This document shows, one piece after another, positions 1 through 54,613 of a DNA stretch of 54,613 bases. A program made the position numbers and the translations under genes. Every line of letters starts with the position of its first letter. The first letter of the stretch is position 1. Source of the stretch: Planctomycetota bacterium. GTDB taxonomy: Bacteria; Planctomycetota; Planctomycetia; Pirellulales; PLA5. A model generated the notes under the pieces. It searched no databases, was not told the origin of the DNA, and was given only the letters and a program-made list of their open reading frames with translations. The DNA lies in NCBI GenBank assembly GCA_003576845.1, contig QEVJ01000021.1:1-54613 (forward strand), in the 5' to 3' direction.

Positions 1-931
1 AAAGCAGGTCCGACCCGCGCCACAGATTGTCGCGATAACTGAAGTTCACCTTCGCCGGGTCTTTGACCATCGTGTACGCGCTGGACACGCTGTAGCCCGC
101 CGCTTCGAGCTCGTCGAACGCATAATCGACCCACGCCCGCTTCGTCGGCCAATCGGCCACCGGCGTTTCGATCTGGTTGCCCAAAATGTCCTTCGAGTAC
201 ACCGTGTTGAACGGCAACTCCATCTGATAGATCGTCACGCTGTCGGGCGAAAGCTCGATCGTCCGGCGGATGCAGTCTCGCCAGTTATCCCACGTTTCGC
301 CGACCATGCCCGCAATCAAGTCGACGTTCACGTTCGGAAAACCGGCTGCGGTGATCCAGTCCCACGCCTTATAGACTTCGCCGGACAGGTGCGCGCGGCC
401 GTTCTCTTCGAGCACCGCGTCGGAGAAGTTTTCGACGCCGAGGCTCAGCCGCGTTACGCCCAGGTCGCGGAGCGTGTGGACCTTCGGCTCGCTGAGCGTG
501 CCCGGCTCGCACTCGAACGTGACTTCCTCGGCTTGGTCCCAGTTGACGCTGGCCTTGAGCCGGTCGACGAGCGATACGAGTTGCTTGCCGCTCAAGAACG
601 AAGGCGTGCCGCCGCCGAAATAGACGAAACGGAACGGCCGCTGCCCCATCGCCGTCTGCCCGCTGATGAGGCCGATCTCCTTCGACAGGGCCGCGACGTA
701 GGTTTCGACTTCGTGGGCGTTCTTGTCGGTATAGACGCGGAAGTAGCAGAACTTGCAGCGTTTGCGGCAGAACGGGATGTGCAAATACAACCCCAGCGGC
801 ACGTCCCGCGGCGGACTCGCCAGCGCCCGCTGCACCGCCGGCAGTTGCCCGGCCGTCCACTGCGAATACGGCGGATAGTTGGAGATGAAGTAGCTTCCAA
901 CTTCCGTTTTGCTGGTCGTGTCGGTGGACAT
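1..931 (-). CDS. HemN/HemW-like radical SAM enzyme (coproporphyrinogen III oxidase family), 3' end outside the window
   Basis: The gene reads leftward from the ATG at 931 and leaves the window before its stop, so about 310 residues are visible. Near residue 51 the protein reads YLHIPFCRKRCKFCYF, giving the CxxxCxxC site (C55, C59, C62) that binds the radical-SAM [4Fe-4S] cluster. A GGGTP motif (FVYFGGGTPS) follows for SAM binding, then ECEPGTL and LGVENF segments typical of the HemN family. The family includes oxygen-independent coproporphyrinogen oxidases, haem chaperones (HemW) and haem-utilisation enzymes. The extra 50-residue N-terminus and CYF in place of CYY mean the exact substrate cannot be assigned. 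tatA lies upstream on the same strand, 98 bp away, with a long hairpin in the gap. Confidence 0.88.
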   Translation of the reverse strand, partial: MSTDTTSKTEVGSYFISNYPPYSQWTAGQLPAVQRALASPPRDVPLGLYLHIPFCRKRCKFCYFRVYTDKNAHEVETYVAALSKEIGLISGQTAMGQRPFRFVYFGGGTPSFLSGKQLVSLVDRLKASVNWDQAEEVTFECEPGTLSEPKVHTLRDLGVTRLSLGVENFSDAVLEENGRAHLSGEVYKAWDWITAAGFPNVNVDLIAGMVGETWDNWRDCIRRTIELSPDSVTIYQMELPFNTVYSKDILGNQIETPVADWPTKRAWVDYAFDELEAAGYSVSSAYTMVKDPAKVNFSYRDNLWRGSDLL

Positions 932-940
932 GGCGGCCGG

Positions 941-1025
941 GAGGTTGGAGGTTAGAGATTCGAGGTTAGGAATCGCCGAAAGCCGAGGTGTTTCCCACCC
1001 TCTAACCTCCAACCTCTAACCTCTC
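941..1025. repeat. Inverted pair of AACCTCTAACCTCC word repeats
   Basis: GAGGTTGGAGGTTAGAG at 941-957 is an exact reverse complement of 1000-1016, a 17-bp stem around a 42-nt loop. Extra AACCTCT words follow to 1025. The repeat begins 4 nt after the stop codon of tatA (1030) and ends before the HemN-like start (931). The same words reappear at 54592-54613. Confidence 0.85.
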
Positions 1026-1029
1026 GCAA

Positions 1030-1317
1030 TCATGTCGTCGCCTTTTCTGGGGACTCCGTGCTCGCAACGGACTCTTCCATTGGCGGCGGGACGAACTTCG
1101 GCGCGGTCGGTTCGTCGCGCTCTTCGTAGGTCGAGCGGCTCGGCGTCGGCGGCGAGTATTCCGCCCGCGTGAACTCGTCTTCGATTCCGCGGACGCCCTT
1201 GCGAAACTCGGTCACGCCCTTGCCCAGCGATCGCGCGACTTCCGGCAGCCGCTTGCCGAACAGCAGCACAGCAATCACCAGCACGATCATCATGTCCCAC
1301 GGTCCCAAGCCGAACAT
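1030..1317 (-). CDS. tatA: Twin-arginine translocase TatA/TatE-family subunit, first copy
   Basis: This 95-residue protein begins MFGLGPWDMMIVLVIAVLLF: one N-terminal membrane segment, the FG hinge (FGKRLPEVARSLG), then an amphipathic helix (FRKGVRGIEDEF). This is the standard TatA layout, which forms the Tat pore with TatC in the cytoplasmic membrane. The start at 1317 is preferred over longer in-frame starts because TatA begins exactly here and GAGGTG lies 6 nt upstream. The C-terminal tail is acidic and proline-rich. A second tatA lies about 490 bp upstream on the same strand. Likely Tat cargoes in this window are the Gfo/Idh enzyme, the cupin-like protein, the Rieske protein and the 155-residue protein at 30932. 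No tatC was seen. Confidence 0.93.
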   Translation of the reverse strand: MFGLGPWDMMIVLVIAVLLFGKRLPEVARSLGKGVTEFRKGVRGIEDEFTRAEYSPPTPSRSTYEERDEPTAPKFVPPPMEESVASTESPEKATT

Positions 1318-1428
1318 CGTTTCACCTCGTTGTTCTTTTTTGCGAAGCGCGTCAAAAGAATCGGACGATCCACGCCGCCACATTGGAATCGCGCGCAAAC
1401 CGCCCGCACCACTCGCTCCGCGCTCTCG

Positions 1429-1496
1429 GTAGGAGGCGAATCCTTTCGCCGACGGTCCTCGTGGGACGTTCATCGGCGAAAGGATTCGCCCCCTAC
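1429..1496. repeat. Dual-hairpin palindromic element A
   Basis: The left arm starts GTAGGAGGCGAATCCTTTCG and the right arm is its near-exact inverse, ending in CCCCCTAC. Each arm is itself a hairpin: GGCGAA, loop TCCT, TTCGCC. About 20 bp separate the arms. The layout (outer GTAGG...CCTAC, inner hairpin, inverted partner) matches element B. Confidence 0.85.
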
Positions 1497-1689
1497 ATAG
1501 CCAATCACGAATCGGAGCGAACCCATGCGGGAAGTTGTCCGCCTTGGACCTCGGGGTGCCGTCCAAGACGCGCGCGGCTACCAATGTTTCATCGTGTTCG
1601 CCCGGGATGAAACAACGCCCGACCCATAGAGCCGGGGATACCACAACGGAGCCAACCGACCCAAACCAAATGTCAAAAAGCTCTAACAA

Positions 1690-1795
1690 GTAGGTCAGGC
1701 ACTCCCGTGCCTGACGGAATTGTCTCGTCAGCCGACTTACCCGGCGACCATCAAAGTCCGTCGCCGCCTCGTCAGGCACGGAGTGCCTGACCTAC
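1690..1795. repeat. Dual-hairpin palindromic element B
   Basis: Left arm 1690-1717 contains GTCAGGCAC, loop TCCC, GTGCCTGAC. Right arm about 1768-1795 is the inverse with a 3-nt loop. Outer bases are again GTAGG and CCTAC. The right edge is 13 bp from the stop codon of the second tatA gene (1809). The spacer of about 50 bp shows nothing recognisable. Confidence 0.87.
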
Positions 1796-1808
1796 AGCCT
1801 CTCGCCTG

Positions 1809-1997
1809 TCACACCGTCGGCGTCGTCTTATTCTCGTTGCTGCTCGACTCGATGTCCTCTTCGATACCGCGCACGCCCTTTTTGAACTCGACGACGCCGC
1901 GACCGAGCGAGCGCATGACGCTCGGCAACCGGTTGCCGAAGAGCAACAGGACGACGATGGCGACGATCAGCAAGTCCCAAGTGCCAAGTCCGAACAT
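1809..1997 (-). CDS. tatA: Twin-arginine translocase TatA/TatE-family subunit, second copy
   Basis: A 62-residue protein starting MFGLGTWDLLIVAIVVLLLF, with the FG hinge (FGNRLPSVMRSLGRG) and the amphipathic helix FKKGVRGIEEDI. It is shorter than the first copy, lacking the proline-rich tail, and ends NENKTTPTV. The start at 1997 has GAGG about 8 nt upstream and a good promoter candidate at 2136-2163. The paralogues share the order membrane helix, hinge and GVRGIE helix, so they are a tandem duplication that has diverged. Whether one acts as TatB/TatE cannot be told from sequence alone. Confidence 0.9.
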   Translation of the reverse strand: MFGLGTWDLLIVAIVVLLLFGNRLPSVMRSLGRGVVEFKKGVRGIEEDIESSSNENKTTPTV

Positions 1998-2357
1998 CAG
2001 AGAAGACCTCGCTTCGCAAGCCGCCAGGTGGGCAACGTGCAGAACACGTCGGCGCGGCAAGCAGAATTCCAACCCGGCAACGCCCACGCCCCAGCGCAGG
2101 GTCAACCGGCCCGCGGATGAACTCCGCTTGCTCTTATTCTACTGGGGTCAAGTGGCATGTCAAACGACGCCGCGGCCACCGCGGCACTCTGGAACCGCCC
2201 GCCGCATCGCCACAACACATTGCCCAGCAAGCGATTGCGCATTTCTGCGCGGAACCGGCGTAACCCGCGAATCCGATTCCGGCTTGTCCGCCCGGCGACC
2301 GTTTCGGTACGATAAGCCCCACCGATGGACCGCTTTTCTCGACAGGGAGTCGCCCAA
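1998..2357. other. 360-bp divergent gap between tatA and the TPR gene
   Basis: No coding sequence is supported here. The gap holds the minus-strand promoter candidate at 2136-2163, a small GCCGCGG-CCA-CCGCGGC hairpin at about 2169-2185, and the GGGAG ribosome-binding site for the TPR gene at 2345-2349. Confidence 0.55.
2136..2163 (-). promoter_or_regulatory. Sigma70-type promoter candidate for the second tatA gene
   Basis: Read on the minus strand: TTGACA (2163-2158), a 16-nt spacer, then TAGAAT (2141-2136). The start codon at 1997 is about 140 nt downstream. The -35 is a perfect consensus and the -10 has one mismatch. Planctomycete promoters are poorly characterised, so this is a prediction from the general bacterial consensus. 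Confidence 0.5.
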
Positions 2358-3776
2358 ATGTTGCGTCAAGTTTCGCTTCAGAGCCTGCGTGGTCTCGCGG
2401 TCGCCGCGGCCCTCGCGGTCGCGTCAACCGTCTCCAGCGCCCAGAACGCTGCCGACCGCCCGCAGCGGGGCGATGCCTTCCTCATCTATCGCGAGACGCG
2501 CGTCGCACTGCCCGGCGGCAAGATGAGACTCCTCGCCGCGGGAACCTGGGGCAGGGCCGTCGCCATCGAGGGTCCAACGGTCGTGGGAATTGTCAACGGC
2601 GCGAAACTTTCCGTCCCGCTCGCCAATGTCGCCTGCGGCCGCTCGGGCGTCGCGCGCCTTTCCGCGGAAATCCGCGATCGGCCAACGGACTGGTCGCTCT
2701 ATCTGTACCGGGCCGACCTTCGCCGCAAGCTCAAGGACTACGATGCGGCCCTCGAAGACGTGGCCGCGATTCCCGAGGACGCGAGCGAATATCCAAGCCG
2801 CATGGTTTACCTCGGCGTCATCAAGCGCGATCAGGAAAACTGGCAAGGCGCCGTCGACGATCTCTCCGCTGCGCTCGAACTGGCGACAGCCGCCCGGGAC
2901 CGCCGGGCAATGGCCTACATCCACCTCTACCGCGGCCCGGCGTACTACCGTCTCGACAAGCTCGACGCCGCCATCGACGACATCGACGAGGCCATCAAAC
3001 TCGGCTACGACGACGCCGAAGTACATCTTTGGCGCGGGAAGCTGCTCGTCCAGAAAGGGCAGACCGATCTGGCGTTCGAGGCGTTTAAGAAGGCGAAGGA
3101 GCTGGATCCCTATGACAAGGAAGTCCGCGCCGCACTCGTTCAGCTTTACGAACGCTTGAATCTCTACGGCCTGGCAACCGACGAACTCAATGAGCTGGCG
3201 AAAGACGACACGAACGAACCCGCGGTGCTATGGACCCAGGCAAGAATCCACTACAAGAGCAAGCGATACGACGAAGCGCTGGCCGTCGCGGAAAAGCTCC
3301 TTGAAATCGAACCCGACCACGTCGGTGCGCGCGTGTGCCAGGCGCGAATCTACTTCGCCAAAGGCGACAAGCGGTCGCTCGAACGGATCGCGTTGCGACT
3401 CATGGCGCTAAAGCTGGACAACGGCGGCGATTTTGCGCAACGGGGGTTCTGCTTGGACGCCTGCGGCCTGACGGTCGATGCGATGAAGGACTTCGACCAA
3501 GCCATTGCCCTCGGCTATCGCGATAGCTCGGTTCATACCTGCCGCGCCCAGATCCATGCGCGACGCAGCGAATGGGAGAAAGTCGTCGCCGAAGCGACTG
3601 CGGCAATCAAGCTCGACGCGCGAAACAAAGACGCCTACTATGCCCGCGGCGTTGGCCTGCTATGGCTCAAGAAGACCGACGAGGGCGTCGCCGATTTCGA
3701 CAGAGCGATTCGAATCGAGCCGAATTTCGTGCGTGCATTGGTTGCGAGAGCCCTAACTTTCGCCAACACGAACTGA
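2358..3776 (+). CDS. Secreted TPR protein, N-terminal part ending at an in-frame TGA
   Basis: 472 residues. The ATG at 2358 is chosen over the one at 2325 because GGGAG lies 8 nt upstream and it places a clean signal peptide (LAVAAALAVASTVSSAQ) at the N-terminus. After about 80 residues of unrecognised sequence come at least eight tetratricopeptide repeats, such as YRLDKLDAAIDDIDEAIKLG and ALDPYDKEVRAAL-like units, which form protein-binding superhelices. Translation stops at TGA 3774-3776 in the middle of a repeat array. The same frame then continues with intact TPRs to 4556. This half is therefore probably a truncated product, a readthrough substrate, or a pseudogene half. Confidence 0.75.
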   Translation: MLRQVSLQSLRGLAVAAALAVASTVSSAQNAADRPQRGDAFLIYRETRVALPGGKMRLLAAGTWGRAVAIEGPTVVGIVNGAKLSVPLANVACGRSGVARLSAEIRDRPTDWSLYLYRADLRRKLKDYDAALEDVAAIPEDASEYPSRMVYLGVIKRDQENWQGAVDDLSAALELATAARDRRAMAYIHLYRGPAYYRLDKLDAAIDDIDEAIKLGYDDAEVHLWRGKLLVQKGQTDLAFEAFKKAKELDPYDKEVRAALVQLYERLNLYGLATDELNELAKDDTNEPAVLWTQARIHYKSKRYDEALAVAEKLLEIEPDHVGARVCQARIYFAKGDKRSLERIALRLMALKLDNGGDFAQRGFCLDACGLTVDAMKDFDQAIALGYRDSSVHTCRAQIHARRSEWEKVVAEATAAIKLDARNKDAYYARGVGLLWLKKTDEGVADFDRAIRIEPNFVRALVARALTFANTN

Positions 3777-4556
3777 AAAGGCGACGCCATCGCCGATCTG
3801 CGCACGGCGGTTGGACTTGATCCGGATAACGCCGATATTTCCATTGCCTTCCTGACACTGCTGGCCGACGAAAAGCGACTCGACGAATATGGAGTCGCTT
3901 GTTGCGATGCAATCCGTCGATTTCCCAATGACGCGTCGAACTATTGGCGACGCGCCAGTTACTGGGGTGGCATGGGGAACCACGCAATGGCGATTGCGGA
4001 CCTTACGGAGGCGATTCGGCTCGAGCCCAAGCGGGGCGATTTTCACTCGTGGCGCGCGGCTTCTTACCTGGAAGCAGCGCGCGTCGATTTAGCCATCGCC
4101 GATTTAGAAGCCGCAGAACGCCTTGGTCCACTCGATGTCCAAGGCACCTACGTCAAGGGCAAGATTCTCGAGTCGCAAGGGGATTACCGACAGGCGATCG
4201 AACTCTACCGCCGACTTACGCAAGGTTCGCCGCTCGCCGTTCCTGGGTTAGCTCGGCTCGCGCGAGTCTACGTGACGGCCGCGGACGACGCGATCCGCGA
4301 CGGCAAAAAAGCGCTCGAATACGCAGAGGAAGCATGCGCCGCCGTGCAATACCGGGAAGCCAAGCCGCTCTCTTACCTCGCCGCTGCGCATGCGGAGTTG
4401 GGTGATTTCGATAAGGCAGTAGAATCGCAAACCAAAGCGATCGCGCTGGCCACGGACGACGATCGAAAGGACCTGACCGAGCAATTGGAACTCTACAAAG
4501 CCAGAAAACCTTACCGCCAAACACCGACACCTCGCGTGGCCGCGAAAGTACAATAA
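3777..4556 (+). pseudogene. C-terminal TPR half downstream of the in-frame TGA
   Basis: In the same frame as the gene starting at 2358, 259 codons after the TGA still read as TPR protein: GDAIADLRTAVGLDP directly after the stop, then MAIADLTEAIRLEP and FDKAVESQTKAIAL further on. The frame ends at TAA 4554-4556. An internal ATG at 3972 could restart translation for 194 residues, but no clear ribosome-binding site precedes it. Joined, the protein would be about 732 residues. The sequence shows one stop and no frameshift. Whether this is a true nonsense mutation, readthrough or an assembly error is open. Confidence 0.7.
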
Positions 4557-4614
4557 CTGCGAGTGTTTCGTATCGTTCGAGAACCACACGATAATATCGA
4601 TCTCGCATCGCACC

Positions 4615-5271
4615 ATGTCCGCCCGTCGCCCCGCACCTTCGTCCAACGGTCACGCCTCCGCCGTCCGTCATCTTCGCCGCGTCGATCGCCGGTTGCGCGA
4701 GGTGATCGACGCCGTCGGTCCTTGCACCTTGCGGCCGCGGCGGGAGCGGTTTGCGATGTTGGCCCGGTCGATCGTTGCGCAGCAGATTTCCGTCGCGGCG
4801 GCCAAGACGATCAACGCCCGCGTCGTGGAACTGGTTGCGCCGCAGCGGCTTTCGGCCGAGGCGCTCTTGGCCGTTTCGCCGGCGCGGCTGCGGGCGGCGG
4901 GCGTGTCGCAGCAGAAGGCCGCCTATCTGGCCGATCTCGCCGCGCGCGTCGCCGGCGGCGAAGTGCGGCTTACCGGGCTCGCGCGCCGCGACGACGAGAC
5001 GATCATCGCCGACCTGACCAAGATCAAAGGCATCGGCCGCTGGACCGCGCAGATGTTCCTGATCTTCGCGCTCGGGCGCCCGGACGTGCTGGCGGAGGAC
5101 GACTTGGGTCTGCGCGGGGCGGTGCAACGGATTCACGCTTTGCCGGCGATGCCGTCGAAGGCCGAGTTCCGCGGGCTGGCCGCGCCGTGGAGCCCCTTCT
5201 CGACCGTCGCCAGTTGGTACTGCTGGCGAAGCGCGGACTTGAAGCTCATCGGCGGTCCGCGGCGGGGTTGA
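4615..5271 (+). CDS. HhH-GPD superfamily DNA-3-methyladenine glycosylase (AlkA-like)
   Basis: A 218-residue base-excision-repair enzyme that removes alkylated bases such as 3-methyladenine. It has the family opening FAMLARSIVAQQISVAAAKT and the helix-hairpin-helix KIKGIGRWTAQMF (about residues 136-148), which grips the DNA backbone. The GPD-region acidic pair D162-D163 in LAEDDLGLR contains the catalytic aspartate. The closing WSPFSTVASWYCWR is typical of the family. It lacks the extra N-terminal domain of E. coli AlkA, like the shorter bacterial AlkA2/MAG-type enzymes. It stands alone and converges on the deacetylase gene. Confidence 0.9.
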   Translation: MSARRPAPSSNGHASAVRHLRRVDRRLREVIDAVGPCTLRPRRERFAMLARSIVAQQISVAAAKTINARVVELVAPQRLSAEALLAVSPARLRAAGVSQQKAAYLADLAARVAGGEVRLTGLARRDDETIIADLTKIKGIGRWTAQMFLIFALGRPDVLAEDDLGLRGAVQRIHALPAMPSKAEFRGLAAPWSPFSTVASWYCWRSADLKLIGGPRRG

Positions 5272-5280
5272 GTCCGTTGC

Positions 5281-5385
5281 TAACACAGAGGACACGGAGG
5301 AAATGCAAAAGGCAGAATGAAGAATGCAAAATGCGGAGAATCTCCGGCGGTTCCTTTGCTTCTTTGCGGCTTTGCGGTTTGGGAA
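5281..5385. repeat. Mixed word repeats between convergent genes
   Basis: AACACAGAGGACACGGAGG (about 5281-5299) is followed by GAATGAAGAATGC-type words (5302-5338) and then by CTTTGCTTCTTTGCGGCTTT words (about 5355-5385). These three word families recur at 23963-24072 and 28661-28700. They fill almost the whole space between the glycosylase stop (5271) and the deacetylase stop (5395). Confidence 0.7.
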
Positions 5386-5394
5386 ACGCTCAAG

Positions 5395-6372
5395 CTACGT
5401 TGCGTCGAACGGCTGCGCGTGTTTCTCGATGAGCCGCCGGACCGAGTTGGCCACCAGCCGGTGACTCGCTTCGCTGTACCCGCCGCTCAAGAGCATGACG
5501 GTGGGAATGCCGCGCTGGCGGAGTTGGTCGACGACGAACAGGTCGCGCTCGAGCACGCCGTCGGCCGAGATGCTTAAGCCGCCCAGCGCGTCGCCGGCGT
5601 AGATGTCCGTACCGGCGTTGTAGATGGCCAGGCCAACCGGTTCGCCGCGGACGATCGAATCGAGAAAGCCCGGCAAACGGTCGTGCAGATGGCCTAAGTA
5701 CTCGTCGTCGCGACAACCGGGCCACACCGGCACGTCGCAGTCGATTCGCTCGCGGGCCAGCCGGTCGTAAGCGGGATAGATTCCGGCGTTGTAAACGTCG
5801 AACAGAAACGCCCGCGGGTCGTGCAGGAAGCAATGACTCACGCCGTTGCCCTGATGGGCGTCGAGATCGACGTAGGCGATGCGGCGGTTCTCGCCGAGCA
5901 GGCCCTCGCGCCGCAACATCGCGACGGCAATCGCGATGTCGGCATAAGAACAGAATCCTTCCGCGCCGTCGGGCTTGGCATGATGATAGCCGCCGCTGAG
6001 ATTGACGGCCAAACCCGCCGCGAGCGCTTCGCGAGCCGCGACGACCGTGCCCATCGTCGCCCACCGCATCGGCCGCAGAACCAACTTGTCGGTCAGCCAC
6101 GCCGGCAGCTTCGCCACCAGCGGAACCTCGACCGCTTGGGCGAGATAAGCCGGAGCGCGGAGCTTGTCGAGGTATTCGGCCGTATGCACCAGCAGCAACT
6201 CGTCGCGGTGAATCGCGCGCGGCGGAGCGATGGTCAAGTCACCGAGCCGGCGGCCGAACCACTCGCGAATCAGCTTGTACGCGCGGCTGTACTTGCGAAG
6301 ATCGAAAGGATGCAACCCGCGCCCGAGATAATGGGCGGGGAGGTCGTACTTGGGGGTGTAGACGATGCGCAT
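5395..6372 (-). CDS. Histone deacetylase family protein (acetoin-utilisation AcuC / class IV HDAC-like)
   Basis: A 325-residue zinc-dependent deacylase. The catalytic histidine pair is H130-H131 in GGYHHAKPDGAEGF. The metal site is DLDAHQGNG (D171, H173) with D256 in NAGTDIYAGD, and the glycine loop is LLSGGY. The ATG at 6372 is used because the protein then opens with MRIVYTPKYDL as in relatives. Bacterial members remove acetyl groups from proteins or polyamines, and the substrate here is unknown. All metal and catalytic residues are present, so the enzyme should be active. It ends in word repeats shared with the convergent glycosylase gene. Confidence 0.92.
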   Translation of the reverse strand: MRIVYTPKYDLPAHYLGRGLHPFDLRKYSRAYKLIREWFGRRLGDLTIAPPRAIHRDELLLVHTAEYLDKLRAPAYLAQAVEVPLVAKLPAWLTDKLVLRPMRWATMGTVVAAREALAAGLAVNLSGGYHHAKPDGAEGFCSYADIAIAVAMLRREGLLGENRRIAYVDLDAHQGNGVSHCFLHDPRAFLFDVYNAGIYPAYDRLARERIDCDVPVWPGCRDDEYLGHLHDRLPGFLDSIVRGEPVGLAIYNAGTDIYAGDALGGLSISADGVLERDLFVVDQLRQRGIPTVMLLSGGYSEASHRLVANSVRRLIEKHAQPFDAT

Positions 6373-6407
6373 GAGTGCCCGAGGTCTGACCGCCCATTGC
6401 ATCGGGG

Positions 6408-8201
6408 TTACTTTCGCGGCGCACCGACGCGAATCACCAGATCGTCTGGTTTTTCCGGATCGTCCTCTTGAGCCATCACGTCGTCGTCAGACTCCTCGGC
6501 GTCCGCGATACTCGTCGTATCGACCAGCGGTTGCGCCGTCGCGCCGCCGTCGTCCCGGCCATTGACGCCCACGCTGTACAGCTCGAACCCACCATCGTCC
6601 CGCCGCTTGTACTTGAGGGGTCCGTCGCCAAAATCGTCCGCCGGAACCGCTTCGAGAAACGCCGGCACGAGCTGGTCGAGCGACTTGGGATACTCTCCGC
6701 GGGCGGCGCGATAACGGGTGAGGCCGAATATAACGGGAACCAAACCGTACTCCGTGTTGCGTTGCTGATCGACAGTGATGACTGAATTCATGACCGGCCG
6801 GAGTTGGCTCGCCACGATCGTGCCCAAGAGCTGTCCAACGGCCTTTCGTTGCGCTGGAAACTCAAGTGTGGTGATGGAAAGCAACATCGCGGCCGCATTT
6901 ATTGGTCGACCACGCCGGTCCGCCCTCTCGTTCATTTCCTCAAGCGCTCGGAGACGCGCTCGGCGCGTCGCGAGGCGCGAAATTCTCTCTAATTCGTCGT
7001 GCACGACATTGATGCTGCGGAATGCTGCGTCCCAATCGATTGCGGCAGTCGTCACCCAACGCGGATAACGATGCGACCTCAGCGCCCGTAGCTTCGATGA
7101 GACGGACGGCGAAAACTCCGGATACGCAGCTTGGGTTCCGCGAAATACTGCGTTCATCGCCTCGAGAGAAAACGTGCGTTCCGTCGTCTCGAAGCACTCG
7201 ACTAATGGCATGTCGGCGGACGCCTCGCGCCACCCGCGCGCCATGCGCTCGATCTGGTCGCGGGATGCATTGCCGTAAACGAGCAATCCAATTGCCGCCG
7301 CAGAAGCTTGGCGTCGCGCTGCCATGCCGAGCATATGGTCGATGACCATGCCTCCTTCGGCGACTCGATGGGCCCATCGTCGCGCGGCAAGGATGTCGTT
7401 CCACGAAGCTTCTAGACGCGACTCGGCGCAATGGCGCATCGCCCGAACAGTCAGGGCTTGAGCGATCGAGAGTACCGAGAAGGAAATCCCGTCCGGTCGG
7501 AGAAGCCCGTCGATGCCCGCGCCGCTTTCGAGCGGAACATAGAACTGCGGGCGCTCGCTGCCGGACACGCACTGGTCAAGCGGCGTCTCGATGTGCTTCA
7601 ACCAAGCGTCGAGCAATGGCTCGTCGCTCCCAGTCCAGGGAATCTGTTGGCAGCGTTCCAGCGTTTCCGAAAAGTCAATCGGTTTCTTGAGAAGCTCGCC
7701 GAGAACGTCTCGCTTCAAGCCGATTCGCTTCGCCGCGGCGTCTGGGTCGCGGTCGTATCGTTCGCCCAGATCGAAAACAAAACGGTCAAACCGCACGAAG
7801 TACTGGCCATGTTCCGGCACCGGTTCGATGCCAAGGCGTTTACAAAGGCTCGCAAATTTTTCGTAGTCGGCATCGCGTCGTCCCACAGCATTGACCAACA
7901 CCACCGCCGCGTTGTTCTCCGGCGTGACGCCTTTGCCGTAGCGCGCATTGAGCGCCGCGGCGTAGTCGACCAGGCCATCCGCTGCGAGCGGTTCCGTGAA
8001 GAACGTCACTTCGCGCGACAGCGTCAACCGTGGACGCGGCGTGTTGGCGTCCGACGGCTTCTCGGTTTCGTCGCCGAACGCAACTGACCCGGCGAGAATC
8101 GAAACGGCGATGGTGAACGCGCCAGCGCCTGCTAGCACACAGAACGTTCCGCCACCACGGTCAACTACGTTGCGCCGCACGCAATCACTTCGCATCGTCA
8201 T
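6408..8201 (-). CDS. Secreted protein of unknown function with a pseudopilin-like C-terminal segment
   Basis: 597 residues (or 595 from the second ATG at 8195). An N-terminal hydrophobic segment (GAFTIAVSILAGSVAFGDE) looks like a signal peptide. The body is helical and I do not recognise it. Residues near 515-560 read RAARGEYPKSLDQLVPAFLE, then DDFGDGPLKYK, then FELYSVGVNGRDDGG. This pattern matches the C-terminal region of type II pseudopilins (sequence, YP.SL..LVP, D.FG.PL.Y, Y.SVG.DG..DGG), which also occurs as a stand-alone tail in planctomycete proteins. The gene overlaps the upstream gene by 17 bp, so the two are cotranscribed. Confidence 0.72.
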   Translation of the reverse strand: MTMRSDCVRRNVVDRGGGTFCVLAGAGAFTIAVSILAGSVAFGDETEKPSDANTPRPRLTLSREVTFFTEPLAADGLVDYAAALNARYGKGVTPENNAAVVLVNAVGRRDADYEKFASLCKRLGIEPVPEHGQYFVRFDRFVFDLGERYDRDPDAAAKRIGLKRDVLGELLKKPIDFSETLERCQQIPWTGSDEPLLDAWLKHIETPLDQCVSGSERPQFYVPLESGAGIDGLLRPDGISFSVLSIAQALTVRAMRHCAESRLEASWNDILAARRWAHRVAEGGMVIDHMLGMAARRQASAAAIGLLVYGNASRDQIERMARGWREASADMPLVECFETTERTFSLEAMNAVFRGTQAAYPEFSPSVSSKLRALRSHRYPRWVTTAAIDWDAAFRSINVVHDELERISRLATRRARLRALEEMNERADRRGRPINAAAMLLSITTLEFPAQRKAVGQLLGTIVASQLRPVMNSVITVDQQRNTEYGLVPVIFGLTRYRAARGEYPKSLDQLVPAFLEAVPADDFGDGPLKYKRRDDGGFELYSVGVNGRDDGGATAQPLVDTTSIADAEESDDDVMAQEDDPEKPDDLVIRVGAPRK

Positions 8202-8571
8202 TGCGGTCGAACTCGAATTTGAAGATATGCTCCCCCCGCCGCTGCTGGACGATCGCGCGAAACCGGCGGCCGACGGCTTCGTCGGCCGGAACGCCGAACG
8301 TCCGCACTGGGCTGTGCATGTAGAGCAACACGCGCCGAGGTTTGTCGCCCTCCTTCGCCACTACGCGCCCGACGGCGACCCAATCCTGAAAATGATTGCA
8401 AATCCCCGACGGTTGGACGGAAACGATTTCGACGTCGATCGCCGGAACTTTCTGCGACGCGGAACCATGCCAAACGCTCGTTTCGTCCGCCCCATTCGCA
8501 GTCGCGGCCGAACAACAACCGAAGGTCAACAAGCACACAACGCGTGCCATGCGGGCATACAACATAAACAT
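8185..8571 (-). CDS. Small secreted protein of unknown function
   Basis: 128 residues from the ATG at 8571, with GGGGAG about 7 nt upstream; ATGs at 8565 and 8550 are alternatives. The N-terminus (MARVVCLLTFGCCSAATANGAD) is a signal peptide, and its CC could be a lipoprotein site, though the match is poor. The mature part is mostly beta, with DWVAVGRVVAKEGDKPRRVL and VGRRFRAIVQQRRGEHIF, suggesting a small beta-barrel. No family is recognised. It sits between the cupin-like gene and the 597-residue gene, overlapping the latter by 17 bp. Confidence 0.65.
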   Translation of the reverse strand: MFMLYARMARVVCLLTFGCCSAATANGADETSVWHGSASQKVPAIDVEIVSVQPSGICNHFQDWVAVGRVVAKEGDKPRRVLLYMHSPVRTFGVPADEAVGRRFRAIVQQRRGEHIFKFEFDRNDDAK

Positions 8572-8581
8572 CACTGCTCTC

Positions 8582-8605
8582 CCCGAATCCCGAATCCCGA
8601 ATCCC
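8582..8605. repeat. CCCGAAT heptad tandem repeat at a stop codon
   Basis: Three CCCGAAT units plus CCC. On the minus strand it reads TAGGGATTCGGGATTCGGG, so the repeat starts inside the TAG stop (8605-8607) of the cupin-like gene. Its distal end contributes to the GGGGAG ribosome-binding site of the next gene. Confidence 0.85.
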
Positions 8606-9360
8606 TACCCGTACAGTTTCACCGCCTCGTCCTCTTTGATGCGGCGGGCGCGGATTTTGTTCCCCGCGAGCTTTTCGCCGTTGGGGTCGATGTACACGCG
8701 GCCGGTGCGCTTGCCGCTCTTGGCGTCGACGTTGAGCACGTGGATGTTGAAGATGAAGCCCGCGTCACCCGTCGACTTGAACCAGTGGACGTTGTCCTTG
8801 TGGTCGGAGACCGTGGTGCATTCGCCGACGGTGAACTGGCGGTCGATCGTGGGCGCGATGATCATGTGGTCCTTCTCGTCGGCGAGGCGGTCGTAGTGCT
8901 TGCCGTCGAACGTGCCCTGGAGGATCAGGAACGCGGTCGCCATGTTGTCGTGGCCGTGGGGCACGACCGAGCGGTTCTTGCCGAGGGCGAAGATCTGGTG
9001 GCCGAACACGAGATCGGTCGGCAGGCCCTCGACCTGCGGAAACTTCGCCCGCAGGCTGAGTTCGCCGCGTTCGCGCGGCTTGGCGGTTGCCGCGAGCTTG
9101 TCGAAGTCGATGAACTTGAGCAGGTCCTGCATATCGACGCGGGCCATCAGCTCTTCGACCTTCTTCTGCCAGTCGACCTGCTTGAGCTTCTGTCCGCGCA
9201 CGTCGCGGCCGAGGGCGTCGAGCTCGGCGAGCCATTTGGCCGTGACCGGCTTCACCTCGTCGGCCAGCACGTCGCCGCCGATGAGCGTTTCCAACAGCGA
9301 GAACGTGACGAGCGAACCGAGCGTCTGCCGGCTGAACGCGCGGCGGGTGAGCGTGGACAT
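8605..9360 (-). CDS. Tat-exported cupin-like protein of unknown function
   Basis: 251 residues. The N-terminus TRRAFSRQTLGSLVTFSLLE is a twin-arginine signal. The centre reads RSVVPHGHDNMATAFLILQG and later HMIIAPTIDRQFTVGE and KDNVHWFK, the spacing of histidines and beta strands seen in cupin barrels (HxH, then a later His). The metal and substrate are unknown. The gene heads a minus-strand run with the small secreted protein and the 597-residue protein. The TAG stop is part of a heptad repeat. Confidence 0.68.
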   Translation of the reverse strand: MSTLTRRAFSRQTLGSLVTFSLLETLIGGDVLADEVKPVTAKWLAELDALGRDVRGQKLKQVDWQKKVEELMARVDMQDLLKFIDFDKLAATAKPRERGELSLRAKFPQVEGLPTDLVFGHQIFALGKNRSVVPHGHDNMATAFLILQGTFDGKHYDRLADEKDHMIIAPTIDRQFTVGECTTVSDHKDNVHWFKSTGDAGFIFNIHVLNVDAKSGKRTGRVYIDPNGEKLAGNKIRARRIKEDEAVKLYG

Positions 9361-9470
9361 GTTCGGCCCCGGGGTTAGAGGATCGAGCGAGGAAGCGGCG
9401 AACGCTCAACTATCAGACCAAGCCGGACGGGGCGCGGCAAGCGTTCGATGAGCACGCGGCGTTTCGGGCG

Positions 9471-9503
9471 CATTGCCCCCGGTGTGTTCACCGGGGGCTA
9501 AAT
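9471..9503. repeat. Hairpin element F overlapping the subtilase stop codon
   Basis: A perfect 10-bp stem, GCCCCCGGTG (9475-9484), loop TGTT, CACCGGGGGC (9489-9498), flanked by CATT and TAAATG. On the minus strand it reads ATTTAGCCCCCGGTGAACAC, so the element supplies the TAG stop codon (9500-9498) of the large subtilase gene. It is followed by no U-run, so it is not a classical terminator. Confidence 0.85.
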
Positions 9504-12500
9504 GATATCGCCGGGGTCTTTGATGCGGCGGGCGCGGGAGGCTCGGAGCGTTGCCGTCGACGCACTCGTTGCGGAACCGTCGTACGAGGCGTCGATGGCG
9601 GCGATTCGTCCGCGGCGCATGGCGGTTCGTAGCGATTCGGCGGCGGCGACGTGCGGGGCCGAGTTCGCCCGGCGAACGACCGCTTCGGCAGCGGGCGAAC
9701 CGCCGGAGGTCGAGGTCGTCGAAGCGGCGACGAGAAGCCCGCTCACTTCGTCGGCCGCTCGGCGAGCGAAACCGTGGCGGACGGCGAGGACGAAGTCGGC
9801 CATGTCGACCGCGCCGTTGGCGTCGAGATCGAAATGTGGCGAGTTAAGGCTATATTGGCCAGGCTGGGCAAAGTTATTTCGGATGGCAATGGCATCCAAG
9901 AAGTTCGCTACGCCGTTGCCGTCGACATCGCCGGGCAGGACCGAGAACCTCGCTTCCGATGGCGCCGTCGTCGAGAGGCGGAAGTCGACGGCCGTGCCGC
10001 TGGGAGCGACCGAGACGACGTAATTATCGGCGGCGAGCGCGCGGTCGAGTCGCCACGTCGCAGTGCGCGTGGCCGCGTCGTAGAGATAGCCCACGACGCC
10101 GTACGTTGCGCCGGAAGCGGAAGCCAGACGCAAGCCCGACGCGCCGATGGAAACGGGTGCGTCGAAACGAACGGAAATCGTATCGACATTCGACCACGGG
10201 AGCACGCCTTCGCCGGTGGCGCTGGCGGGCGCGAGCGACATGCCGCTCTGCGCGCCCGTGGCAGTCGAAAGATTGTCGACGACGGCGGCGGGCCATTGCG
10301 ACCCGCGGACCGACAGCGCCGCGCCGACGTGGGGCGTCGTGTCGACGGTGTCCGTCGTCAGGAAGACATTGGTCGCCGCGCCGCTGGCGCGAAGAATGTA
10401 TGGACCGGGACCGGGACCGAACGAGACGGACACTTCGCCGCTCGTGGAACTTGCCGACGCGAGGATGTTCAGGTTGGCGTCGAGCACTTCGAGGCGGGCG
10501 TTGCCGTTCGCGGCGTCGAACGTGGCCGACGCCGTGACGCGCTCCGGCGCGCCGCTGTCGAACGTGAAGTAGACGTCGCCGTCGGCCAGATCGAAAACGC
10601 GGCCGTGGCGCGCGCCGAACAGGCTGCCGCCGGGCGCGGCGCTGGCAAAGTACAGCCGGCGGCCGAGATACGCCGACACGAACTCGGCCTTGAGTCCCCG
10701 TTCGGCGAACAGGAAGTCCTCGGCGTTTTGACCTTCAGCGAGCGCGATGCTGACGCAGGCGTTGTCGATCGTAGCGCCGGGCGGCGGCGCTCCCGGCGTG
10801 TCTTGACCGTCGATGAACGCGACGGGCTGCGGTTGACGCAGCGTGTACGATCCCTGCGGCAGCACGACGCCTTCGCTGGGGCGATCGACGATGCGGAACG
10901 TGCCGTCGTCTTCGGTGCGGACGATTGCCGTGAGCTGGAACAGGCCGGCGTTCATCACGGCGGCGACTTCCGTATTCGGGACGCCGATTTCGCCGGCGTC
11001 GAACGCGCCGTTGTTGTTGATGTCGGCGAAGACCATGCCGGACAGCGACACCGGGCGGCCGACGCGAAGGAGGACCGTCGTTTCCTTGGAAAGCGCGCCG
11101 TCCTCGTCGCGGACGAGATACGTCAGGGCATCGCTGCCGACGTAGCCGGGATCCGGCATATAGAAGATCGCGCCGGTCACCGGGTCGGTCGTGACCTGGC
11201 CGTGTTGCGGGCGGCCGCCGACGGGAATGCTGAGCGTGCTCGGTTGGATCGTGCCGTCGACGTCCACGTCGTTGGCCAGCACGTCAACGACCACGCCGAC
11301 GTCCATTTCCGTCCCCACCGCGTCGAGCTTGCCGCGCGGAGCGTCGTTCACTTCGATCAGCGTAATCGTCACCACGCCGGGCGCCGACGTGTTGCCTTCG
11401 TTGTCGCGCACAGTGTAGCCGAACGTATCGACGCCGAAGTAGTCCTTCTCGGGCACGTAGCGGATGCGGAAACTGGAGTCGATCGTGACGGTTCCGTGCT
11501 GCGGCTGCTGCGCGATCGCAAGCGTCGAGCGAACGATCGTTCCGTCGACGTCGAAGTCGTTGAACAACACGTCGATGGTTATCGTCGTGTCTTCGTTGAT
11601 CGTTGCGCTGTCGGGTGTCGTCGTGGGCGGAGCCGAAGTGGTGATGTGGACGGTGCCGGGCGCGGAGAGCGCGCCCTGGTTGTCGCGGACGGCATAGGTG
11701 AACGTGAGCAGGCCGGCGAAGCCCAACGGCGGTGTGACGGCGATCGTGCCGTTCGGGTTGACTATGGCCGTGCCGCTCGCCGGCGGCGCGACGATTTGAA
11801 CCGTCGCCGGGTCGACCGTGCTGTCGATGTCGAAGTCGTTGGCGACGACGTTGACGACGGTCGCCACGCCGCCGACGCCTTTGGCCGTGTCGTCGACCGC
11901 GGTGGGCGGATCGTTGACCGGCGTGACGTTGATCGTCACCGCGCCGGGGGCAGAGACGCCGCCACGATTGTCGCGGATCGTGTAAAAGAGCGCGTCCGAG
12001 CCGAAAAAGTTGGCCGCGGGCGTGTAGACGATGCGGCCTAATGAGTCGACCGACGCCAATCCGTTCGCGGGCGGCGTGGTGATCGAAACGGTGCTGCCGA
12101 CGACCGTGCCGTCCGGGTCGGTGTCGTTGGTGGCGACATTGAACGTGCCGACCGTGTCTTCCGGCGTGGTCACGGTGTCGGGCCGGGCCGTCGGAGGCTC
12201 GTTGACGACGATGGTCACGGTCGCGGCGTTGGAAACCAGTCCGCCTTGGCTCTGAACGGTGTATTGCAGCGTGGCATCGCCGCTGAACCCGGCGGCGGGC
12301 GTGTAGTGAATGATGCCGCCGGGCATGACGACCGCCGTCCCCGACGACGGCCCGCCGACGATCGCCAAGGTATTTACGTCCGGGCGGTTGGCGTCGTTCG
12401 CGGTAACGGTGACATCGACGGGCACGCCGGGGCGGGTTTGCGCCGTGTCGTCGACGGCGACCGGGGCGACGTCGGGACCGGTGATGATGTTCATTCCCCA

Positions 12501-14576
12501 GGATGTGATCGAGCCGGTCGTCCCTTGATCGCGGTCGTAGAGAGTGAGCTTCCACTCACCTTGCGTCGTTTCGCCGCGGAAGGCGTTCGACAGCATGAAC
12601 CAGTCGGCGTAAGGCGTGCCGTCGGGGTGCTGCGTGGCGAGCGTCGATCGTGTGCCGGACGGCGACGTGAGGACGATCTCCAGGTCGCCGCCGTAGGCGT
12701 GATTGATGTCGACGTACACTTCGACGAACTCGATATTCACGAGGTCGTCGGCGACGGCTTGCGTGAGCGTCACGCCGGTCGAGTTTTCGGGAATCAACTG
12801 TCCGGAGAAGATGCGGTTGGTCGTCGCTTGTTGGAACGGGCCGAGCGGGGTCCAGTTTTCGGCGAGCCGCACAGCGGCCAGCGCGTCGACCGCGCCGAAG
12901 CCGAATTTCTCGCTGAAGTCGTAGCCCGCGGCATTTGTTTTCCAACTGTTATCCGTCGGATCGTTCTTGCGGGCCGTTTCGGCGAGGATGGAGTACACGT
13001 CGCGCCAGCCGAGATTGGGGTTGGCTTCGAGCATCAAGGCCACAACGCCGGAGACGACGGGCGCGGCCGATGACGTGCCGCCGAACGTTTCGGTATAGTT
13101 GAGGTCGCGGAAGCCGTCGCCGTCGTTCCCTCCGACCGTGTAGTTGTATCCCTGGTTTCCGCGGAGGTCGGCCGTGACGACGCCGTCGACCGTTCCCGCG
13201 ATGGTGCTCGACGAATTGGCCGAGATGAAAATCGCCGCGCCGGGTTCGGAGTATTGGGTTTGTTCGCCGCGGTCGTCGATGGCCGTCACGGCAAGCGTGT
13301 TGATCAGATTGGCGTAACCGTCGAAGTTGACGTTGTCGTCGTCGGCCAGGCCGTTTCCGGCCGCCCAGGTATAGATCGCGCCGCGCCCCCCGCGGCCCGT
13401 ATTCGTGCCGGCGTTGATGGCGAGCAGTGCCGCCGGTCCCGGCGCGAGCAGCCAGTCGACGCCGTCGGGAGGACCCCAACTATTGTTGTAGATGTCGATC
13501 TGATTGAGCGCGTGACGAAGCGAGTTGCCCTCTTGGCCGTCGGTGGCGTTGGCGTTCGCGATCAAGCGGATCGACGCGAACCGGGCGTCGGGAGCGACGC
13601 CGGAAACACCGATGCCGTTGTTGCCCGGGGCGGCGGCGACGCCGGCGACTGCCGTGCCGTGGAAGTCTCCGTTGATCGGGTCCGCCCCGGCGTCGAAGGG
13701 AATTCCGCTATAGTTGGCGGAGAGGGCGTCCAGGTAGGACGAGGCCAGGTCGGGATGGTAGTAGTCGATGCCGTCGTCGACGATGCCCAGGATGACGCCC
13801 GTGCCGCGATAGTCGTCCCAGACTTCGACGACGTTCGCATCTTCGCCGACGGTGCCGTTCGATTGGCGGCGGTTATCCAGATGCCACTGGTCGGGATAGT
13901 ACGGGTCGTTGGGGACGAGCTTCTTGGCGATCCTGTGGGGGACGAGCGGATAGAAGTGTCCGTCGCCGACGGCGGCGCGGAGTTCCGCCGCGGCAGTTTG
14001 CGAATCTGCGGTCGCCGGAAAGCGCCACAATTGAGCGCCCGTAATGGCGTCGATCGGTTCGACAGTTGCGAGCGAGGACGAGGGCAGCGATGTGGGCGTC
14101 GATGTCGGCGTCGAAATGTTCGTCGTGGACGCGGCGGTCGCGGTCGCGCCGCCCAGGGTCGTGTCGGTCGAAGTCGTACCCGTCGAAGTTGTGCCCGTCG
14201 AGGTTGTCTCTGACGATCCCGGCGCCGTCGGTCCAACGAAGTTCGCGTGCCGGTAGATGCTCAACTCGGGTCGCCAGCCAAACTCGGTTTCGATGTGCTG
14301 GTAGAACTCCGGCGTGAAGGCGATCCACTCGCGGACGGCGGCGAGCTCGGCAGACGAGTACAGGCTCAAGTCGGCGGCTTTGTCCAGCGCGACTTCGAAG
14401 CGATTGAAGCCGAGGTATTGGCTATTCGAGATCGTCAGATGCTCGCCGGCCGTTGCGGAAAGCAACTGTCGCGGTTCGAGGGCTTCGAGCGTTCGCCCGG
14501 CGGCGCGACGGTTCGTCGGCGACGCGCAGCGAGGACCGCGAAGAGTTCGGCGAAACGAAAGAATTGGCCAGCGCAT
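9498..14576 (-). CDS. Giant secreted subtilisin-like (S8) protease with P domain, Ig-like repeats and dockerin
   Basis: About 1692 residues if started at the ATG at 14576 (longer starts to 14657 exist; none has a clear ribosome-binding site). Near the N-terminus is LEALEPRQLLSA, a motif common on large planctomycete surface proteins. The S8 triad is Asp about 267 (GIVDDGIDYYHPDL), His about 306 (GDFHGTAVAG) and Ser about 502 (GGTSSAAPVVSG). A proprotein-convertase P domain follows (about 590-697), then four or five Ig/cadherin-like repeats opening PTAVDDTA (about 705-1174). Next come an SdrD-type B domain (FADINNNGAFDAGE) and a dockerin pair (GDVDGNGVANFLDAI, FDLDANGAVDMADF; about 1545-1602). 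The triad is intact. It probably processes proteins at the cell surface. Confidence 0.9.
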   Translation of the reverse strand: MRWPILSFRRTLRGPRCASPTNRRAAGRTLEALEPRQLLSATAGEHLTISNSQYLGFNRFEVALDKAADLSLYSSAELAAVREWIAFTPEFYQHIETEFGWRPELSIYRHANFVGPTAPGSSETTSTGTTSTGTTSTDTTLGGATATAASTTNISTPTSTPTSLPSSSLATVEPIDAITGAQLWRFPATADSQTAAAELRAAVGDGHFYPLVPHRIAKKLVPNDPYYPDQWHLDNRRQSNGTVGEDANVVEVWDDYRGTGVILGIVDDGIDYYHPDLASSYLDALSANYSGIPFDAGADPINGDFHGTAVAGVAAAPGNNGIGVSGVAPDARFASIRLIANANATDGQEGNSLRHALNQIDIYNNSWGPPDGVDWLLAPGPAALLAINAGTNTGRGGRGAIYTWAAGNGLADDDNVNFDGYANLINTLAVTAIDDRGEQTQYSEPGAAIFISANSSSTIAGTVDGVVTADLRGNQGYNYTVGGNDGDGFRDLNYTETFGGTSSAAPVVSGVVALMLEANPNLGWRDVYSILAETARKNDPTDNSWKTNAAGYDFSEKFGFGAVDALAAVRLAENWTPLGPFQQATTNRIFSGQLIPENSTGVTLTQAVADDLVNIEFVEVYVDINHAYGGDLEIVLTSPSGTRSTLATQHPDGTPYADWFMLSNAFRGETTQGEWKLTLYDRDQGTTGSITSWGMNIITGPDVAPVAVDDTAQTRPGVPVDVTVTANDANRPDVNTLAIVGGPSSGTAVVMPGGIIHYTPAAGFSGDATLQYTVQSQGGLVSNAATVTIVVNEPPTARPDTVTTPEDTVGTFNVATNDTDPDGTVVGSTVSITTPPANGLASVDSLGRIVYTPAANFFGSDALFYTIRDNRGGVSAPGAVTINVTPVNDPPTAVDDTAKGVGGVATVVNVVANDFDIDSTVDPATVQIVAPPASGTAIVNPNGTIAVTPPLGFAGLLTFTYAVRDNQGALSAPGTVHITTSAPPTTTPDSATINEDTTITIDVLFNDFDVDGTIVRSTLAIAQQPQHGTVTIDSSFRIRYVPEKDYFGVDTFGYTVRDNEGNTSAPGVVTITLIEVNDAPRGKLDAVGTEMDVGVVVDVLANDVDVDGTIQPSTLSIPVGGRPQHGQVTTDPVTGAIFYMPDPGYVGSDALTYLVRDEDGALSKETTVLLRVGRPVSLSGMVFADINNNGAFDAGEIGVPNTEVAAVMNAGLFQLTAIVRTEDDGTFRIVDRPSEGVVLPQGSYTLRQPQPVAFIDGQDTPGAPPPGATIDNACVSIALAEGQNAEDFLFAERGLKAEFVSAYLGRRLYFASAAPGGSLFGARHGRVFDLADGDVYFTFDSGAPERVTASATFDAANGNARLEVLDANLNILASASSTSGEVSVSFGPGPGPYILRASGAATNVFLTTDTVDTTPHVGAALSVRGSQWPAAVVDNLSTATGAQSGMSLAPASATGEGVLPWSNVDTISVRFDAPVSIGASGLRLASASGATYGVVGYLYDAATRTATWRLDRALAADNYVVSVAPSGTAVDFRLSTTAPSEARFSVLPGDVDGNGVANFLDAIAIRNNFAQPGQYSLNSPHFDLDANGAVDMADFVLAVRHGFARRAADEVSGLLVAASTTSTSGGSPAAEAVVRRANSAPHVAAAESLRTAMRRGRIAAIDASYDGSATSASTATLRASRARRIKDPGDII

Positions 14577-14797
14577 CGAGGGCCTCGATAGCTTGCGAAA
14601 AGCAGCGGCGGAAACGGCAGGCGACATACGAACCGGGAGCGCGAGCCGGCCCCACACCCCCGGCAGGCGAGCTTTTTAGCGTAGTTGAGGGCGCTGGGGA
14701 AAGCAAGTTTGACGGCAATTCGCGCTCATGGCCCAGATGGACAATCCGCCCGCGTGGTTCCCGAATGCCGAGCCGCAACAGCGAAGGGCGCGCGCAC

Positions 14798-14840
14798 AAA
14801 AAAGGCCGCCGCGGCGGGATTGTTTCCCACCACGGCGGCC
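14798..14840 (-). terminator. Rho-independent terminator after the secretin gene
   Basis: On the minus strand a GGCCGCCGTGGTGGGA stem (14840-14825) pairs imperfectly with TCCCGCCGCGGCGGCC (14819-14804) and is followed by TTTTTT (14803-14798). It lies about 50 nt after the secretin stop (14893) and separates it from the subtilase gene. Confidence 0.85.
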
Positions 14841-14892
14841 TGGAGCGATGCTACGTCAAACTTCCTGCGGATTCGTGCCGCGCGGCTGGCGA

Positions 14893-17800
14893 CTACTCGC
14901 TGGCCGTGATGCCCAGGCGGGCTTCTTCCTCTTCCTGGATGATGATCCGCGGCGTGACCATCATCATCAGGCTTTGCGTCGTGCGGCCGATGCCCACGTT
15001 CTTGAACAAGCGGCTGATGTACGGCAGCTTGCTGAGCATCGGCACGCCTTCCTCGCGGCGCTCTTCGCTGAGCCGCTTTACGCCGCCCAGCAGCACCGTT
15101 CCGCCGTCGGGCACGCTGACCGTGGTACTCACCGTGACGAACTCGAACGTCGGCAACTGAACCGTGGTGCCCTCTTGGATCACCGTGCGGTTCTCCGCTT
15201 CGGACTCCGTGTCGTCGTCGGCGTCGACCGTCGAGCTGCTGCCCGTGATCGTCGTGGTGCTGCCGTTGAACGTGAACGTATCCACGTCGCCGACCTTGCT
15301 GAAGAACGGCACGACGGTGAGCCGCACGAACCGGCGATCGTTGGACACGACCGCTTGGATGGTGAGCGCGGTCCCTTCGCTGAGCACGACGATGACGGGC
15401 TGATGGGCGGCCGCGAAGTCGCCGACGACCGGAATCACGCTCGTGACGAACGGCACTTGCTTCGTGTCGGACACGTAAGCTTGCTGACCGTTGAATAGCG
15501 TGACCTTTGGGGCTTGCAGGATGTTGGTCCTGACGTCGCCCTGAGCGGCCTGGAGGAAGAAGTAGGCTTCGATGTCGCTGAGGATCGCGAAACCGAACGT
15601 CGCCGCCGTGGCCGGGTTGAAGCCACCGATGACCGGGGCCGTCGATCCGAAGCTGCCTTGGCGGAACTGGAAGTCCAGGTCGGTCGTGTACAGCGGGACC
15701 GGAAGGAGCGACGAACCGGGAACGTCGTTGACGCCGTCGCCGTTGAGGTCCGTGCCCGCCGGAGCGCCTTGAAGACCGATCGAAATGCCGTTGCCGCTGT
15801 CGCCGTTGCCCGGACGACCGGAGTTGTCCGGGATGTCGGCGATGCCGTCGCCGTCGATGTCGATGGTTTGCCGATCGACGCGGCGGTTGAAGGCGTCGAC
15901 GCCGACGTTGTCGTCGAGGTCGAAGTCGAAGTCGATGCCGATCCGCTCGAAGAAGTTGTCGGCGAGCGTGATGAAGCGGACTTCGATGGTGACCTGCAAG
16001 TCTTGGAGCCGGCGAAGCTGTTCGAGCAGGTCGACGATCTGCTCGTGAACTTCCTGCGTCTGGCTGATGACCAGCGTGAGGTTGTTCTGGAACTCCTTGA
16101 TGTTTCCGGAGCCGCCGACGGCGTCCCACGTGGTGGGTGCGACGGTGCTGGTGACGAGTTCGATGATCGACTCGAAGTCGGCGGTGGTGCCGCCACCCAA
16201 GCCGCCGGGACCGCCGACGGTCATCGGACCGCCGCGTCCCCCGAACGCGCCGGGATTCGAGGCGTTGATCTGCGCCAGCAGGGCCGGATCGATCACCGCC
16301 CCGGACGGAACCGTTTCCGCCCCGGCCAGCGACATCGCCGGTGGAGCGCTCGCGAACGGCGTCGAGCCGTACCCGCCATAGCCCAGCCGGGCGTGGGCGT
16401 TGTGCAACTCGCCCGCCAGACCGAGCCGCGAGGTCGGCACGAAGTTCGGAATCGGGATCACGAGGTCGGCAACCGGGTAGGCTTCGGTATAGACCTCGCC
16501 CCCGCGGCGTTGCTGGCTCGTGACCTTGAGCACTTCGTCCTTGATAACGTAGCCGAGCTCGAGCGGCTCGAGCACCAGGTTCAGCGCGCTCTTGAGCGAG
16601 ACTTCGGTCGACAGGTTCAGCGTGACGCGATAATCCGGCGCGACGCCGAGCTCGTCGAGACCGCGCGGATCGAGGTAGACGTTGATCCCGGCGGCGCGGG
16701 CCAGTTCCTGGACCACGTCGACGAGCGGCTGGTCCTTGAACCGGGCCATGACCGGCGTTTGCAGCTTCTGCTCGATCGCTTTGTCGCGTTCGCTCATGCG
16801 GCTACGACCGTCGCGGCCGAACTTGCGGCGGCGATTCGTGATGTCTTCCCATTCGCGCAGGTCGCCGAAGCTGAAGGGTTCCGTCGGTGCGATCGCCGAA
16901 CGATCCACGTCCTGCATGGCCATGTTCCAGCCTTGCTCCTTGGCGTCGCGAATGGCGTTGTCTTCCTGCAAGGCGCGGACGAACTTGGCCTTTTCGACCA
17001 TGACGATGACCGCGACGTTGTCCGGATCGAGCTCTTGCGCTCGCTTGGCGAGAAGCTCGGCTTCCGCGAACCGGCGTTCGCGCATCAGGCGGTTGAACTC
17101 CTCGACCTTGGCTTGCAATTCGTCGTCAACCTCCAGCCGGTGCTGGCGGCGGCGCTCGATCTGGTCCTTGATCTCGCGGTTCTTCGCGTTAAGGTCCAAC
17201 TCGAATTGATGGTCCTTGAGGTACTTCTCGGTATCGACGATGCTGCGGTCGATGCCGGTGAGCATGCGGTTCTTCATGGCCGCGTCGAGTTCGGACTCGG
17301 CGACCATGCGGTGCGTCTGACGGAGCAATTCGAGCGCGCCGCGCGGATCGGATTCGAGCATTCGCCGGGCGTCGGACTGCCGGCGAGCCGCTTCGGCGAA
17401 CAACTGCTTCGCGGCTTGTTGCTGCTGCGACTCGACAGTTTCGAGCGGCGCGGCTTGCGGCTGCGACGGACCCGCGTTGCGGATCGTGAGCATTTGCAGG
17501 TGGTCCTGCAGCCTCTGGACGGTGCTCGGATCGAGTTGATCCTGCAAGTCGTAGGCGCGGCGGAAGGCATTGAGCGCGCCGGTGCGATCGCCGGCTTGGA
17601 GCGCGGCGACGCCGGCGTCGAAGGCGCGTTGGCCTTCCGTCGGTCCGCCGGCCGGAGTCGGCGTGCCGCGAGCGGGACCGGCCTCGCGCGGCAGTTCGCG
17701 CGGGGCGTCGGGCGTTTCCGTTTCCGCTTGGACGTAGCGGTTCTGCGTGCGGTCGCGGTCGCTGCGATAGACACCGCGCTCGACCGGCTGGTTGTCGCGT

Positions 17801-18603
17801 CCGCCGAGCGCTTGGGCCGTGCGAACGCCTTCGGCCTGGCGACGGGCTTGAGCCACGTCGAGCATGACGATGCTCGGGCGATCGGCGCCGGGCGGATAAG
17901 ACGAATCGGCGACGCCCAGGCGCGACGCTTCGCGAGCGATGCGTTCGGCGGCGTCGAGGTCGCCGGCCTGCAAGGCCGCGCGGGCCTGGCCGGTCAGTTG
18001 CATCGCCTGCTGCGCGGCCTGCGGCATCGGAGCGGCCGCGCCGGAACGATCGTCGCTCGCGGCGTAAGGATTATCGACCGCCCGCGACTCGGCGTAGCGG
18101 TTGTTGGCGGTGGGCTGAACCACCGCGGCATCGGTATAACGCGCGTCCGCGTAGCGATTGTCGGAAGCCGGCACTTCGCGAGCGGCGGCGATGTTGCGTT
18201 GCTCGAACGGATCGGGCTGGCCCGCTGCGGACTGGTCTTTGCGCGCGAACGGATTGATCGCGGCGAGCGGGCTTTTGGCGCCGCCGCGGCCGCGTTTCTG
18301 TTCGAGTTGCTTTCGCAACTTGTCGGGCGTGGGGCCGCGATGGAATAGGCCGTAGCTGGGTTTCATCGCTTCGGCCTGGGCGATGAAGCGTTCGGCCGAT
18401 TCGTAGTTACCGCTGTCGATGGCCGCTTGTGCCCGTTCGAGCAGTTCGTCGGCCGTTTGTCCTTCCGCCGCTTGACCGGATGCGGCGACCGCCAACATAG
18501 TCCGCGCGTCCGAGAGATTCGGCGCGGCCCAAACCGCCGACGCTGGCAACCCCAGCCCGACGGCGATGGCGGCAATCAAAAGTCTTGGCGTAGTTTTCAA
18601 CAC
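14893..18603 (-). CDS. Type II/III secretion secretin with a long TPR-like N-terminal region
   Basis: 1236 residues from a GTG at 18603; AGGAGA lies 6 nt upstream, and this start gives the signal peptide LLIAAIAVGLGLPASAVWA. Residues 30-450 hold short TPR-like units (AQAAIDSGNYESAERFIAQA; AGDLDAAERIAREA) and charged linkers. A secretin/TonB short N-terminal (STN) domain lies at about 624-698 (LVDVVQELARAAGINVYLD). The outer-membrane secretin domain ends the protein, with TNILQAPKVTLFNGQQAYVS and VPDGGTVLLGGVK through to TPRIIIQEEEE. Secretins form the outer-membrane gate of type II secretion or pilus systems. No other secretion gene is nearby. A strong terminator follows. Confidence 0.92.
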   Translation of the reverse strand: MLKTTPRLLIAAIAVGLGLPASAVWAAPNLSDARTMLAVAASGQAAEGQTADELLERAQAAIDSGNYESAERFIAQAEAMKPSYGLFHRGPTPDKLRKQLEQKRGRGGAKSPLAAINPFARKDQSAAGQPDPFEQRNIAAAREVPASDNRYADARYTDAAVVQPTANNRYAESRAVDNPYAASDDRSGAAAPMPQAAQQAMQLTGQARAALQAGDLDAAERIAREASRLGVADSSYPPGADRPSIVMLDVAQARRQAEGVRTAQALGGRDNQPVERGVYRSDRDRTQNRYVQAETETPDAPRELPREAGPARGTPTPAGGPTEGQRAFDAGVAALQAGDRTGALNAFRRAYDLQDQLDPSTVQRLQDHLQMLTIRNAGPSQPQAAPLETVESQQQQAAKQLFAEAARRQSDARRMLESDPRGALELLRQTHRMVAESELDAAMKNRMLTGIDRSIVDTEKYLKDHQFELDLNAKNREIKDQIERRRQHRLEVDDELQAKVEEFNRLMRERRFAEAELLAKRAQELDPDNVAVIVMVEKAKFVRALQEDNAIRDAKEQGWNMAMQDVDRSAIAPTEPFSFGDLREWEDITNRRRKFGRDGRSRMSERDKAIEQKLQTPVMARFKDQPLVDVVQELARAAGINVYLDPRGLDELGVAPDYRVTLNLSTEVSLKSALNLVLEPLELGYVIKDEVLKVTSQQRRGGEVYTEAYPVADLVIPIPNFVPTSRLGLAGELHNAHARLGYGGYGSTPFASAPPAMSLAGAETVPSGAVIDPALLAQINASNPGAFGGRGGPMTVGGPGGLGGGTTADFESIIELVTSTVAPTTWDAVGGSGNIKEFQNNLTLVISQTQEVHEQIVDLLEQLRRLQDLQVTIEVRFITLADNFFERIGIDFDFDLDDNVGVDAFNRRVDRQTIDIDGDGIADIPDNSGRPGNGDSGNGISIGLQGAPAGTDLNGDGVNDVPGSSLLPVPLYTTDLDFQFRQGSFGSTAPVIGGFNPATAATFGFAILSDIEAYFFLQAAQGDVRTNILQAPKVTLFNGQQAYVSDTKQVPFVTSVIPVVGDFAAAHQPVIVVLSEGTALTIQAVVSNDRRFVRLTVVPFFSKVGDVDTFTFNGSTTTITGSSSTVDADDDTESEAENRTVIQEGTTVQLPTFEFVTVSTTVSVPDGGTVLLGGVKRLSEERREEGVPMLSKLPYISRLFKNVGIGRTTQSLMMMVTPRIIIQEEEEARLGITASE

Positions 18604-19050
18604 CGTTCTCCTTTCGAGACGCGCAAAGAAAATCGCAACGTGTCCGTGGATTGACGTGAGTACCGGCGGGGTCGCGCAGCATCTTCTCGGCCCAATCGGC
18701 CAGAGTCCGATCGAGCGCAAGGAGACACGGCGAACCGCAGGCGTTCGCTCCGCGCGGACGAACCGCGCACAACTTGGACGTGATACGAACAGGAAGTGAG
18801 CTACTGACGAGTCAGACGAGGGCGGGAGAAATACCGGAAGCGAAAATGCCGGTCAAGGGCAGTTGCCAAGAAAAAACGCCGCCGATAACCCGTTCTTGAG
18901 ACGATCGCCGAGCGTGCTTCGCGGTATCAACGGGTGGCGCGCGATAGGTTCGAGAAGGGAGATCGGGCGTCAAGTGCTAGTGGACAGTCAGCAGTGGGCA
19001 GATAGCAACTCGCCCACGGCCCGCCGCCCGCTGCCCACTGCTCACCCTCT
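18604..19050. other. 447-bp gap upstream of the secretin gene
   Basis: No gene is supported. It should hold the secretin promoter, but no convincing -35/-10 pair was found. The left end carries the AGGAGA ribosome-binding site (about 18610-18615). The right end carries the inverted CAGTGGGCAG words at 18977-19047, next to the oxidoreductase stop. Confidence 0.5.
18977..19047. repeat. Inverted pair of CAGTGGGCAG word repeats
   Basis: AGCAGTGGGCAG (18990-19001) pairs exactly with CTGCCCACTGCT (19031-19042), with further related words on both sides. It starts 4-5 nt after the stop of the Gfo/Idh gene (19051). The same words occur at 34604-34664, 45137-45200 and 51972-52020. Confidence 0.82.
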
Positions 19051-20361
19051 TCACGCGGTCCAATCGCGTGCCGCTCGCGTGCGGAGGAGGTTCGCTTCCG
19101 GGTCGTCGACGAACGTTTCCGTCTTCGAGTCGATCGTGACCTTGCGCTTGAGAATCCAGGCGATGGCGGCGGCGTGGCTGGCGATGTGCGAGCGGCGCAT
19201 GACGTCGGCGTTGGCGGCCGTCGGTTTGCGGCTGCGGATGCAATCGAAAAAGTCGCGCGAGTGGGCCGACACGTCGAGGCCGCGGACGCGCTTCACCTTG
19301 TCGGGAATCTCCTTCTCGAGCGATTCCGGCTTGACGACGATCCCGCCTTCGTCGCCGGTTTCGACGGAGCCGGCGTCGCCGATGAAGCGGACCGGGCACG
19401 TGCCGAGCTTGGTGATGTAGTGCGGGTCGCGATTGCCGAACGGGTCCTTGAGGAAATCGACGATCAGCTTCACGCCGTTGGCATAGCGGCATTCGATCGT
19501 GGCCTCCTTCGGCTCATATTCGATCGGCAGGGTGTCGTCGGCCTGGTTCGCCCATTGGCAGAGGTCGATCGTGTGGGCGCCCCAGTCGAGGACGCGCGCG
19601 CCGGAGTCGAAGTCCCATTGTCCGCGCCAGCCGCCGTCGACGTACTTCTGGTTGAACGGCCGCCACGCCGCCGGGCCGAGCCACAAGTTCCAATCGCAAA
19701 CGTCCCGCGCAGGCGTCGGTTCCGCCGGCAACCACGTGTTGTCTAGCGTGGGCGTGTAGATCGAAGCGTGCATCGTGTGGAGCTTGCCGAGCTTGCCCGT
19801 GTGGACGAGCTCGACGGCTTTCCGAAAGTTCGGGACGCTGCGGCGTTGCGTTCCGGCTTGGAAGACGCGCTTTTCGGCGTGCATCGTGTCGGCGAGCCGT
19901 TGGCAATCGGCGATGGTGATGCCGCAGGGTTTTTCGCTGTAGACGTCCTTGCCGGCTTTGGCGGCGAGAATCGAAGCGGCCGCGTGCCAGCGGTCGCCGG
20001 TCGCGATCAGCACCGCGTCGATGTCTTTGCGGGCGAGCAACTCGCGCAGGTCGCGATAGAGGACGCAATCGGCATTGCCGTAGTGGCTGTCGACGAGCTT
20101 TTTGCCCGCGTCGCGACGGCGGGCCTGCACGTCGGCGATGGCCACGCAGCGGATGTCGTCGAACTTGAGCATCGCGGTGAGGTCGTAAGTGCAACGCGGG
20201 CCGATGCCGATCACGCCCAGGTTGATCTTGTCGTTGGCGGCGATCCGGGCGGCGCGGGCGGAGGTGGGCAGCGGAAAGTTTGCGGCGAGCGACGCGGTAG
20301 CAGCCGCGGCGGCCGTGGCGGAAAGGAATTGGCGGCGAGTCGTATTGCCGGAGGATCGCAT
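19051..20361 (-). CDS. Tat-exported Gfo/Idh/MocA-family oxidoreductase
   Basis: 436 residues. The twin-arginine signal NTTRRQFLSATAAAAATASL precedes an NAD(P)-binding Rossmann start (INLGVIGIGPRCTYDLTAML). The family signature lysine is in YSEKPCGITIADC (EKP motif). The C-terminal half has WLGPAAWRPFNQ and VLDWGAHTIDLCQW, typical of planctomycete exported members thought to act on sugars. The ribosome-binding site AGGAGA lies about 7 nt before the ATG. The substrate is unknown. As for other exported members, the cofactor must be bound before export through Tat. Confidence 0.92.
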   Translation of the reverse strand: MRSSGNTTRRQFLSATAAAAATASLAANFPLPTSARAARIAANDKINLGVIGIGPRCTYDLTAMLKFDDIRCVAIADVQARRRDAGKKLVDSHYGNADCVLYRDLRELLARKDIDAVLIATGDRWHAAASILAAKAGKDVYSEKPCGITIADCQRLADTMHAEKRVFQAGTQRRSVPNFRKAVELVHTGKLGKLHTMHASIYTPTLDNTWLPAEPTPARDVCDWNLWLGPAAWRPFNQKYVDGGWRGQWDFDSGARVLDWGAHTIDLCQWANQADDTLPIEYEPKEATIECRYANGVKLIVDFLKDPFGNRDPHYITKLGTCPVRFIGDAGSVETGDEGGIVVKPESLEKEIPDKVKRVRGLDVSAHSRDFFDCIRSRKPTAANADVMRRSHIASHAAAIAWILKRKVTIDSKTETFVDDPEANLLRTRAARDWTA

Positions 20362-20439
20362 GGGTATCTCCTTTGCGGATAAGAGGCTATGCCAGAACCC
20401 CGCGTTCTCGTTGGGGTCCGGTTGTGCCGGTGGTCGCCG

Positions 20440-20685
20440 TCACGATTTTCGCGTCAACAGAAAAATGGTGATGCCAATCATTACGCCCGGAGGTGCGCCA
20501 ATGCCAGGAATCTCGAAGCTGTCGTCGGGCAGCGACGAAATGGGCACGTACATCAATGCCACCGCTGTAGACAGTGCTATGCCAAGCACGCCGCCGATGA
20601 CCGCGTAAGCGCAAAAGGCAAGCCACCAGCGACGATTCGCCTTGCGAGCGCGAGCAGTGTCGGGACTATTCGAATTCTCGTCCAT
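20440..20685 (-). CDS. Small membrane protein of unknown function
   Basis: 81 residues with a polar N-terminus rich in Asn, Ser and Arg. A membrane helix (WLAFCAYAVIGGVLGIALST) and a second short hydrophobic stretch (GAPPGVMIGITIFLL) end at TRKS. The stop is TGA at 20440-20442. No family is recognised. It lies upstream of the Gfo/Idh gene on the same strand, 78 bp away, with its own upstream space, so cotranscription is possible but not shown. It could instead be a chance frame, but the two clear helices and charge pattern favour a real gene. Confidence 0.55.
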   Translation of the reverse strand: MDENSNSPDTARARKANRRWWLAFCAYAVIGGVLGIALSTAVALMYVPISSLPDDSFEIPGIGAPPGVMIGITIFLLTRKS

Positions 20686-20874
20686 GCCGCAATTCTAACA
20701 GAAACGGCCCGGAGAATTCCAACGGTCAAAGTGAACCAATACCACAGGATCGGCAATTTGCCGTCCGGCGATGCCCGAGTATACTTGAGGTAAGTCGTCC
20801 ATTGTGGTGCGCGGCAATCGGGCGGGAAATTCCGGCGCGGCGTCTGAGGTTCCAATACGCGATCGAGGCCCATC

Positions 20875-21360
20875 ATGGCACTTCCCGAAGTTGCCCTTCG
20901 CACGGCCGAGAAGCACGTGTCGAACTATGAGGCCGAATCGGCTTTGATGGCTGCGCACCAAGAGGCACTCGAATGCCTCGATTGCGAGGCGTTTCTCGAT
21001 CTCGGCATCGACGCGTTCAACTGGCTAATGAAGGCGACGAAGGTCGTGCGGACGGTTGCGCTTCGCGAGGACGACGAGGCGATCGAGCGCGCCGAAGCGT
21101 CGCTGCGGGCGTGGCGGAAGGCATGGCTTGGCCCGTGCGATCTGGCCGAAACCTGGGCAGGGCTGCAAATCGCGCGCGGGTTCAATATCGAGAACCTCGA
21201 CAAGTTTCGCGCGTGCTGCGCGGCGATGCGGCAGATCGTTGCCGACGACGCGCGGCGCGATGCGGCGGCCGCGCACGTCGCGCCCGTGGATGTTCTCTCG
21301 CAGATGGCCATTGCGCCGCCGCAGGATTGGCTCGACGAGCCGTCTTGGACCGGTTCGTAA
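20875..21360 (+). CDS. Helical protein of unknown function, paired with a MazF-like gene
   Basis: 161 residues, predicted mostly helical (AESALMAAHQEALECLD; AIERAEASLRAWRKAW). It has several cysteines (ECLDCEAF, RACCAAM) and a short acidic C-terminus ending QDWLDEPSWTGS. I recognise no family. It lies 18 bp upstream of the MazF/PemK-like gene on the same strand, the position normally held by an antitoxin. It is longer than most MazE/PemI antitoxins and has no visible DNA-binding fold, so an antitoxin role is a guess from position only. Confidence 0.55.
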   Translation: MALPEVALRTAEKHVSNYEAESALMAAHQEALECLDCEAFLDLGIDAFNWLMKATKVVRTVALREDDEAIERAEASLRAWRKAWLGPCDLAETWAGLQIARGFNIENLDKFRACCAAMRQIVADDARRDAAAAHVAPVDVLSQMAIAPPQDWLDEPSWTGS

Positions 21361-21378
21361 TCCGCCGGGAGGTTTGCG

Positions 21379-21765
21379 GTGAACTGGTTCGGGTGGACTG
21401 TCCTCGCAAATCTGCCGGATCCGGATGGCAAGCCGTGCAGCCACGAGCATCCCGCGATGGTGCTTCGCGGACCGGGAAGCGACGGCGGGCTGTGGGTCAT
21501 CGCGATTTCGACGAAGTTCGATACGCCGAACCGCAACAGGTTCTGGATTGAGTGCGATTGGCAAGACGGCGGGCATCCCGTCACCGGACTGTCGCGGCCC
21601 TGCGTGCTGAAGTGCAACTGGGTGGTGGCAATCAATCGGCGGGATGTAATCGATTATCTCGGACAGATTCCGCTCGACGTGGCCGAAAGGGCGAGCGATC
21701 TCGCGCTCGAGTATTTCCAGGAGCGGCAGGCACTGGGCGGACCGCCGAAGTCCGGCGACGGTTAA
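21379..21765 (+). CDS. MazF/PemK-like toxin-fold protein
   Basis: 128 residues starting at a GTG, with GGGAGG 6 nt upstream. The order of elements follows the MazF/PemK barrel: GWTVLANLPDPDG (first strand), HPAMVLRGPG (usually RPavVl), WVIAISTKFD (the ITS/TT strand), GLSRPCVLKCNWVVAINR, then the C-terminal helix IPLDVAERASDLALEYF. MazF/PemK toxins are mRNA interferases. The catalytic arginine of the RP motif is replaced by histidine here, so activity may be changed or lost. It pairs with the helical gene at 20875. The family assignment is by eye and moderate. Confidence 0.6.
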   Translation: MNWFGWTVLANLPDPDGKPCSHEHPAMVLRGPGSDGGLWVIAISTKFDTPNRNRFWIECDWQDGGHPVTGLSRPCVLKCNWVVAINRRDVIDYLGQIPLDVAERASDLALEYFQERQALGGPPKSGDG

Positions 21766-21879
21766 GCGATATTCGGACTTGCTGGGCGACGGCGCGCCAA
21801 TGTAGTACGCTTTCGCGTATACTCGCAATTCGCGCCTCTCGCTATCCATACGCACTCACTATTGCTATTTCGCCTCGCC

Positions 21880-23961
21880 ATGAAACACCGCTTCTCGCGA
21901 TTTCTGCTCGCCATGACCTTCGTCACGACCGCTTTGATTCCCGCCGCCAGTGCCGATGAGGGCATGTGGCTGTTCAACGATCCGCCGCGGACGCTGCTGA
22001 AGGAGCGGTATGGTTTCGAGCCGAGCGATGCGTGGCTCGCGCATTTGCAGCGGGCGTCGGTGCGGTTCAATAGCGGCGGGTCGGGCTCGTTCGTGTCGAG
22101 CGCCGGGCTGGTGATGACGAATCACCACGTCGGGGCCGATGCGCTGCAGAAGCTTTCGACGGAAGAGCACGACCTGCTCGCGGAAGGGTTCCACGCCCGC
22201 ACGCACGCGGAAGAAAAGAAGTGCGTCGATCTGGAACTCAACGTGCTGGTGGAAATCGCCGACGTGACGGACCAGGTGAACGCGGCGGTGAAGCCAGGGA
22301 TGAGCGCGGCGGATGCGTTTGCGGCCCGGCGAGCGGCGATGAGCACGATCGAGAAGGATTCGCTCGACAAGACCGGGCTGCGAAGCGACGTGGTGACGTT
22401 GTATCAAGGCGGACGGTATCACCTGTATCGCTTCAAGAAGTACACCGACGTGCGGCTCGTGTTCGCGCCCGAGCAGGACGTCGCGTTTTTCGGCGGCGAT
22501 CCCGACAACTTCGAGTATCCGCGATACGACCTCGACATTACGTTCTTCCGGGCATACGAAGACGGGAGGCCCGCGAAGATCGAGCATTTTCTCAAGTGGA
22601 GCCAGGCGGGAGCGAAGGAAGGCGAGCTGACGTTCGTGTCGGGGCATCCCGGGCGGACGAACCGGCTCAATACGGTGGCCCATCTCGAATTTTTGCGCGA
22701 CGTGACGTATCCGTGGACCTTGCAGGTGCTCCGCCGGCGCGAGGTGTTGTTGAGCACGTACAGCGAACGGAGCATCGAGAACGCCCGTCGGGCGAAGGAC
22801 GATCTGTTCGGCGTGGCAAACGGCCGCAAGGCGCGGATCGGCGGACTCGACGGGCTGCAAGACCCGGCGATCATGGGCAAGAAGCGGGCGGAAGAGCGGG
22901 CGCTTCGCGACGCCGTGGCGGCGAATCCCAAGTTGGCCGAGGAGGCGGGTTCCGCGTGGGAGGAAATCGACAAGACGCTCGCCGTGAATCGCGAGATCAG
23001 CCGCGATCATGCCCTGCTCGAACGGGGGCATGCTTTCTATAGCCGGCTGTTTACGATCGCGCGGACGCTGGTGCGGCTCGCAGAGGAAAACGAAAAGCCG
23101 AACGCCGAGCGATTGCACGAATACGCGGACGCGGGCCGCGATTCGCTCGAGCAGGACCTGTTCTCCGAAGCGCCGATCTACGCGGATTTGGAGACGGTTA
23201 CGCTCGGCGATTCACTGTCGCTGTTGATGGAAGCGCGCGGAGCAGACGACGAACTCGTCCAAAAGGTGCTTGCCGGCAAGTCTCCGAAGGAACGGGCGGC
23301 GCAACTGGTCGCGGGATCGAAGTTGGCCGACGTGGCCGTGCGGAAGAAGGTTGCCGAAGGCGGCAAGAAGGCAATCGAAGCGGCGGACGATCCGATGATT
23401 TTGCTTGCCAAGTTGGTCGATCCGGCGGCGCGGGCGGTGCGCAAGCGGCTTGAGGAGGAGGTCGAAGAGCCGCAGCGGCAGGCGTATGCCAAGATCACCA
23501 ACGCGAAGTTCGCGATTGCCGGGACGAGCGTGTATCCGGACGCGACGTTCACACTGCGGCTCGCGTTTGGGCCGGTGAAGGGATACGAAGAGGGCGGGAA
23601 GGCGATTCCGGCATGGACGACGATCGGCGGCGCGTTCGAGCACGCCGCGGCCCACAATCACCAGCCGCCGTTCAAGCTGCCCAAGCGGTGGATGGAGCGC
23701 AAGGACAAGCTCAAATTGGACACGCCGTTCAATTTCGTGAGCACGGCGGACATCATCGGCGGAAACTCGGGCAGCCCGGTGGTGAATCGCGAGGGCGAGG
23801 TGGTGGGCATTATCTTCGACGGCAACATCCAGTCGCTGGTGCTGGACTTCGTGTATAGCGACAAGGTGGCGCGGGCCGTGTCGGTGCATTCGGCCGGGAT
23901 CATCGAGTCGCTCAAGAGCGTTTACGATGCGAAGGAACTCGTTGGGGAGATCGGGCGGTGA
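21880..23961 (+). CDS. S46-family dipeptidyl peptidase (DPP7-type)
   Basis: 693 residues from the ATG at 21880, with signal peptide FLLAMTFVTTALIPAASA. S46 peptidases release dipeptides from peptide N-termini in the periplasm. The catalytic triad is in TNHHV (H82/H83), YPRYDLDITFFR (D219) and IGGNSGSPVVN (S630). Eighteen residues after the serine is glycine (FDGNIQ, G648). In this family glycine marks DPP7-type broad or hydrophobic specificity and arginine marks acidic DPP11. A coiled helical domain lies between the barrels. A possible -10 (TATACT, 21819-21824) precedes the gene. The stop is followed 4 nt later by GAATG-type words. Confidence 0.93.
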   Translation: MKHRFSRFLLAMTFVTTALIPAASADEGMWLFNDPPRTLLKERYGFEPSDAWLAHLQRASVRFNSGGSGSFVSSAGLVMTNHHVGADALQKLSTEEHDLLAEGFHARTHAEEKKCVDLELNVLVEIADVTDQVNAAVKPGMSAADAFAARRAAMSTIEKDSLDKTGLRSDVVTLYQGGRYHLYRFKKYTDVRLVFAPEQDVAFFGGDPDNFEYPRYDLDITFFRAYEDGRPAKIEHFLKWSQAGAKEGELTFVSGHPGRTNRLNTVAHLEFLRDVTYPWTLQVLRRREVLLSTYSERSIENARRAKDDLFGVANGRKARIGGLDGLQDPAIMGKKRAEERALRDAVAANPKLAEEAGSAWEEIDKTLAVNREISRDHALLERGHAFYSRLFTIARTLVRLAEENEKPNAERLHEYADAGRDSLEQDLFSEAPIYADLETVTLGDSLSLLMEARGADDELVQKVLAGKSPKERAAQLVAGSKLADVAVRKKVAEGGKKAIEAADDPMILLAKLVDPAARAVRKRLEEEVEEPQRQAYAKITNAKFAIAGTSVYPDATFTLRLAFGPVKGYEEGGKAIPAWTTIGGAFEHAAAHNHQPPFKLPKRWMERKDKLKLDTPFNFVSTADIIGGNSGSPVVNREGEVVGIIFDGNIQSLVLDFVYSDKVARAVSVHSAGIIESLKSVYDAKELVGEIGR

Positions 23962-23962
23962 G

Positions 23963-24072
23963 GGGAAATGAAGAATGCAGAATGAAAAATGAAGAATGCG
24001 GTAGAATGAGCGGGACGTTTTGCGTTTTGCCTTTTGTGTTTCTCTCTGCGTCTTTGCTCCATTGCGGTGAGA
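23963..24072. repeat. GAATGAAGAATGC word repeat followed by TTTGCG-type words
   Basis: GAAATGAAGAATGCAGAATG and further words run from about 23966 to 24003, then TTTTGCGTTTTGCC and CTCTGCGTCTTTGC words run to 24072. They occupy the space between the S46 stop (23961) and the QueD start (24094). The same families lie at 5281-5385 and 28661-28700. Confidence 0.7.
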
Positions 24073-24093
24073 CAAAAAGAGCGAGCCACGACC

Positions 24094-24582
24094 GTGACCG
24101 AGCAGTACCACGTCCGGATCGAGAAGGACACCCTGGTGTTTAGCGCCGGGCACTTCATTACGTTCGCGGGGAACGTTTGCGAGCGGCTGCACGGGCACAA
24201 TTACCGGGTCGCGGCGGAGGTGTCCGGGCCGCTCGACGAGAATCATTACGTGGTCGATTTCATCGCGCTGCGCGATACGCTTGCCGCAGTCGTGAAGGAA
24301 CTCGACCACTACATGCTGTTGCCGACGCAGCATCCCCGGATCGTCGTGCGGGCGGACGCACGCGAGGTCGAGGCGACGTTCGAAGATCGGCGGTGGGTGT
24401 TTCCCCGCGGCGACTGCGTGCTGCTCGACGTGCCCAACACGACGGCGGAAATGCTGGCGCGGCACATTGGCGAGCGCTTGCTGGCCAGGTTGGAAGCGCG
24501 GGGGATCGCGGCGCCCGAAACGCTGCGGATCGAGGTCGACGAGTGTTTTGGGCAGATGGGCGTATACGCCCGTCGGCGGTAA
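24094..24582 (+). CDS. 6-pyruvoyl-tetrahydropterin synthase / QueD-family enzyme
   Basis: 162 residues from a GTG at 24094 (VTEQYHVRIEKD), chosen because the upstream in-frame codons are repeat sequence. Zinc ligands are H20 in FSAGHFITF and H33/H35 in RLHGHNYRV, with catalytic C29 in GNVCERLHGH. The C-terminal ECFGQMGVYARR is the substrate-binding Glu region. The family makes 6-pyruvoyl-tetrahydropterin or, as QueD, 6-carboxy-tetrahydropterin for queuosine. No queC, queE or folate gene is adjacent, so the pathway is undecided. The central insert between PRIVVRAD and FPRGD is like archaeal or planctomycete PTPS-related proteins. Confidence 0.88.
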   Translation: MTEQYHVRIEKDTLVFSAGHFITFAGNVCERLHGHNYRVAAEVSGPLDENHYVVDFIALRDTLAAVVKELDHYMLLPTQHPRIVVRADAREVEATFEDRRWVFPRGDCVLLDVPNTTAEMLARHIGERLLARLEARGIAAPETLRIEVDECFGQMGVYARRR

Positions 24583-24841
24583 ATCTTCGGGGGATTTTGC
24601 GGTTTTTTTCCCGCAATTTTCTCCCGTTGGCCGTTTTTCGATTGGGTCGTGCGGGTTACGTGGACGGCATCGCGCGGATCTCGGGATCGCTTGTCGATCT
24701 TTATGAAATCCAAACGAGATTTCGCCGCGAATGGGCATTGCGTAGTCCTATAGTTGGGAGAGCGCGAGGTGCGGGAAGCCGTAACTCGTCGCGGAATCCC
24801 GCCGACGGACCGAAACACGTGCCCTTGGAACGCCCTTCGCG

Positions 24842-26734
24842 ATGCCGTATTCCCTCTCCGCGCCCGTCATTGTGATCGCGTCTTCGGCGGCAGCGATGGC
24901 CGTCGTGGGGACATTTGCCGTCCTTCGCCGGCGCGGCGTCGGTGCGCACCGCGTCGAGCGATCACCACGGCCGGACCCTGGGGAGACTGCCCCGGCATCG
25001 AAGAGCGTGGCCGGCGAGCGCGACGCGAATGGATTGTTCGTGAACGACGAAACGGCGCTCCGCGAGCGATTGCACGGTTTGCTCGTCGCACTTCGCGAAT
25101 GCGCCAGCGGCAACCTCGATTATCGCCTGCCGACGATGGGTGGTCCGCTCGGACTGCTGGTCTGGCAGTTCAATTGCGTCCTCGATGCGCGGGCCGAATC
25201 GGAGCGCGAACTTCGGTTGCGCAACGAAGCTCTGGAAGACTCGCGGCGGCGCGTCGAGGAGCAGGCGGCGGAACTAAAAGAGAAATCGGAGCAGCTCAAC
25301 GCGGCGCGGCTGACGGCCGAGCTTGCCAGCCGCACCAAGTCGGCGTTTCTGGCGAACATGAGCCATGAAATCCGCACGCCGATGACGGCAATTCTCGGCT
25401 TTGCGGATCTGCTCCTCGAAGACGAGTCGCAACGCGTGCGCTTCGACCGTCGGGCGGCGCTGGAAACGATCAAGCGCAACGGCGAGCATCTGTTGGCGCT
25501 CATCAACGACGTGCTCGACGTATCGAAGATCGAAGCCGAGCGTCTGACCGCGGAACGGCTCGCGTGTTCGCCGGCCCGCATCGCCGACGACGTCGTTTCG
25601 CTGATGAACGCGCGGGCGATCGAAAAGCGGCTGATTCTGCGGACGGCATTCACGAGCAAGGTACCCGCGAGCGTCGTGAGCGATCCGACCCGGCTCAAGC
25701 AGATTCTGTTCAACCTCGTGAGCAATGCGATCAAGTTCACCGAAGCGGGCGAGGTGCGCGTCGAGGTCGCGGCCGAACCGCAAGCCGAGGGCGGCGCTCG
25801 ACTGACGTTCCGGGTCGTCGACACCGGCATCGGCATGGACGCGGCGCAAATCGACAAGGTGTTCGAGCCGTTCGCGCAAGCGGACTCGTCGACCTCGCGC
25901 CGATACGGCGGGACGGGATTGGGCCTGGCGATTACGCGGAGTCTGGCGCGGCTGCTCGACGGCGACGTGACGGCCGAGAGCGCACCGGGCCGTGGGAGCA
26001 CGTTCACGGCGACGGTGGCGGTCGAGACGTCGGCGGACGCCGTGTGGGAAGATGCCCACGTCGTCGCGCCGCCTGCCGCCGAACGTGAAGTCGCCGCGTG
26101 CAGAACGCCGCCGAATGCGATCACCCTGCCGCCTTGCCACGTGCTGTTGGCGGAAGACGGGCCGGATAATCAGCGGTTGATTTCGTTCCTGCTGCAACGC
26201 GCCGGCGCGCGGGTCTTGATCGCGGCGGATGGACACTCCGCCGTGCGCAAAGCGCGGGCGTCGACGGTCGGCGATGGCGATGCACGTCAGGGGGACAGCG
26301 AGGGTTGCGGCGCGGACGAATCGCCCGTCGACATCGTGTTGATGGACAAGCAAATGCCCGGAATCGACGGTTTCGAGGCGACGCGGCGGCTGCGGGCCGG
26401 CGGATTCACGCGGCCGATCGTGGCGCTAACGGCCCACGCCATGACCGGGATTCGCGAGGAGTGTCTGGCGGCGGGGTGCGACGACTACGTGTCGAAGCCG
26501 GTGGACGCGCAACAGTTATTGAAGACAATGGTCCGCTGGCTCGGCCGGGCGCGTCCGGCAGAATCGGATTCCTTGGACTTGCCGAAGCCGGTGGACGAAC
26601 GCGATCCGTCCGGCCCGGCGGACGAATCGGTACATTCGCCAGAATGCATCGAGAACGAATCGGCAACGGAAAGAGTCTCGCGACGACCGTGCCTTAGCCG
26701 GGTCGATTGCGTCGACTCCTTTGGCCGACGTTGA
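24842..26734 (+). CDS. Membrane hybrid histidine kinase with receiver domain
   Basis: 630 residues: an N-terminal membrane helix ([20 protein letters not shown]), a HAMP-like or linker region, and a coiled coil (about 105-155). The HisKA domain has H175 in [13 protein letters not shown]. The HATPase domain has N ([11 protein letters not shown]), G1 (DTGIGM) and G2 (GGTGLGLAI). A receiver starts near residue 430 ([14 protein letters not shown]), with phospho-acceptor D502 in [11 protein letters not shown] and lysine in YVSKPVD. The receiver has a Gly/Asp-rich insertion of about 20 residues before D502. About 60 disordered residues follow it. CheX lies next on the same strand, suggesting a role in chemotaxis or motility signalling. 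Confidence 0.92.
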
Positions 26735-26851
26735 GCTAACCTTTTGTATTCGCCCAGAAACCAGACGTACCAGACCGACCAGGCAACGCCCTTTTCTCTC
26801 AACGCGCGGGTCGCGTTCAACGCCCGCGACAACGCCCCGGACGACCTCACT

Positions 26852-27328
26852 ATGCGTGCCGAGTACATCAATCCGTTTTTGAGTTCGCTGTCGACAACGT
26901 TTCGCACGATGCTTTCGATCGAGGTATCGCGGGGCGAGATGTGGCTCAAACAAGATTCCGCACCATTGCACGAAGTGAGCGGTGTGATCGGGCTTTCCGG
27001 CAAGGCGGTCGGGAGCGTGGTGCTGAGCCTTTCGGGCGAGTTGGCGAAGAAGGCGGCTTCGCACATGCTGATGGCGGAGATCGACGAAGTCAACGACGAC
27101 GTCACCGACGCGGTGGGCGAGCTGGCGAACATGGTGGCCGGGGCGGCCAAAGCTCAATTGGAAGAGCTCGAAATGTCGGTCAGCCTGCCGAACGTGATCA
27201 CCGGGACGAACTACCACGTGCGGTTCCCTTCGGACGTCAAGCCGATTTGCATTGCGTTCAGCACCGATTGGGGGCCGCTGGTGCTGGAAGTCGGCCTGAC
27301 GCCGGCGGCGGTTCCGGTGGGCGCGTAA
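26852..27328 (+). CDS. cheX: CheX-family chemotaxis phosphatase
   Basis: 158 residues from the ATG at 26852, which starts at the family's usual MRAEYINPF; a longer frame from 26744 is unlikely. CheX removes phosphate from CheY. The catalytic pattern D/S-xxx-E-xx-N is present as DAVGELAN (E90, N93), and a proline follows about 20 residues later in SLPNVITG. It lies 117 bp after the hybrid kinase and 315 bp before fliG on the same strand, so the three may act together on the flagellar switch. No CheY or other che gene is in the window. Confidence 0.88.
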   Translation: MRAEYINPFLSSLSTTFRTMLSIEVSRGEMWLKQDSAPLHEVSGVIGLSGKAVGSVVLSLSGELAKKAASHMLMAEIDEVNDDVTDAVGELANMVAGAAKAQLEELEMSVSLPNVITGTNYHVRFPSDVKPICIAFSTDWGPLVLEVGLTPAAVPVGA

Positions 27329-27643
27329 CACGCCGAGCGGCTCGCGGGCAGACGCGACGCGACAAGCAGCTCCGTGCTTCGAACGCGCCGAAGCTTGCCG
27401 TTCCGAAACGTTTCCCGTTTTGCCAAGCTCAAACGGCGGCACTCCATCACTCGGAGAGTGTTGGCTGCGTTGGCTGCTTTGGTTGCGGCCGACGGCCGTG
27501 CTAGCGGTGCTACCGTCTCGCGCAAGTTCGCCGGCTGGAGCGGTTTTCTTTCATGGAGTGGGCAACGATCGGCCGATACACGGCCAGCCGACGCTGCGCG
27601 ACGTGGTTTGCGCAGGGTTCGCTCCACTCGCCGACGAACCGCC
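27329..27643. other. 315-bp gap between cheX and fliG
   Basis: No gene is supported. A GC-rich stretch holds near-repeats (TTGGCTGCGTTGGCTGCTTT; CGGCCGACGGCCGTGCTAGC). No sigma28 or sigma54 promoter with correct spacing was found. The gap could carry a separate fliG promoter or leader. Confidence 0.4.
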
Positions 27644-28651
27644 ATGAAGACCTCGACGCCCGAAGGGTTGCACAAAGCCGCGGTCCTGTTGATGAGCCTT
27701 CCGGAGGAGGACGCGGCGGCGTTGTTGGGCCGGCTCGACGCCCGGCAGGTCGAGGCCGTATCGGTGCAGATCGCCCGCAGCGAGTCGATTTCCACGGAGG
27801 AACAGAACAACATCATTCAGGAGTTTGCACAGGCAAATCCGGGCGTCGTCACGAGCCTCGGCGGACTCGCGCTGGCGCAAAACCTCGTCGAGAAGGCGAT
27901 GGGAAAGAACGCCGGCTCGACGATCGACAGCGTCAAGCAACAGATTCAAGCCGTCCCGTTCGGTTTCCTCCAAAAGGTGGATAGCCAGAACCTCGTGACG
28001 TTCATCAGCGACGAGCATCCGCAGACGATCGCGCTCATTTTGTCGCACGTGAATCCGAATCAAGCGGCCGAGATCATCAAGAACTTGCCGACGGACCGCC
28101 AACTGTCGGTAATCCGCCGCGTGGCGACGATGGGCCAGACCAATCCGGAGATCATCAAAGAAGTCGAGGAAGGTCTGGCGAGCCGGATGGCCGTGCTGAT
28201 GAATCAAAGCTTCGAGAAAGCGGGCGGCGTGCCGAAGGTGGCCCAGATTCTCAACGTGACCGACCGCGCGACGGAACGGGCGCTTATGGATAGCTTGTCG
28301 CAGGAGGATCCCGAGCTCGTCGAAGAGATCCGCCGGCTGATGTTCGTGTTCGACGACATCGGGAAGCTGGGCGACAAGGAAATTCAGACGTTGCTCAAGA
28401 ACGTCGAGACGGCGCAGTGGGCGATGGCGCTCAAGGGCGCCAGCGACACGCTCAAGCAGAAGATCTTCGCGAATCTCTCCACCCGCGCCGCGGACATGCT
28501 ACGGGAAGAAATGGAATTTCTGGGCGCGGTGAAACTGTCGGCCGTCGAGCAGGTTCAGCAGCAGATCGTCGACATCGTCCGTAAGCTGGAAGACGCGGGC
28601 CAAATCACGATCGACAGCGGCGAGAACGCCGAGGAAGCGCTCGTGCAATAG
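27644..28651 (+). CDS. fliG: Flagellar motor switch protein FliG
   Basis: 335 residues, the usual FliG length. The ATG at 27644 (MKTSTPEGLHKAAVLLMSLP) matches the family start; frames reaching upstream are not used. The middle domain has the conserved EHPQTIALILSHV (about residue 124). The C-terminal domain carries LMFVFDDIGKLGDKEIQTLL, which includes the charged residues that contact MotA. FliG couples stator torque to the rotor and takes part in switching. It is separated here from other flagellar genes and lies after cheX. Confidence 0.95.
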   Translation: MKTSTPEGLHKAAVLLMSLPEEDAAALLGRLDARQVEAVSVQIARSESISTEEQNNIIQEFAQANPGVVTSLGGLALAQNLVEKAMGKNAGSTIDSVKQQIQAVPFGFLQKVDSQNLVTFISDEHPQTIALILSHVNPNQAAEIIKNLPTDRQLSVIRRVATMGQTNPEIIKEVEEGLASRMAVLMNQSFEKAGGVPKVAQILNVTDRATERALMDSLSQEDPELVEEIRRLMFVFDDIGKLGDKEIQTLLKNVETAQWAMALKGASDTLKQKIFANLSTRAADMLREEMEFLGAVKLSAVEQVQQQIVDIVRKLEDAGQITIDSGENAEEALVQ

Positions 28652-28660
28652 GGCGACTAG

Positions 28661-28700
28661 GGAATGCAGAAGGCAAAATGAAGAATGAAAAGTGGAAATT
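28661..28700. repeat. GAATGCAGAAGGC / GAATGAAGAATG word repeat after fliG
   Basis: GGAATGCAGAAGGCAAAATG then AAGAATGAAAAGTGG begin about 9 nt after the fliG TAG (28649-28651). The words match those at 5302-5338 and 23966-24003 with small changes. Confidence 0.7.
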
Positions 28701-28798
28701 GGCGGTGCGCCTCGCCTGGACGTGCATCGGGAGTCTGTCGCCGCGGCTGGCTTCGATTTAGGATAAGGCGATAAGCCCACCTTCCTTCGAGCCGGCAG

Positions 28799-30799
28799 AT
28801 GTCCACTTCTTATTCTTGGCGCGAGTTGGTCGAAGGTCCGGCGGACGTTTATCGGGTCGCGACCAAGGCCGCCGGTCCCGCAGGCGCGCTGCCCTTGTCC
28901 GACGAGATACTCCGCACGCTCCCCAGCGGCGATTTGTTCGGCCTGTCGCAGAATGCCGGGATGGGCTGGAAACCGGCGGAAATGCTCGGCCCGCAGTATT
29001 TGATCGTCAGCACGCAAGGCGGGCTACGCGCGGAAGACGGCCGGCCGATCGCACTCGGCTTTCACACGGGACATTGGGAAGTCGGCCTGCTCGTCCGCGC
29101 CGCGGCGGAGGAAATCAAGCGGGCGGGCGGCGTGCCGTTTGCCGCGTATTGCAGCGATCCTTGCGACGGCCGGACGCAGGGGACGCTCGGCATGTTCGAT
29201 TCGCTGGCCTATCGCAACGACGCGGCAATCGTGTTGCGGCGGCTGATTCGCTCGCTGCCGACGCGGCGCGGCGTCATTGGCGTGGCGACGTGCGACAAGG
29301 GCTTGCCGGCGACGATGATGGCCCTCGCGGCGATGCACGATCTGCCGTGCGTGCTCGTGCCCGGCGGCGTGACGTTGCCGCCGGTCGAGGGCGAAGACGC
29401 GGGCAAGATTCAGTCGATCGGGGCGCGGTACGCGCACGATCTCATCAGCCTCGAAGAAGCCGCGTCGCTCGGCTGCCGCGCGTGTGCCTCGCCCGGCGGC
29501 GGTTGTCAGTTTCTCGGGACGGCGGCGACGTCGCAGGTCGTCGGCGAAGCACTCGGGTTGGCGCTACCGCATTCCGCGCTTGCGCCGAGCGGGCAGCCGA
29601 TCTGGCTCGACATGGCCCGGCGGAGCGCGATGGCCGTTGCTCATTTGGCCCAACGCGGCATGACTACACGGGACATTCTCACCGACGCGGCGCTGAAGAA
29701 CGCGATGACGCTGCACGCGGCGTTCGGCGGCTCGACGAACTTGCTGTTGCACATTCCGGCCATTGCTCACGCCGCGGGGATTCGTCGCCCGACGGTCGAC
29801 GATTGGATCGCCATCAATCGCCGCGTGCCGCGGTTCGTCGACGTGTTGCCCAACGGCCCGCGGAACTTCGTCACGGTGCAAGCTTTTCTCGCGGGCGGAG
29901 TGCCGGAGGCGATGCTGCACCTGGCGCGGCACGGACTGCTCGCGCTCGACGCGCTCACGGTGACGGGTGAGCCGCTCGGCCGCGTGCTCGAGTGGTGGGA
30001 ATCGTCGCCGCGACGCACCTCATTGCGAACATTGCTACGCGAGCAAGACGGCGTCGATCCCGACGATGTCATCATGTCGCCGGAGATCGCGGCCGAGCGC
30101 GGGCTCACGAGCACGGTCTGCTTTCCACGCGGAAACCTTGCGCCGGAAGGCTCGGTCATCAAGGCGACGGCGATCGACCCGAGCGTCGTCGACGCCGACG
30201 GCGTGTATCGCAAGACCGGTCCCGCGCGGGTGTTTGTCCGCGAGCGCGACGCGGTCGCGGCGATCAAAGGACAAGCGGTCGACGGCCGCACGCCCGCGCC
30301 GATTCAGCCGGGCGACGTGATCGTGCTCGTCGGGCGCGGCCCGATGGGTTCCGGCATGGAGGAAACGTATCAGGTCACGTCTGCACTCAAGTACATTCCC
30401 TGGGGCAAGCACGTCGCCGTCGTCACGGACGCGCGATTCAGCGGCGTGAGCACGGGGGCGTGCATCGGCCACGTCGGCCCGGAAGCGCTCGCCGGCGGTC
30501 CGATCGGCAAAGTGCAAGACGGCGATCGAATTCGCATCGAGATCGACCGCCGGAATCTCACGGGGAGCGTCGATCTGGTCGGCGACGCGAACGGGCTGGT
30601 CGCGCCGCAGCAGGCCGCGAGTCTGTTGGCGGCACGTGCGTCGCGGGACGATCTCGCGCCCGATGCGGCGCTGCCCGACGACACGCGGCTGTGGGCGGCG
30701 CTGCAACAGGCCGGCGGCGGAACCTGGGGCGGGTGCGTGTACGACGTGGACGAAATCGTGCGCCGGCTCTCAACAAGCAACGAGCGAGCCGGGGCATAG
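28799..30799 (+). CDS. IlvD/Edd-family dehydratase, YjhG/YagF (xylonate dehydratase) type
   Basis: 666 residues. Sugar-acid dehydratases of this family use a [2Fe-2S] or [4Fe-4S] cluster and Mg2+. The cluster cysteines are C122 in [13 protein letters not shown] (C118 is nearby), C165 in [13 protein letters not shown] and C236 in [13 protein letters not shown]. The [11 protein letters not shown] block and the long length match the YjhG/YagF branch (about 655 residues), whose E. coli members dehydrate D-xylonate. The last part has [17 protein letters not shown], the C-terminal active-site serine region. Context gives no partner sugar pathway, so the substrate is inferred from the branch. Confidence 0.88.
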
Positions 30800-30931
30800 T
30801 GGGAACACCCCTGCAAAGTGGACAGGGTCTCATCAAACTCACTGGACGGGGTGAAATCTCCGCCGCTATCCTCCGTGCAACGAAGCTGCGAACGTGACTT
30901 CGCAGCCACCCAATCATGCGAGGAGCACGAA

Positions 30932-31399
30932 ATGACTTACCTCAGCCGACGAGAGGCCGTGAAAGCTTCAGCCGCAGGAATCGCTGCCCTAGGGGGCGCA
31001 GCTATCGTTGCGGGACAAACAGCAGGACAGTCGCCCAAGCTCGATCAGCGAGATAGCTATACCATTTGGTTACGCAATATTCGCTGCTGGGACGCGGCGA
31101 CGGACCCGGAATTCTCCGTGTTCATGCCCGAGACAGAACCGATTACGATCGGTAGGGGAATATCGGAGGAGACACGCTATGTGCAAATTGGGCCCTATCG
31201 TGTGGAGATAAAGATCAGTGCTGACGACGACGGAATAACGGTTTCTTCGGGCGGAAACAAGCGTACCATCGCAATGAATGAAACCGTTCACGGCAGCTAC
31301 TTCTTCTATCAAGATGACGCAGAACGGGTTGGTTTCAAAGCCGATGGAACGCTCAAGGTACTAGGCCACGCACGCGGTTGCTTCGACATCGAGTGGTAA
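30932..31399 (+). CDS. Small Tat-signal protein of unknown function
   Basis: 155 residues from the ATG at 30932, with AGGAG 6 nt upstream. The N-terminus LSRREAVKASAAGIAALGGA is a twin-arginine signal. The mature part is beta-rich (YTIWLRNIRCWDAATDPEFS; YRVEIKISADDDGITVSSGG) with no recognised family. Base composition looks less GC-rich than the flanking genes, and a strong terminator follows. It may be a recently acquired or independently expressed small exported protein. Confidence 0.7.
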   Translation: MTYLSRREAVKASAAGIAALGGAAIVAGQTAGQSPKLDQRDSYTIWLRNIRCWDAATDPEFSVFMPETEPITIGRGISEETRYVQIGPYRVEIKISADDDGITVSSGGNKRTIAMNETVHGSYFFYQDDAERVGFKADGTLKVLGHARGCFDIEW

Positions 31400-31432
31400 T
31401 GCGAACATCGGCACAACCGTCTGATGCAACGG

Positions 31433-31464
31433 GAAACAGGATCCTCGCGGATCCTGTTTCTTTG
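31433..31464 (+). terminator. Rho-independent terminator after the small Tat protein gene
   Basis: A perfect 12-bp stem, GAAACAGGATCC (31433-31444), loop TCGC, GGATCCTGTTTC (31449-31460), followed by TTTG. It lies about 34 nt after the stop at 31399. The stem has AT pairs at its base and a U-run that is short but present. Confidence 0.85.
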
Positions 31465-31594
31465 TATCATCGGCGTTCACCGGCTGCGAAGGGACCCGTA
31501 CGCCAGGAGGCCAACCGGTTCGACAGAACAGTTTCGAGGTTCGCGGATTTCAGCACAAGATGCGAGAGCGATTCTGGTATTCGCCGAGCCGTCG

Positions 31595-33709
31595 TCAATC
31601 TCCCAATGGCCGATACCAATCGCCGCGGAGCCAATCGACGATGAGTTCCAACTCGTGCCGCGTGAGGAGGTTGTTCGCCGGGTTGCCAGCGTCCGCCGCG
31701 AAGGCGGGCATCCGGTCGTTCTTGTCGCCTTCGTAGAACCGCGCATGCGCCGGGTTACCGATGAAGTCGATCAGCCACTGTCGCGAACCGTAGCCGGTCA
31801 ATTCGGGCGCCATGCCGAGATCCCCGTTGTCGTGGAACTTATGGCAGTCGATGCACGCGCCGCCTTCCCAGGCATGCTCGGCAATCGCGGTTCGGCCCGC
31901 TTCGAGCGTGCCGTCTTTAGCCGCGGCGGCGTCGAGTTCCTTATGTGCCGGGAGCGCCGCCTCTGCTGAGAGCGCGGCGATGACTTTTTCGAGCGTTGCC
32001 TTGCCTTCGGCGTCGAGCTCGCTCAGGCTGTCGCGGACGAAGCCGGCCATGTCGCCGTCGCGATGCGTCGTGTTGCCGAAATAGGGCGCGTCGGCAACGA
32101 GCCACTTCTCTTTGTCCTCGTGAGCCGCGGCAATGCGTTTCGGATCGAGCAAGCCCGCGAGCCATTTGCGAGTCGCGAAGCCATACAAATTCGGCGCACC
32201 GCGCGGGTCGAGCTTTTGCTGGCCCGGGTTCTCCGCGTCGGGGACATACGCGAGCGGCCGCGGTTCGCGGATGCCGTTGCCTTCTTCGTCGACGTGGTCG
32301 TGACAGCTTGCACAATGCTTGGCAAAGAGCCGCGGGCCTTGCAGCTTGGGGTCGTCGTGGACCAGCTTGAGCGCTCCGTGCGGCGGGATGCCGGTGGCGG
32401 CCAGTTCGTGCGACCGCTGGGCGTTTCCCTCGGCCAACTCGTTGGCGGCAATGTGGTCCTGCGACTTGCGATACGCCTGGTACTTATAGTGGTCGATCGC
32501 CAGTTGCTCGGCGCTGGACTTAGTCGCTTGGGCGTAGATGTCGATTCGCTCCGCCTCGCTTTTTCCGGAATAAATGCTCTTGCCGCCGTTCTTGCGAAGG
32601 TCGGCTTCGATCGTGTCGAGCATCTTGCGGACGTCGGCAAATTTTTCGGTGGCCGCATCGGCGTTGGTCCAGGCGGCGTGGTGGTCTTCGTAGATTGCCA
32701 TGCCGGTGAGCAATGCCGCGCCGCCCAGGACGAGAAAGATGAACAGCACGTTGGCCCAATGGCCGACCTGGCTGCGGCCGATGAACGGCATGAGGAACAA
32801 GAGCAGCATCACCGCGCCGGGGACGACGATCGCGCCGATCAGTTCGCCCGTCTCGCCGTGGAAGAACTTGAGAAACTGGAACAGGAACAGGAAGTACCAC
32901 TCGGGCCGCGCGGCGTCGTAGCTGTCGGCCGGGTCGGCGGGCGCGCCCAGTTCGGCGCGGGCGAAGATCGACAGCAGCACCACCGTCACGAGCACTGCCA
33001 GGCACGCCACGCCGTCGCGCAGGACCTGCTCGGGCCAGAAGGTGGTTTCCGGCTTCCTGAGCGGCTCTTTGGCCTTTAGGCCGTGCTTGCGGAAGAGCGC
33101 CAGGTGCAGCGCGAGGACCGCCACGAGCAAGCCCGGGAGCACGCCGGCGTGCAGCGCGAAGAACCGGGTGAGGGTGTGATGGCCGTATTCCTTGCCGCCG
33201 ACGATGGCTTGCTGCAACCATGGCCCGACGAGCGGGACGATGCCGGCGATTTTGGTGGCGACTTGCGTCGCCCAATAGCCCTTTTGATCCCACGGCAAGA
33301 GATATCCGGTGAGCGCGAGTCCGAGGACGATTTTCATCAGCACGAGGCCGAGCCAGAAGTTGATCTCGCGCGGGGCGCGGTAGGCGCCGTCGATGACGAC
33401 CTGTAGCAAGTGCAGGGCGAGGAGCACGACCATCAGTTGCGCGGTGTAGTGATGAATGCCGCGCAAGAGCGAGCCGCCGTCCATCTCGAACTCGATGTAG
33501 TAGACGCTTTCCCAGGCCGTTTGGGCGCTGGGGCTATAGGCCATCCATAAGAAGATGCCGGTCACGACCTGGACGAAAAAGCAGAACACGAGCGAGCTGC
33601 CCCAGACGTAGCGCCACCGCGCGCCGCCGGGAATGCGCTCGTAGAGCGCCTCGTGCATGAGGCCGCGGTATCCGGTTCGATCATCGAGCCACGCCAGAAG
33701 CTTGTTCAT
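31595..33709 (-). CDS. Cytochrome b (b6 plus subunit IV) fused to a dihaem cytochrome c domain
   Basis: 704 residues from the ATG at 33709. Part of a quinol-oxidising bc-type complex. The b haem ligands are H86/H100 and H187/H202; the second pair is 15 apart, the spacing of cytochrome b6 rather than mitochondrial b. The Qo motif PEWY is in RPEWYFLFLF. The subunit-IV-like membrane region follows, and from about residue 390 a hydrophilic domain holds two CxxCH haem-c sites (CASCH about 466, CIDCH about 617). So b6, subunit IV and the c-type carrier lie on one chain. The Rieske gene is directly upstream on the same strand. Confidence 0.93.
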   Translation of the reverse strand: MNKLLAWLDDRTGYRGLMHEALYERIPGGARWRYVWGSSLVFCFFVQVVTGIFLWMAYSPSAQTAWESVYYIEFEMDGGSLLRGIHHYTAQLMVVLLALHLLQVVIDGAYRAPREINFWLGLVLMKIVLGLALTGYLLPWDQKGYWATQVATKIAGIVPLVGPWLQQAIVGGKEYGHHTLTRFFALHAGVLPGLLVAVLALHLALFRKHGLKAKEPLRKPETTFWPEQVLRDGVACLAVLVTVVLLSIFARAELGAPADPADSYDAARPEWYFLFLFQFLKFFHGETGELIGAIVVPGAVMLLLFLMPFIGRSQVGHWANVLFIFLVLGGAALLTGMAIYEDHHAAWTNADAATEKFADVRKMLDTIEADLRKNGGKSIYSGKSEAERIDIYAQATKSSAEQLAIDHYKYQAYRKSQDHIAANELAEGNAQRSHELAATGIPPHGALKLVHDDPKLQGPRLFAKHCASCHDHVDEEGNGIREPRPLAYVPDAENPGQQKLDPRGAPNLYGFATRKWLAGLLDPKRIAAAHEDKEKWLVADAPYFGNTTHRDGDMAGFVRDSLSELDAEGKATLEKVIAALSAEAALPAHKELDAAAAKDGTLEAGRTAIAEHAWEGGACIDCHKFHDNGDLGMAPELTGYGSRQWLIDFIGNPAHARFYEGDKNDRMPAFAADAGNPANNLLTRHELELIVDWLRGDWYRPLGD

Positions 33710-33764
33710 GCAGAAAGGTCTCTCGCTCTGCGATGCATCGTGGTTGGACAATGGAAGACGAATT

Positions 33765-33873
33765 GTGAATGGAGAATGGTGAGTTGTGAATGGTGAACGA
33801 GGAATGCGATTCGCGCGGTCTACGAGACTTCTCGTTTACGATTCACCATTCACCATTTTCCATTCGCAATTCC
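33765..33873. repeat. Large inverted pair of GAATGGTGAATGG words between Rieske and cytochrome b genes
   Basis: Words at about 33770-33811 (GAATTGTGAATGGAGAATGG and on) pair with their inverse at about 33831-33873 (CTCGTTTACGATTCACCATT and on) with few mismatches. The repeat starts 2-3 nt after the Rieske stop and fills most of the 166-bp gap to cytochrome b, so it would form a long hairpin in a shared transcript. Confidence 0.8.
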
Positions 33874-33875
33874 GG

Positions 33876-34487
33876 CTACTCTTCGATCTGCTCCTCAATC
33901 CCGCCGCGGAATCGTTTGTACGCTATGAACACGTCGTTTCCCTTTACTTCGACTTCGAGTTCATCGAGATCGCGCGGGCTGGGGCAGCTTTCGGGATTGA
34001 TCCGTTCGCCTTCGATCGTCCAGGTGCTGTTGTGGCAGGGGCATTTGTAGACGTCGCCCTTGATATCGACCGAGCAACCCAGGTGCGGGCAGACGCTCGT
34101 GAACGCTACTGGCCGTTCAGCGGCGCTCGTGCGCCGCAGGAATACCGTGCCGATCGGATGCGCGTCGTACCGACTCCATTTATCCTCGCGCGTCGCGACG
34201 ACCGGAAAGCGGTACACCTTGCCAATCTCGGGCATCGCGTCGAGCGTCGCAACGCGGATCATGCCGTTTTCGAGGGCGCCGTCCGTCGTGGATTTCTTCT
34301 TCGGCGTCCGCGTGAGCGGATCGGCGAACACCCGCAACCCGGCCAGCACCGGCACGGCGGCGACGATCGCTCCGATCGCGCCGGCGGCGATCGCCACGAA
34401 GCCGCGACGGTCTTCACCGGCGTTCGGTTTCGTCGGTGGCGTGGAAGCCGGCTTGTTCGCCGGGCCTGTATTCGACGGCTTGGACAT
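33876..34487 (-). CDS. Rieske [2Fe-2S] protein of a bc-type complex
   Basis: 203 residues from the ATG at 34487, with GAGGAG about 10 nt upstream. A twin-arginine-like anchor (RRGFVAIAAGAIGAIVAAVP) holds it in the membrane. The cluster site is CPHLGC (C133, H135) and CPCHNS (C149, H152), with C138 and C151 placed for the usual disulfide. The second motif has N where G is usual. It transfers electrons from quinol to the c-type haems, which lie on the fused protein encoded just downstream. Confidence 0.94.
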   Translation of the reverse strand: MSKPSNTGPANKPASTPPTKPNAGEDRRGFVAIAAGAIGAIVAAVPVLAGLRVFADPLTRTPKKKSTTDGALENGMIRVATLDAMPEIGKVYRFPVVATREDKWSRYDAHPIGTVFLRRTSAAERPVAFTSVCPHLGCSVDIKGDVYKCPCHNSTWTIEGERINPESCPSPRDLDELEVEVKGNDVFIAYKRFRGGIEEQIEE

Positions 34488-34603
34488 CGCGGTTGTCTCC
34501 TCAAACGAGAACCGATCGCCCGGCTGCGTTAAAGCAACGGCGATCGTCGATGGACGATGGTAGCAGAAATTGCGAGAAGCGTAGAGGGCGGTATCGGAAA
34601 CGG

Positions 34604-34664
34604 CGAGTGGACGGTGGGCGGTGAGCAGTGGACAGAAAACTGTCCACTGCCCACTGTCCATTCC
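34604..34664. repeat. Inverted CAGTGGACAG words at the nrnA-like stop codon
   Basis: GCAGTGGACAG (34625-34635), loop AAAA, CTGTCCACTGC (34640-34650): an exact 11-bp hairpin, flanked by further CAGTGG/CCACTG words. It begins about 5 nt after the TAA at 34666-34668. Confidence 0.82.
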
Positions 34665-34665
34665 T

Positions 34666-35664
34666 TTACATCATTGCGGCCCGGACTGCTGCGAGTACTG
34701 CCTGCTGGGCGGCTTCGATTGGCCCATCGAACGACGCACCGGCCGCGGCTTTATGACCGCCGCCGCCAAATCGCTCCGCGAGCTTGCTGCAATCGACGGC
34801 AGGCGTGCGGCTGCGAAAGCTGAGCTTGAACTTGTCGCCGGCCTTGCCCGCGTCGACGGCCACAAAGATAACGGCAACCTCAACGCCTTCGACGGCAAGC
34901 GTGAGGTTGATGACGTCTTCGGTATCGCTGGCCAGCGCGCCCGTGGCGGCGAAGTCTTCGGCGAGCGCGGCCGTGTAGACGAGCCGGCCGCCGAGGTCGG
35001 TCTTCGCCCGCGCGAGAATCCTGCCTCGGAGTTGCACGCGGGCGAGCGTGTCCTGCTCGTAGAGTTCGGCATAGATCGTCTGCGGATGCGCGCCGGCTTC
35101 GATCAACCGGGCGGCGACGCGCATCGTCGCGGGACTGGTCGAGTTGAAGCGGAACCAGCCGGTATCGGTGGCGATGGCGGCATACGCGGCGTGGGCGATG
35201 TCCGGCGTGATTGCCACGCCAAGGGCATCGGCCGCCTGAACGACCAAGTGGCCCGTCGCTTCGGCGGTCGTGTCCTTGAACAGTTCGGCGCCGAGGTCGT
35301 CGCCGCTGACGTGGTGGTCGACGACGAGCTTCTTCGCCTTGGTCGCGCGGACGACATCGGCCATGGGGCCGAGTTGCTGCCAGGCCGACGTGTCGAGGAC
35401 GATCAGCACGTCGGCATCGGCCAGATCGACGGCCGCCACGCCTTCGCCGAGTGCGGCGACGCGTTTGGCGGGGTCGATGAACGCGAGATTCGGCGGCGTG
35501 GCCTGGCCGTTGACGATCCGCACGTGTTTGCCCAGGGCTTCGAGCACCGCGGCCATCGCCAGCTCGCTTCCGAGCGCGTCGCAGTCCGGCCGCACGTGGC
35601 TGGTGAGCACGAACCGGTTCGCCGAAGCGACGATTTCTTGGAAGCGTGGCCAGTTGATGGGCAT
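34666..35664 (-). CDS. DHH-family phosphoesterase, NrnA-like (oligoribonuclease / pAp phosphatase)
   Basis: 332 residues with both domains. The DHH part has HVRPDCDALGSELA, ADVLIVLDTSAW and LVVDHHVSGDD (the metal-binding DHH). The C-terminal DHHA1 part has FGGGGHKAAAGASF for substrate binding. NrnA enzymes degrade short RNAs of 2-5 nt (including pGpG from c-di-GMP) and dephosphorylate pAp. It is divergent to a diguanylate cyclase gene, which is suggestive since pGpG is a product of c-di-GMP breakdown, but the two are not an operon. Confidence 0.92.
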   Translation of the reverse strand: MPINWPRFQEIVASANRFVLTSHVRPDCDALGSELAMAAVLEALGKHVRIVNGQATPPNLAFIDPAKRVAALGEGVAAVDLADADVLIVLDTSAWQQLGPMADVVRATKAKKLVVDHHVSGDDLGAELFKDTTAEATGHLVVQAADALGVAITPDIAHAAYAAIATDTGWFRFNSTSPATMRVAARLIEAGAHPQTIYAELYEQDTLARVQLRGRILARAKTDLGGRLVYTAALAEDFAATGALASDTEDVINLTLAVEGVEVAVIFVAVDAGKAGDKFKLSFRSRTPAVDCSKLAERFGGGGHKAAAGASFDGPIEAAQQAVLAAVRAAMM

Positions 35665-36045
35665 GTGGAGTCGAACGGGGCTGAGGAATGATACGACGGG
35701 CCGGTCTCGGGGGCGAGTCGCCGCATGTCGGTGGAAACGTTCGCTCGTCGGCGGATCGTCCGGCCGCGCAACGGAGAACGTCCGCTCGGGGATTCGACCA
35801 TTCTACCAAGGTGGCCGCGTCGCCGCTGCCAAAACCGGTGCCGCCATTCCGTCGGGGGAGTCGCGTTCCGGTCCTGGCGATCGTAGCGTTCGCGCGGGCG
35901 TTTCCCGGCAACCAGAGCGTCCAGCCATAACCTAACTTTGCGAGGGCAAACCACCCAGGCGTCGCCGGTCACATACGTGCGGTCGGACGCCGCCTGGCAC
36001 ACGCGACGTTGACAATTGCGCACTCAAGACGCCCGAGCGCTTGCC
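35665..36045. other. 381-bp divergent gap between nrnA-like and diguanylate cyclase genes
   Basis: No gene is supported. It holds an imperfect stem of CCAGGCGTC (about 35960) and GACGCCGCCTGG (about 35984-35995). A GGGCAAACC string near 35944 recalls the c-di-GMP-I riboswitch core but lacks the rest of that fold. Promoters for both genes should lie here, but none is convincing. Confidence 0.4.
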
Positions 36046-36945
36046 ATGAGCGAACTGATCTGGGATCGCACGGTCATCCCGAACAATACCCGCAAGTGGA
36101 CCAAGACCGAAACCGCGCCGGAAAAGCAGAGCTTTCTGGTGCAGATTTATCCGCTGAACGCGGGCTACGGCCTGGTGCAGCTTCCCGCCGAGCGGTTGGT
36201 GATCGGGCGCGACTCGTCCTGCGATCTCGTGGTGGTCGACGACGCCGTGTCGCGGCGGCACGCGACGATCGAGCCGACCGACGAAGGGTTCGTGATCGCC
36301 GACAACGGCAGCACGAACGGGACGTTCGTCAACGACGTTCGCATCGAGCGGCACATTCTCAAGGCCGGCGACCGGTTTCGCGTCGGCGGGCACATCTTCA
36401 AGTTTTTGGCCGACGACCACATCGAGGCGCAATACCACGAGTGCGTCTATTCGATGGCCACCCGCGACGGGCTGACGGCCGCGTTCAACAAACGGTATCT
36501 GCTCGACGCGCTGCAGCGCGCGATCCGGGAGTGCGAACGCAAGGTCCGGCCGTTGGCTCTGTTGATGCTCGACGTCGATCACTTCAAAGCCGTCAACGAT
36601 ACTTACGGACACCTGGCCGGCGACGAGGTGCTTCTCGGGCTTTGTCAGCGGCTGCGCGATTCGCTGCGGCGCGATGAGATTCTCGCCCGGTACGGAGGCG
36701 AAGAGTTCGCCGTGCTGATTCCGGAAACGACGCTGGACGACGCCCGTATTCTGGCGGAGCGGTTGCGGGCGGGCGTGGCGGCGGCGCCGTTCGACACGAA
36801 TCAAGGCTTGCTGCCGGTGACCGTGAGCATCGGCGTGGCGTCGCTGGCCGGCGGGACGTCGCTCACGCCGCTCGATTTCATCGCCGAAGCGGATCGGAAT
36901 CTGTACGCCGCGAAAACGGCAGGACGCAACCGCGTCGTCGGTTAG
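36046..36945 (+). CDS. FHA-domain diguanylate cyclase (GGDEF)
   Basis: 299 residues from the ATG at 36046. The FHA domain (about 45-120) has GRDSSCDLVVVDDAVSRRHA and DNGSTNGTFVN, so it should bind phosphothreonine. The GGDEF domain (about 145-299) has DVDHFKAVNDTYGHLAGDEV and the intact active site RYGGEEF, which makes c-di-GMP. The product-inhibition site RxxD is RRDE here, its aspartate replaced by glutamate, so feedback inhibition may be weak. It probably links a Ser/Thr kinase signal to c-di-GMP. A palindromic hairpin follows the stop. Confidence 0.93.
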   Translation: MSELIWDRTVIPNNTRKWTKTETAPEKQSFLVQIYPLNAGYGLVQLPAERLVIGRDSSCDLVVVDDAVSRRHATIEPTDEGFVIADNGSTNGTFVNDVRIERHILKAGDRFRVGGHIFKFLADDHIEAQYHECVYSMATRDGLTAAFNKRYLLDALQRAIRECERKVRPLALLMLDVDHFKAVNDTYGHLAGDEVLLGLCQRLRDSLRRDEILARYGGEEFAVLIPETTLDDARILAERLRAGVAAAPFDTNQGLLPVTVSIGVASLAGGTSLTPLDFIAEADRNLYAAKTAGRNRVVG

Positions 36946-36966
36946 CGCTTTTGCTCGCCGCCTCCG

Positions 36967-36989
36967 CACTGCTGGACAAGCCAGCAGTG
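36967..36989. repeat. Single hairpin element E after the diguanylate cyclase gene
   Basis: CACTGCTGG (36967-36975), loop ACAAG, CCAGCAGTG (36981-36989): a perfect 9-bp stem, 21 nt after the stop. The loop ACAAG is the one in the right arm of element D. I see no inverted partner within 60 bp. No U-run follows, so it is not a standard terminator. Confidence 0.75.
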
Positions 36990-37031
36990 GCGCCCATTTC
37001 TCAGCACGGACGCCGCATTAGCGAGGTGTGG

Positions 37032-39569
37032 CTAGCGCCGAACGCCGTCGGATCGCGACGCCGACTCGGAATCTTCGGTGGCGTTCACGACCGTTTGACC
37101 GGCGGGGCGACGCGGCCCGATCGCCAGTCCGACCCAGCCATCGTGGACGACGAGTTGATTCACAGCCAGATCGGCAAGGCGCTTGTCGGTCAAGGCCCGA
37201 TCGGGCAGCAAGTGAACCTGCTGATTGCGCGTGAACATCTTGCTGAACACGCCGCGGAGCACGACGTTCGACCGCGTGTTGAGGTTCTTGCCGGAAAGGC
37301 GAATCGCCGACGTGCGGGCGAACACGGCGTCGAGTCCTTCGGTCTGCGGTTCATAGACGGCGATTACGGTCAAGTCGCGCCAGGTTTGCCGCTCGGCATC
37401 GAGCCGCGCGAGCCGGAGCGTCACGTGCGCCGCGTTGTCGACCAACCGGACTTGCAGCGGGTTCTCGTCGGCAAAGGTCACTTGGACGTTCTCGGGCACG
37501 TCGTCGGGCACCTTGAGGTCGGCCCGACCTAGCCGCGCCGCGACCGATTCGTACAAGCTGCGCAGCTCGAACGTTTTCCCTGCCAGGTCGAGATTCGCCA
37601 GCGCGTTGTTGATGGCCGACTCGTGAAGCTGGACCGAAAGCCAACTGTCGCCGGGAGCCCGGGGCCTGGGCGTGTGTCCGCCAAGCTGCTCCGCGCCGGC
37701 CAATCGGTAGCGGAAGATCAGGCGTTCTGCGGTCGTGGCCAAGGCAATCGGCGTCGGTTCGAGCGCCAAGCGCCGCAAGGGTTCGACGAGCGTTTCGGTC
37801 GCCTTGGTCGTCAGTTCGCCAAACCGCGGATCGGCCTCGCGGTCGAGTTGCGACTGGGCTTGCTGCGAAACGCGGTCTTCGATCTCGCGCTCGGCGCCGT
37901 ACCGGCGTTCCTCGTGCTTCGATCGCACGACGGAGTGGACGAGCGAGTTGAGAATCGGGAACGGATCGAAGTCGGTCCTCATGCCCGAGAGCGACGTTTC
38001 GTTCTGCGCCGCGGCGACGGCGGGGAAGAGCCGCCAGCGGTTCTCGTCGAACGTCACGAGCTTGCGGGCCAAGAATCGCGTTTCGCCCGTCGTGAACACG
38101 GTCGCCGGGCCGCTTTCGGCGGACGTGTCCGAATCGACTTCGCCGTGGGCTTCGAGGCCGAAACGAATGCGGCGATCGTCAGGCAAGAGCCGCACGAGCA
38201 AGCGCGTACGCGTCCGTTGCGTACCGTGAACCGGTACGCCGGCCACGAAGTCGTTGACGTCGCCGAGCGTTTCCGCCGGTTGCGGCAAAAAGCGATTGAG
38301 CAAGTCGCCGTGGGCCGCCACGCGGACGTTGGCGTTACGGTAGTTGAGATCGACGTGCTGCCCGAGCTTCCGCGCTGCGGCGTGGTCGCGGGCGGTGAGT
38401 TTGCGCGCGGCCAGAGCGATTTTGCGGGCTGCGTGTGGCGTCGGCGAGGCTTCGTACGATTCGATGTCGTCGAGCAACGCAACCGCGTCGTCGGCGAGCA
38501 ACGCCTGGCTCGACGGCAGAATGCGGAGCACCGACTTCGGATCGCGGACGATTCCGTCGTCGCCGCTTTCGTTGCGGGCCGCCAGCCGATCGTCGCGAAC
38601 GCTCTGGTTGAGTGCGTAAACCGAGCGCCACGCCTCGAGCCGCCGCTCGATCGCCAGGCGAATGCGGGTGATCTCCGAAGCGACGGCGAGGTTTGTCCCG
38701 AATTCGGCTTCGAGCGTTTGGCCAGCGGCGAGTAACCGCTGTAAATGGCCGAGCACGGCGGCGAATTCCTTAGGCGTGAGTTCCACGCCGCGACGCAGGT
38801 CGTCGAGCACGCACAACATTTCGCCGGCCCACGTTCGCGTCGGTTCGACGTGCGTCAACTCACGCAGCCGCTCGATCGTCCGTTCGGGCATCGGCCAGGC
38901 CGTCGCGACGCTCTCCGAGGCGCCCGCGCCGTCGAGCGTTGCAGGATGCGGGACCGGATAGGGGACATCGTGTTGGCCGCCGGCTGTGGATGTGGGAGCG
39001 TCGGGAACCGGTGCAAACGCTTGGCCGGACGGGAGGATTCCGAGCGGTGGCGCGGCGGACTCGACGTTCGGCGCCACCGGTTCGGTCGGCTCGTTTGGGT
39101 CGGCAGCAGTAATCGGCGCGATCCCGGTGGCCCGCGCCGCGTCGCCGGCATTCGCGGTAACCGGCGGTTGCACCGGCGCCTCGGTCGGCGCGACGATCGG
39201 TTCGGACACGCGGGTAGAAATATCGGCCGGTCGGGCCGGCTCCGGATCGGGGTGCAAATCGGTCGAGGCGTCCGTGCTCTCCACGGCAATACGAGGTTCG
39301 CGATTCGCGTCGACGTCGTTCGCGGACGCCGTTGCGACGATCGCGGCGGGCACGTGCGCGGCGGGCCGCATCGCGGCGCGCGGAGGCCAATCGCGGGCGA
39401 GCGTGTCGAATGTTTTGTCGCCGTTGGGACGCTCGGCGTTCGCCGCCGTGTTCGCCGCCCGCTGGCGAACCTCCACGCGCCATTGCCGCGGCGCGATGAG
39501 GCTCAGCGCGAACAGTACGCCCATGAGCAGGGCGATCGGCCAGCGAATTTCGCGCAGGGTGTTCGACAT
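37032..39569 (-). CDS. Large membrane-anchored protein of unknown function
   Basis: 845 residues. One N-terminal membrane helix (WPIALLMGVLFALSLIA) is followed by a proline/alanine/glutamate-rich linker of about 200 residues, then an alpha-helical region (LRELTHVEPTRTWAGEML through LAIERRLEAWRSV). The C-terminal half is mixed alpha/beta (SWLSVQLHESAINNALANLD; VTLRLARLDAERQTWRDL) and ends in a charged tail. GGAG lies about 8 nt before the ATG at 39569. No family is recognised. The architecture (membrane anchor, flexible spacer, globular body) suggests a large periplasmic protein. It stands alone on this strand. Confidence 0.72.
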   Translation of the reverse strand: MSNTLREIRWPIALLMGVLFALSLIAPRQWRVEVRQRAANTAANAERPNGDKTFDTLARDWPPRAAMRPAAHVPAAIVATASANDVDANREPRIAVESTDASTDLHPDPEPARPADISTRVSEPIVAPTEAPVQPPVTANAGDAARATGIAPITAADPNEPTEPVAPNVESAAPPLGILPSGQAFAPVPDAPTSTAGGQHDVPYPVPHPATLDGAGASESVATAWPMPERTIERLRELTHVEPTRTWAGEMLCVLDDLRRGVELTPKEFAAVLGHLQRLLAAGQTLEAEFGTNLAVASEITRIRLAIERRLEAWRSVYALNQSVRDDRLAARNESGDDGIVRDPKSVLRILPSSQALLADDAVALLDDIESYEASPTPHAARKIALAARKLTARDHAAARKLGQHVDLNYRNANVRVAAHGDLLNRFLPQPAETLGDVNDFVAGVPVHGTQRTRTRLLVRLLPDDRRIRFGLEAHGEVDSDTSAESGPATVFTTGETRFLARKLVTFDENRWRLFPAVAAAQNETSLSGMRTDFDPFPILNSLVHSVVRSKHEERRYGAEREIEDRVSQQAQSQLDREADPRFGELTTKATETLVEPLRRLALEPTPIALATTAERLIFRYRLAGAEQLGGHTPRPRAPGDSWLSVQLHESAINNALANLDLAGKTFELRSLYESVAARLGRADLKVPDDVPENVQVTFADENPLQVRLVDNAAHVTLRLARLDAERQTWRDLTVIAVYEPQTEGLDAVFARTSAIRLSGKNLNTRSNVVLRGVFSKMFTRNQQVHLLPDRALTDKRLADLAVNQLVVHDGWVGLAIGPRRPAGQTVVNATEDSESASRSDGVRR

Positions 39570-39960
39570 CGGTCACACTCCAGGTGCTGGTACGGCACTT
39601 GGCATCCGCGCATACGCCGGCAACATCGCGAGGCGTTACTGTCCTTAAGATCGGCAAACTACGGCGAGTGAATAAAACCGGTTTCGCTTATGCGAGTCGG
39701 CACGTTGGGCCAATTACCCCGGCGCGAGGCTCTCGGAATTGCGCAAAACATTCCCGAGAAAAGACATCGGTCGCGAGCGGGGGCATCGCGGAGGCAGCAC
39801 GAGCGAGGCCGAGATAAGCTCCTGTGGATAACGACATTTACCCGAGCGAGCGGTTTTTGGGGCGTCGTCCGCACCGCTTGACGCCCTGCGTCCCGGCAAA
39901 CGATCATGGCGGTCGCCGGCCCGCGACGGGCGGGCCCTCCTTCGGCGAAATGGCAACGCA
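39570..39960. other. 391-bp divergent gap upstream of the PQQ-propeller gene
   Basis: No gene is supported. A GGCCCGC-GACGG-GCGGGCC hairpin (39918-39936) lies 24 nt before the propeller gene's ATG. Promoters for both flanking genes should lie here but were not identified with confidence. Confidence 0.4.
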
Positions 39961-41223
39961 ATGCAACAAACGAGTTGGATCCTCGGCGTCTTGGCCGCCG
40001 CACTGCTCGCGGTTCTTGGCGTCGATCGCCTGAGTGCGGCCGAAAACTGGCCCCAATTCCGCGGTCCGACTTGCCAGGGCCATGCCGACGACGCCGACGT
40101 TCCAACGACCTGGAGCGAAACCGAGAACGTCGCCTGGAAGACCGCCATCCACGGGCGCGGCTGGTCGTCGCCGATCGTCTGGGGCGATCAGGTCTGGCTC
40201 ACCACGGCCACCGCCGACGGCAAGCAGATGTTCGCCGTGTGCGTCGATCGCGACTCCGGCAAGATCGTGCACGACCTCAAGCTGTTCGAGAACGACAAGC
40301 CCGAGGAGATCCATGAGCTCAACAGCTACGCCTCGCCGACGCCGTGCATCGAAGCGGGCCGGGTTTACGTCCACTTCGGGAGCTACGGCACGGCGTGCAT
40401 CGACACGGCGAGCGGCAAGACGCTGTGGCAGCGCCGCGACTTGCCGTGCAATCACTTTCGCGGACCCGGCTCGTCGCCGATGTTTTACGGCGACGCGATC
40501 CTGATTCATTACGACGGCTACGACTTTCAATACGTCGTCGCGCTCGACAAGCGAACGGGCGAAACGGTGTGGCGCAGCGATCGCCAGATCGACTTCGGCA
40601 CGGACAACGGCGACTTCAAGAAGGCGTATTGCACGCCGCTTTTGATCGAGACCAACGGCCGCAAGCAGCTCATCAGCCCGGCGTCGAAGGCCGTCGTGGC
40701 GCTCGATCCGGACACGGGTAAGGAGATTTGGACGGTCCGCTACAGCGAGTTTTCGGCGACGGCTCGGCCCGTGTTCGGACACGGACTCGTCTTCGTGAAC
40801 ACGGGCTTCGGCAAGGCGGAGCTGTGGGCGATTCGGCCCGGCGGCGAAGGGGATGTGACCGAGACGCACGTAGCGTGGCGCGTGTCGCGGCAGATCGGCT
40901 CGAAGCCTTCGCCGGTGCTCGTCGGCGACAATTTGTATCAAATTCACGACAGCGGCGTGGCGACGGCCCTCGACGCTCGGACCGGCAAAGAAGTTTGGAC
41001 GAAGCGGCTCTCGGGACAGTTTTCGGCTTCGCTGCTCGCGTCGCAGGGCAATGTCTTCTTGTTCAGCCAGCAGGGGCCGACCTACGTCGTCAAGGCGGGC
41101 AATGCGTTCGAGCAGATCGGCGAGAATAAGCTCGACGCCGGCTGCATGGCCTCGCCGGCGGTTGCGGGCAACGCCCTGTTTGTGCGCACCGAAACGCACC
41201 TCTATCGCATCGAAAAGAAGTAG
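39961..41223 (+). CDS. Secreted PQQ-like beta-propeller protein
   Basis: 420 residues with signal peptide ILGVLAAALLAVLGVDRLSA. It carries the planctomycete opening ENWPQFRGPTCQG, then repeated propeller blades such as ALDKRTGETVWRSD, ALDPDTGKEIWTVR and ALDARTGKEVWTKR, each with the A-x-D-x-x-T-G-x-x-x-W core of PQQ-type blades. The usual PQQ cofactor residues cannot be judged here. Many exported planctomycete proteins of this type have no known substrate. tilS follows on the same strand after a 91-bp gap filled by element C. Confidence 0.9.
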   Translation: MQQTSWILGVLAAALLAVLGVDRLSAAENWPQFRGPTCQGHADDADVPTTWSETENVAWKTAIHGRGWSSPIVWGDQVWLTTATADGKQMFAVCVDRDSGKIVHDLKLFENDKPEEIHELNSYASPTPCIEAGRVYVHFGSYGTACIDTASGKTLWQRRDLPCNHFRGPGSSPMFYGDAILIHYDGYDFQYVVALDKRTGETVWRSDRQIDFGTDNGDFKKAYCTPLLIETNGRKQLISPASKAVVALDPDTGKEIWTVRYSEFSATARPVFGHGLVFVNTGFGKAELWAIRPGGEGDVTETHVAWRVSRQIGSKPSPVLVGDNLYQIHDSGVATALDARTGKEVWTKRLSGQFSASLLASQGNVFLFSQQGPTYVVKAGNAFEQIGENKLDAGCMASPAVAGNALFVRTETHLYRIEKK

Positions 41224-41228
41224 GCGAA

Positions 41229-41306
41229 CCGTAGCGGAAGTCGCCAAGACTTCCCGCGATCCGCCGCTCGACGCCGCGCTCGGAAGTCTGGCGACTTCCG
41301 CTACGG
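41229..41306. repeat. Dual-hairpin palindromic element C in the tilS leader
   Basis: Left arm CCGTAGCGGAAGTCGCCAAG and on (41229-41256), right arm its inverse (about 41279-41306) with one base missing in the loop. Each arm is a hairpin: GGAAGTC, loop GCCAA or GCCA, GACTTCC. The element fills nearly all the space between the propeller stop (41223) and the tilS ATG (41315). Confidence 0.87.
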
Positions 41307-41314
41307 GTACGTGC

Positions 41315-42364
41315 ATGACCATTGAGCCACTCGAAGCCGCGTTTCGTGCCGCTTGGCCAATCGAGCGCTGGGCCGATGTACCGATTGTTGTTGGCGTGTC
41401 CGGCGGAGCGGATAGCGTGGCGCTGTTGCGGCTGATCGTCGCAGTTCGACGAGCAAGTACGCCGTTACCAGACGGCAAGAGCGACGAAACAATCATCGTT
41501 GCGCACGTCAACCATGGCTTGCGCGGGCAGTCATCCAATGACGACAGGGATTTTGTCCTCAGGCTATCGCTAGAATGTCAAACTTGGTGTTCGTTCTTGG
41601 GCACCGCTTTGATCACCGAAAGGTTTCGTGGCCGCGATGGATTGGAGGCGAACTGCCGCAAAGCGCGATACGACTTCTTCTTGGAGGCTGCCAGAAAATA
41701 CGGCGCGCGGTACATCGCCGTCGCCCACACCGCGGACGATCAGGCGGAAACGATCCTGCACCACGTGCTCCGCGGCACGGGCCTCGCCGGGTTGGGCGGC
41801 ATGACGATGTTTCGGGCGATGAACGACGCCGTGACGCTCGCCCGGCCACTATTGGGCGTGCGTCGTAGCGAAATCATCGCGTATCTCGAAGCGATCGGCC
41901 AACCGTGGCGGGAGGACGCGACGAATTTCGAGTCGACGTTCACGCGCAATCGATTGCGGAACGAGCTGATCCCGCAGCTTGCGCGGGAGTACAACGCGGA
42001 CATCGTGCCGGCGCTAGTGCGGCTGGGCGAGCAAGCCCGCGAGGCCCACGACGTGGTGGAGCAAGCGGCGCGGCAACTTGCCGATCGATGCGTAAACCCG
42101 TCCGCGGCGAGCGACGATGCGGCGGTGGTTATCGACTGCACGCCGCTGGTCCGGGCAAGCCGGCACGTGGTCCGCGAGTTGTTCGTGCAGATTTGGCGCG
42201 ATCGCGACTGGCCGCGGCAAGCGATGGGGTTCGCCGAATGGGACGCCCTGGCGGCAATCGCTCTCGGCGAGGCGGACCAAACCCCGACGCGCGTCTTTCC
42301 CGGCAACGTCGCGGCGAAGCGGACGGGCGAAACGCTGGAACTAAAACGCCGCGGCTGGGAATGA
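41315..42364 (+). CDS. tilS: tRNA(Ile)-lysidine synthase
   Basis: 349 residues from the ATG at 41315. TilS puts lysine on C34 of the AUA-reading tRNA-Ile, an essential step. The PP-loop is SGGADS (residues 29-34) in VVGVSGGADSVALLRL; HVNHGLRG and ARYIAVAHTADDQAETIL follow, with ATNFESTFTRNRLRNELIP for tRNA binding. The C-terminal domain is short. No ribosome-binding site is clear, because the leader is almost entirely element C, whose right arm ends about 8 nt before the ATG. Confidence 0.94.
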   Translation: MTIEPLEAAFRAAWPIERWADVPIVVGVSGGADSVALLRLIVAVRRASTPLPDGKSDETIIVAHVNHGLRGQSSNDDRDFVLRLSLECQTWCSFLGTALITERFRGRDGLEANCRKARYDFFLEAARKYGARYIAVAHTADDQAETILHHVLRGTGLAGLGGMTMFRAMNDAVTLARPLLGVRRSEIIAYLEAIGQPWREDATNFESTFTRNRLRNELIPQLAREYNADIVPALVRLGEQAREAHDVVEQAARQLADRCVNPSAASDDAAVVIDCTPLVRASRHVVRELFVQIWRDRDWPRQAMGFAEWDALAAIALGEADQTPTRVFPGNVAAKRTGETLELKRRGWE

Positions 42365-42413
42365 CCCGGCCGCGGCGCAAACAAATGGTTTGGCGTAAAC
42401 GATCGGACCGTCG

Positions 42414-43931
42414 CTATTCCACCGGCCCTTCGACGCCGCCGGTGTAGTGCTCTCCCTCGGGCTTCTTGCCGTGGAGGACTTCGACCTGATAACCGCCCTT
42501 GGCGCGGAAGTAAATCACGAGGAGTAGGTAGCCGACGGCCATCGTGAGCGGCACCACCGCCGTCCACTTGAGCGCCATGCCGCCGCCATAGAGACCAGCG
42601 TCCAGAACGAGTTGCTCTTCCGTGGTGATGGCCCGACCTTCCTTGACCTTGTCCTTGATGGCGCCGACCTTGGTACCATCGAGCCCGGTAATCTTGGGGA
42701 AGACAAGGAACGAGTTCGGCTTGTCCTTCGAGGCATATTCATCGAAGGTTGCGGCCGACGTTTCCTTGAGCTTTTCGGCGGCGTAATAATCTTGCTTGTA
42801 GCCGATACCGGGACCGCCCAACAAACCTGCCGACAACATGCCGATGCCGCCGATGGTGCCCATCGTCAAAGCACCGCCGCGCGGGAACCGCTCGCCGACG
42901 ACGCCGAGCATCGTCGGCCACAGGAACGTTTTGCCGACGCCGTAAATCGTTGCGGCGAGAAACACGGCGGTTCCCGCGGTTCCGGCGGCCACCGCGTCGC
43001 TCGTCGTGATGCTGCCGAGCCAGTACAGGCCGCACGCGCCGAGCACGGCACTGGCGAAGAGCAAACCAACCGGATTGATGCGCTCGACGATCGGTCCGGC
43101 GAAGAACCGCAGAACGAACATAATCGCCGATGTGTAGATGAACAGCAGCACGGCCTTGCCCGAGATCACATTGTTCATGATGTCGGTAATCCAGCTATCC
43201 GTGCCGAGTTCGACGTACCCGACGAGAGCGTGCAAGAAGAACAGGAACAGCAGCATGGGTTGCGCCAATTCCTTGAGCATCGTCGCGAAGTCGACGCCGG
43301 CGGCGCGCGCTTCCGATTCCGGAAACTTGTCGCGCAGGACCATCATGCCGTAGATCAACGTCGGGACGAGGAACAGGCCGAGCGTGATTTCCCAGCGCAA
43401 GTGCGAGGCAACAGGCGTTCGTCCTGAGAACAGGTATACGATCACCCCGCCCAAGATCAGGCCTCCCGGCCAACCGGCATGAAGTATGTTGAGGTAGTGC
43501 GTCTTTTGTTTGGGATAAATCGTGGCGACGAGCGGGTTAATGACGGACTCGCAGACGCCGTTGGCCAGCGCGAACAGCGTCATGCCGATCTTCAGGCACA
43601 GCATCGCGGCGTGCTTGCCGTCTTGTCCGCCGTCGCCGAACGCAGGCGTCGCGGCGAGCGTGACGACTGCGGACGACGCATGGAGCAGGAATGCAGCGAC
43701 CATGAGGAGCTTGTAGCCCACGCGGTCGGCAAACAAGCTGCAAAGAATGATCGTAACGCCGAAACCGGCCAGGCCGAGGCCGGTGATTTCGCCTAACTCG
43801 CTCTTGGTGAAGCCGAATTGCGACTCCCACTCGCCCAAGATACCAGCGCGAATGGAAAACCCCATGCCCGCGGCAATTAGGGTCAAAAAGCTGGCAATAA
43901 ACAACCGTCGGTTGCGTGCTTCGTCGTTCAC
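42414..43931 (-). CDS. Major facilitator superfamily transporter
   Basis: 505 residues from the GTG at 43931, with GGAG about 11 nt upstream. It shows repeated membrane helices such as LFIASFLTLIAAGMGFSIRAG, FGVTIILCSLFADRVGYKLL and AVLLFIYTSAIMFVLRFFAG. The SLFADRVGYK loop is the family signature after helix 2. Between the penultimate and last helices is a charged insert of about 75 residues (KQDYYAAEKLKETSAATFDE through ITTEEQLVLDAG). The substrate is unknown; the sequence resembles the sugar- or oligosaccharide-type MFS of planctomycetes. A promoter candidate lies at 44093-44120. Confidence 0.88.
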   Translation of the reverse strand: MNDEARNRRLFIASFLTLIAAGMGFSIRAGILGEWESQFGFTKSELGEITGLGLAGFGVTIILCSLFADRVGYKLLMVAAFLLHASSAVVTLAATPAFGDGGQDGKHAAMLCLKIGMTLFALANGVCESVINPLVATIYPKQKTHYLNILHAGWPGGLILGGVIVYLFSGRTPVASHLRWEITLGLFLVPTLIYGMMVLRDKFPESEARAAGVDFATMLKELAQPMLLFLFFLHALVGYVELGTDSWITDIMNNVISGKAVLLFIYTSAIMFVLRFFAGPIVERINPVGLLFASAVLGACGLYWLGSITTSDAVAAGTAGTAVFLAATIYGVGKTFLWPTMLGVVGERFPRGGALTMGTIGGIGMLSAGLLGGPGIGYKQDYYAAEKLKETSAATFDEYASKDKPNSFLVFPKITGLDGTKVGAIKDKVKEGRAITTEEQLVLDAGLYGGGMALKWTAVVPLTMAVGYLLLVIYFRAKGGYQVEVLHGKKPEGEHYTGGVEGPVE

Positions 43932-44257
43932 GATAAGGATGCTCCAGGGTAGGTCCGCCGCCGTCCATACCAACCTCGCGCGACGGACGAGTGTTCGCCT
44001 GTCGCCGCCGCCCAATACCGTGGCGGCACGCGCCGGATGCAAACTGCCGGTCGTCTCTTGACGCGGCGCACCGCACGCGCGGGAAGCTTCCGAGTATACC
44101 GACGGATCGGCCGATGTAAATGTTTTTTGGAAGCTGCCGCGGCCATTTTTCCGCGGGAGAACCGGCCTTCGCGTGCTGCGGATGGAAGAATCGGCCGGGT
44201 CGGGCGCGGGCCGCCGGCAGATGCCGTTAAACCTTCACGCCGGTTTCCGGTCCGAGA
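43932..44257. other. 326-bp gap upstream of the MFS gene
   Basis: No gene is supported. The gap holds the MFS promoter candidate at 44093-44120, which would leave a leader of about 160 nt. The stretch also contains GC-rich inverted words (GAAGCTTCC; CCGCGG) but nothing recognised. Confidence 0.5.
44093..44120 (-). promoter_or_regulatory. Sigma70-type promoter candidate for the MFS gene
   Basis: On the minus strand: TTTACA (44120-44115), 16-nt spacer, TATACT (44098-44093), about 160 nt before the GTG at 43931. One mismatch from consensus in each box. Confidence 0.5.
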
Positions 44258-45082
44258 TCACCGGCCAAGGATCAGTGGCAGGGCCTTGCCCGGCTTCCGC
44301 GGCTTCTTCTCGCCGTCGGGCTTGGCTGGGCTTTCCTTCGCGCCGTCTTTGCGCGCGGCGTTCGGCGGCGTTTTGCCGCGTCCCTTCTTGCCCGGTCGCG
44401 GCGTGGGCGTGGGAAGCTTGACGGTGATCGTGTTCGCCCCGATGTCGCCGGTTCTGCCCACCTGGATGCCTTCGACCTTCACCTCCGAGCCCGCCGCGGC
44501 CATCGCCAGATTGTGGCTCTCGAACGTTATCTTCGCGTCCTCCGCCACGGTCAACGCGATCGTCCCCTTCGGCGAATGGTCCCCCTTGGGCACGCTGATC
44601 GTCAACTCGCCGTTCTTGAAGTTTTTGGCGATCCCCTTGACGAGCACCGGCTGGCCTTCGTCATTCGGTCCGCCGTCCGGAAGAACCCCGGCGTTCTCGG
44701 GCTTCGTATCGAGAACCTTGACCTCCGCGACCGGTTTGACGTTCTTGTGATTCGCGTCGAGCACGCAATTGATCACGACGGTCAGCCCGGGCCGAATCTG
44801 CTCCGGCGACAGCTCGCCCGTAATGTCGACGGTGGGCGGCCCGGCGACGATCGGCACCGGCGGGCCCTTGGGCGGTTTGAGAGTCACGGACATTTCGCCT
44901 GCCTTGGCGAATTTGACTTGCAGCCGCTGGCCCTGGGCGTTGACGAGAACCATCGTACCCGGCGCGACGCTGACGAGCTTGCCCGTGCCGCTGAACTCGG
45001 CGATCTCGACCTTGTTCTGCGCGGCCGCGGGTTTCGCCAGAGCGATCGCAACTACGGCGGCAAACACGAGCGGTAGACGCAT
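44258..45082 (-). CDS. Secreted protein of unknown function with a basic tail
   Basis: 274 residues from the ATG at 45082, with GGGAG about 9 nt upstream. The signal peptide is LVFAAVVAIALAKPAAAQ. Two or three beta-rich units follow (FSGTGKLVSVAPGTMVLVNA; GIAKNFKNGELTISVPKGDH), each opening a short barrel-like stretch, then a lysine/proline-rich C-terminal tail (KKGRGKTPPNAARKDGAKE). No family is recognised. Such GTG-K-V/I-x-V-x-G units recall small OB-like metal- or nucleic-acid-binding barrels, but this is a guess. It is divergent to panB. Confidence 0.68.
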   Translation of the reverse strand: MRLPLVFAAVVAIALAKPAAAQNKVEIAEFSGTGKLVSVAPGTMVLVNAQGQRLQVKFAKAGEMSVTLKPPKGPPVPIVAGPPTVDITGELSPEQIRPGLTVVINCVLDANHKNVKPVAEVKVLDTKPENAGVLPDGGPNDEGQPVLVKGIAKNFKNGELTISVPKGDHSPKGTIALTVAEDAKITFESHNLAMAAAGSEVKVEGIQVGRTGDIGANTITVKLPTPTPRPGKKGRGKTPPNAARKDGAKESPAKPDGEKKPRKPGKALPLILGR

Positions 45083-45136
45083 CGGAGGAAGCTCCCGGAG
45101 GACTCGCAGAGCGGCCGTTCGCCGCAAACAAACGTC

Positions 45137-45200
45137 AGTGGGCTGGTCGGCTGCGGCATCGCGGCTGTCCACTATCCACTGCCCACTGCTCACCAGAATA
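45137..45200. repeat. CAGTGGGC / GCCCACTG words
   Basis: CAGTGGGC (45137-45144) pairs with GCCCACTG (45182-45189), and CTGTCCACTATCCACTGCCC lies between. It is upstream of the secreted-protein gene and upstream of panB, so it is not a 3' repeat here. Confidence 0.6.
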
Positions 45201-45305
45201 CCTCACTGCGAACGCGGTTGCCAGCGAAACGCGCGTCCTTGCCCGCGGTGGTTCGCTGGGTGAAAATGGCGGTAGTTTCCCCGATGACCGGTGTTTGGGT
45301 GGTTT

Positions 45306-46157
45306 ATGAGCGGCGATTCGCACGCGGCGGGCAATGACGATTCGGGCGCGGGCGGAAAGCGGCCGCCGCGAGGGCGGATGACCGTGCCGAAGTTCGCCGG
45401 GCTCAAGGCGGCGGGCCGGAAAATTTCGATGCTCACCGCCTACGACTATCCTTTTGCGGCGCTCTTGGACGAAGCCGGTGTTGACGGGATTCTCGTCGGC
45501 GACAGCATGTCGATGGTCGTCCAGGGCCACGCGACGACGCTGCCCGTCACGCTCGACGAGATCATCTACCACGCGGAAATGGTCGGCCGCGCGGTCAAGC
45601 ACGCGCTGGTCGTCGTCGACATGCCGTTTCCTTACGGCAACCTCGGGCCGTATCAGGTGATCGAAGCCGCGGGCCGCATTCTCAAGGAAACGCGGTGCCA
45701 GGCGGTGAAGCTCGAAGGCGGCGCGGCGCAGGCGGACATCATCGCCGCCCTCGTCGCGGCCGGCATCCCCGTCATGGCCCACGTTGGCCTCCGCCCGCAG
45801 AGCGTGCATCAACTCGGCGGCTACAAGATGCAGCGCGACGAAGCGGCCTTGCTCGCAGACGCGAAAGCCGCGGAGGATGCCGGGGCGTTCGCGATGGTCC
45901 TCGAATGCGTGCCCGCGTCGCTGGCCGAAAAGATCACCAAGCAACTAGCGATTCCCACAATCGGCATCGGCGCCGGCCCGGGTTGCGACGGGCAAGTGCT
46001 GGTGACGCACGACCTGTTGGGCCTGACGACCGGCTACGTGCCGCGGTTCGCGAAGGCGTACGCGGATTTGAAGACGACGATCACGGACGCCGTGGGGCGC
46101 TACTGTGCGGACGTGGCAAACGGGAAGTTTCCGGGGGTGGAACAGACGATGGAGTAG
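45306..46157 (+). CDS. panB: 3-methyl-2-oxobutanoate hydroxymethyltransferase (ketopantoate hydroxymethyltransferase)
   Basis: 283 residues. PanB transfers a hydroxymethyl group from methylene-tetrahydrofolate to 2-oxoisovalerate in pantothenate and CoA biosynthesis. The Mg2+ and substrate residues are in ILVGDSMSMVVQGHATTLPV (GDS, metal Asp) and VVVDMPFPYGN. The protein also has AVKLEGG (Glu/Lys), PVMAHVGLRPQSVHQLGGYK and PTIGIGAGPGCDGQ. The length is normal. The last 55 codons are duplicated at 47088-47252 after a toxin-antitoxin pair. No other pan gene is adjacent. Confidence 0.96.
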   Translation: MSGDSHAAGNDDSGAGGKRPPRGRMTVPKFAGLKAAGRKISMLTAYDYPFAALLDEAGVDGILVGDSMSMVVQGHATTLPVTLDEIIYHAEMVGRAVKHALVVVDMPFPYGNLGPYQVIEAAGRILKETRCQAVKLEGGAAQADIIAALVAAGIPVMAHVGLRPQSVHQLGGYKMQRDEAALLADAKAAEDAGAFAMVLECVPASLAEKITKQLAIPTIGIGAGPGCDGQVLVTHDLLGLTTGYVPRFAKAYADLKTTITDAVGRYCADVANGKFPGVEQTME

Positions 46158-46183
46158 GCGTGGGGCATGTTTTTTCCTCAAAC

Positions 46184-46211
46184 TTGCGTTATATCGCATC
46201 CGATATATAAT
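46184..46211 (+). promoter_or_regulatory. HigBA-type promoter with overlapping operator palindrome
   Basis: TTGCGT (46184-46189), 16-nt spacer, TATAAT (46206-46211). A 7-bp inverted repeat TATATCG-CATC-CGATATA (46190-46207) covers the spacer and the start of the -10. That is the position expected for an antitoxin-bound operator. The start of the toxin gene is 24 nt downstream. Confidence 0.72.
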
Positions 46212-46234
46212 CCAATTGGCTGGGCAGGCACCTG

Positions 46235-46603
46235 ATGGCGCGAGAACGAGATAGTTCGACTATCGGACGCCCCGCGAAACCGCTTGTCTGGCTGCATGGA
46301 GAAATCAAGACACCGCCGTTCACGGCCGAGGGCCGCCGAGAAGCCGGCCTGCTGCTGCGGCTTCTTCAAAACGGAGAGGCATTGGCGATGCCGGACGCGG
46401 AGTTGCTGCCTATCGTTGGGCCGCGTTGTGGCGCGTTGCGGGTAAGGGATGCACAGCACAACTGGCGAATCATGTATCGCGTCGACGACGATGCAGTCGT
46501 CATTGTCGAAATCTATGCCAAGAAGACTCGCAAGATTCCTGGCGAGGTGATCGCCCGGTGCAAAGAGCGGCTAAAACGATACGATGCGGCTGTGAGCGGA
46601 TAA
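46235..46603 (+). CDS. RelE/HigB-family toxin (Gp49-like) of a type II toxin-antitoxin pair
   Basis: 122 residues. The core RVRDAQHNWRIMYRVDDDAV and VEIYAKKTRKIPGEVI with ERLKRYD matches the phage Gp49-like HigB group of RelE-fold mRNA interferases, which cut translating mRNA on the ribosome. The conserved positive residues (R, K, K) of the active site are present. The order toxin-first, antitoxin-second is typical of HigBA. It lies between panB and a broken panB 3' end and has its own promoter and operator. Confidence 0.86.
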   Translation: MARERDSSTIGRPAKPLVWLHGEIKTPPFTAEGRREAGLLLRLLQNGEALAMPDAELLPIVGPRCGALRVRDAQHNWRIMYRVDDDAVVIVEIYAKKTRKIPGEVIARCKERLKRYDAAVSG

Positions 46604-46634
46604 TGGCAACTTTTCGAGAGCGATGAGGCGCGTC

Positions 46635-47015
46635 ATGAAGCAATCCAAACGCAAAGCCTTGGAAGCGGCCGGCTGGAAGTTGGGTGATGCGGCCGACTTC
46701 TTGGAAATGAGCGACGACGAGCGGCAATTGCTCGACGCCCGCCTCGAACTTGCGCTTGCGGTGCGGCGACAGCGGGCCGCGAGCAACCTCTCGCAGGCCG
46801 AACTCGGCCGAAGGCTCAAGACCAGCCAGCCAAGAGTCGCCAAAATCGAACGCGCGGCAACGGACGTATCGCTCGATCAACTCGTCAAGGCATTCGCCGC
46901 GGCCGGTGGGACGTTCTCGATCCAAACCACCAAGACAAGAATCCGAGGGAAAGGGAAACGACGACCGCAAGGGTCCGGCGAAGTTGCGACGCTGAAAGTC
47001 GCAGTCAGCAAATAG
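46635..47015 (+). CDS. HigA/XRE-family antitoxin
   Basis: 126 residues. The start at 46635 is preferred over 46623 because GAGG lies about 8 nt upstream and relatives begin with MK-KRK-LEAAGWK. It has a short N-terminal toxin-binding segment (KQSKRKALEAAGWKLGDAAD). The helix-turn-helix is in SQAELGRRLKTSQPRVAKIE (XRE family), which should bind the palindrome at 46190-46207. A disordered basic C-terminus follows. It neutralises the toxin from the gene 31 bp upstream and represses the pair. Confidence 0.87.
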   Translation: MKQSKRKALEAAGWKLGDAADFLEMSDDERQLLDARLELALAVRRQRAASNLSQAELGRRLKTSQPRVAKIERAATDVSLDQLVKAFAAAGGTFSIQTTKTRIRGKGKRRPQGSGEVATLKVAVSK

Positions 47016-47087
47016 CGTTTGGGAATTGCACGCGCGCTTGTCGCGCGTTCGCCTACTCGCCTATGACGCGTGCACAGGCGCGATCAC

Positions 47088-47252
47088 CAAGCCCTCGTGA
47101 CGCACGACCTGCTTGGCCTGACCACCGGCTACATCCCGCGGTTCGCGAAGGCGTACGCGGATTTGAAGACGACGATTACGGAGGCCGTGGCAAGGTATTG
47201 TGCCGACGTGGCCAGCGGGACGTTTCCGGGGGCGGAGCAGACGATGGAGTAG
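47088..47252 (+). pseudogene. panB: Broken panB 3' end (C-terminal 53-55 codons)
   Basis: The reading frame LVTHDLLGLTTGYIPRFAKA through FPGAEQTME and TAG repeats the end of panB at 45993-46157. Both copies are 165 bp. By hand alignment about 19 of the last 159 bases differ (about 88% identity), with a 41-bp identical block in the middle. No start codon or upstream panB sequence precedes it, and homology stops exactly at the stop codon. It is a remnant, not a functional gene. Confidence 0.88.
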
Positions 47253-47265
47253 GGAGGCTCGCGAA

Positions 47266-49623
47266 TCATTTGGGACACTCGCCTCCGCCGTCGTTTCGGT
47301 CGTCACGCATTTGTCGTTTGCTCTTGCGGCGCGACCGCCACAGGCAAGCCGCGACTGCCAGTGCAATCGGTAATGCGCCCGCTGGCTCGGGAACGAAGAG
47401 CAGATCGGACACGAGAATCGCGCCTTCGTTGCCGAAATCGAACCCGGCGAGAAACGTAAGTTGTCCGTTGTCGTTCCATGCCGGGCGATAGCCGTCGGTG
47501 TCGATATCGGAATAGCGCGATGTGGGAACGATACTGCTAATTACGTGCGATTGGCCCGGTCCGGTGAAGAAGGTATCGCCCTCGAACGCGAGTAAGTGGA
47601 GAATTCCCTGCCGATCTTCGGCGAATGCTCCCGTGCCCAGCTCGCTGTTGTCGGCGGCGACGAGCTCCGCGAAGAATGCCACCTGGCCATAGTTGTTGAT
47701 TAGCGGTTGCTCGGGGCTGAAGCTTCTGAATCGCGTGCCGCTTGGCATACCCGGAGCCGAATCGCCTTCGCGGGCGACACGGGTCAGGGCGCCGTCGCGA
47801 TAGGCCCAGATGACGGCGTCGTTATCGGCGGTGATGCCGAGGGCGGCATTCTGTCGCAACCCGCCGGTGAATACCAACTCGCCGTACTCGTTGTAATGCG
47901 GACCCGCGGCGGAAAAAATGCCCGTCAGCAGGGCGCCCGCGGGAAACCCGGGCGCCGGCATCTCGTCGTAGGCGAGCCGCCGAAAGGCGCCGCGTGTGCC
48001 GAACCAGATGGCCGAAACTTGAGTTACGTCGTTGTTCGTGGCATTGCCGCGGAGAAATGCCCGGCCCTGGTTATCCAAATAGTCGAAGCCGACGTCGGAG
48101 AACCTCCATCCGATCGGAAAACCGGGGGCCGCTTCGCCCGACCGCCACAACAACTGCGTTTGTGCGCCGCTGCGGAGCCAGGCGGCCGAGCTGCGCGTGA
48201 AGTTCGGCGCCGGACCGATGGTCTGACCGGCGATGATGTAATCGCCGTTGTCGTTGACGACGGGCATGGCGACGCCATTCCAAATCGTGCCCGCGGCCAT
48301 GCCGGGAGGAACGGGCAAGCTTCGCCGCGCGGCGAGTTCGAGGACGCCGTTTCGTTCGACCCAGGCGCCGTAGTCATTGTTTCCGTCGACGCCCGGGCCG
48401 GCGAGCGTGGCGCGAAACGCGACGTGGCCGCCGTTGTTGAAGCGGAAGTCCGTCATGCGATTCGTCGAAGATGGCGTGAAGTACACGCCGGTGGGCGTGC
48501 CCGGCGCTTGCTGTGCGATCGCCGCAACGAGGCGCAACTGCCCTCCGACGGTCGACCAGATGCTATCCGTGCCGAACGGGCTCGTACCCTCGACGACGTT
48601 CGCGTAAAACGCCACTTCCTCAGAGTCATTGATCCAAGGATTGCCGAAGTAACGAAAGTTTTTGCCCGGCAATCCCGGCGTCGCCGTGCCGGAGCGCACG
48701 ACCAATTGCAAATCGTTGCGGCGACCGATCCAGATGCCGGAATCGTTCCCGTCATTTAGATTCGGACCGTCGATGCGTCCGTGGAAGGCGGTCTGGCCAT
48801 CGGCGTTGATCGCCACGCCGTGAAACCCGCTGCCGCCATTGCGATTGAAGAATCGGTAGTTGGCGCCGACGCCGATCGCGGGGTCGTGCTTCGCACTGAT
48901 GGCGCTGAGCGCGAGCGGGTGCGGCACGTCGACGGGAGGAGGGAACACGTCCAACGAGAACGTCATGTCGAAACCCAGGTCGCTGCTCGTCAGCGCATTA
49001 TTGTGAACCTCAACGGCGAGCGTGTTGCTCCCCGTGCGGAGCAGGCCGGGCGTCATGGCGACCACGCTCGACGTATAGGTCAACTCACCGCCGACCGACG
49101 GGGCGAATGTGTCGGGCGTGACGGTTCCGCTGGGCATATTGAGGCGGAACACCTCCGTACCATTCAGATAGGCGATGCAGCCGTCGTCGCAGATCGCGGA
49201 GATCGTGCCGCTCGCCGCGTCCAGGTGGTAATCCTGCAACTCGAACGTCGAGCGAAACAGGTAGGTTGTCCGTTGGGCGGCCGTTCCCGCAAGGGGCGTC
49301 GTCGGTCGCCCGACGAAAGCGTCGATCGCACCCTGGGCGAACGGCGACGGTCCGCTCTTCCATTGCCCGTAGGTTGGCGCGGCAGGGTTGTAAGCCGGCG
49401 AATACCAACGAGCCGCGCTGGTGTCGGGATAGTTCTGGCCGCGATTGATCTGTTCGAAATACTGCCAAGTAGCCGGCGCGGGAACGACGACTTCGACGGC
49501 GAAAGCGCGCGGGCTTCGTGGATCCCCAATCGCCCACGCTATTGCGAATGCCGACGCGAAGTGAAACAACCGGAATATGCGCCGCGACACCGTCGACGCG
49601 ACAGACCGCCGAACAACCAACAT
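47266..49623 (-). CDS. PEP-CTERM surface protein with repeated beta units
   Basis: 785 residues. The signal-like N-terminus is FRLFHFASAFAIAWAIGDPR. A lectin-like first part (about 50-230) is followed by about seven units of the type GHVAFRATLAGPGVDGNNDY and GQVAFFAELVAADNSELGTG. Near residue 744 comes VPEPAGALPIALAVAACLWR and then RSRRKSKRQ, the PEP-CTERM sorting signal (VPEP, membrane helix, basic cluster). Unusually, about 14 more residues follow the basic cluster before the stop. PEP-CTERM proteins are sorted by exosortase to the surface or matrix; no exosortase gene is in this window. It converges on the panB remnant, 13 bp away. Confidence 0.86.
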   Translation of the reverse strand: MLVVRRSVASTVSRRIFRLFHFASAFAIAWAIGDPRSPRAFAVEVVVPAPATWQYFEQINRGQNYPDTSAARWYSPAYNPAAPTYGQWKSGPSPFAQGAIDAFVGRPTTPLAGTAAQRTTYLFRSTFELQDYHLDAASGTISAICDDGCIAYLNGTEVFRLNMPSGTVTPDTFAPSVGGELTYTSSVVAMTPGLLRTGSNTLAVEVHNNALTSSDLGFDMTFSLDVFPPPVDVPHPLALSAISAKHDPAIGVGANYRFFNRNGGSGFHGVAINADGQTAFHGRIDGPNLNDGNDSGIWIGRRNDLQLVVRSGTATPGLPGKNFRYFGNPWINDSEEVAFYANVVEGTSPFGTDSIWSTVGGQLRLVAAIAQQAPGTPTGVYFTPSSTNRMTDFRFNNGGHVAFRATLAGPGVDGNNDYGAWVERNGVLELAARRSLPVPPGMAAGTIWNGVAMPVVNDNGDYIIAGQTIGPAPNFTRSSAAWLRSGAQTQLLWRSGEAAPGFPIGWRFSDVGFDYLDNQGRAFLRGNATNNDVTQVSAIWFGTRGAFRRLAYDEMPAPGFPAGALLTGIFSAAGPHYNEYGELVFTGGLRQNAALGITADNDAVIWAYRDGALTRVAREGDSAPGMPSGTRFRSFSPEQPLINNYGQVAFFAELVAADNSELGTGAFAEDRQGILHLLAFEGDTFFTGPGQSHVISSIVPTSRYSDIDTDGYRPAWNDNGQLTFLAGFDFGNEGAILVSDLLFVPEPAGALPIALAVAACLWRSRRKSKRQMRDDRNDGGGECPK

Positions 49624-49837
49624 GAGGGTGCTCCGTGAAACGCAAAGTAAACTGCAACCAACAAGGACAACGCTTGCTTGGACGCGACTTTGCCTTCACT
49701 AGCACCGTAAGGAAGTGGCGTATTGAACGCTCGACAAGAGCATTGCCGGGCCGCAGGTACTCGCCAGCCACTGAGCATGCCCCCCAGGCTACTTTGGGTG
49801 GGACCGGAATGCAAGCGAATTCCAGGCACTTGCATGG

Positions 49838-50572
49838 CTAATCCATAGACTCAACGATACGGTCCTCGATTGACTCGCCCGTGACGTCGAAATAGGCAGC
49901 CGCCAATCGTTTGCGGCGTGCGTCGTCTGCGGTTCGTTGGTAGGCGAACACGATCTCGTCGGCGCTGCTTGGCGTGCCGAAGCGCTTTATCGCCGCGATG
50001 GCTTCCGCGTCGTCGGTTGGGTCTTCCGAGAGAATCGCGGTTATCGCCCATGCGCGCCTGTTTGCGACGTAGCCCTGGGTCACCCAGGGACCCGCTACGG
50101 AGACGACCAGACCGCAAATGCCCGCCAGTACCGTGCCCAAGCGAGACCAACGTTGCCCGGCCGCGTCGAAGGCGCGAACGGCATTGCGGGCGAACACGAA
50201 TGCCGTTGCGAACGGGGTGAATCCGAGAACGCCGAGGACCACGAACAGCGCCACAATGCTTACCGGCAGGAGCAGACAACCGAGCACGAACGCGAAGATC
50301 GCTCCGCCGGCTAGCATGCTTACGATGAATGCGGGAAAACGCCCAAGAGCTAGCCACGCGCCGAGCGAAATCATCCCGACGATCATCGAGACGATGCCGC
50401 CGATTTCATACCCGTCGAGCAGCGGCTTGCCCAAATCGGACCGAAACACGAGCGGATCGAACAAAAGACAAACGAGCGGTAACGCAATTCCGAAAACGAC
50501 GTCGAATACTTTCTGTCGCGAGGTCGCCGGGCGGGAGAACTGACGTCGCCAAAAGGAATCGCGAGTGGACAT
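49838..50572 (-). CDS. Membrane protein of unknown function
   Basis: 244 residues from the ATG at 50572 (MSTRDSFWRRQFSRPATSRQ). There are five or six membrane helices (DVVFGIALPLVCLLFDPLVF; GGIVSMIVGMISLGAWLAL; SIVALFVVLGVLGFTPFATA; TVLAGICGLVVSVAGPWVTQ) and a cytoplasmic C-terminal tail of about 60 residues (TDDAEAIAAIKRFGTPSSAD, AYQRTADDARRKRLAAAYFD). No family is recognised; the helical pattern and polar tail resemble small planctomycete membrane proteins of unknown role. Confidence 0.7.
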   Translation of the reverse strand: MSTRDSFWRRQFSRPATSRQKVFDVVFGIALPLVCLLFDPLVFRSDLGKPLLDGYEIGGIVSMIVGMISLGAWLALGRFPAFIVSMLAGGAIFAFVLGCLLLPVSIVALFVVLGVLGFTPFATAFVFARNAVRAFDAAGQRWSRLGTVLAGICGLVVSVAGPWVTQGYVANRRAWAITAILSEDPTDDAEAIAAIKRFGTPSSADEIVFAYQRTADDARRKRLAAAYFDVTGESIEDRIVESMD

Positions 50573-50723
50573 GACGTTGTATGCGCTACGTCGCGCGGCG
50601 GGTTCGCACACCGAGAAAGTATCCGTGACAATGTATGGCGCCCGGTTGAGTCCGTAGCGAGAAAGCGGCGTCGCCGCGCTGGCCGGCGACGCCGCGTCCG
50701 TCAATCGAATGCAGCGGAAGGCA

Positions 50724-51839
50724 CTACGGCAACTCCATCGTCTTCAAATCCGCCGCCTCCCCGTCTTTGATGAGCACGATCGCGTGCGTTTCGTTGAGCT
50801 TGTCGAGCTGCGTGACGCCTTGCCAATCCTTGATCGTTTCAAAGCCGTGTCCGGCCGTGCCGCCGCCTTTGACGGGTTCTTTGAGCGACTCTTGCTTTTC
50901 GATGCCCTCGGTCGGAATCTTCATCACGCCGCGGGCGGAGTTCGACATCAAGAGGTAGCTCTTGCCGCCCTTTTTGTACGTGATCATGTCGATCGGCTGG
51001 TTGCGGTTGCCCAGTTCGGCGACCGTCGTGCCCCGCACCTTCTCGCCCTTGCGAACGCCGTCGAGCGGGAAGCGGACCAGCGGCGTACACGTGAAGCCGG
51101 CGAGCAGCTCCGGCTTGCCGTCGATGATGAACGGCACGAACGTGCGGGCCGGGGCGTAGTTTTCATCGCGTCCGTGGGCGGCGTGATAGTGTTCCAGGTT
51201 CGCCGCGAACGTCTTGTTCGTGAACGGGAAGTCCATCTCGCGGACCGCCGCGGGCGCGGACGCCGACGACAAGCCCGAGACGATCAGCTTGCCTTCGATG
51301 TAGGCGAGATCGGTGACGGTGTTGTCGCGGGGATCGCCGCGGCGGCCGCTGGGTTGGCTTTGCGGGGCGTCGGCGATGACGATCTTCGAGTGCTTGATGT
51401 TGTCGAGCTTGAGGGCCGTGAGCTTGTTGCCGCTGGTGAGGCGAACGAGGGCCGGCGTATTGTCGGAGCCGGCGAGGACCGCGATCACCACGTTGCCCGT
51501 CACCGGGTTGGCGGCGAGGTCGTTGATTTTCACCTGGTCGGGCTTGACTTCGAGCGTTTCGGCGAGCTTGGCGCCGAGGTTCGCGATGTCGTACTTGGCC
51601 GACTTGGCGTCGCCCTCCGCGGCGTCGGCGGCAATGGCATAAATCGTCGCGGCTTTCGTATCGGCAACGAACAGCACGCCTTCGGGACCGAAGCCGATCG
51701 GGCCGACCGATTTGAGCTCGACTTTGCCGGGTTCGAGACCCCAATAATCTTCATCCTCGGCGCGAACGGGGGCGGCGATCGCTACGGCGGCAAGCACGGC
51801 GGCCAGCGCGCCGAAGCCAGAGAGACGATGACTCCGCAT
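50724..51839 (-). CDS. Secreted beta-propeller-like protein of unknown function
   Basis: 371 residues from the ATG at 51839, with AGGAG 6 nt upstream. The signal peptide is SGFGALAAVLAAVAIAAPVRA. The mature part has repeated strand units (VGPIGFGPEGVLFVADTKAA; NDLAANPVTGNVVIAVLAG; TDLAYIEGKLIVSGLSSA) that read as propeller blades with variable ends. Other residues such as HYHAAHGRDENYAPAR and GNRNQPIDMITYKKGGKSYL do not reveal a substrate. It probably binds a ligand or matrix at the cell surface. Confidence 0.75.
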   Translation of the reverse strand: MRSHRLSGFGALAAVLAAVAIAAPVRAEDEDYWGLEPGKVELKSVGPIGFGPEGVLFVADTKAATIYAIAADAAEGDAKSAKYDIANLGAKLAETLEVKPDQVKINDLAANPVTGNVVIAVLAGSDNTPALVRLTSGNKLTALKLDNIKHSKIVIADAPQSQPSGRRGDPRDNTVTDLAYIEGKLIVSGLSSASAPAAVREMDFPFTNKTFAANLEHYHAAHGRDENYAPARTFVPFIIDGKPELLAGFTCTPLVRFPLDGVRKGEKVRGTTVAELGNRNQPIDMITYKKGGKSYLLMSNSARGVMKIPTEGIEKQESLKEPVKGGGTAGHGFETIKDWQGVTQLDKLNETHAIVLIKDGEAADLKTMELP

Positions 51840-51971
51840 GACAAGCTCCTTTCGAGTCGACGAATGGCGGGCGGCGCGCGTTGACGATTCGCGCCGGCGC
51901 CGGGCGACCAATTGCCCGGCGGCTGTGCTACTTTGGTACACTCTCGGCGGCCGGCGTGCAAGCTTATTGGC

Positions 51972-52020
51972 GGCAGTGGGCAGTGAAGAGTGGGCAGTGG
52001 TTCACTGCCCACTGCCCGCT
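51972..52020. repeat. Inverted CAGTGGGCAGTG words abutting a stop codon
   Basis: GGCAGTGGGCAGTGAA (51972-51987) pairs exactly over 16 bp with TTCACTGCCCACTGCC (52001-52016), a hairpin with a 13-nt loop. On the minus strand the words start at the TAG of the DUF1801 gene (52019-52021). Confidence 0.85.
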
Positions 52021-52471
52021 AACCACTCTGCCGTCGCTTCTTTGTCCGGCCTGGTAACTTGGGCTTTCGGGCCGATTTGCGCGTCGTGCCGACGGCTTTC
52101 GTCGACCGCGGCGGCTTTGCGGCGATTTCGCCGAGCCGGGCCTCGATGAGCTTTCGCACGAGCGCGGCGGGAAGCGGCTTGGCGGCCGTGAAGTGGATCG
52201 AACCTTTGGTCGTCTCGAACCCCGCGAGGTCGGTCCGCAGCACGCTGACGACTTTGCCGCTCATCGGGTAGAACGAGCAGTGGTTTTTGCTCGCGCCGAA
52301 GCCGGCGACCGATTTGTCGCCGACGCGGAACGCCGGCACGCCGTAGTTCAGACATTCCTCGGCCTGCGGGACGGCGGCGCGAATCGTCTTGCGGAGCCTT
52401 TCGAGGACCGCTCGCTGGTCGACGGGTACGGCGGCGAGGTAGTCGTCGATCGTCGTCGGTTTGGCGGGCAT
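52019..52471 (-). CDS. DUF1801 / YdhG-like protein
   Basis: 150 residues, with the family core TIDDYLAAVPVDQRAVLERL, EECLNYGVPAFRV, KNHCSFYPMSGKVV and KGSIHFTAAKPLPAALVRKL. YdhG-like and DUF1801 proteins adopt a frataxin-like fold, and some are proposed iron chaperones. The Lys/Arg-rich C-terminal tail (KSARKPKLPGRTKKRRQSG) could bind nucleic acid or be disordered. The TAG stop is joined to a hairpin repeat. Confidence 0.85.
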   Translation of the reverse strand: MPAKPTTIDDYLAAVPVDQRAVLERLRKTIRAAVPQAEECLNYGVPAFRVGDKSVAGFGASKNHCSFYPMSGKVVSVLRTDLAGFETTKGSIHFTAAKPLPAALVRKLIEARLGEIAAKPPRSTKAVGTTRKSARKPKLPGRTKKRRQSG

Positions 52472-52587
52472 GGTTTTTCACCGGATGATGTGCAGGCGGC
52501 GCGCGGCGGAACTCGAACGAGCATAGAACTTGCCGCGCGCGGGAACAACCACCACGCCCGTTGAATATCGCTTCTCGAGGACACTTC

Positions 52588-54594
52588 ATGCTTGCGAAAA
52601 CGGCATCGCGGCAACTGGCGAACGTCTGCGCGACGCTCTTGCCGCTTTCGGGCGACGATGCGGCGACTCTGGCGGCGGAGGTTCGCGATGCGGTGGCCGA
52701 GCTGCACGGCGACGAAGGGTCGGCGCGGCTTGCGGCGTCGCTGGCGATGCTGGACAACCGGCTCGTCAATCTCGTCGTCGCCGGAAGGTTCGCGCAGTTC
52801 TCGCGGCTCGCGGCGGACGAACGCGAGCGGTTGCTGCTGGCGTGGTCTACCGGCCGCAGCAAGCTCGGTCGCACCGTGTTTCAAGCCATCAAGCGGCTGG
52901 CGATGTTTCTGCATTACACCGAGCATCTGCCGGCCGGATACGATCCGGACTTTGGTATCGAGCCGCACGGCACAGCGACGCCGATTTGCCCAATGAGCGT
53001 CGACGGCGTCGAGCGGCTCTCGGCCGAAGTGCTCGTGATCGGCAGCGGGGCCGGCGGAGGCGTGGTGGCGGGCGAATTGGCCGCCGCCGGTTGCGGCGTG
53101 CTCGTCGTCGAGAAAGGCGGCGCTCCGCGCGAGGATGCCTATCCGCGCGACGAGCGCCGCGGGTTCGCCGAGCTGTACGAACGCCGCGGTTCGCTCACGA
53201 CCGTCGACCGCGGCGTGACGGTGCTCGCCGGGAGCACGCTCGGCGGCGGCACGACGGTCAACTGGATGACGAGCCTCGAACCGCCCAGGGACGTGCTCGA
53301 CGAATGGCGGTGCGACTTTGGCTTTGAGGCGGCGACGTCGGCGGAGTTTCGCGCGAGTCTGGCGGCCGTCGCGGCGCGGCTGAACGTCAACGTCGACGAA
53401 AGCCCCGCGACGGCCCAGAACGCGGAACTCGAACGCGGTTGCCGAGCGCTCGGCTATCGCGTGGCGGTGATCCCGCGAAACGCCAAGGGTTGCACGACGT
53501 GCGATACGTGCTCGTTCGGCTGTCGCCACGGCGGCAAGCAGGACATGCGGCGGACGTACCTGGCCGATGCGGCGGCGCGCGGTGCGCGAATTCTCGTGAA
53601 CGCGGAAGTCGTGCGCGTCACGCACGCGGCGGGCGTCGTCGATGGCGCGGAACTGATTGCCACGGACAGCAGCGGCAATCGGCGGACAATTCGCGTGACG
53701 GCGAAAATCATCGTCGTGGCGGCCGGTTCGATTCACACGCCGGCGGTGTTGTTGCGTTCCGGCTTGACGAATCGGAACATCGGCGCGAACTTGCACTTGC
53801 ACCCGACGACGGCCGTGTGCGGCGAGTTCGCCGAGCCGATCCGGTCGTGGTCCGGCGCGCCGCAGACGCGGTATTGCGACGAGTTCGCCGATCTCGACGG
53901 CCGCGGACACGGCGTGCGGCTGGAAGTGAGTCCGGCCCATCCGGGTTTGTGGGGCTTGGGACTCGCGTGGCCGTCGCAGAGTGAACATCGGCGGCGGATG
54001 GAGCGCGTGGCGCATCTGGCGAACATCATCGTGCTCGCGCGCGACGAATACGCCGGCCGCGTGACGGTCGATCGGCAGGGAAGGCCCGAGCTTCGCTATC
54101 GGATTGCACCGGGCGATGCGCGGCGGTTGCTGCGCGGGGCGGTCGAGGCGCTCCGCGTGCTCGTCGCGGCCGGAGCGACCGAAGTGCTCAGCCCGCATCA
54201 GAAGAAGCTCGCGTTTCGACCTGCTGACTCGGGTGGCACGGGTGGCTTGCCCACCCGTGCTGCATTGGATACTCCATCGGCCTCGCTCACGGGTGGACAA
54301 GCCACCTGTGCCACCCGACGCGGCGACGCACTTGAGCGATACTTGGAGCGGGTCGCGGCGGCCGGTTGGCGGGCGAACGACCTCGGCCTGTTCAGTGCCC
54401 ACCAGTTATCGAGTTGCCGGATTGCGGCGAGTGCTCGGCACGGCGCGGTTCGGCCCGACGGCCGTTCGCACGAAGTCAAGAACCTCTACGTCGGCGACGG
54501 GAGCCTGATGCCGACGGCCTGCGGCGTGAACCCGATGCTCACGATCGCGGCGCTCGCCCACCACATCGCCCAACAAATCAAAGCAATGCTCTAA
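52588..54594 (+). CDS. GMC-family FAD oxidoreductase (fatty-alcohol oxidase-like), with a palindromic element in frame
   Basis: 668 residues from the ATG at 52588, with GAGG 7 nt upstream. The first 130 residues form a helical extra domain. FAD binding is GSGAGGGVVAGELAAAGCGV (about 150), and TTVNWMTSLEPP matches the flavin loop. A Cys-rich motif, CTTCDTCSFGC, is like that of long-chain alcohol oxidases. The end has HQLSSCRIA (active-site His) and VNPMLTIAALAHHIAQQI. Element D (54230-54317) lies in frame at about residues 547-577, adding a Gly/Thr-rich stretch (SGGTGGLPTRAAL) before the C-terminal catalytic part. The TAA stop is part of an AACCTC word repeat. Confidence 0.88.
   Translation: MLAKTASRQLANVCATLLPLSGDDAATLAAEVRDAVAELHGDEGSARLAASLAMLDNRLVNLVVAGRFAQFSRLAADERERLLLAWSTGRSKLGRTVFQAIKRLAMFLHYTEHLPAGYDPDFGIEPHGTATPICPMSVDGVERLSAEVLVIGSGAGGGVVAGELAAAGCGVLVVEKGGAPREDAYPRDERRGFAELYERRGSLTTVDRGVTVLAGSTLGGGTTVNWMTSLEPPRDVLDEWRCDFGFEAATSAEFRASLAAVAARLNVNVDESPATAQNAELERGCRALGYRVAVIPRNAKGCTTCDTCSFGCRHGGKQDMRRTYLADAAARGARILVNAEVVRVTHAAGVVDGAELIATDSSGNRRTIRVTAKIIVVAAGSIHTPAVLLRSGLTNRNIGANLHLHPTTAVCGEFAEPIRSWSGAPQTRYCDEFADLDGRGHGVRLEVSPAHPGLWGLGLAWPSQSEHRRRMERVAHLANIIVLARDEYAGRVTVDRQGRPELRYRIAPGDARRLLRGAVEALRVLVAAGATEVLSPHQKKLAFRPADSGGTGGLPTRAALDTPSASLTGGQATCATRRGDALERYLERVAAAGWRANDLGLFSAHQLSSCRIAASARHGAVRPDGRSHEVKNLYVGDGSLMPTACGVNPMLTIAALAHHIAQQIKAML
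54230..54317. repeat. Dual-hairpin palindromic element D inside the GMC oxidoreductase gene
   Basis: Left arm 54230-54260 contains CACGGGTGG, loop CTTGC, CCACCCGTG. Right arm 54288-54317 is the inverse with two changes (CACGGGTGG-ACAAG-CCACCTGTG). The whole is 88 bp and keeps the reading frame with no stop, adding about 30 codons. Confidence 0.87.
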
Positions 54595-54613
54595 CCTCCA
54601 ACCTCTAACCTCC
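54592..54613. repeat. AACCTCTAACCTCC word repeat at the GMC stop codon
   Basis: TAACCTCCAACCTCTAACCT begins with the TAA stop of the GMC gene (54592-54594) and runs to the window end. The same words form the hairpin at 941-1025. Confidence 0.8.

Follow-up and report, generated by a model that had tools for sequence, protein, structure and literature searches.

The GMC oxidoreductase gene near the end of the window (the whole stretch of 54,613 nucleotides that was analysed) contains a REPIN, that is, a doublet of inverted REP sequences (Bertels and Rainey, 2011; PMC3116915), which is read through in an intact frame and for which the corresponding site in a congener is empty. The element belongs to a multi-copy family that is linked to a RAYT gene in the same genome. 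We consider it very probable (roughly 0.88) that it was moved as a non-autonomous unit by a RAYT and has survived in a length-variable loop of the protein, in a tolerated phase.

An inverted-repeat search identified two arms of 31 nt each (54229-54259 and 54288-54318), which are 94% complementary and 28 nt apart. Comparison with other family copies placed the conserved core (GGGTGG...CCACCC, 86 nt, not assigned to a strand) at 54231-54316, with pairing that continues for two bases on each side (54229-54318). The preliminary description, which gave the palindromic element as 54230-54317, was right about the palindrome and the open frame, but the conserved core is slightly shorter. The core consists of two 29-nt REP hairpins, inverted around a 28-nt spacer, and the pair can be folded as one hairpin, as in other REPINs. 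The left arm (54231-54259, plus strand) matches the family pattern with 0 mismatches and carries the tetranucleotide GTGG, which immediately precedes the hairpin CACGGGTGG-CTTGC-CCACCCGTG, the right arm (54288-54316, minus strand) is an inverted copy with 1 mismatch, and the spacer (54260-54287) contains no stop codon in the frame of the gene. Folded as single-stranded DNA, the palindrome reaches -42.9 kcal/mol, as compared to -21.3 kcal/mol in dinucleotide shuffles (z -8.3, 0/200); the corresponding value for RNA is -76.3 (z -9.5). REPs have been defined as short palindromes with a GTAG or GTGG tetranucleotide located 0-2 nt 5' of the stem (PMC6006769), and the subfamily of the GMC-gene element has GTGG immediately before its CAC...GTG stem.

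The host gene (52588-54594, plus strand) encodes 668 amino acids from the ATG at 52588, in an open reading frame (52561-54594) that is free of stops through the palindrome, and both GMC_oxred_N (PF00732) and GMC_oxred_C (PF05199) score above the Pfam cut-offs in its product. The source contig ends 19 bases past the stop codon. The insert corresponds to about residues 548-577. The only close orthologue found is from the same genus, in genome G001 (77% identical), on a contig that appears identical to the public sequence JAJDEG010000473.1 from isolate OFTM264. This orthologue reads RPGDVAKSSDFERYL where the source genome reads RPADSGGTGG...CATRRGDALERYL (in full RPADSGGTGGLPTRAALDTPSASLTGGQATCATRRGDALERYL). 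Between the anchors DARRLLRG and SAHQLSS there are 93 residues in the source protein, 65 in the congener and 56-57 in distant homologues from the phylum (31-37% identity; only correctly oriented rows were counted). An AlphaFold2 model of the protein, built from a two-row alignment only, had a mean pLDDT of 34.5, too low for the insert to be placed in the fold.

The orthologue alignment had been proposed as a check in the preliminary description, with shared residues in distant genera as the outcome that would speak against an insertion. The congener was found to be 28 residues shorter and the distant homologues also lack the residues, which agrees with the original suggestion that a palindrome was inserted in frame and without a stop before the C-terminal catalytic segment. 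The suggested addition of about 30 codons is correct as an in-frame gain, but the net gain relative to the congener is 28 codons (+84 nt). That an 88-bp element must be accompanied by 2 extra bases or a target duplication was not borne out, given this net gain and flanking direct repeats at chance level throughout the family; the loop beside the element has drifted too far in the congener for the exact insertion edges to be fixed or for extra bases at the site to be decided.

A search of the whole source genome, a draft of 7.05 Mb in 289 contigs, recovered the 29-nt arm 93 times with no more than 3 mismatches, as compared to 0 for the reversed control pattern. The arms pair into 54 inverted doublets, most of which are 90 nt long, and each arm is a hairpin of its own with a CAC...GTG stem, a 5-nt loop and GTGG or GTGC directly 5' of it. 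They fall into two subfamilies, GGGTGGCAC[K]GGTGG..., to which the GMC-gene element belongs, and the more uniform GGGTGCCACTGCTGG..., which carries GTGC at the tag position and so lies outside the REP definition (PMC6006769). Many arms of the first subfamily are preceded by a CGTG/CGTC-like tetranucleotide (C in 20, G in 22 and T in 21 of 38 arms at positions -4 to -2); despite these bases further 5', the GTGG next to the stem is consistent with a tag of the GTRG type. The second subfamily is represented in the window by a single intergenic arm (GGGCGCCACTGCTGGCTTGTCCAGCAGTG; 36967-36995, minus strand), flanked by an FHA/GGDEF-like gene and a convergently oriented one, as judged from 1 mismatch to the subfamily pattern and from the sequence context. 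Only 3 of the 54 REPINs are located in genes supported by Pfam, so that the family is both numerous and mostly extragenic, where the assignment of the others as intergenic is based on codon scores and absent Pfam hits rather than on a full annotation. Of 97 genomes from the order, 33 contain exact arms, the source genome among them, with a maximum of 188 per genome.

Flanking direct repeats, the signature of a target-site duplication, occurred at the level of shuffled sequences over the 54 REPINs of the source genome and 26 REPINs of G076, a genome from another family. Relative to the empty sites, the net gains in length (+84, +102 and +111 nt) differ from the lengths of the REPINs (86, 92 and 83), which leaves the exact moved unit uncertain. 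The sequences TGTCAACGCTAA... and ...AAGGTTTGA recur as outer flanks of several second-subfamily REPINs in the source genome (L061-L079, L173-L192), so that in this subfamily a unit longer than the REPIN may be moved.

One of the four Y1_Tnp genes in the source genome is a RAYT (G000:C70:1370-1972) with a score of 87.2 against a cut-off of 80 for the NCBIfam model REP_Tyr_transpos, and it retains the HVH motif and the catalytic Tyr (Y..NP) when aligned with five relatives. REP arms of the family are located beside it at 1131-1159 (plus strand) and 1301-1329 (minus strand), the nearer one about 41 bp upstream. These REPs are on the upstream side only, have the loop variant CTTAAC and form a long element (199 nt), unlike the copy in the GMC gene. 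The other three Y1_Tnp genes are not flanked by the REP family of the GMC-gene element. RAYT relatives in other families likewise have REPs of the matching subfamily next to them, either on one side or on both (L144, L146-L148, L150, L151, L153-L155), while 0.2 REP hits would be expected by chance at these loci in shuffles. Across the 97 genomes, the RAYT clade is present in 11 of the 14 genomes with at least 9 arms, as compared to 11 of the 83 others (Fisher's test, p 1.8e-6). The linkage of the family to RAYT genes suggests that the RAYT of the source genome moves its REPINs. Against this stand the differences between the RAYT-flanking REPs and the copy in the GMC gene, and the congener G001 (92% complete), which has a few REPs and in which no match to the RAYT or to Y1_Tnp was found.

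We considered whether the segment could be an old lineage-specific loop of the protein, its DNA being palindromic by chance or through codon usage and not mobile. The length of the loop does vary across GMC homologues, but such a loop would hardly account for 93 occurrences of the same 29-nt arms in the genome, most of them extragenic and with no hit for the control, and the congener lacks the arms; contradicted by the multi-copy family, this is the least credible of the explanations. A classical MITE, with terminal inverted repeats, a DDE transposase and a target-site duplication, would also be a short inverted-repeat element in many copies. We regard this as very unlikely, since no target-site duplication is discernible over 80 copies, every arm forms a hairpin of its own that is tagged 5' with GTGG or GTGC, and the family is linked to a RAYT.

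Other copies within genes were sought by scanning stop-free open reading frames that span REPINs and filtering them by matches to Pfam, NCBIfam and PDB. In the source genome, the leucyl-tRNA synthetase LeuS (C192) carries a REPIN that encodes EGGTGGSPTSADLPIDVGSGLSTGGQATSGTP and lies just ahead of the editing domain. The LeuRS of T. thermophilus has no counterpart to this stretch, and the insert is missing in G001 and in other aligned members of the order. A polyketide/PUFA-type synthase (C117) contains a REPIN in the linker from the ketoacyl-synthase to the acyltransferase domain. Comparison of this synthase with that of the congener shows no clean indel, as the congener has a linker of similar length with its own REP-derived sequence. 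In G076, a REPIN is located in uvrA (LGGTGGSPTSVSKGVKKKPTGGQATSATQTK), and three congeners are without it. The synthase of G001 (L306, G001:C671; ORF 3346-8386, minus strand, 1680 aa) has four in-frame REP arms with 0-6 mismatches, compared to about 0.4 hits expected by chance at up to 9 mismatches in shuffles. A decayed arm in its ketoacyl-synthase to acyltransferase linker has 5 mismatches, as compared to at least 10 in 400 shuffles, and belongs to a different subfamily than the copy in the source genome. The four arms of this synthase are at different stages of decay.

Many REPINs of the source genome fall in long stop-free open reading frames. Of 20 such frames that were scanned besides the GMC gene, 18 had no Pfam hit and were treated as spurious; LeuS and the synthase were the two that did. 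Five further REPINs, whose flanks look coding on one strand but in different frames, were considered as broken genes and rejected, each being located between two different genes. A single REP arm before an Xer-like recombinase ORF and a REPIN between PhoH-like and HD-type genes were also rejected as coding.

A single codon phase is used by all 12 arms in the verified genes, which represent about 8 sites. This phase, G|GGT|GGC|ACN..., gives GGTGG... and, from the inverted arm, TGGQAT... or TAGQASSGT, so that the in-gene peptides are rich in Gly, Ser, Thr and Ala. Phases other than this one are also open: in the first subfamily of the source genome, the proportion of stop-free cases is 88%, 81% and 31% for the three phases. 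The probability that 8 sites agree by chance would be of the order of 0.003 if weighted by openness, or (1/3)^7, about 0.0005, with equal phases; these values are arithmetic on about 8 sites, of which those within one gene are perhaps not independent. The simplest reading is purifying selection, in which only loop or linker insertions in a single phase survive, namely the phase that avoids peptides rich in Trp, His and Cys or hydrophobic ones.

A functional role of the in-gene copies, selected either as flexible linkers or for an mRNA hairpin that slows the ribosome between domains, would account for the single frame of the 12 arms even though a second frame is stop-free at a similar frequency, for the strong mRNA hairpin, and for the synthase linkers of two congeners, each of which holds REP-derived peptides, though of different subfamilies. 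Mere tolerance in the least harmful frame predicts the same pattern, however, most orthologues lack the peptides, and the arms in G001 decay with up to 6 mismatches; we therefore find a function improbable. We would give somewhat more weight to a broader, speculative idea, in which the RAYT-linked family repeatedly supplies proteins with linker peptides in frame. As the REP sequence encodes a benign Gly/Ser/Thr/Ala-rich peptide in one frame, insertions in genes would be retained, or even favoured by selection, in that frame only, and would reshape loops and the linkers between domains in conserved proteins. About as improbable as a function is the opposite possibility that the insert renders the GMC enzyme inactive or unstable, the gene being a pseudogene in the making that is still open. 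The 28 extra residues are located near a conserved C-terminal catalytic stretch, but the frame is intact, the catalytic segment downstream of the insert is 84% identical to the congener, and the essential leuS gene carries the same kind of insert. The intact gene suggests that the enzyme tolerates the insert, and comparison with orthologues and with other family copies favours the earlier proposal that the Gly/Thr/Ala-rich peptide is a tolerated linker, most likely without a function of its own.

Movement driven by a RAYT is the accepted model for REPINs. In the mechanism that we propose, the two inverted REP hairpins would move together as one non-autonomous unit, with the RAYT, a single-strand transposase of the HUH/Y1 type, as the mobiliser, and copying would probably proceed through single-stranded DNA with no target-site duplication. 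The insertion in the GMC gene would have survived because it fell into a length-variable loop and because it is read in the only phase that lets both arms encode a flexible peptide rich in Gly, Ser, Thr and Ala. Gene-disrupting copies would be removed by selection, and the expected outcome would be that most REPINs are located between genes and a few in frame in loops or interdomain linkers (GMC oxidoreductase, LeuS, polyketide/PUFA-type synthase, UvrA).

We also compared the family to systems described previously. It resembles the known REPINs and RAYTs (PMC3116915) in having two inverted REPs with a spacer that form a hairpin, in its many, mostly extragenic copies and in its REP-flanked RAYT, but the planctomycete family, which was studied in one order, differs in REP sequence and in having several in-frame intragenic copies. 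In-frame intragenic REPs have already been published: according to the main-text passages of Di Nocera (2013; PMC3733652) considered here, intragenic dimers of GTAG and CGTC REPs code for 20-30 amino acids in many species, including in uvrA and tRNA synthetase genes. REP dimers inside open reading frames, and both of these kinds of genes, are common to the two studies, whereas the planctomycete arms are tagged with GTGG or GTGC and their intragenic copies all have one frame in common; these same passages make no mention of a uniform frame. The Rickettsia palindromic elements, of about 100 bp, are likewise palindromes located in frame within conserved genes (reviewed in PMC2229807). In R. conorii, these elements are described as having a CGTC tag, and the study concerned reports no RAYT with flanking CGTC repeats (PMC3733652). 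The planctomycete repeat differs from them in sequence and in its RAYT linkage, and it does not show the combination of a CGTC tag with no RAYT. In the openly accessible main texts covered, we found a description neither of the uniform phase nor of the linkage, in planctomycetes, to an identified clade of RAYTs.

While REPINs are usually treated as intergenic, a single RAYT-tied family has repeatedly found its way into conserved genes of at least three planctomycete genomes, always in one frame. It offers a system in which the gain of protein sequence from mobile palindromes can be tested, with tolerance in the least harmful frame set against selection, and it is a warning to annotators that residues coded by REPINs are not ancestral.

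Additional repeats were observed in the window. A second palindrome family (GTAGGAGGCGAATCCTTTCGCCGA...TCGGCGAAAGGATTCGCC) with the canonical GTAG tag is located at 1429-1496. This family also flanks another Y1_Tnp gene of the source genome (L054, about 2600-3700, G000:C26), and at least two RAYT/REPIN systems therefore coexist in this genome. Repeats of the type CTCTAACCTCCAACCTC were found at 941-1023 and at 54588-54613, where the end of the contig falls inside a repeat just past the GMC gene. Intergenic inverted repeats with GAATGGTGAAT-like or CACTGCCCACTG-like units, which probably represent further repeat families, were identified at 33767-33872, 34615-34660, 51972-52027 and 18987-19045.
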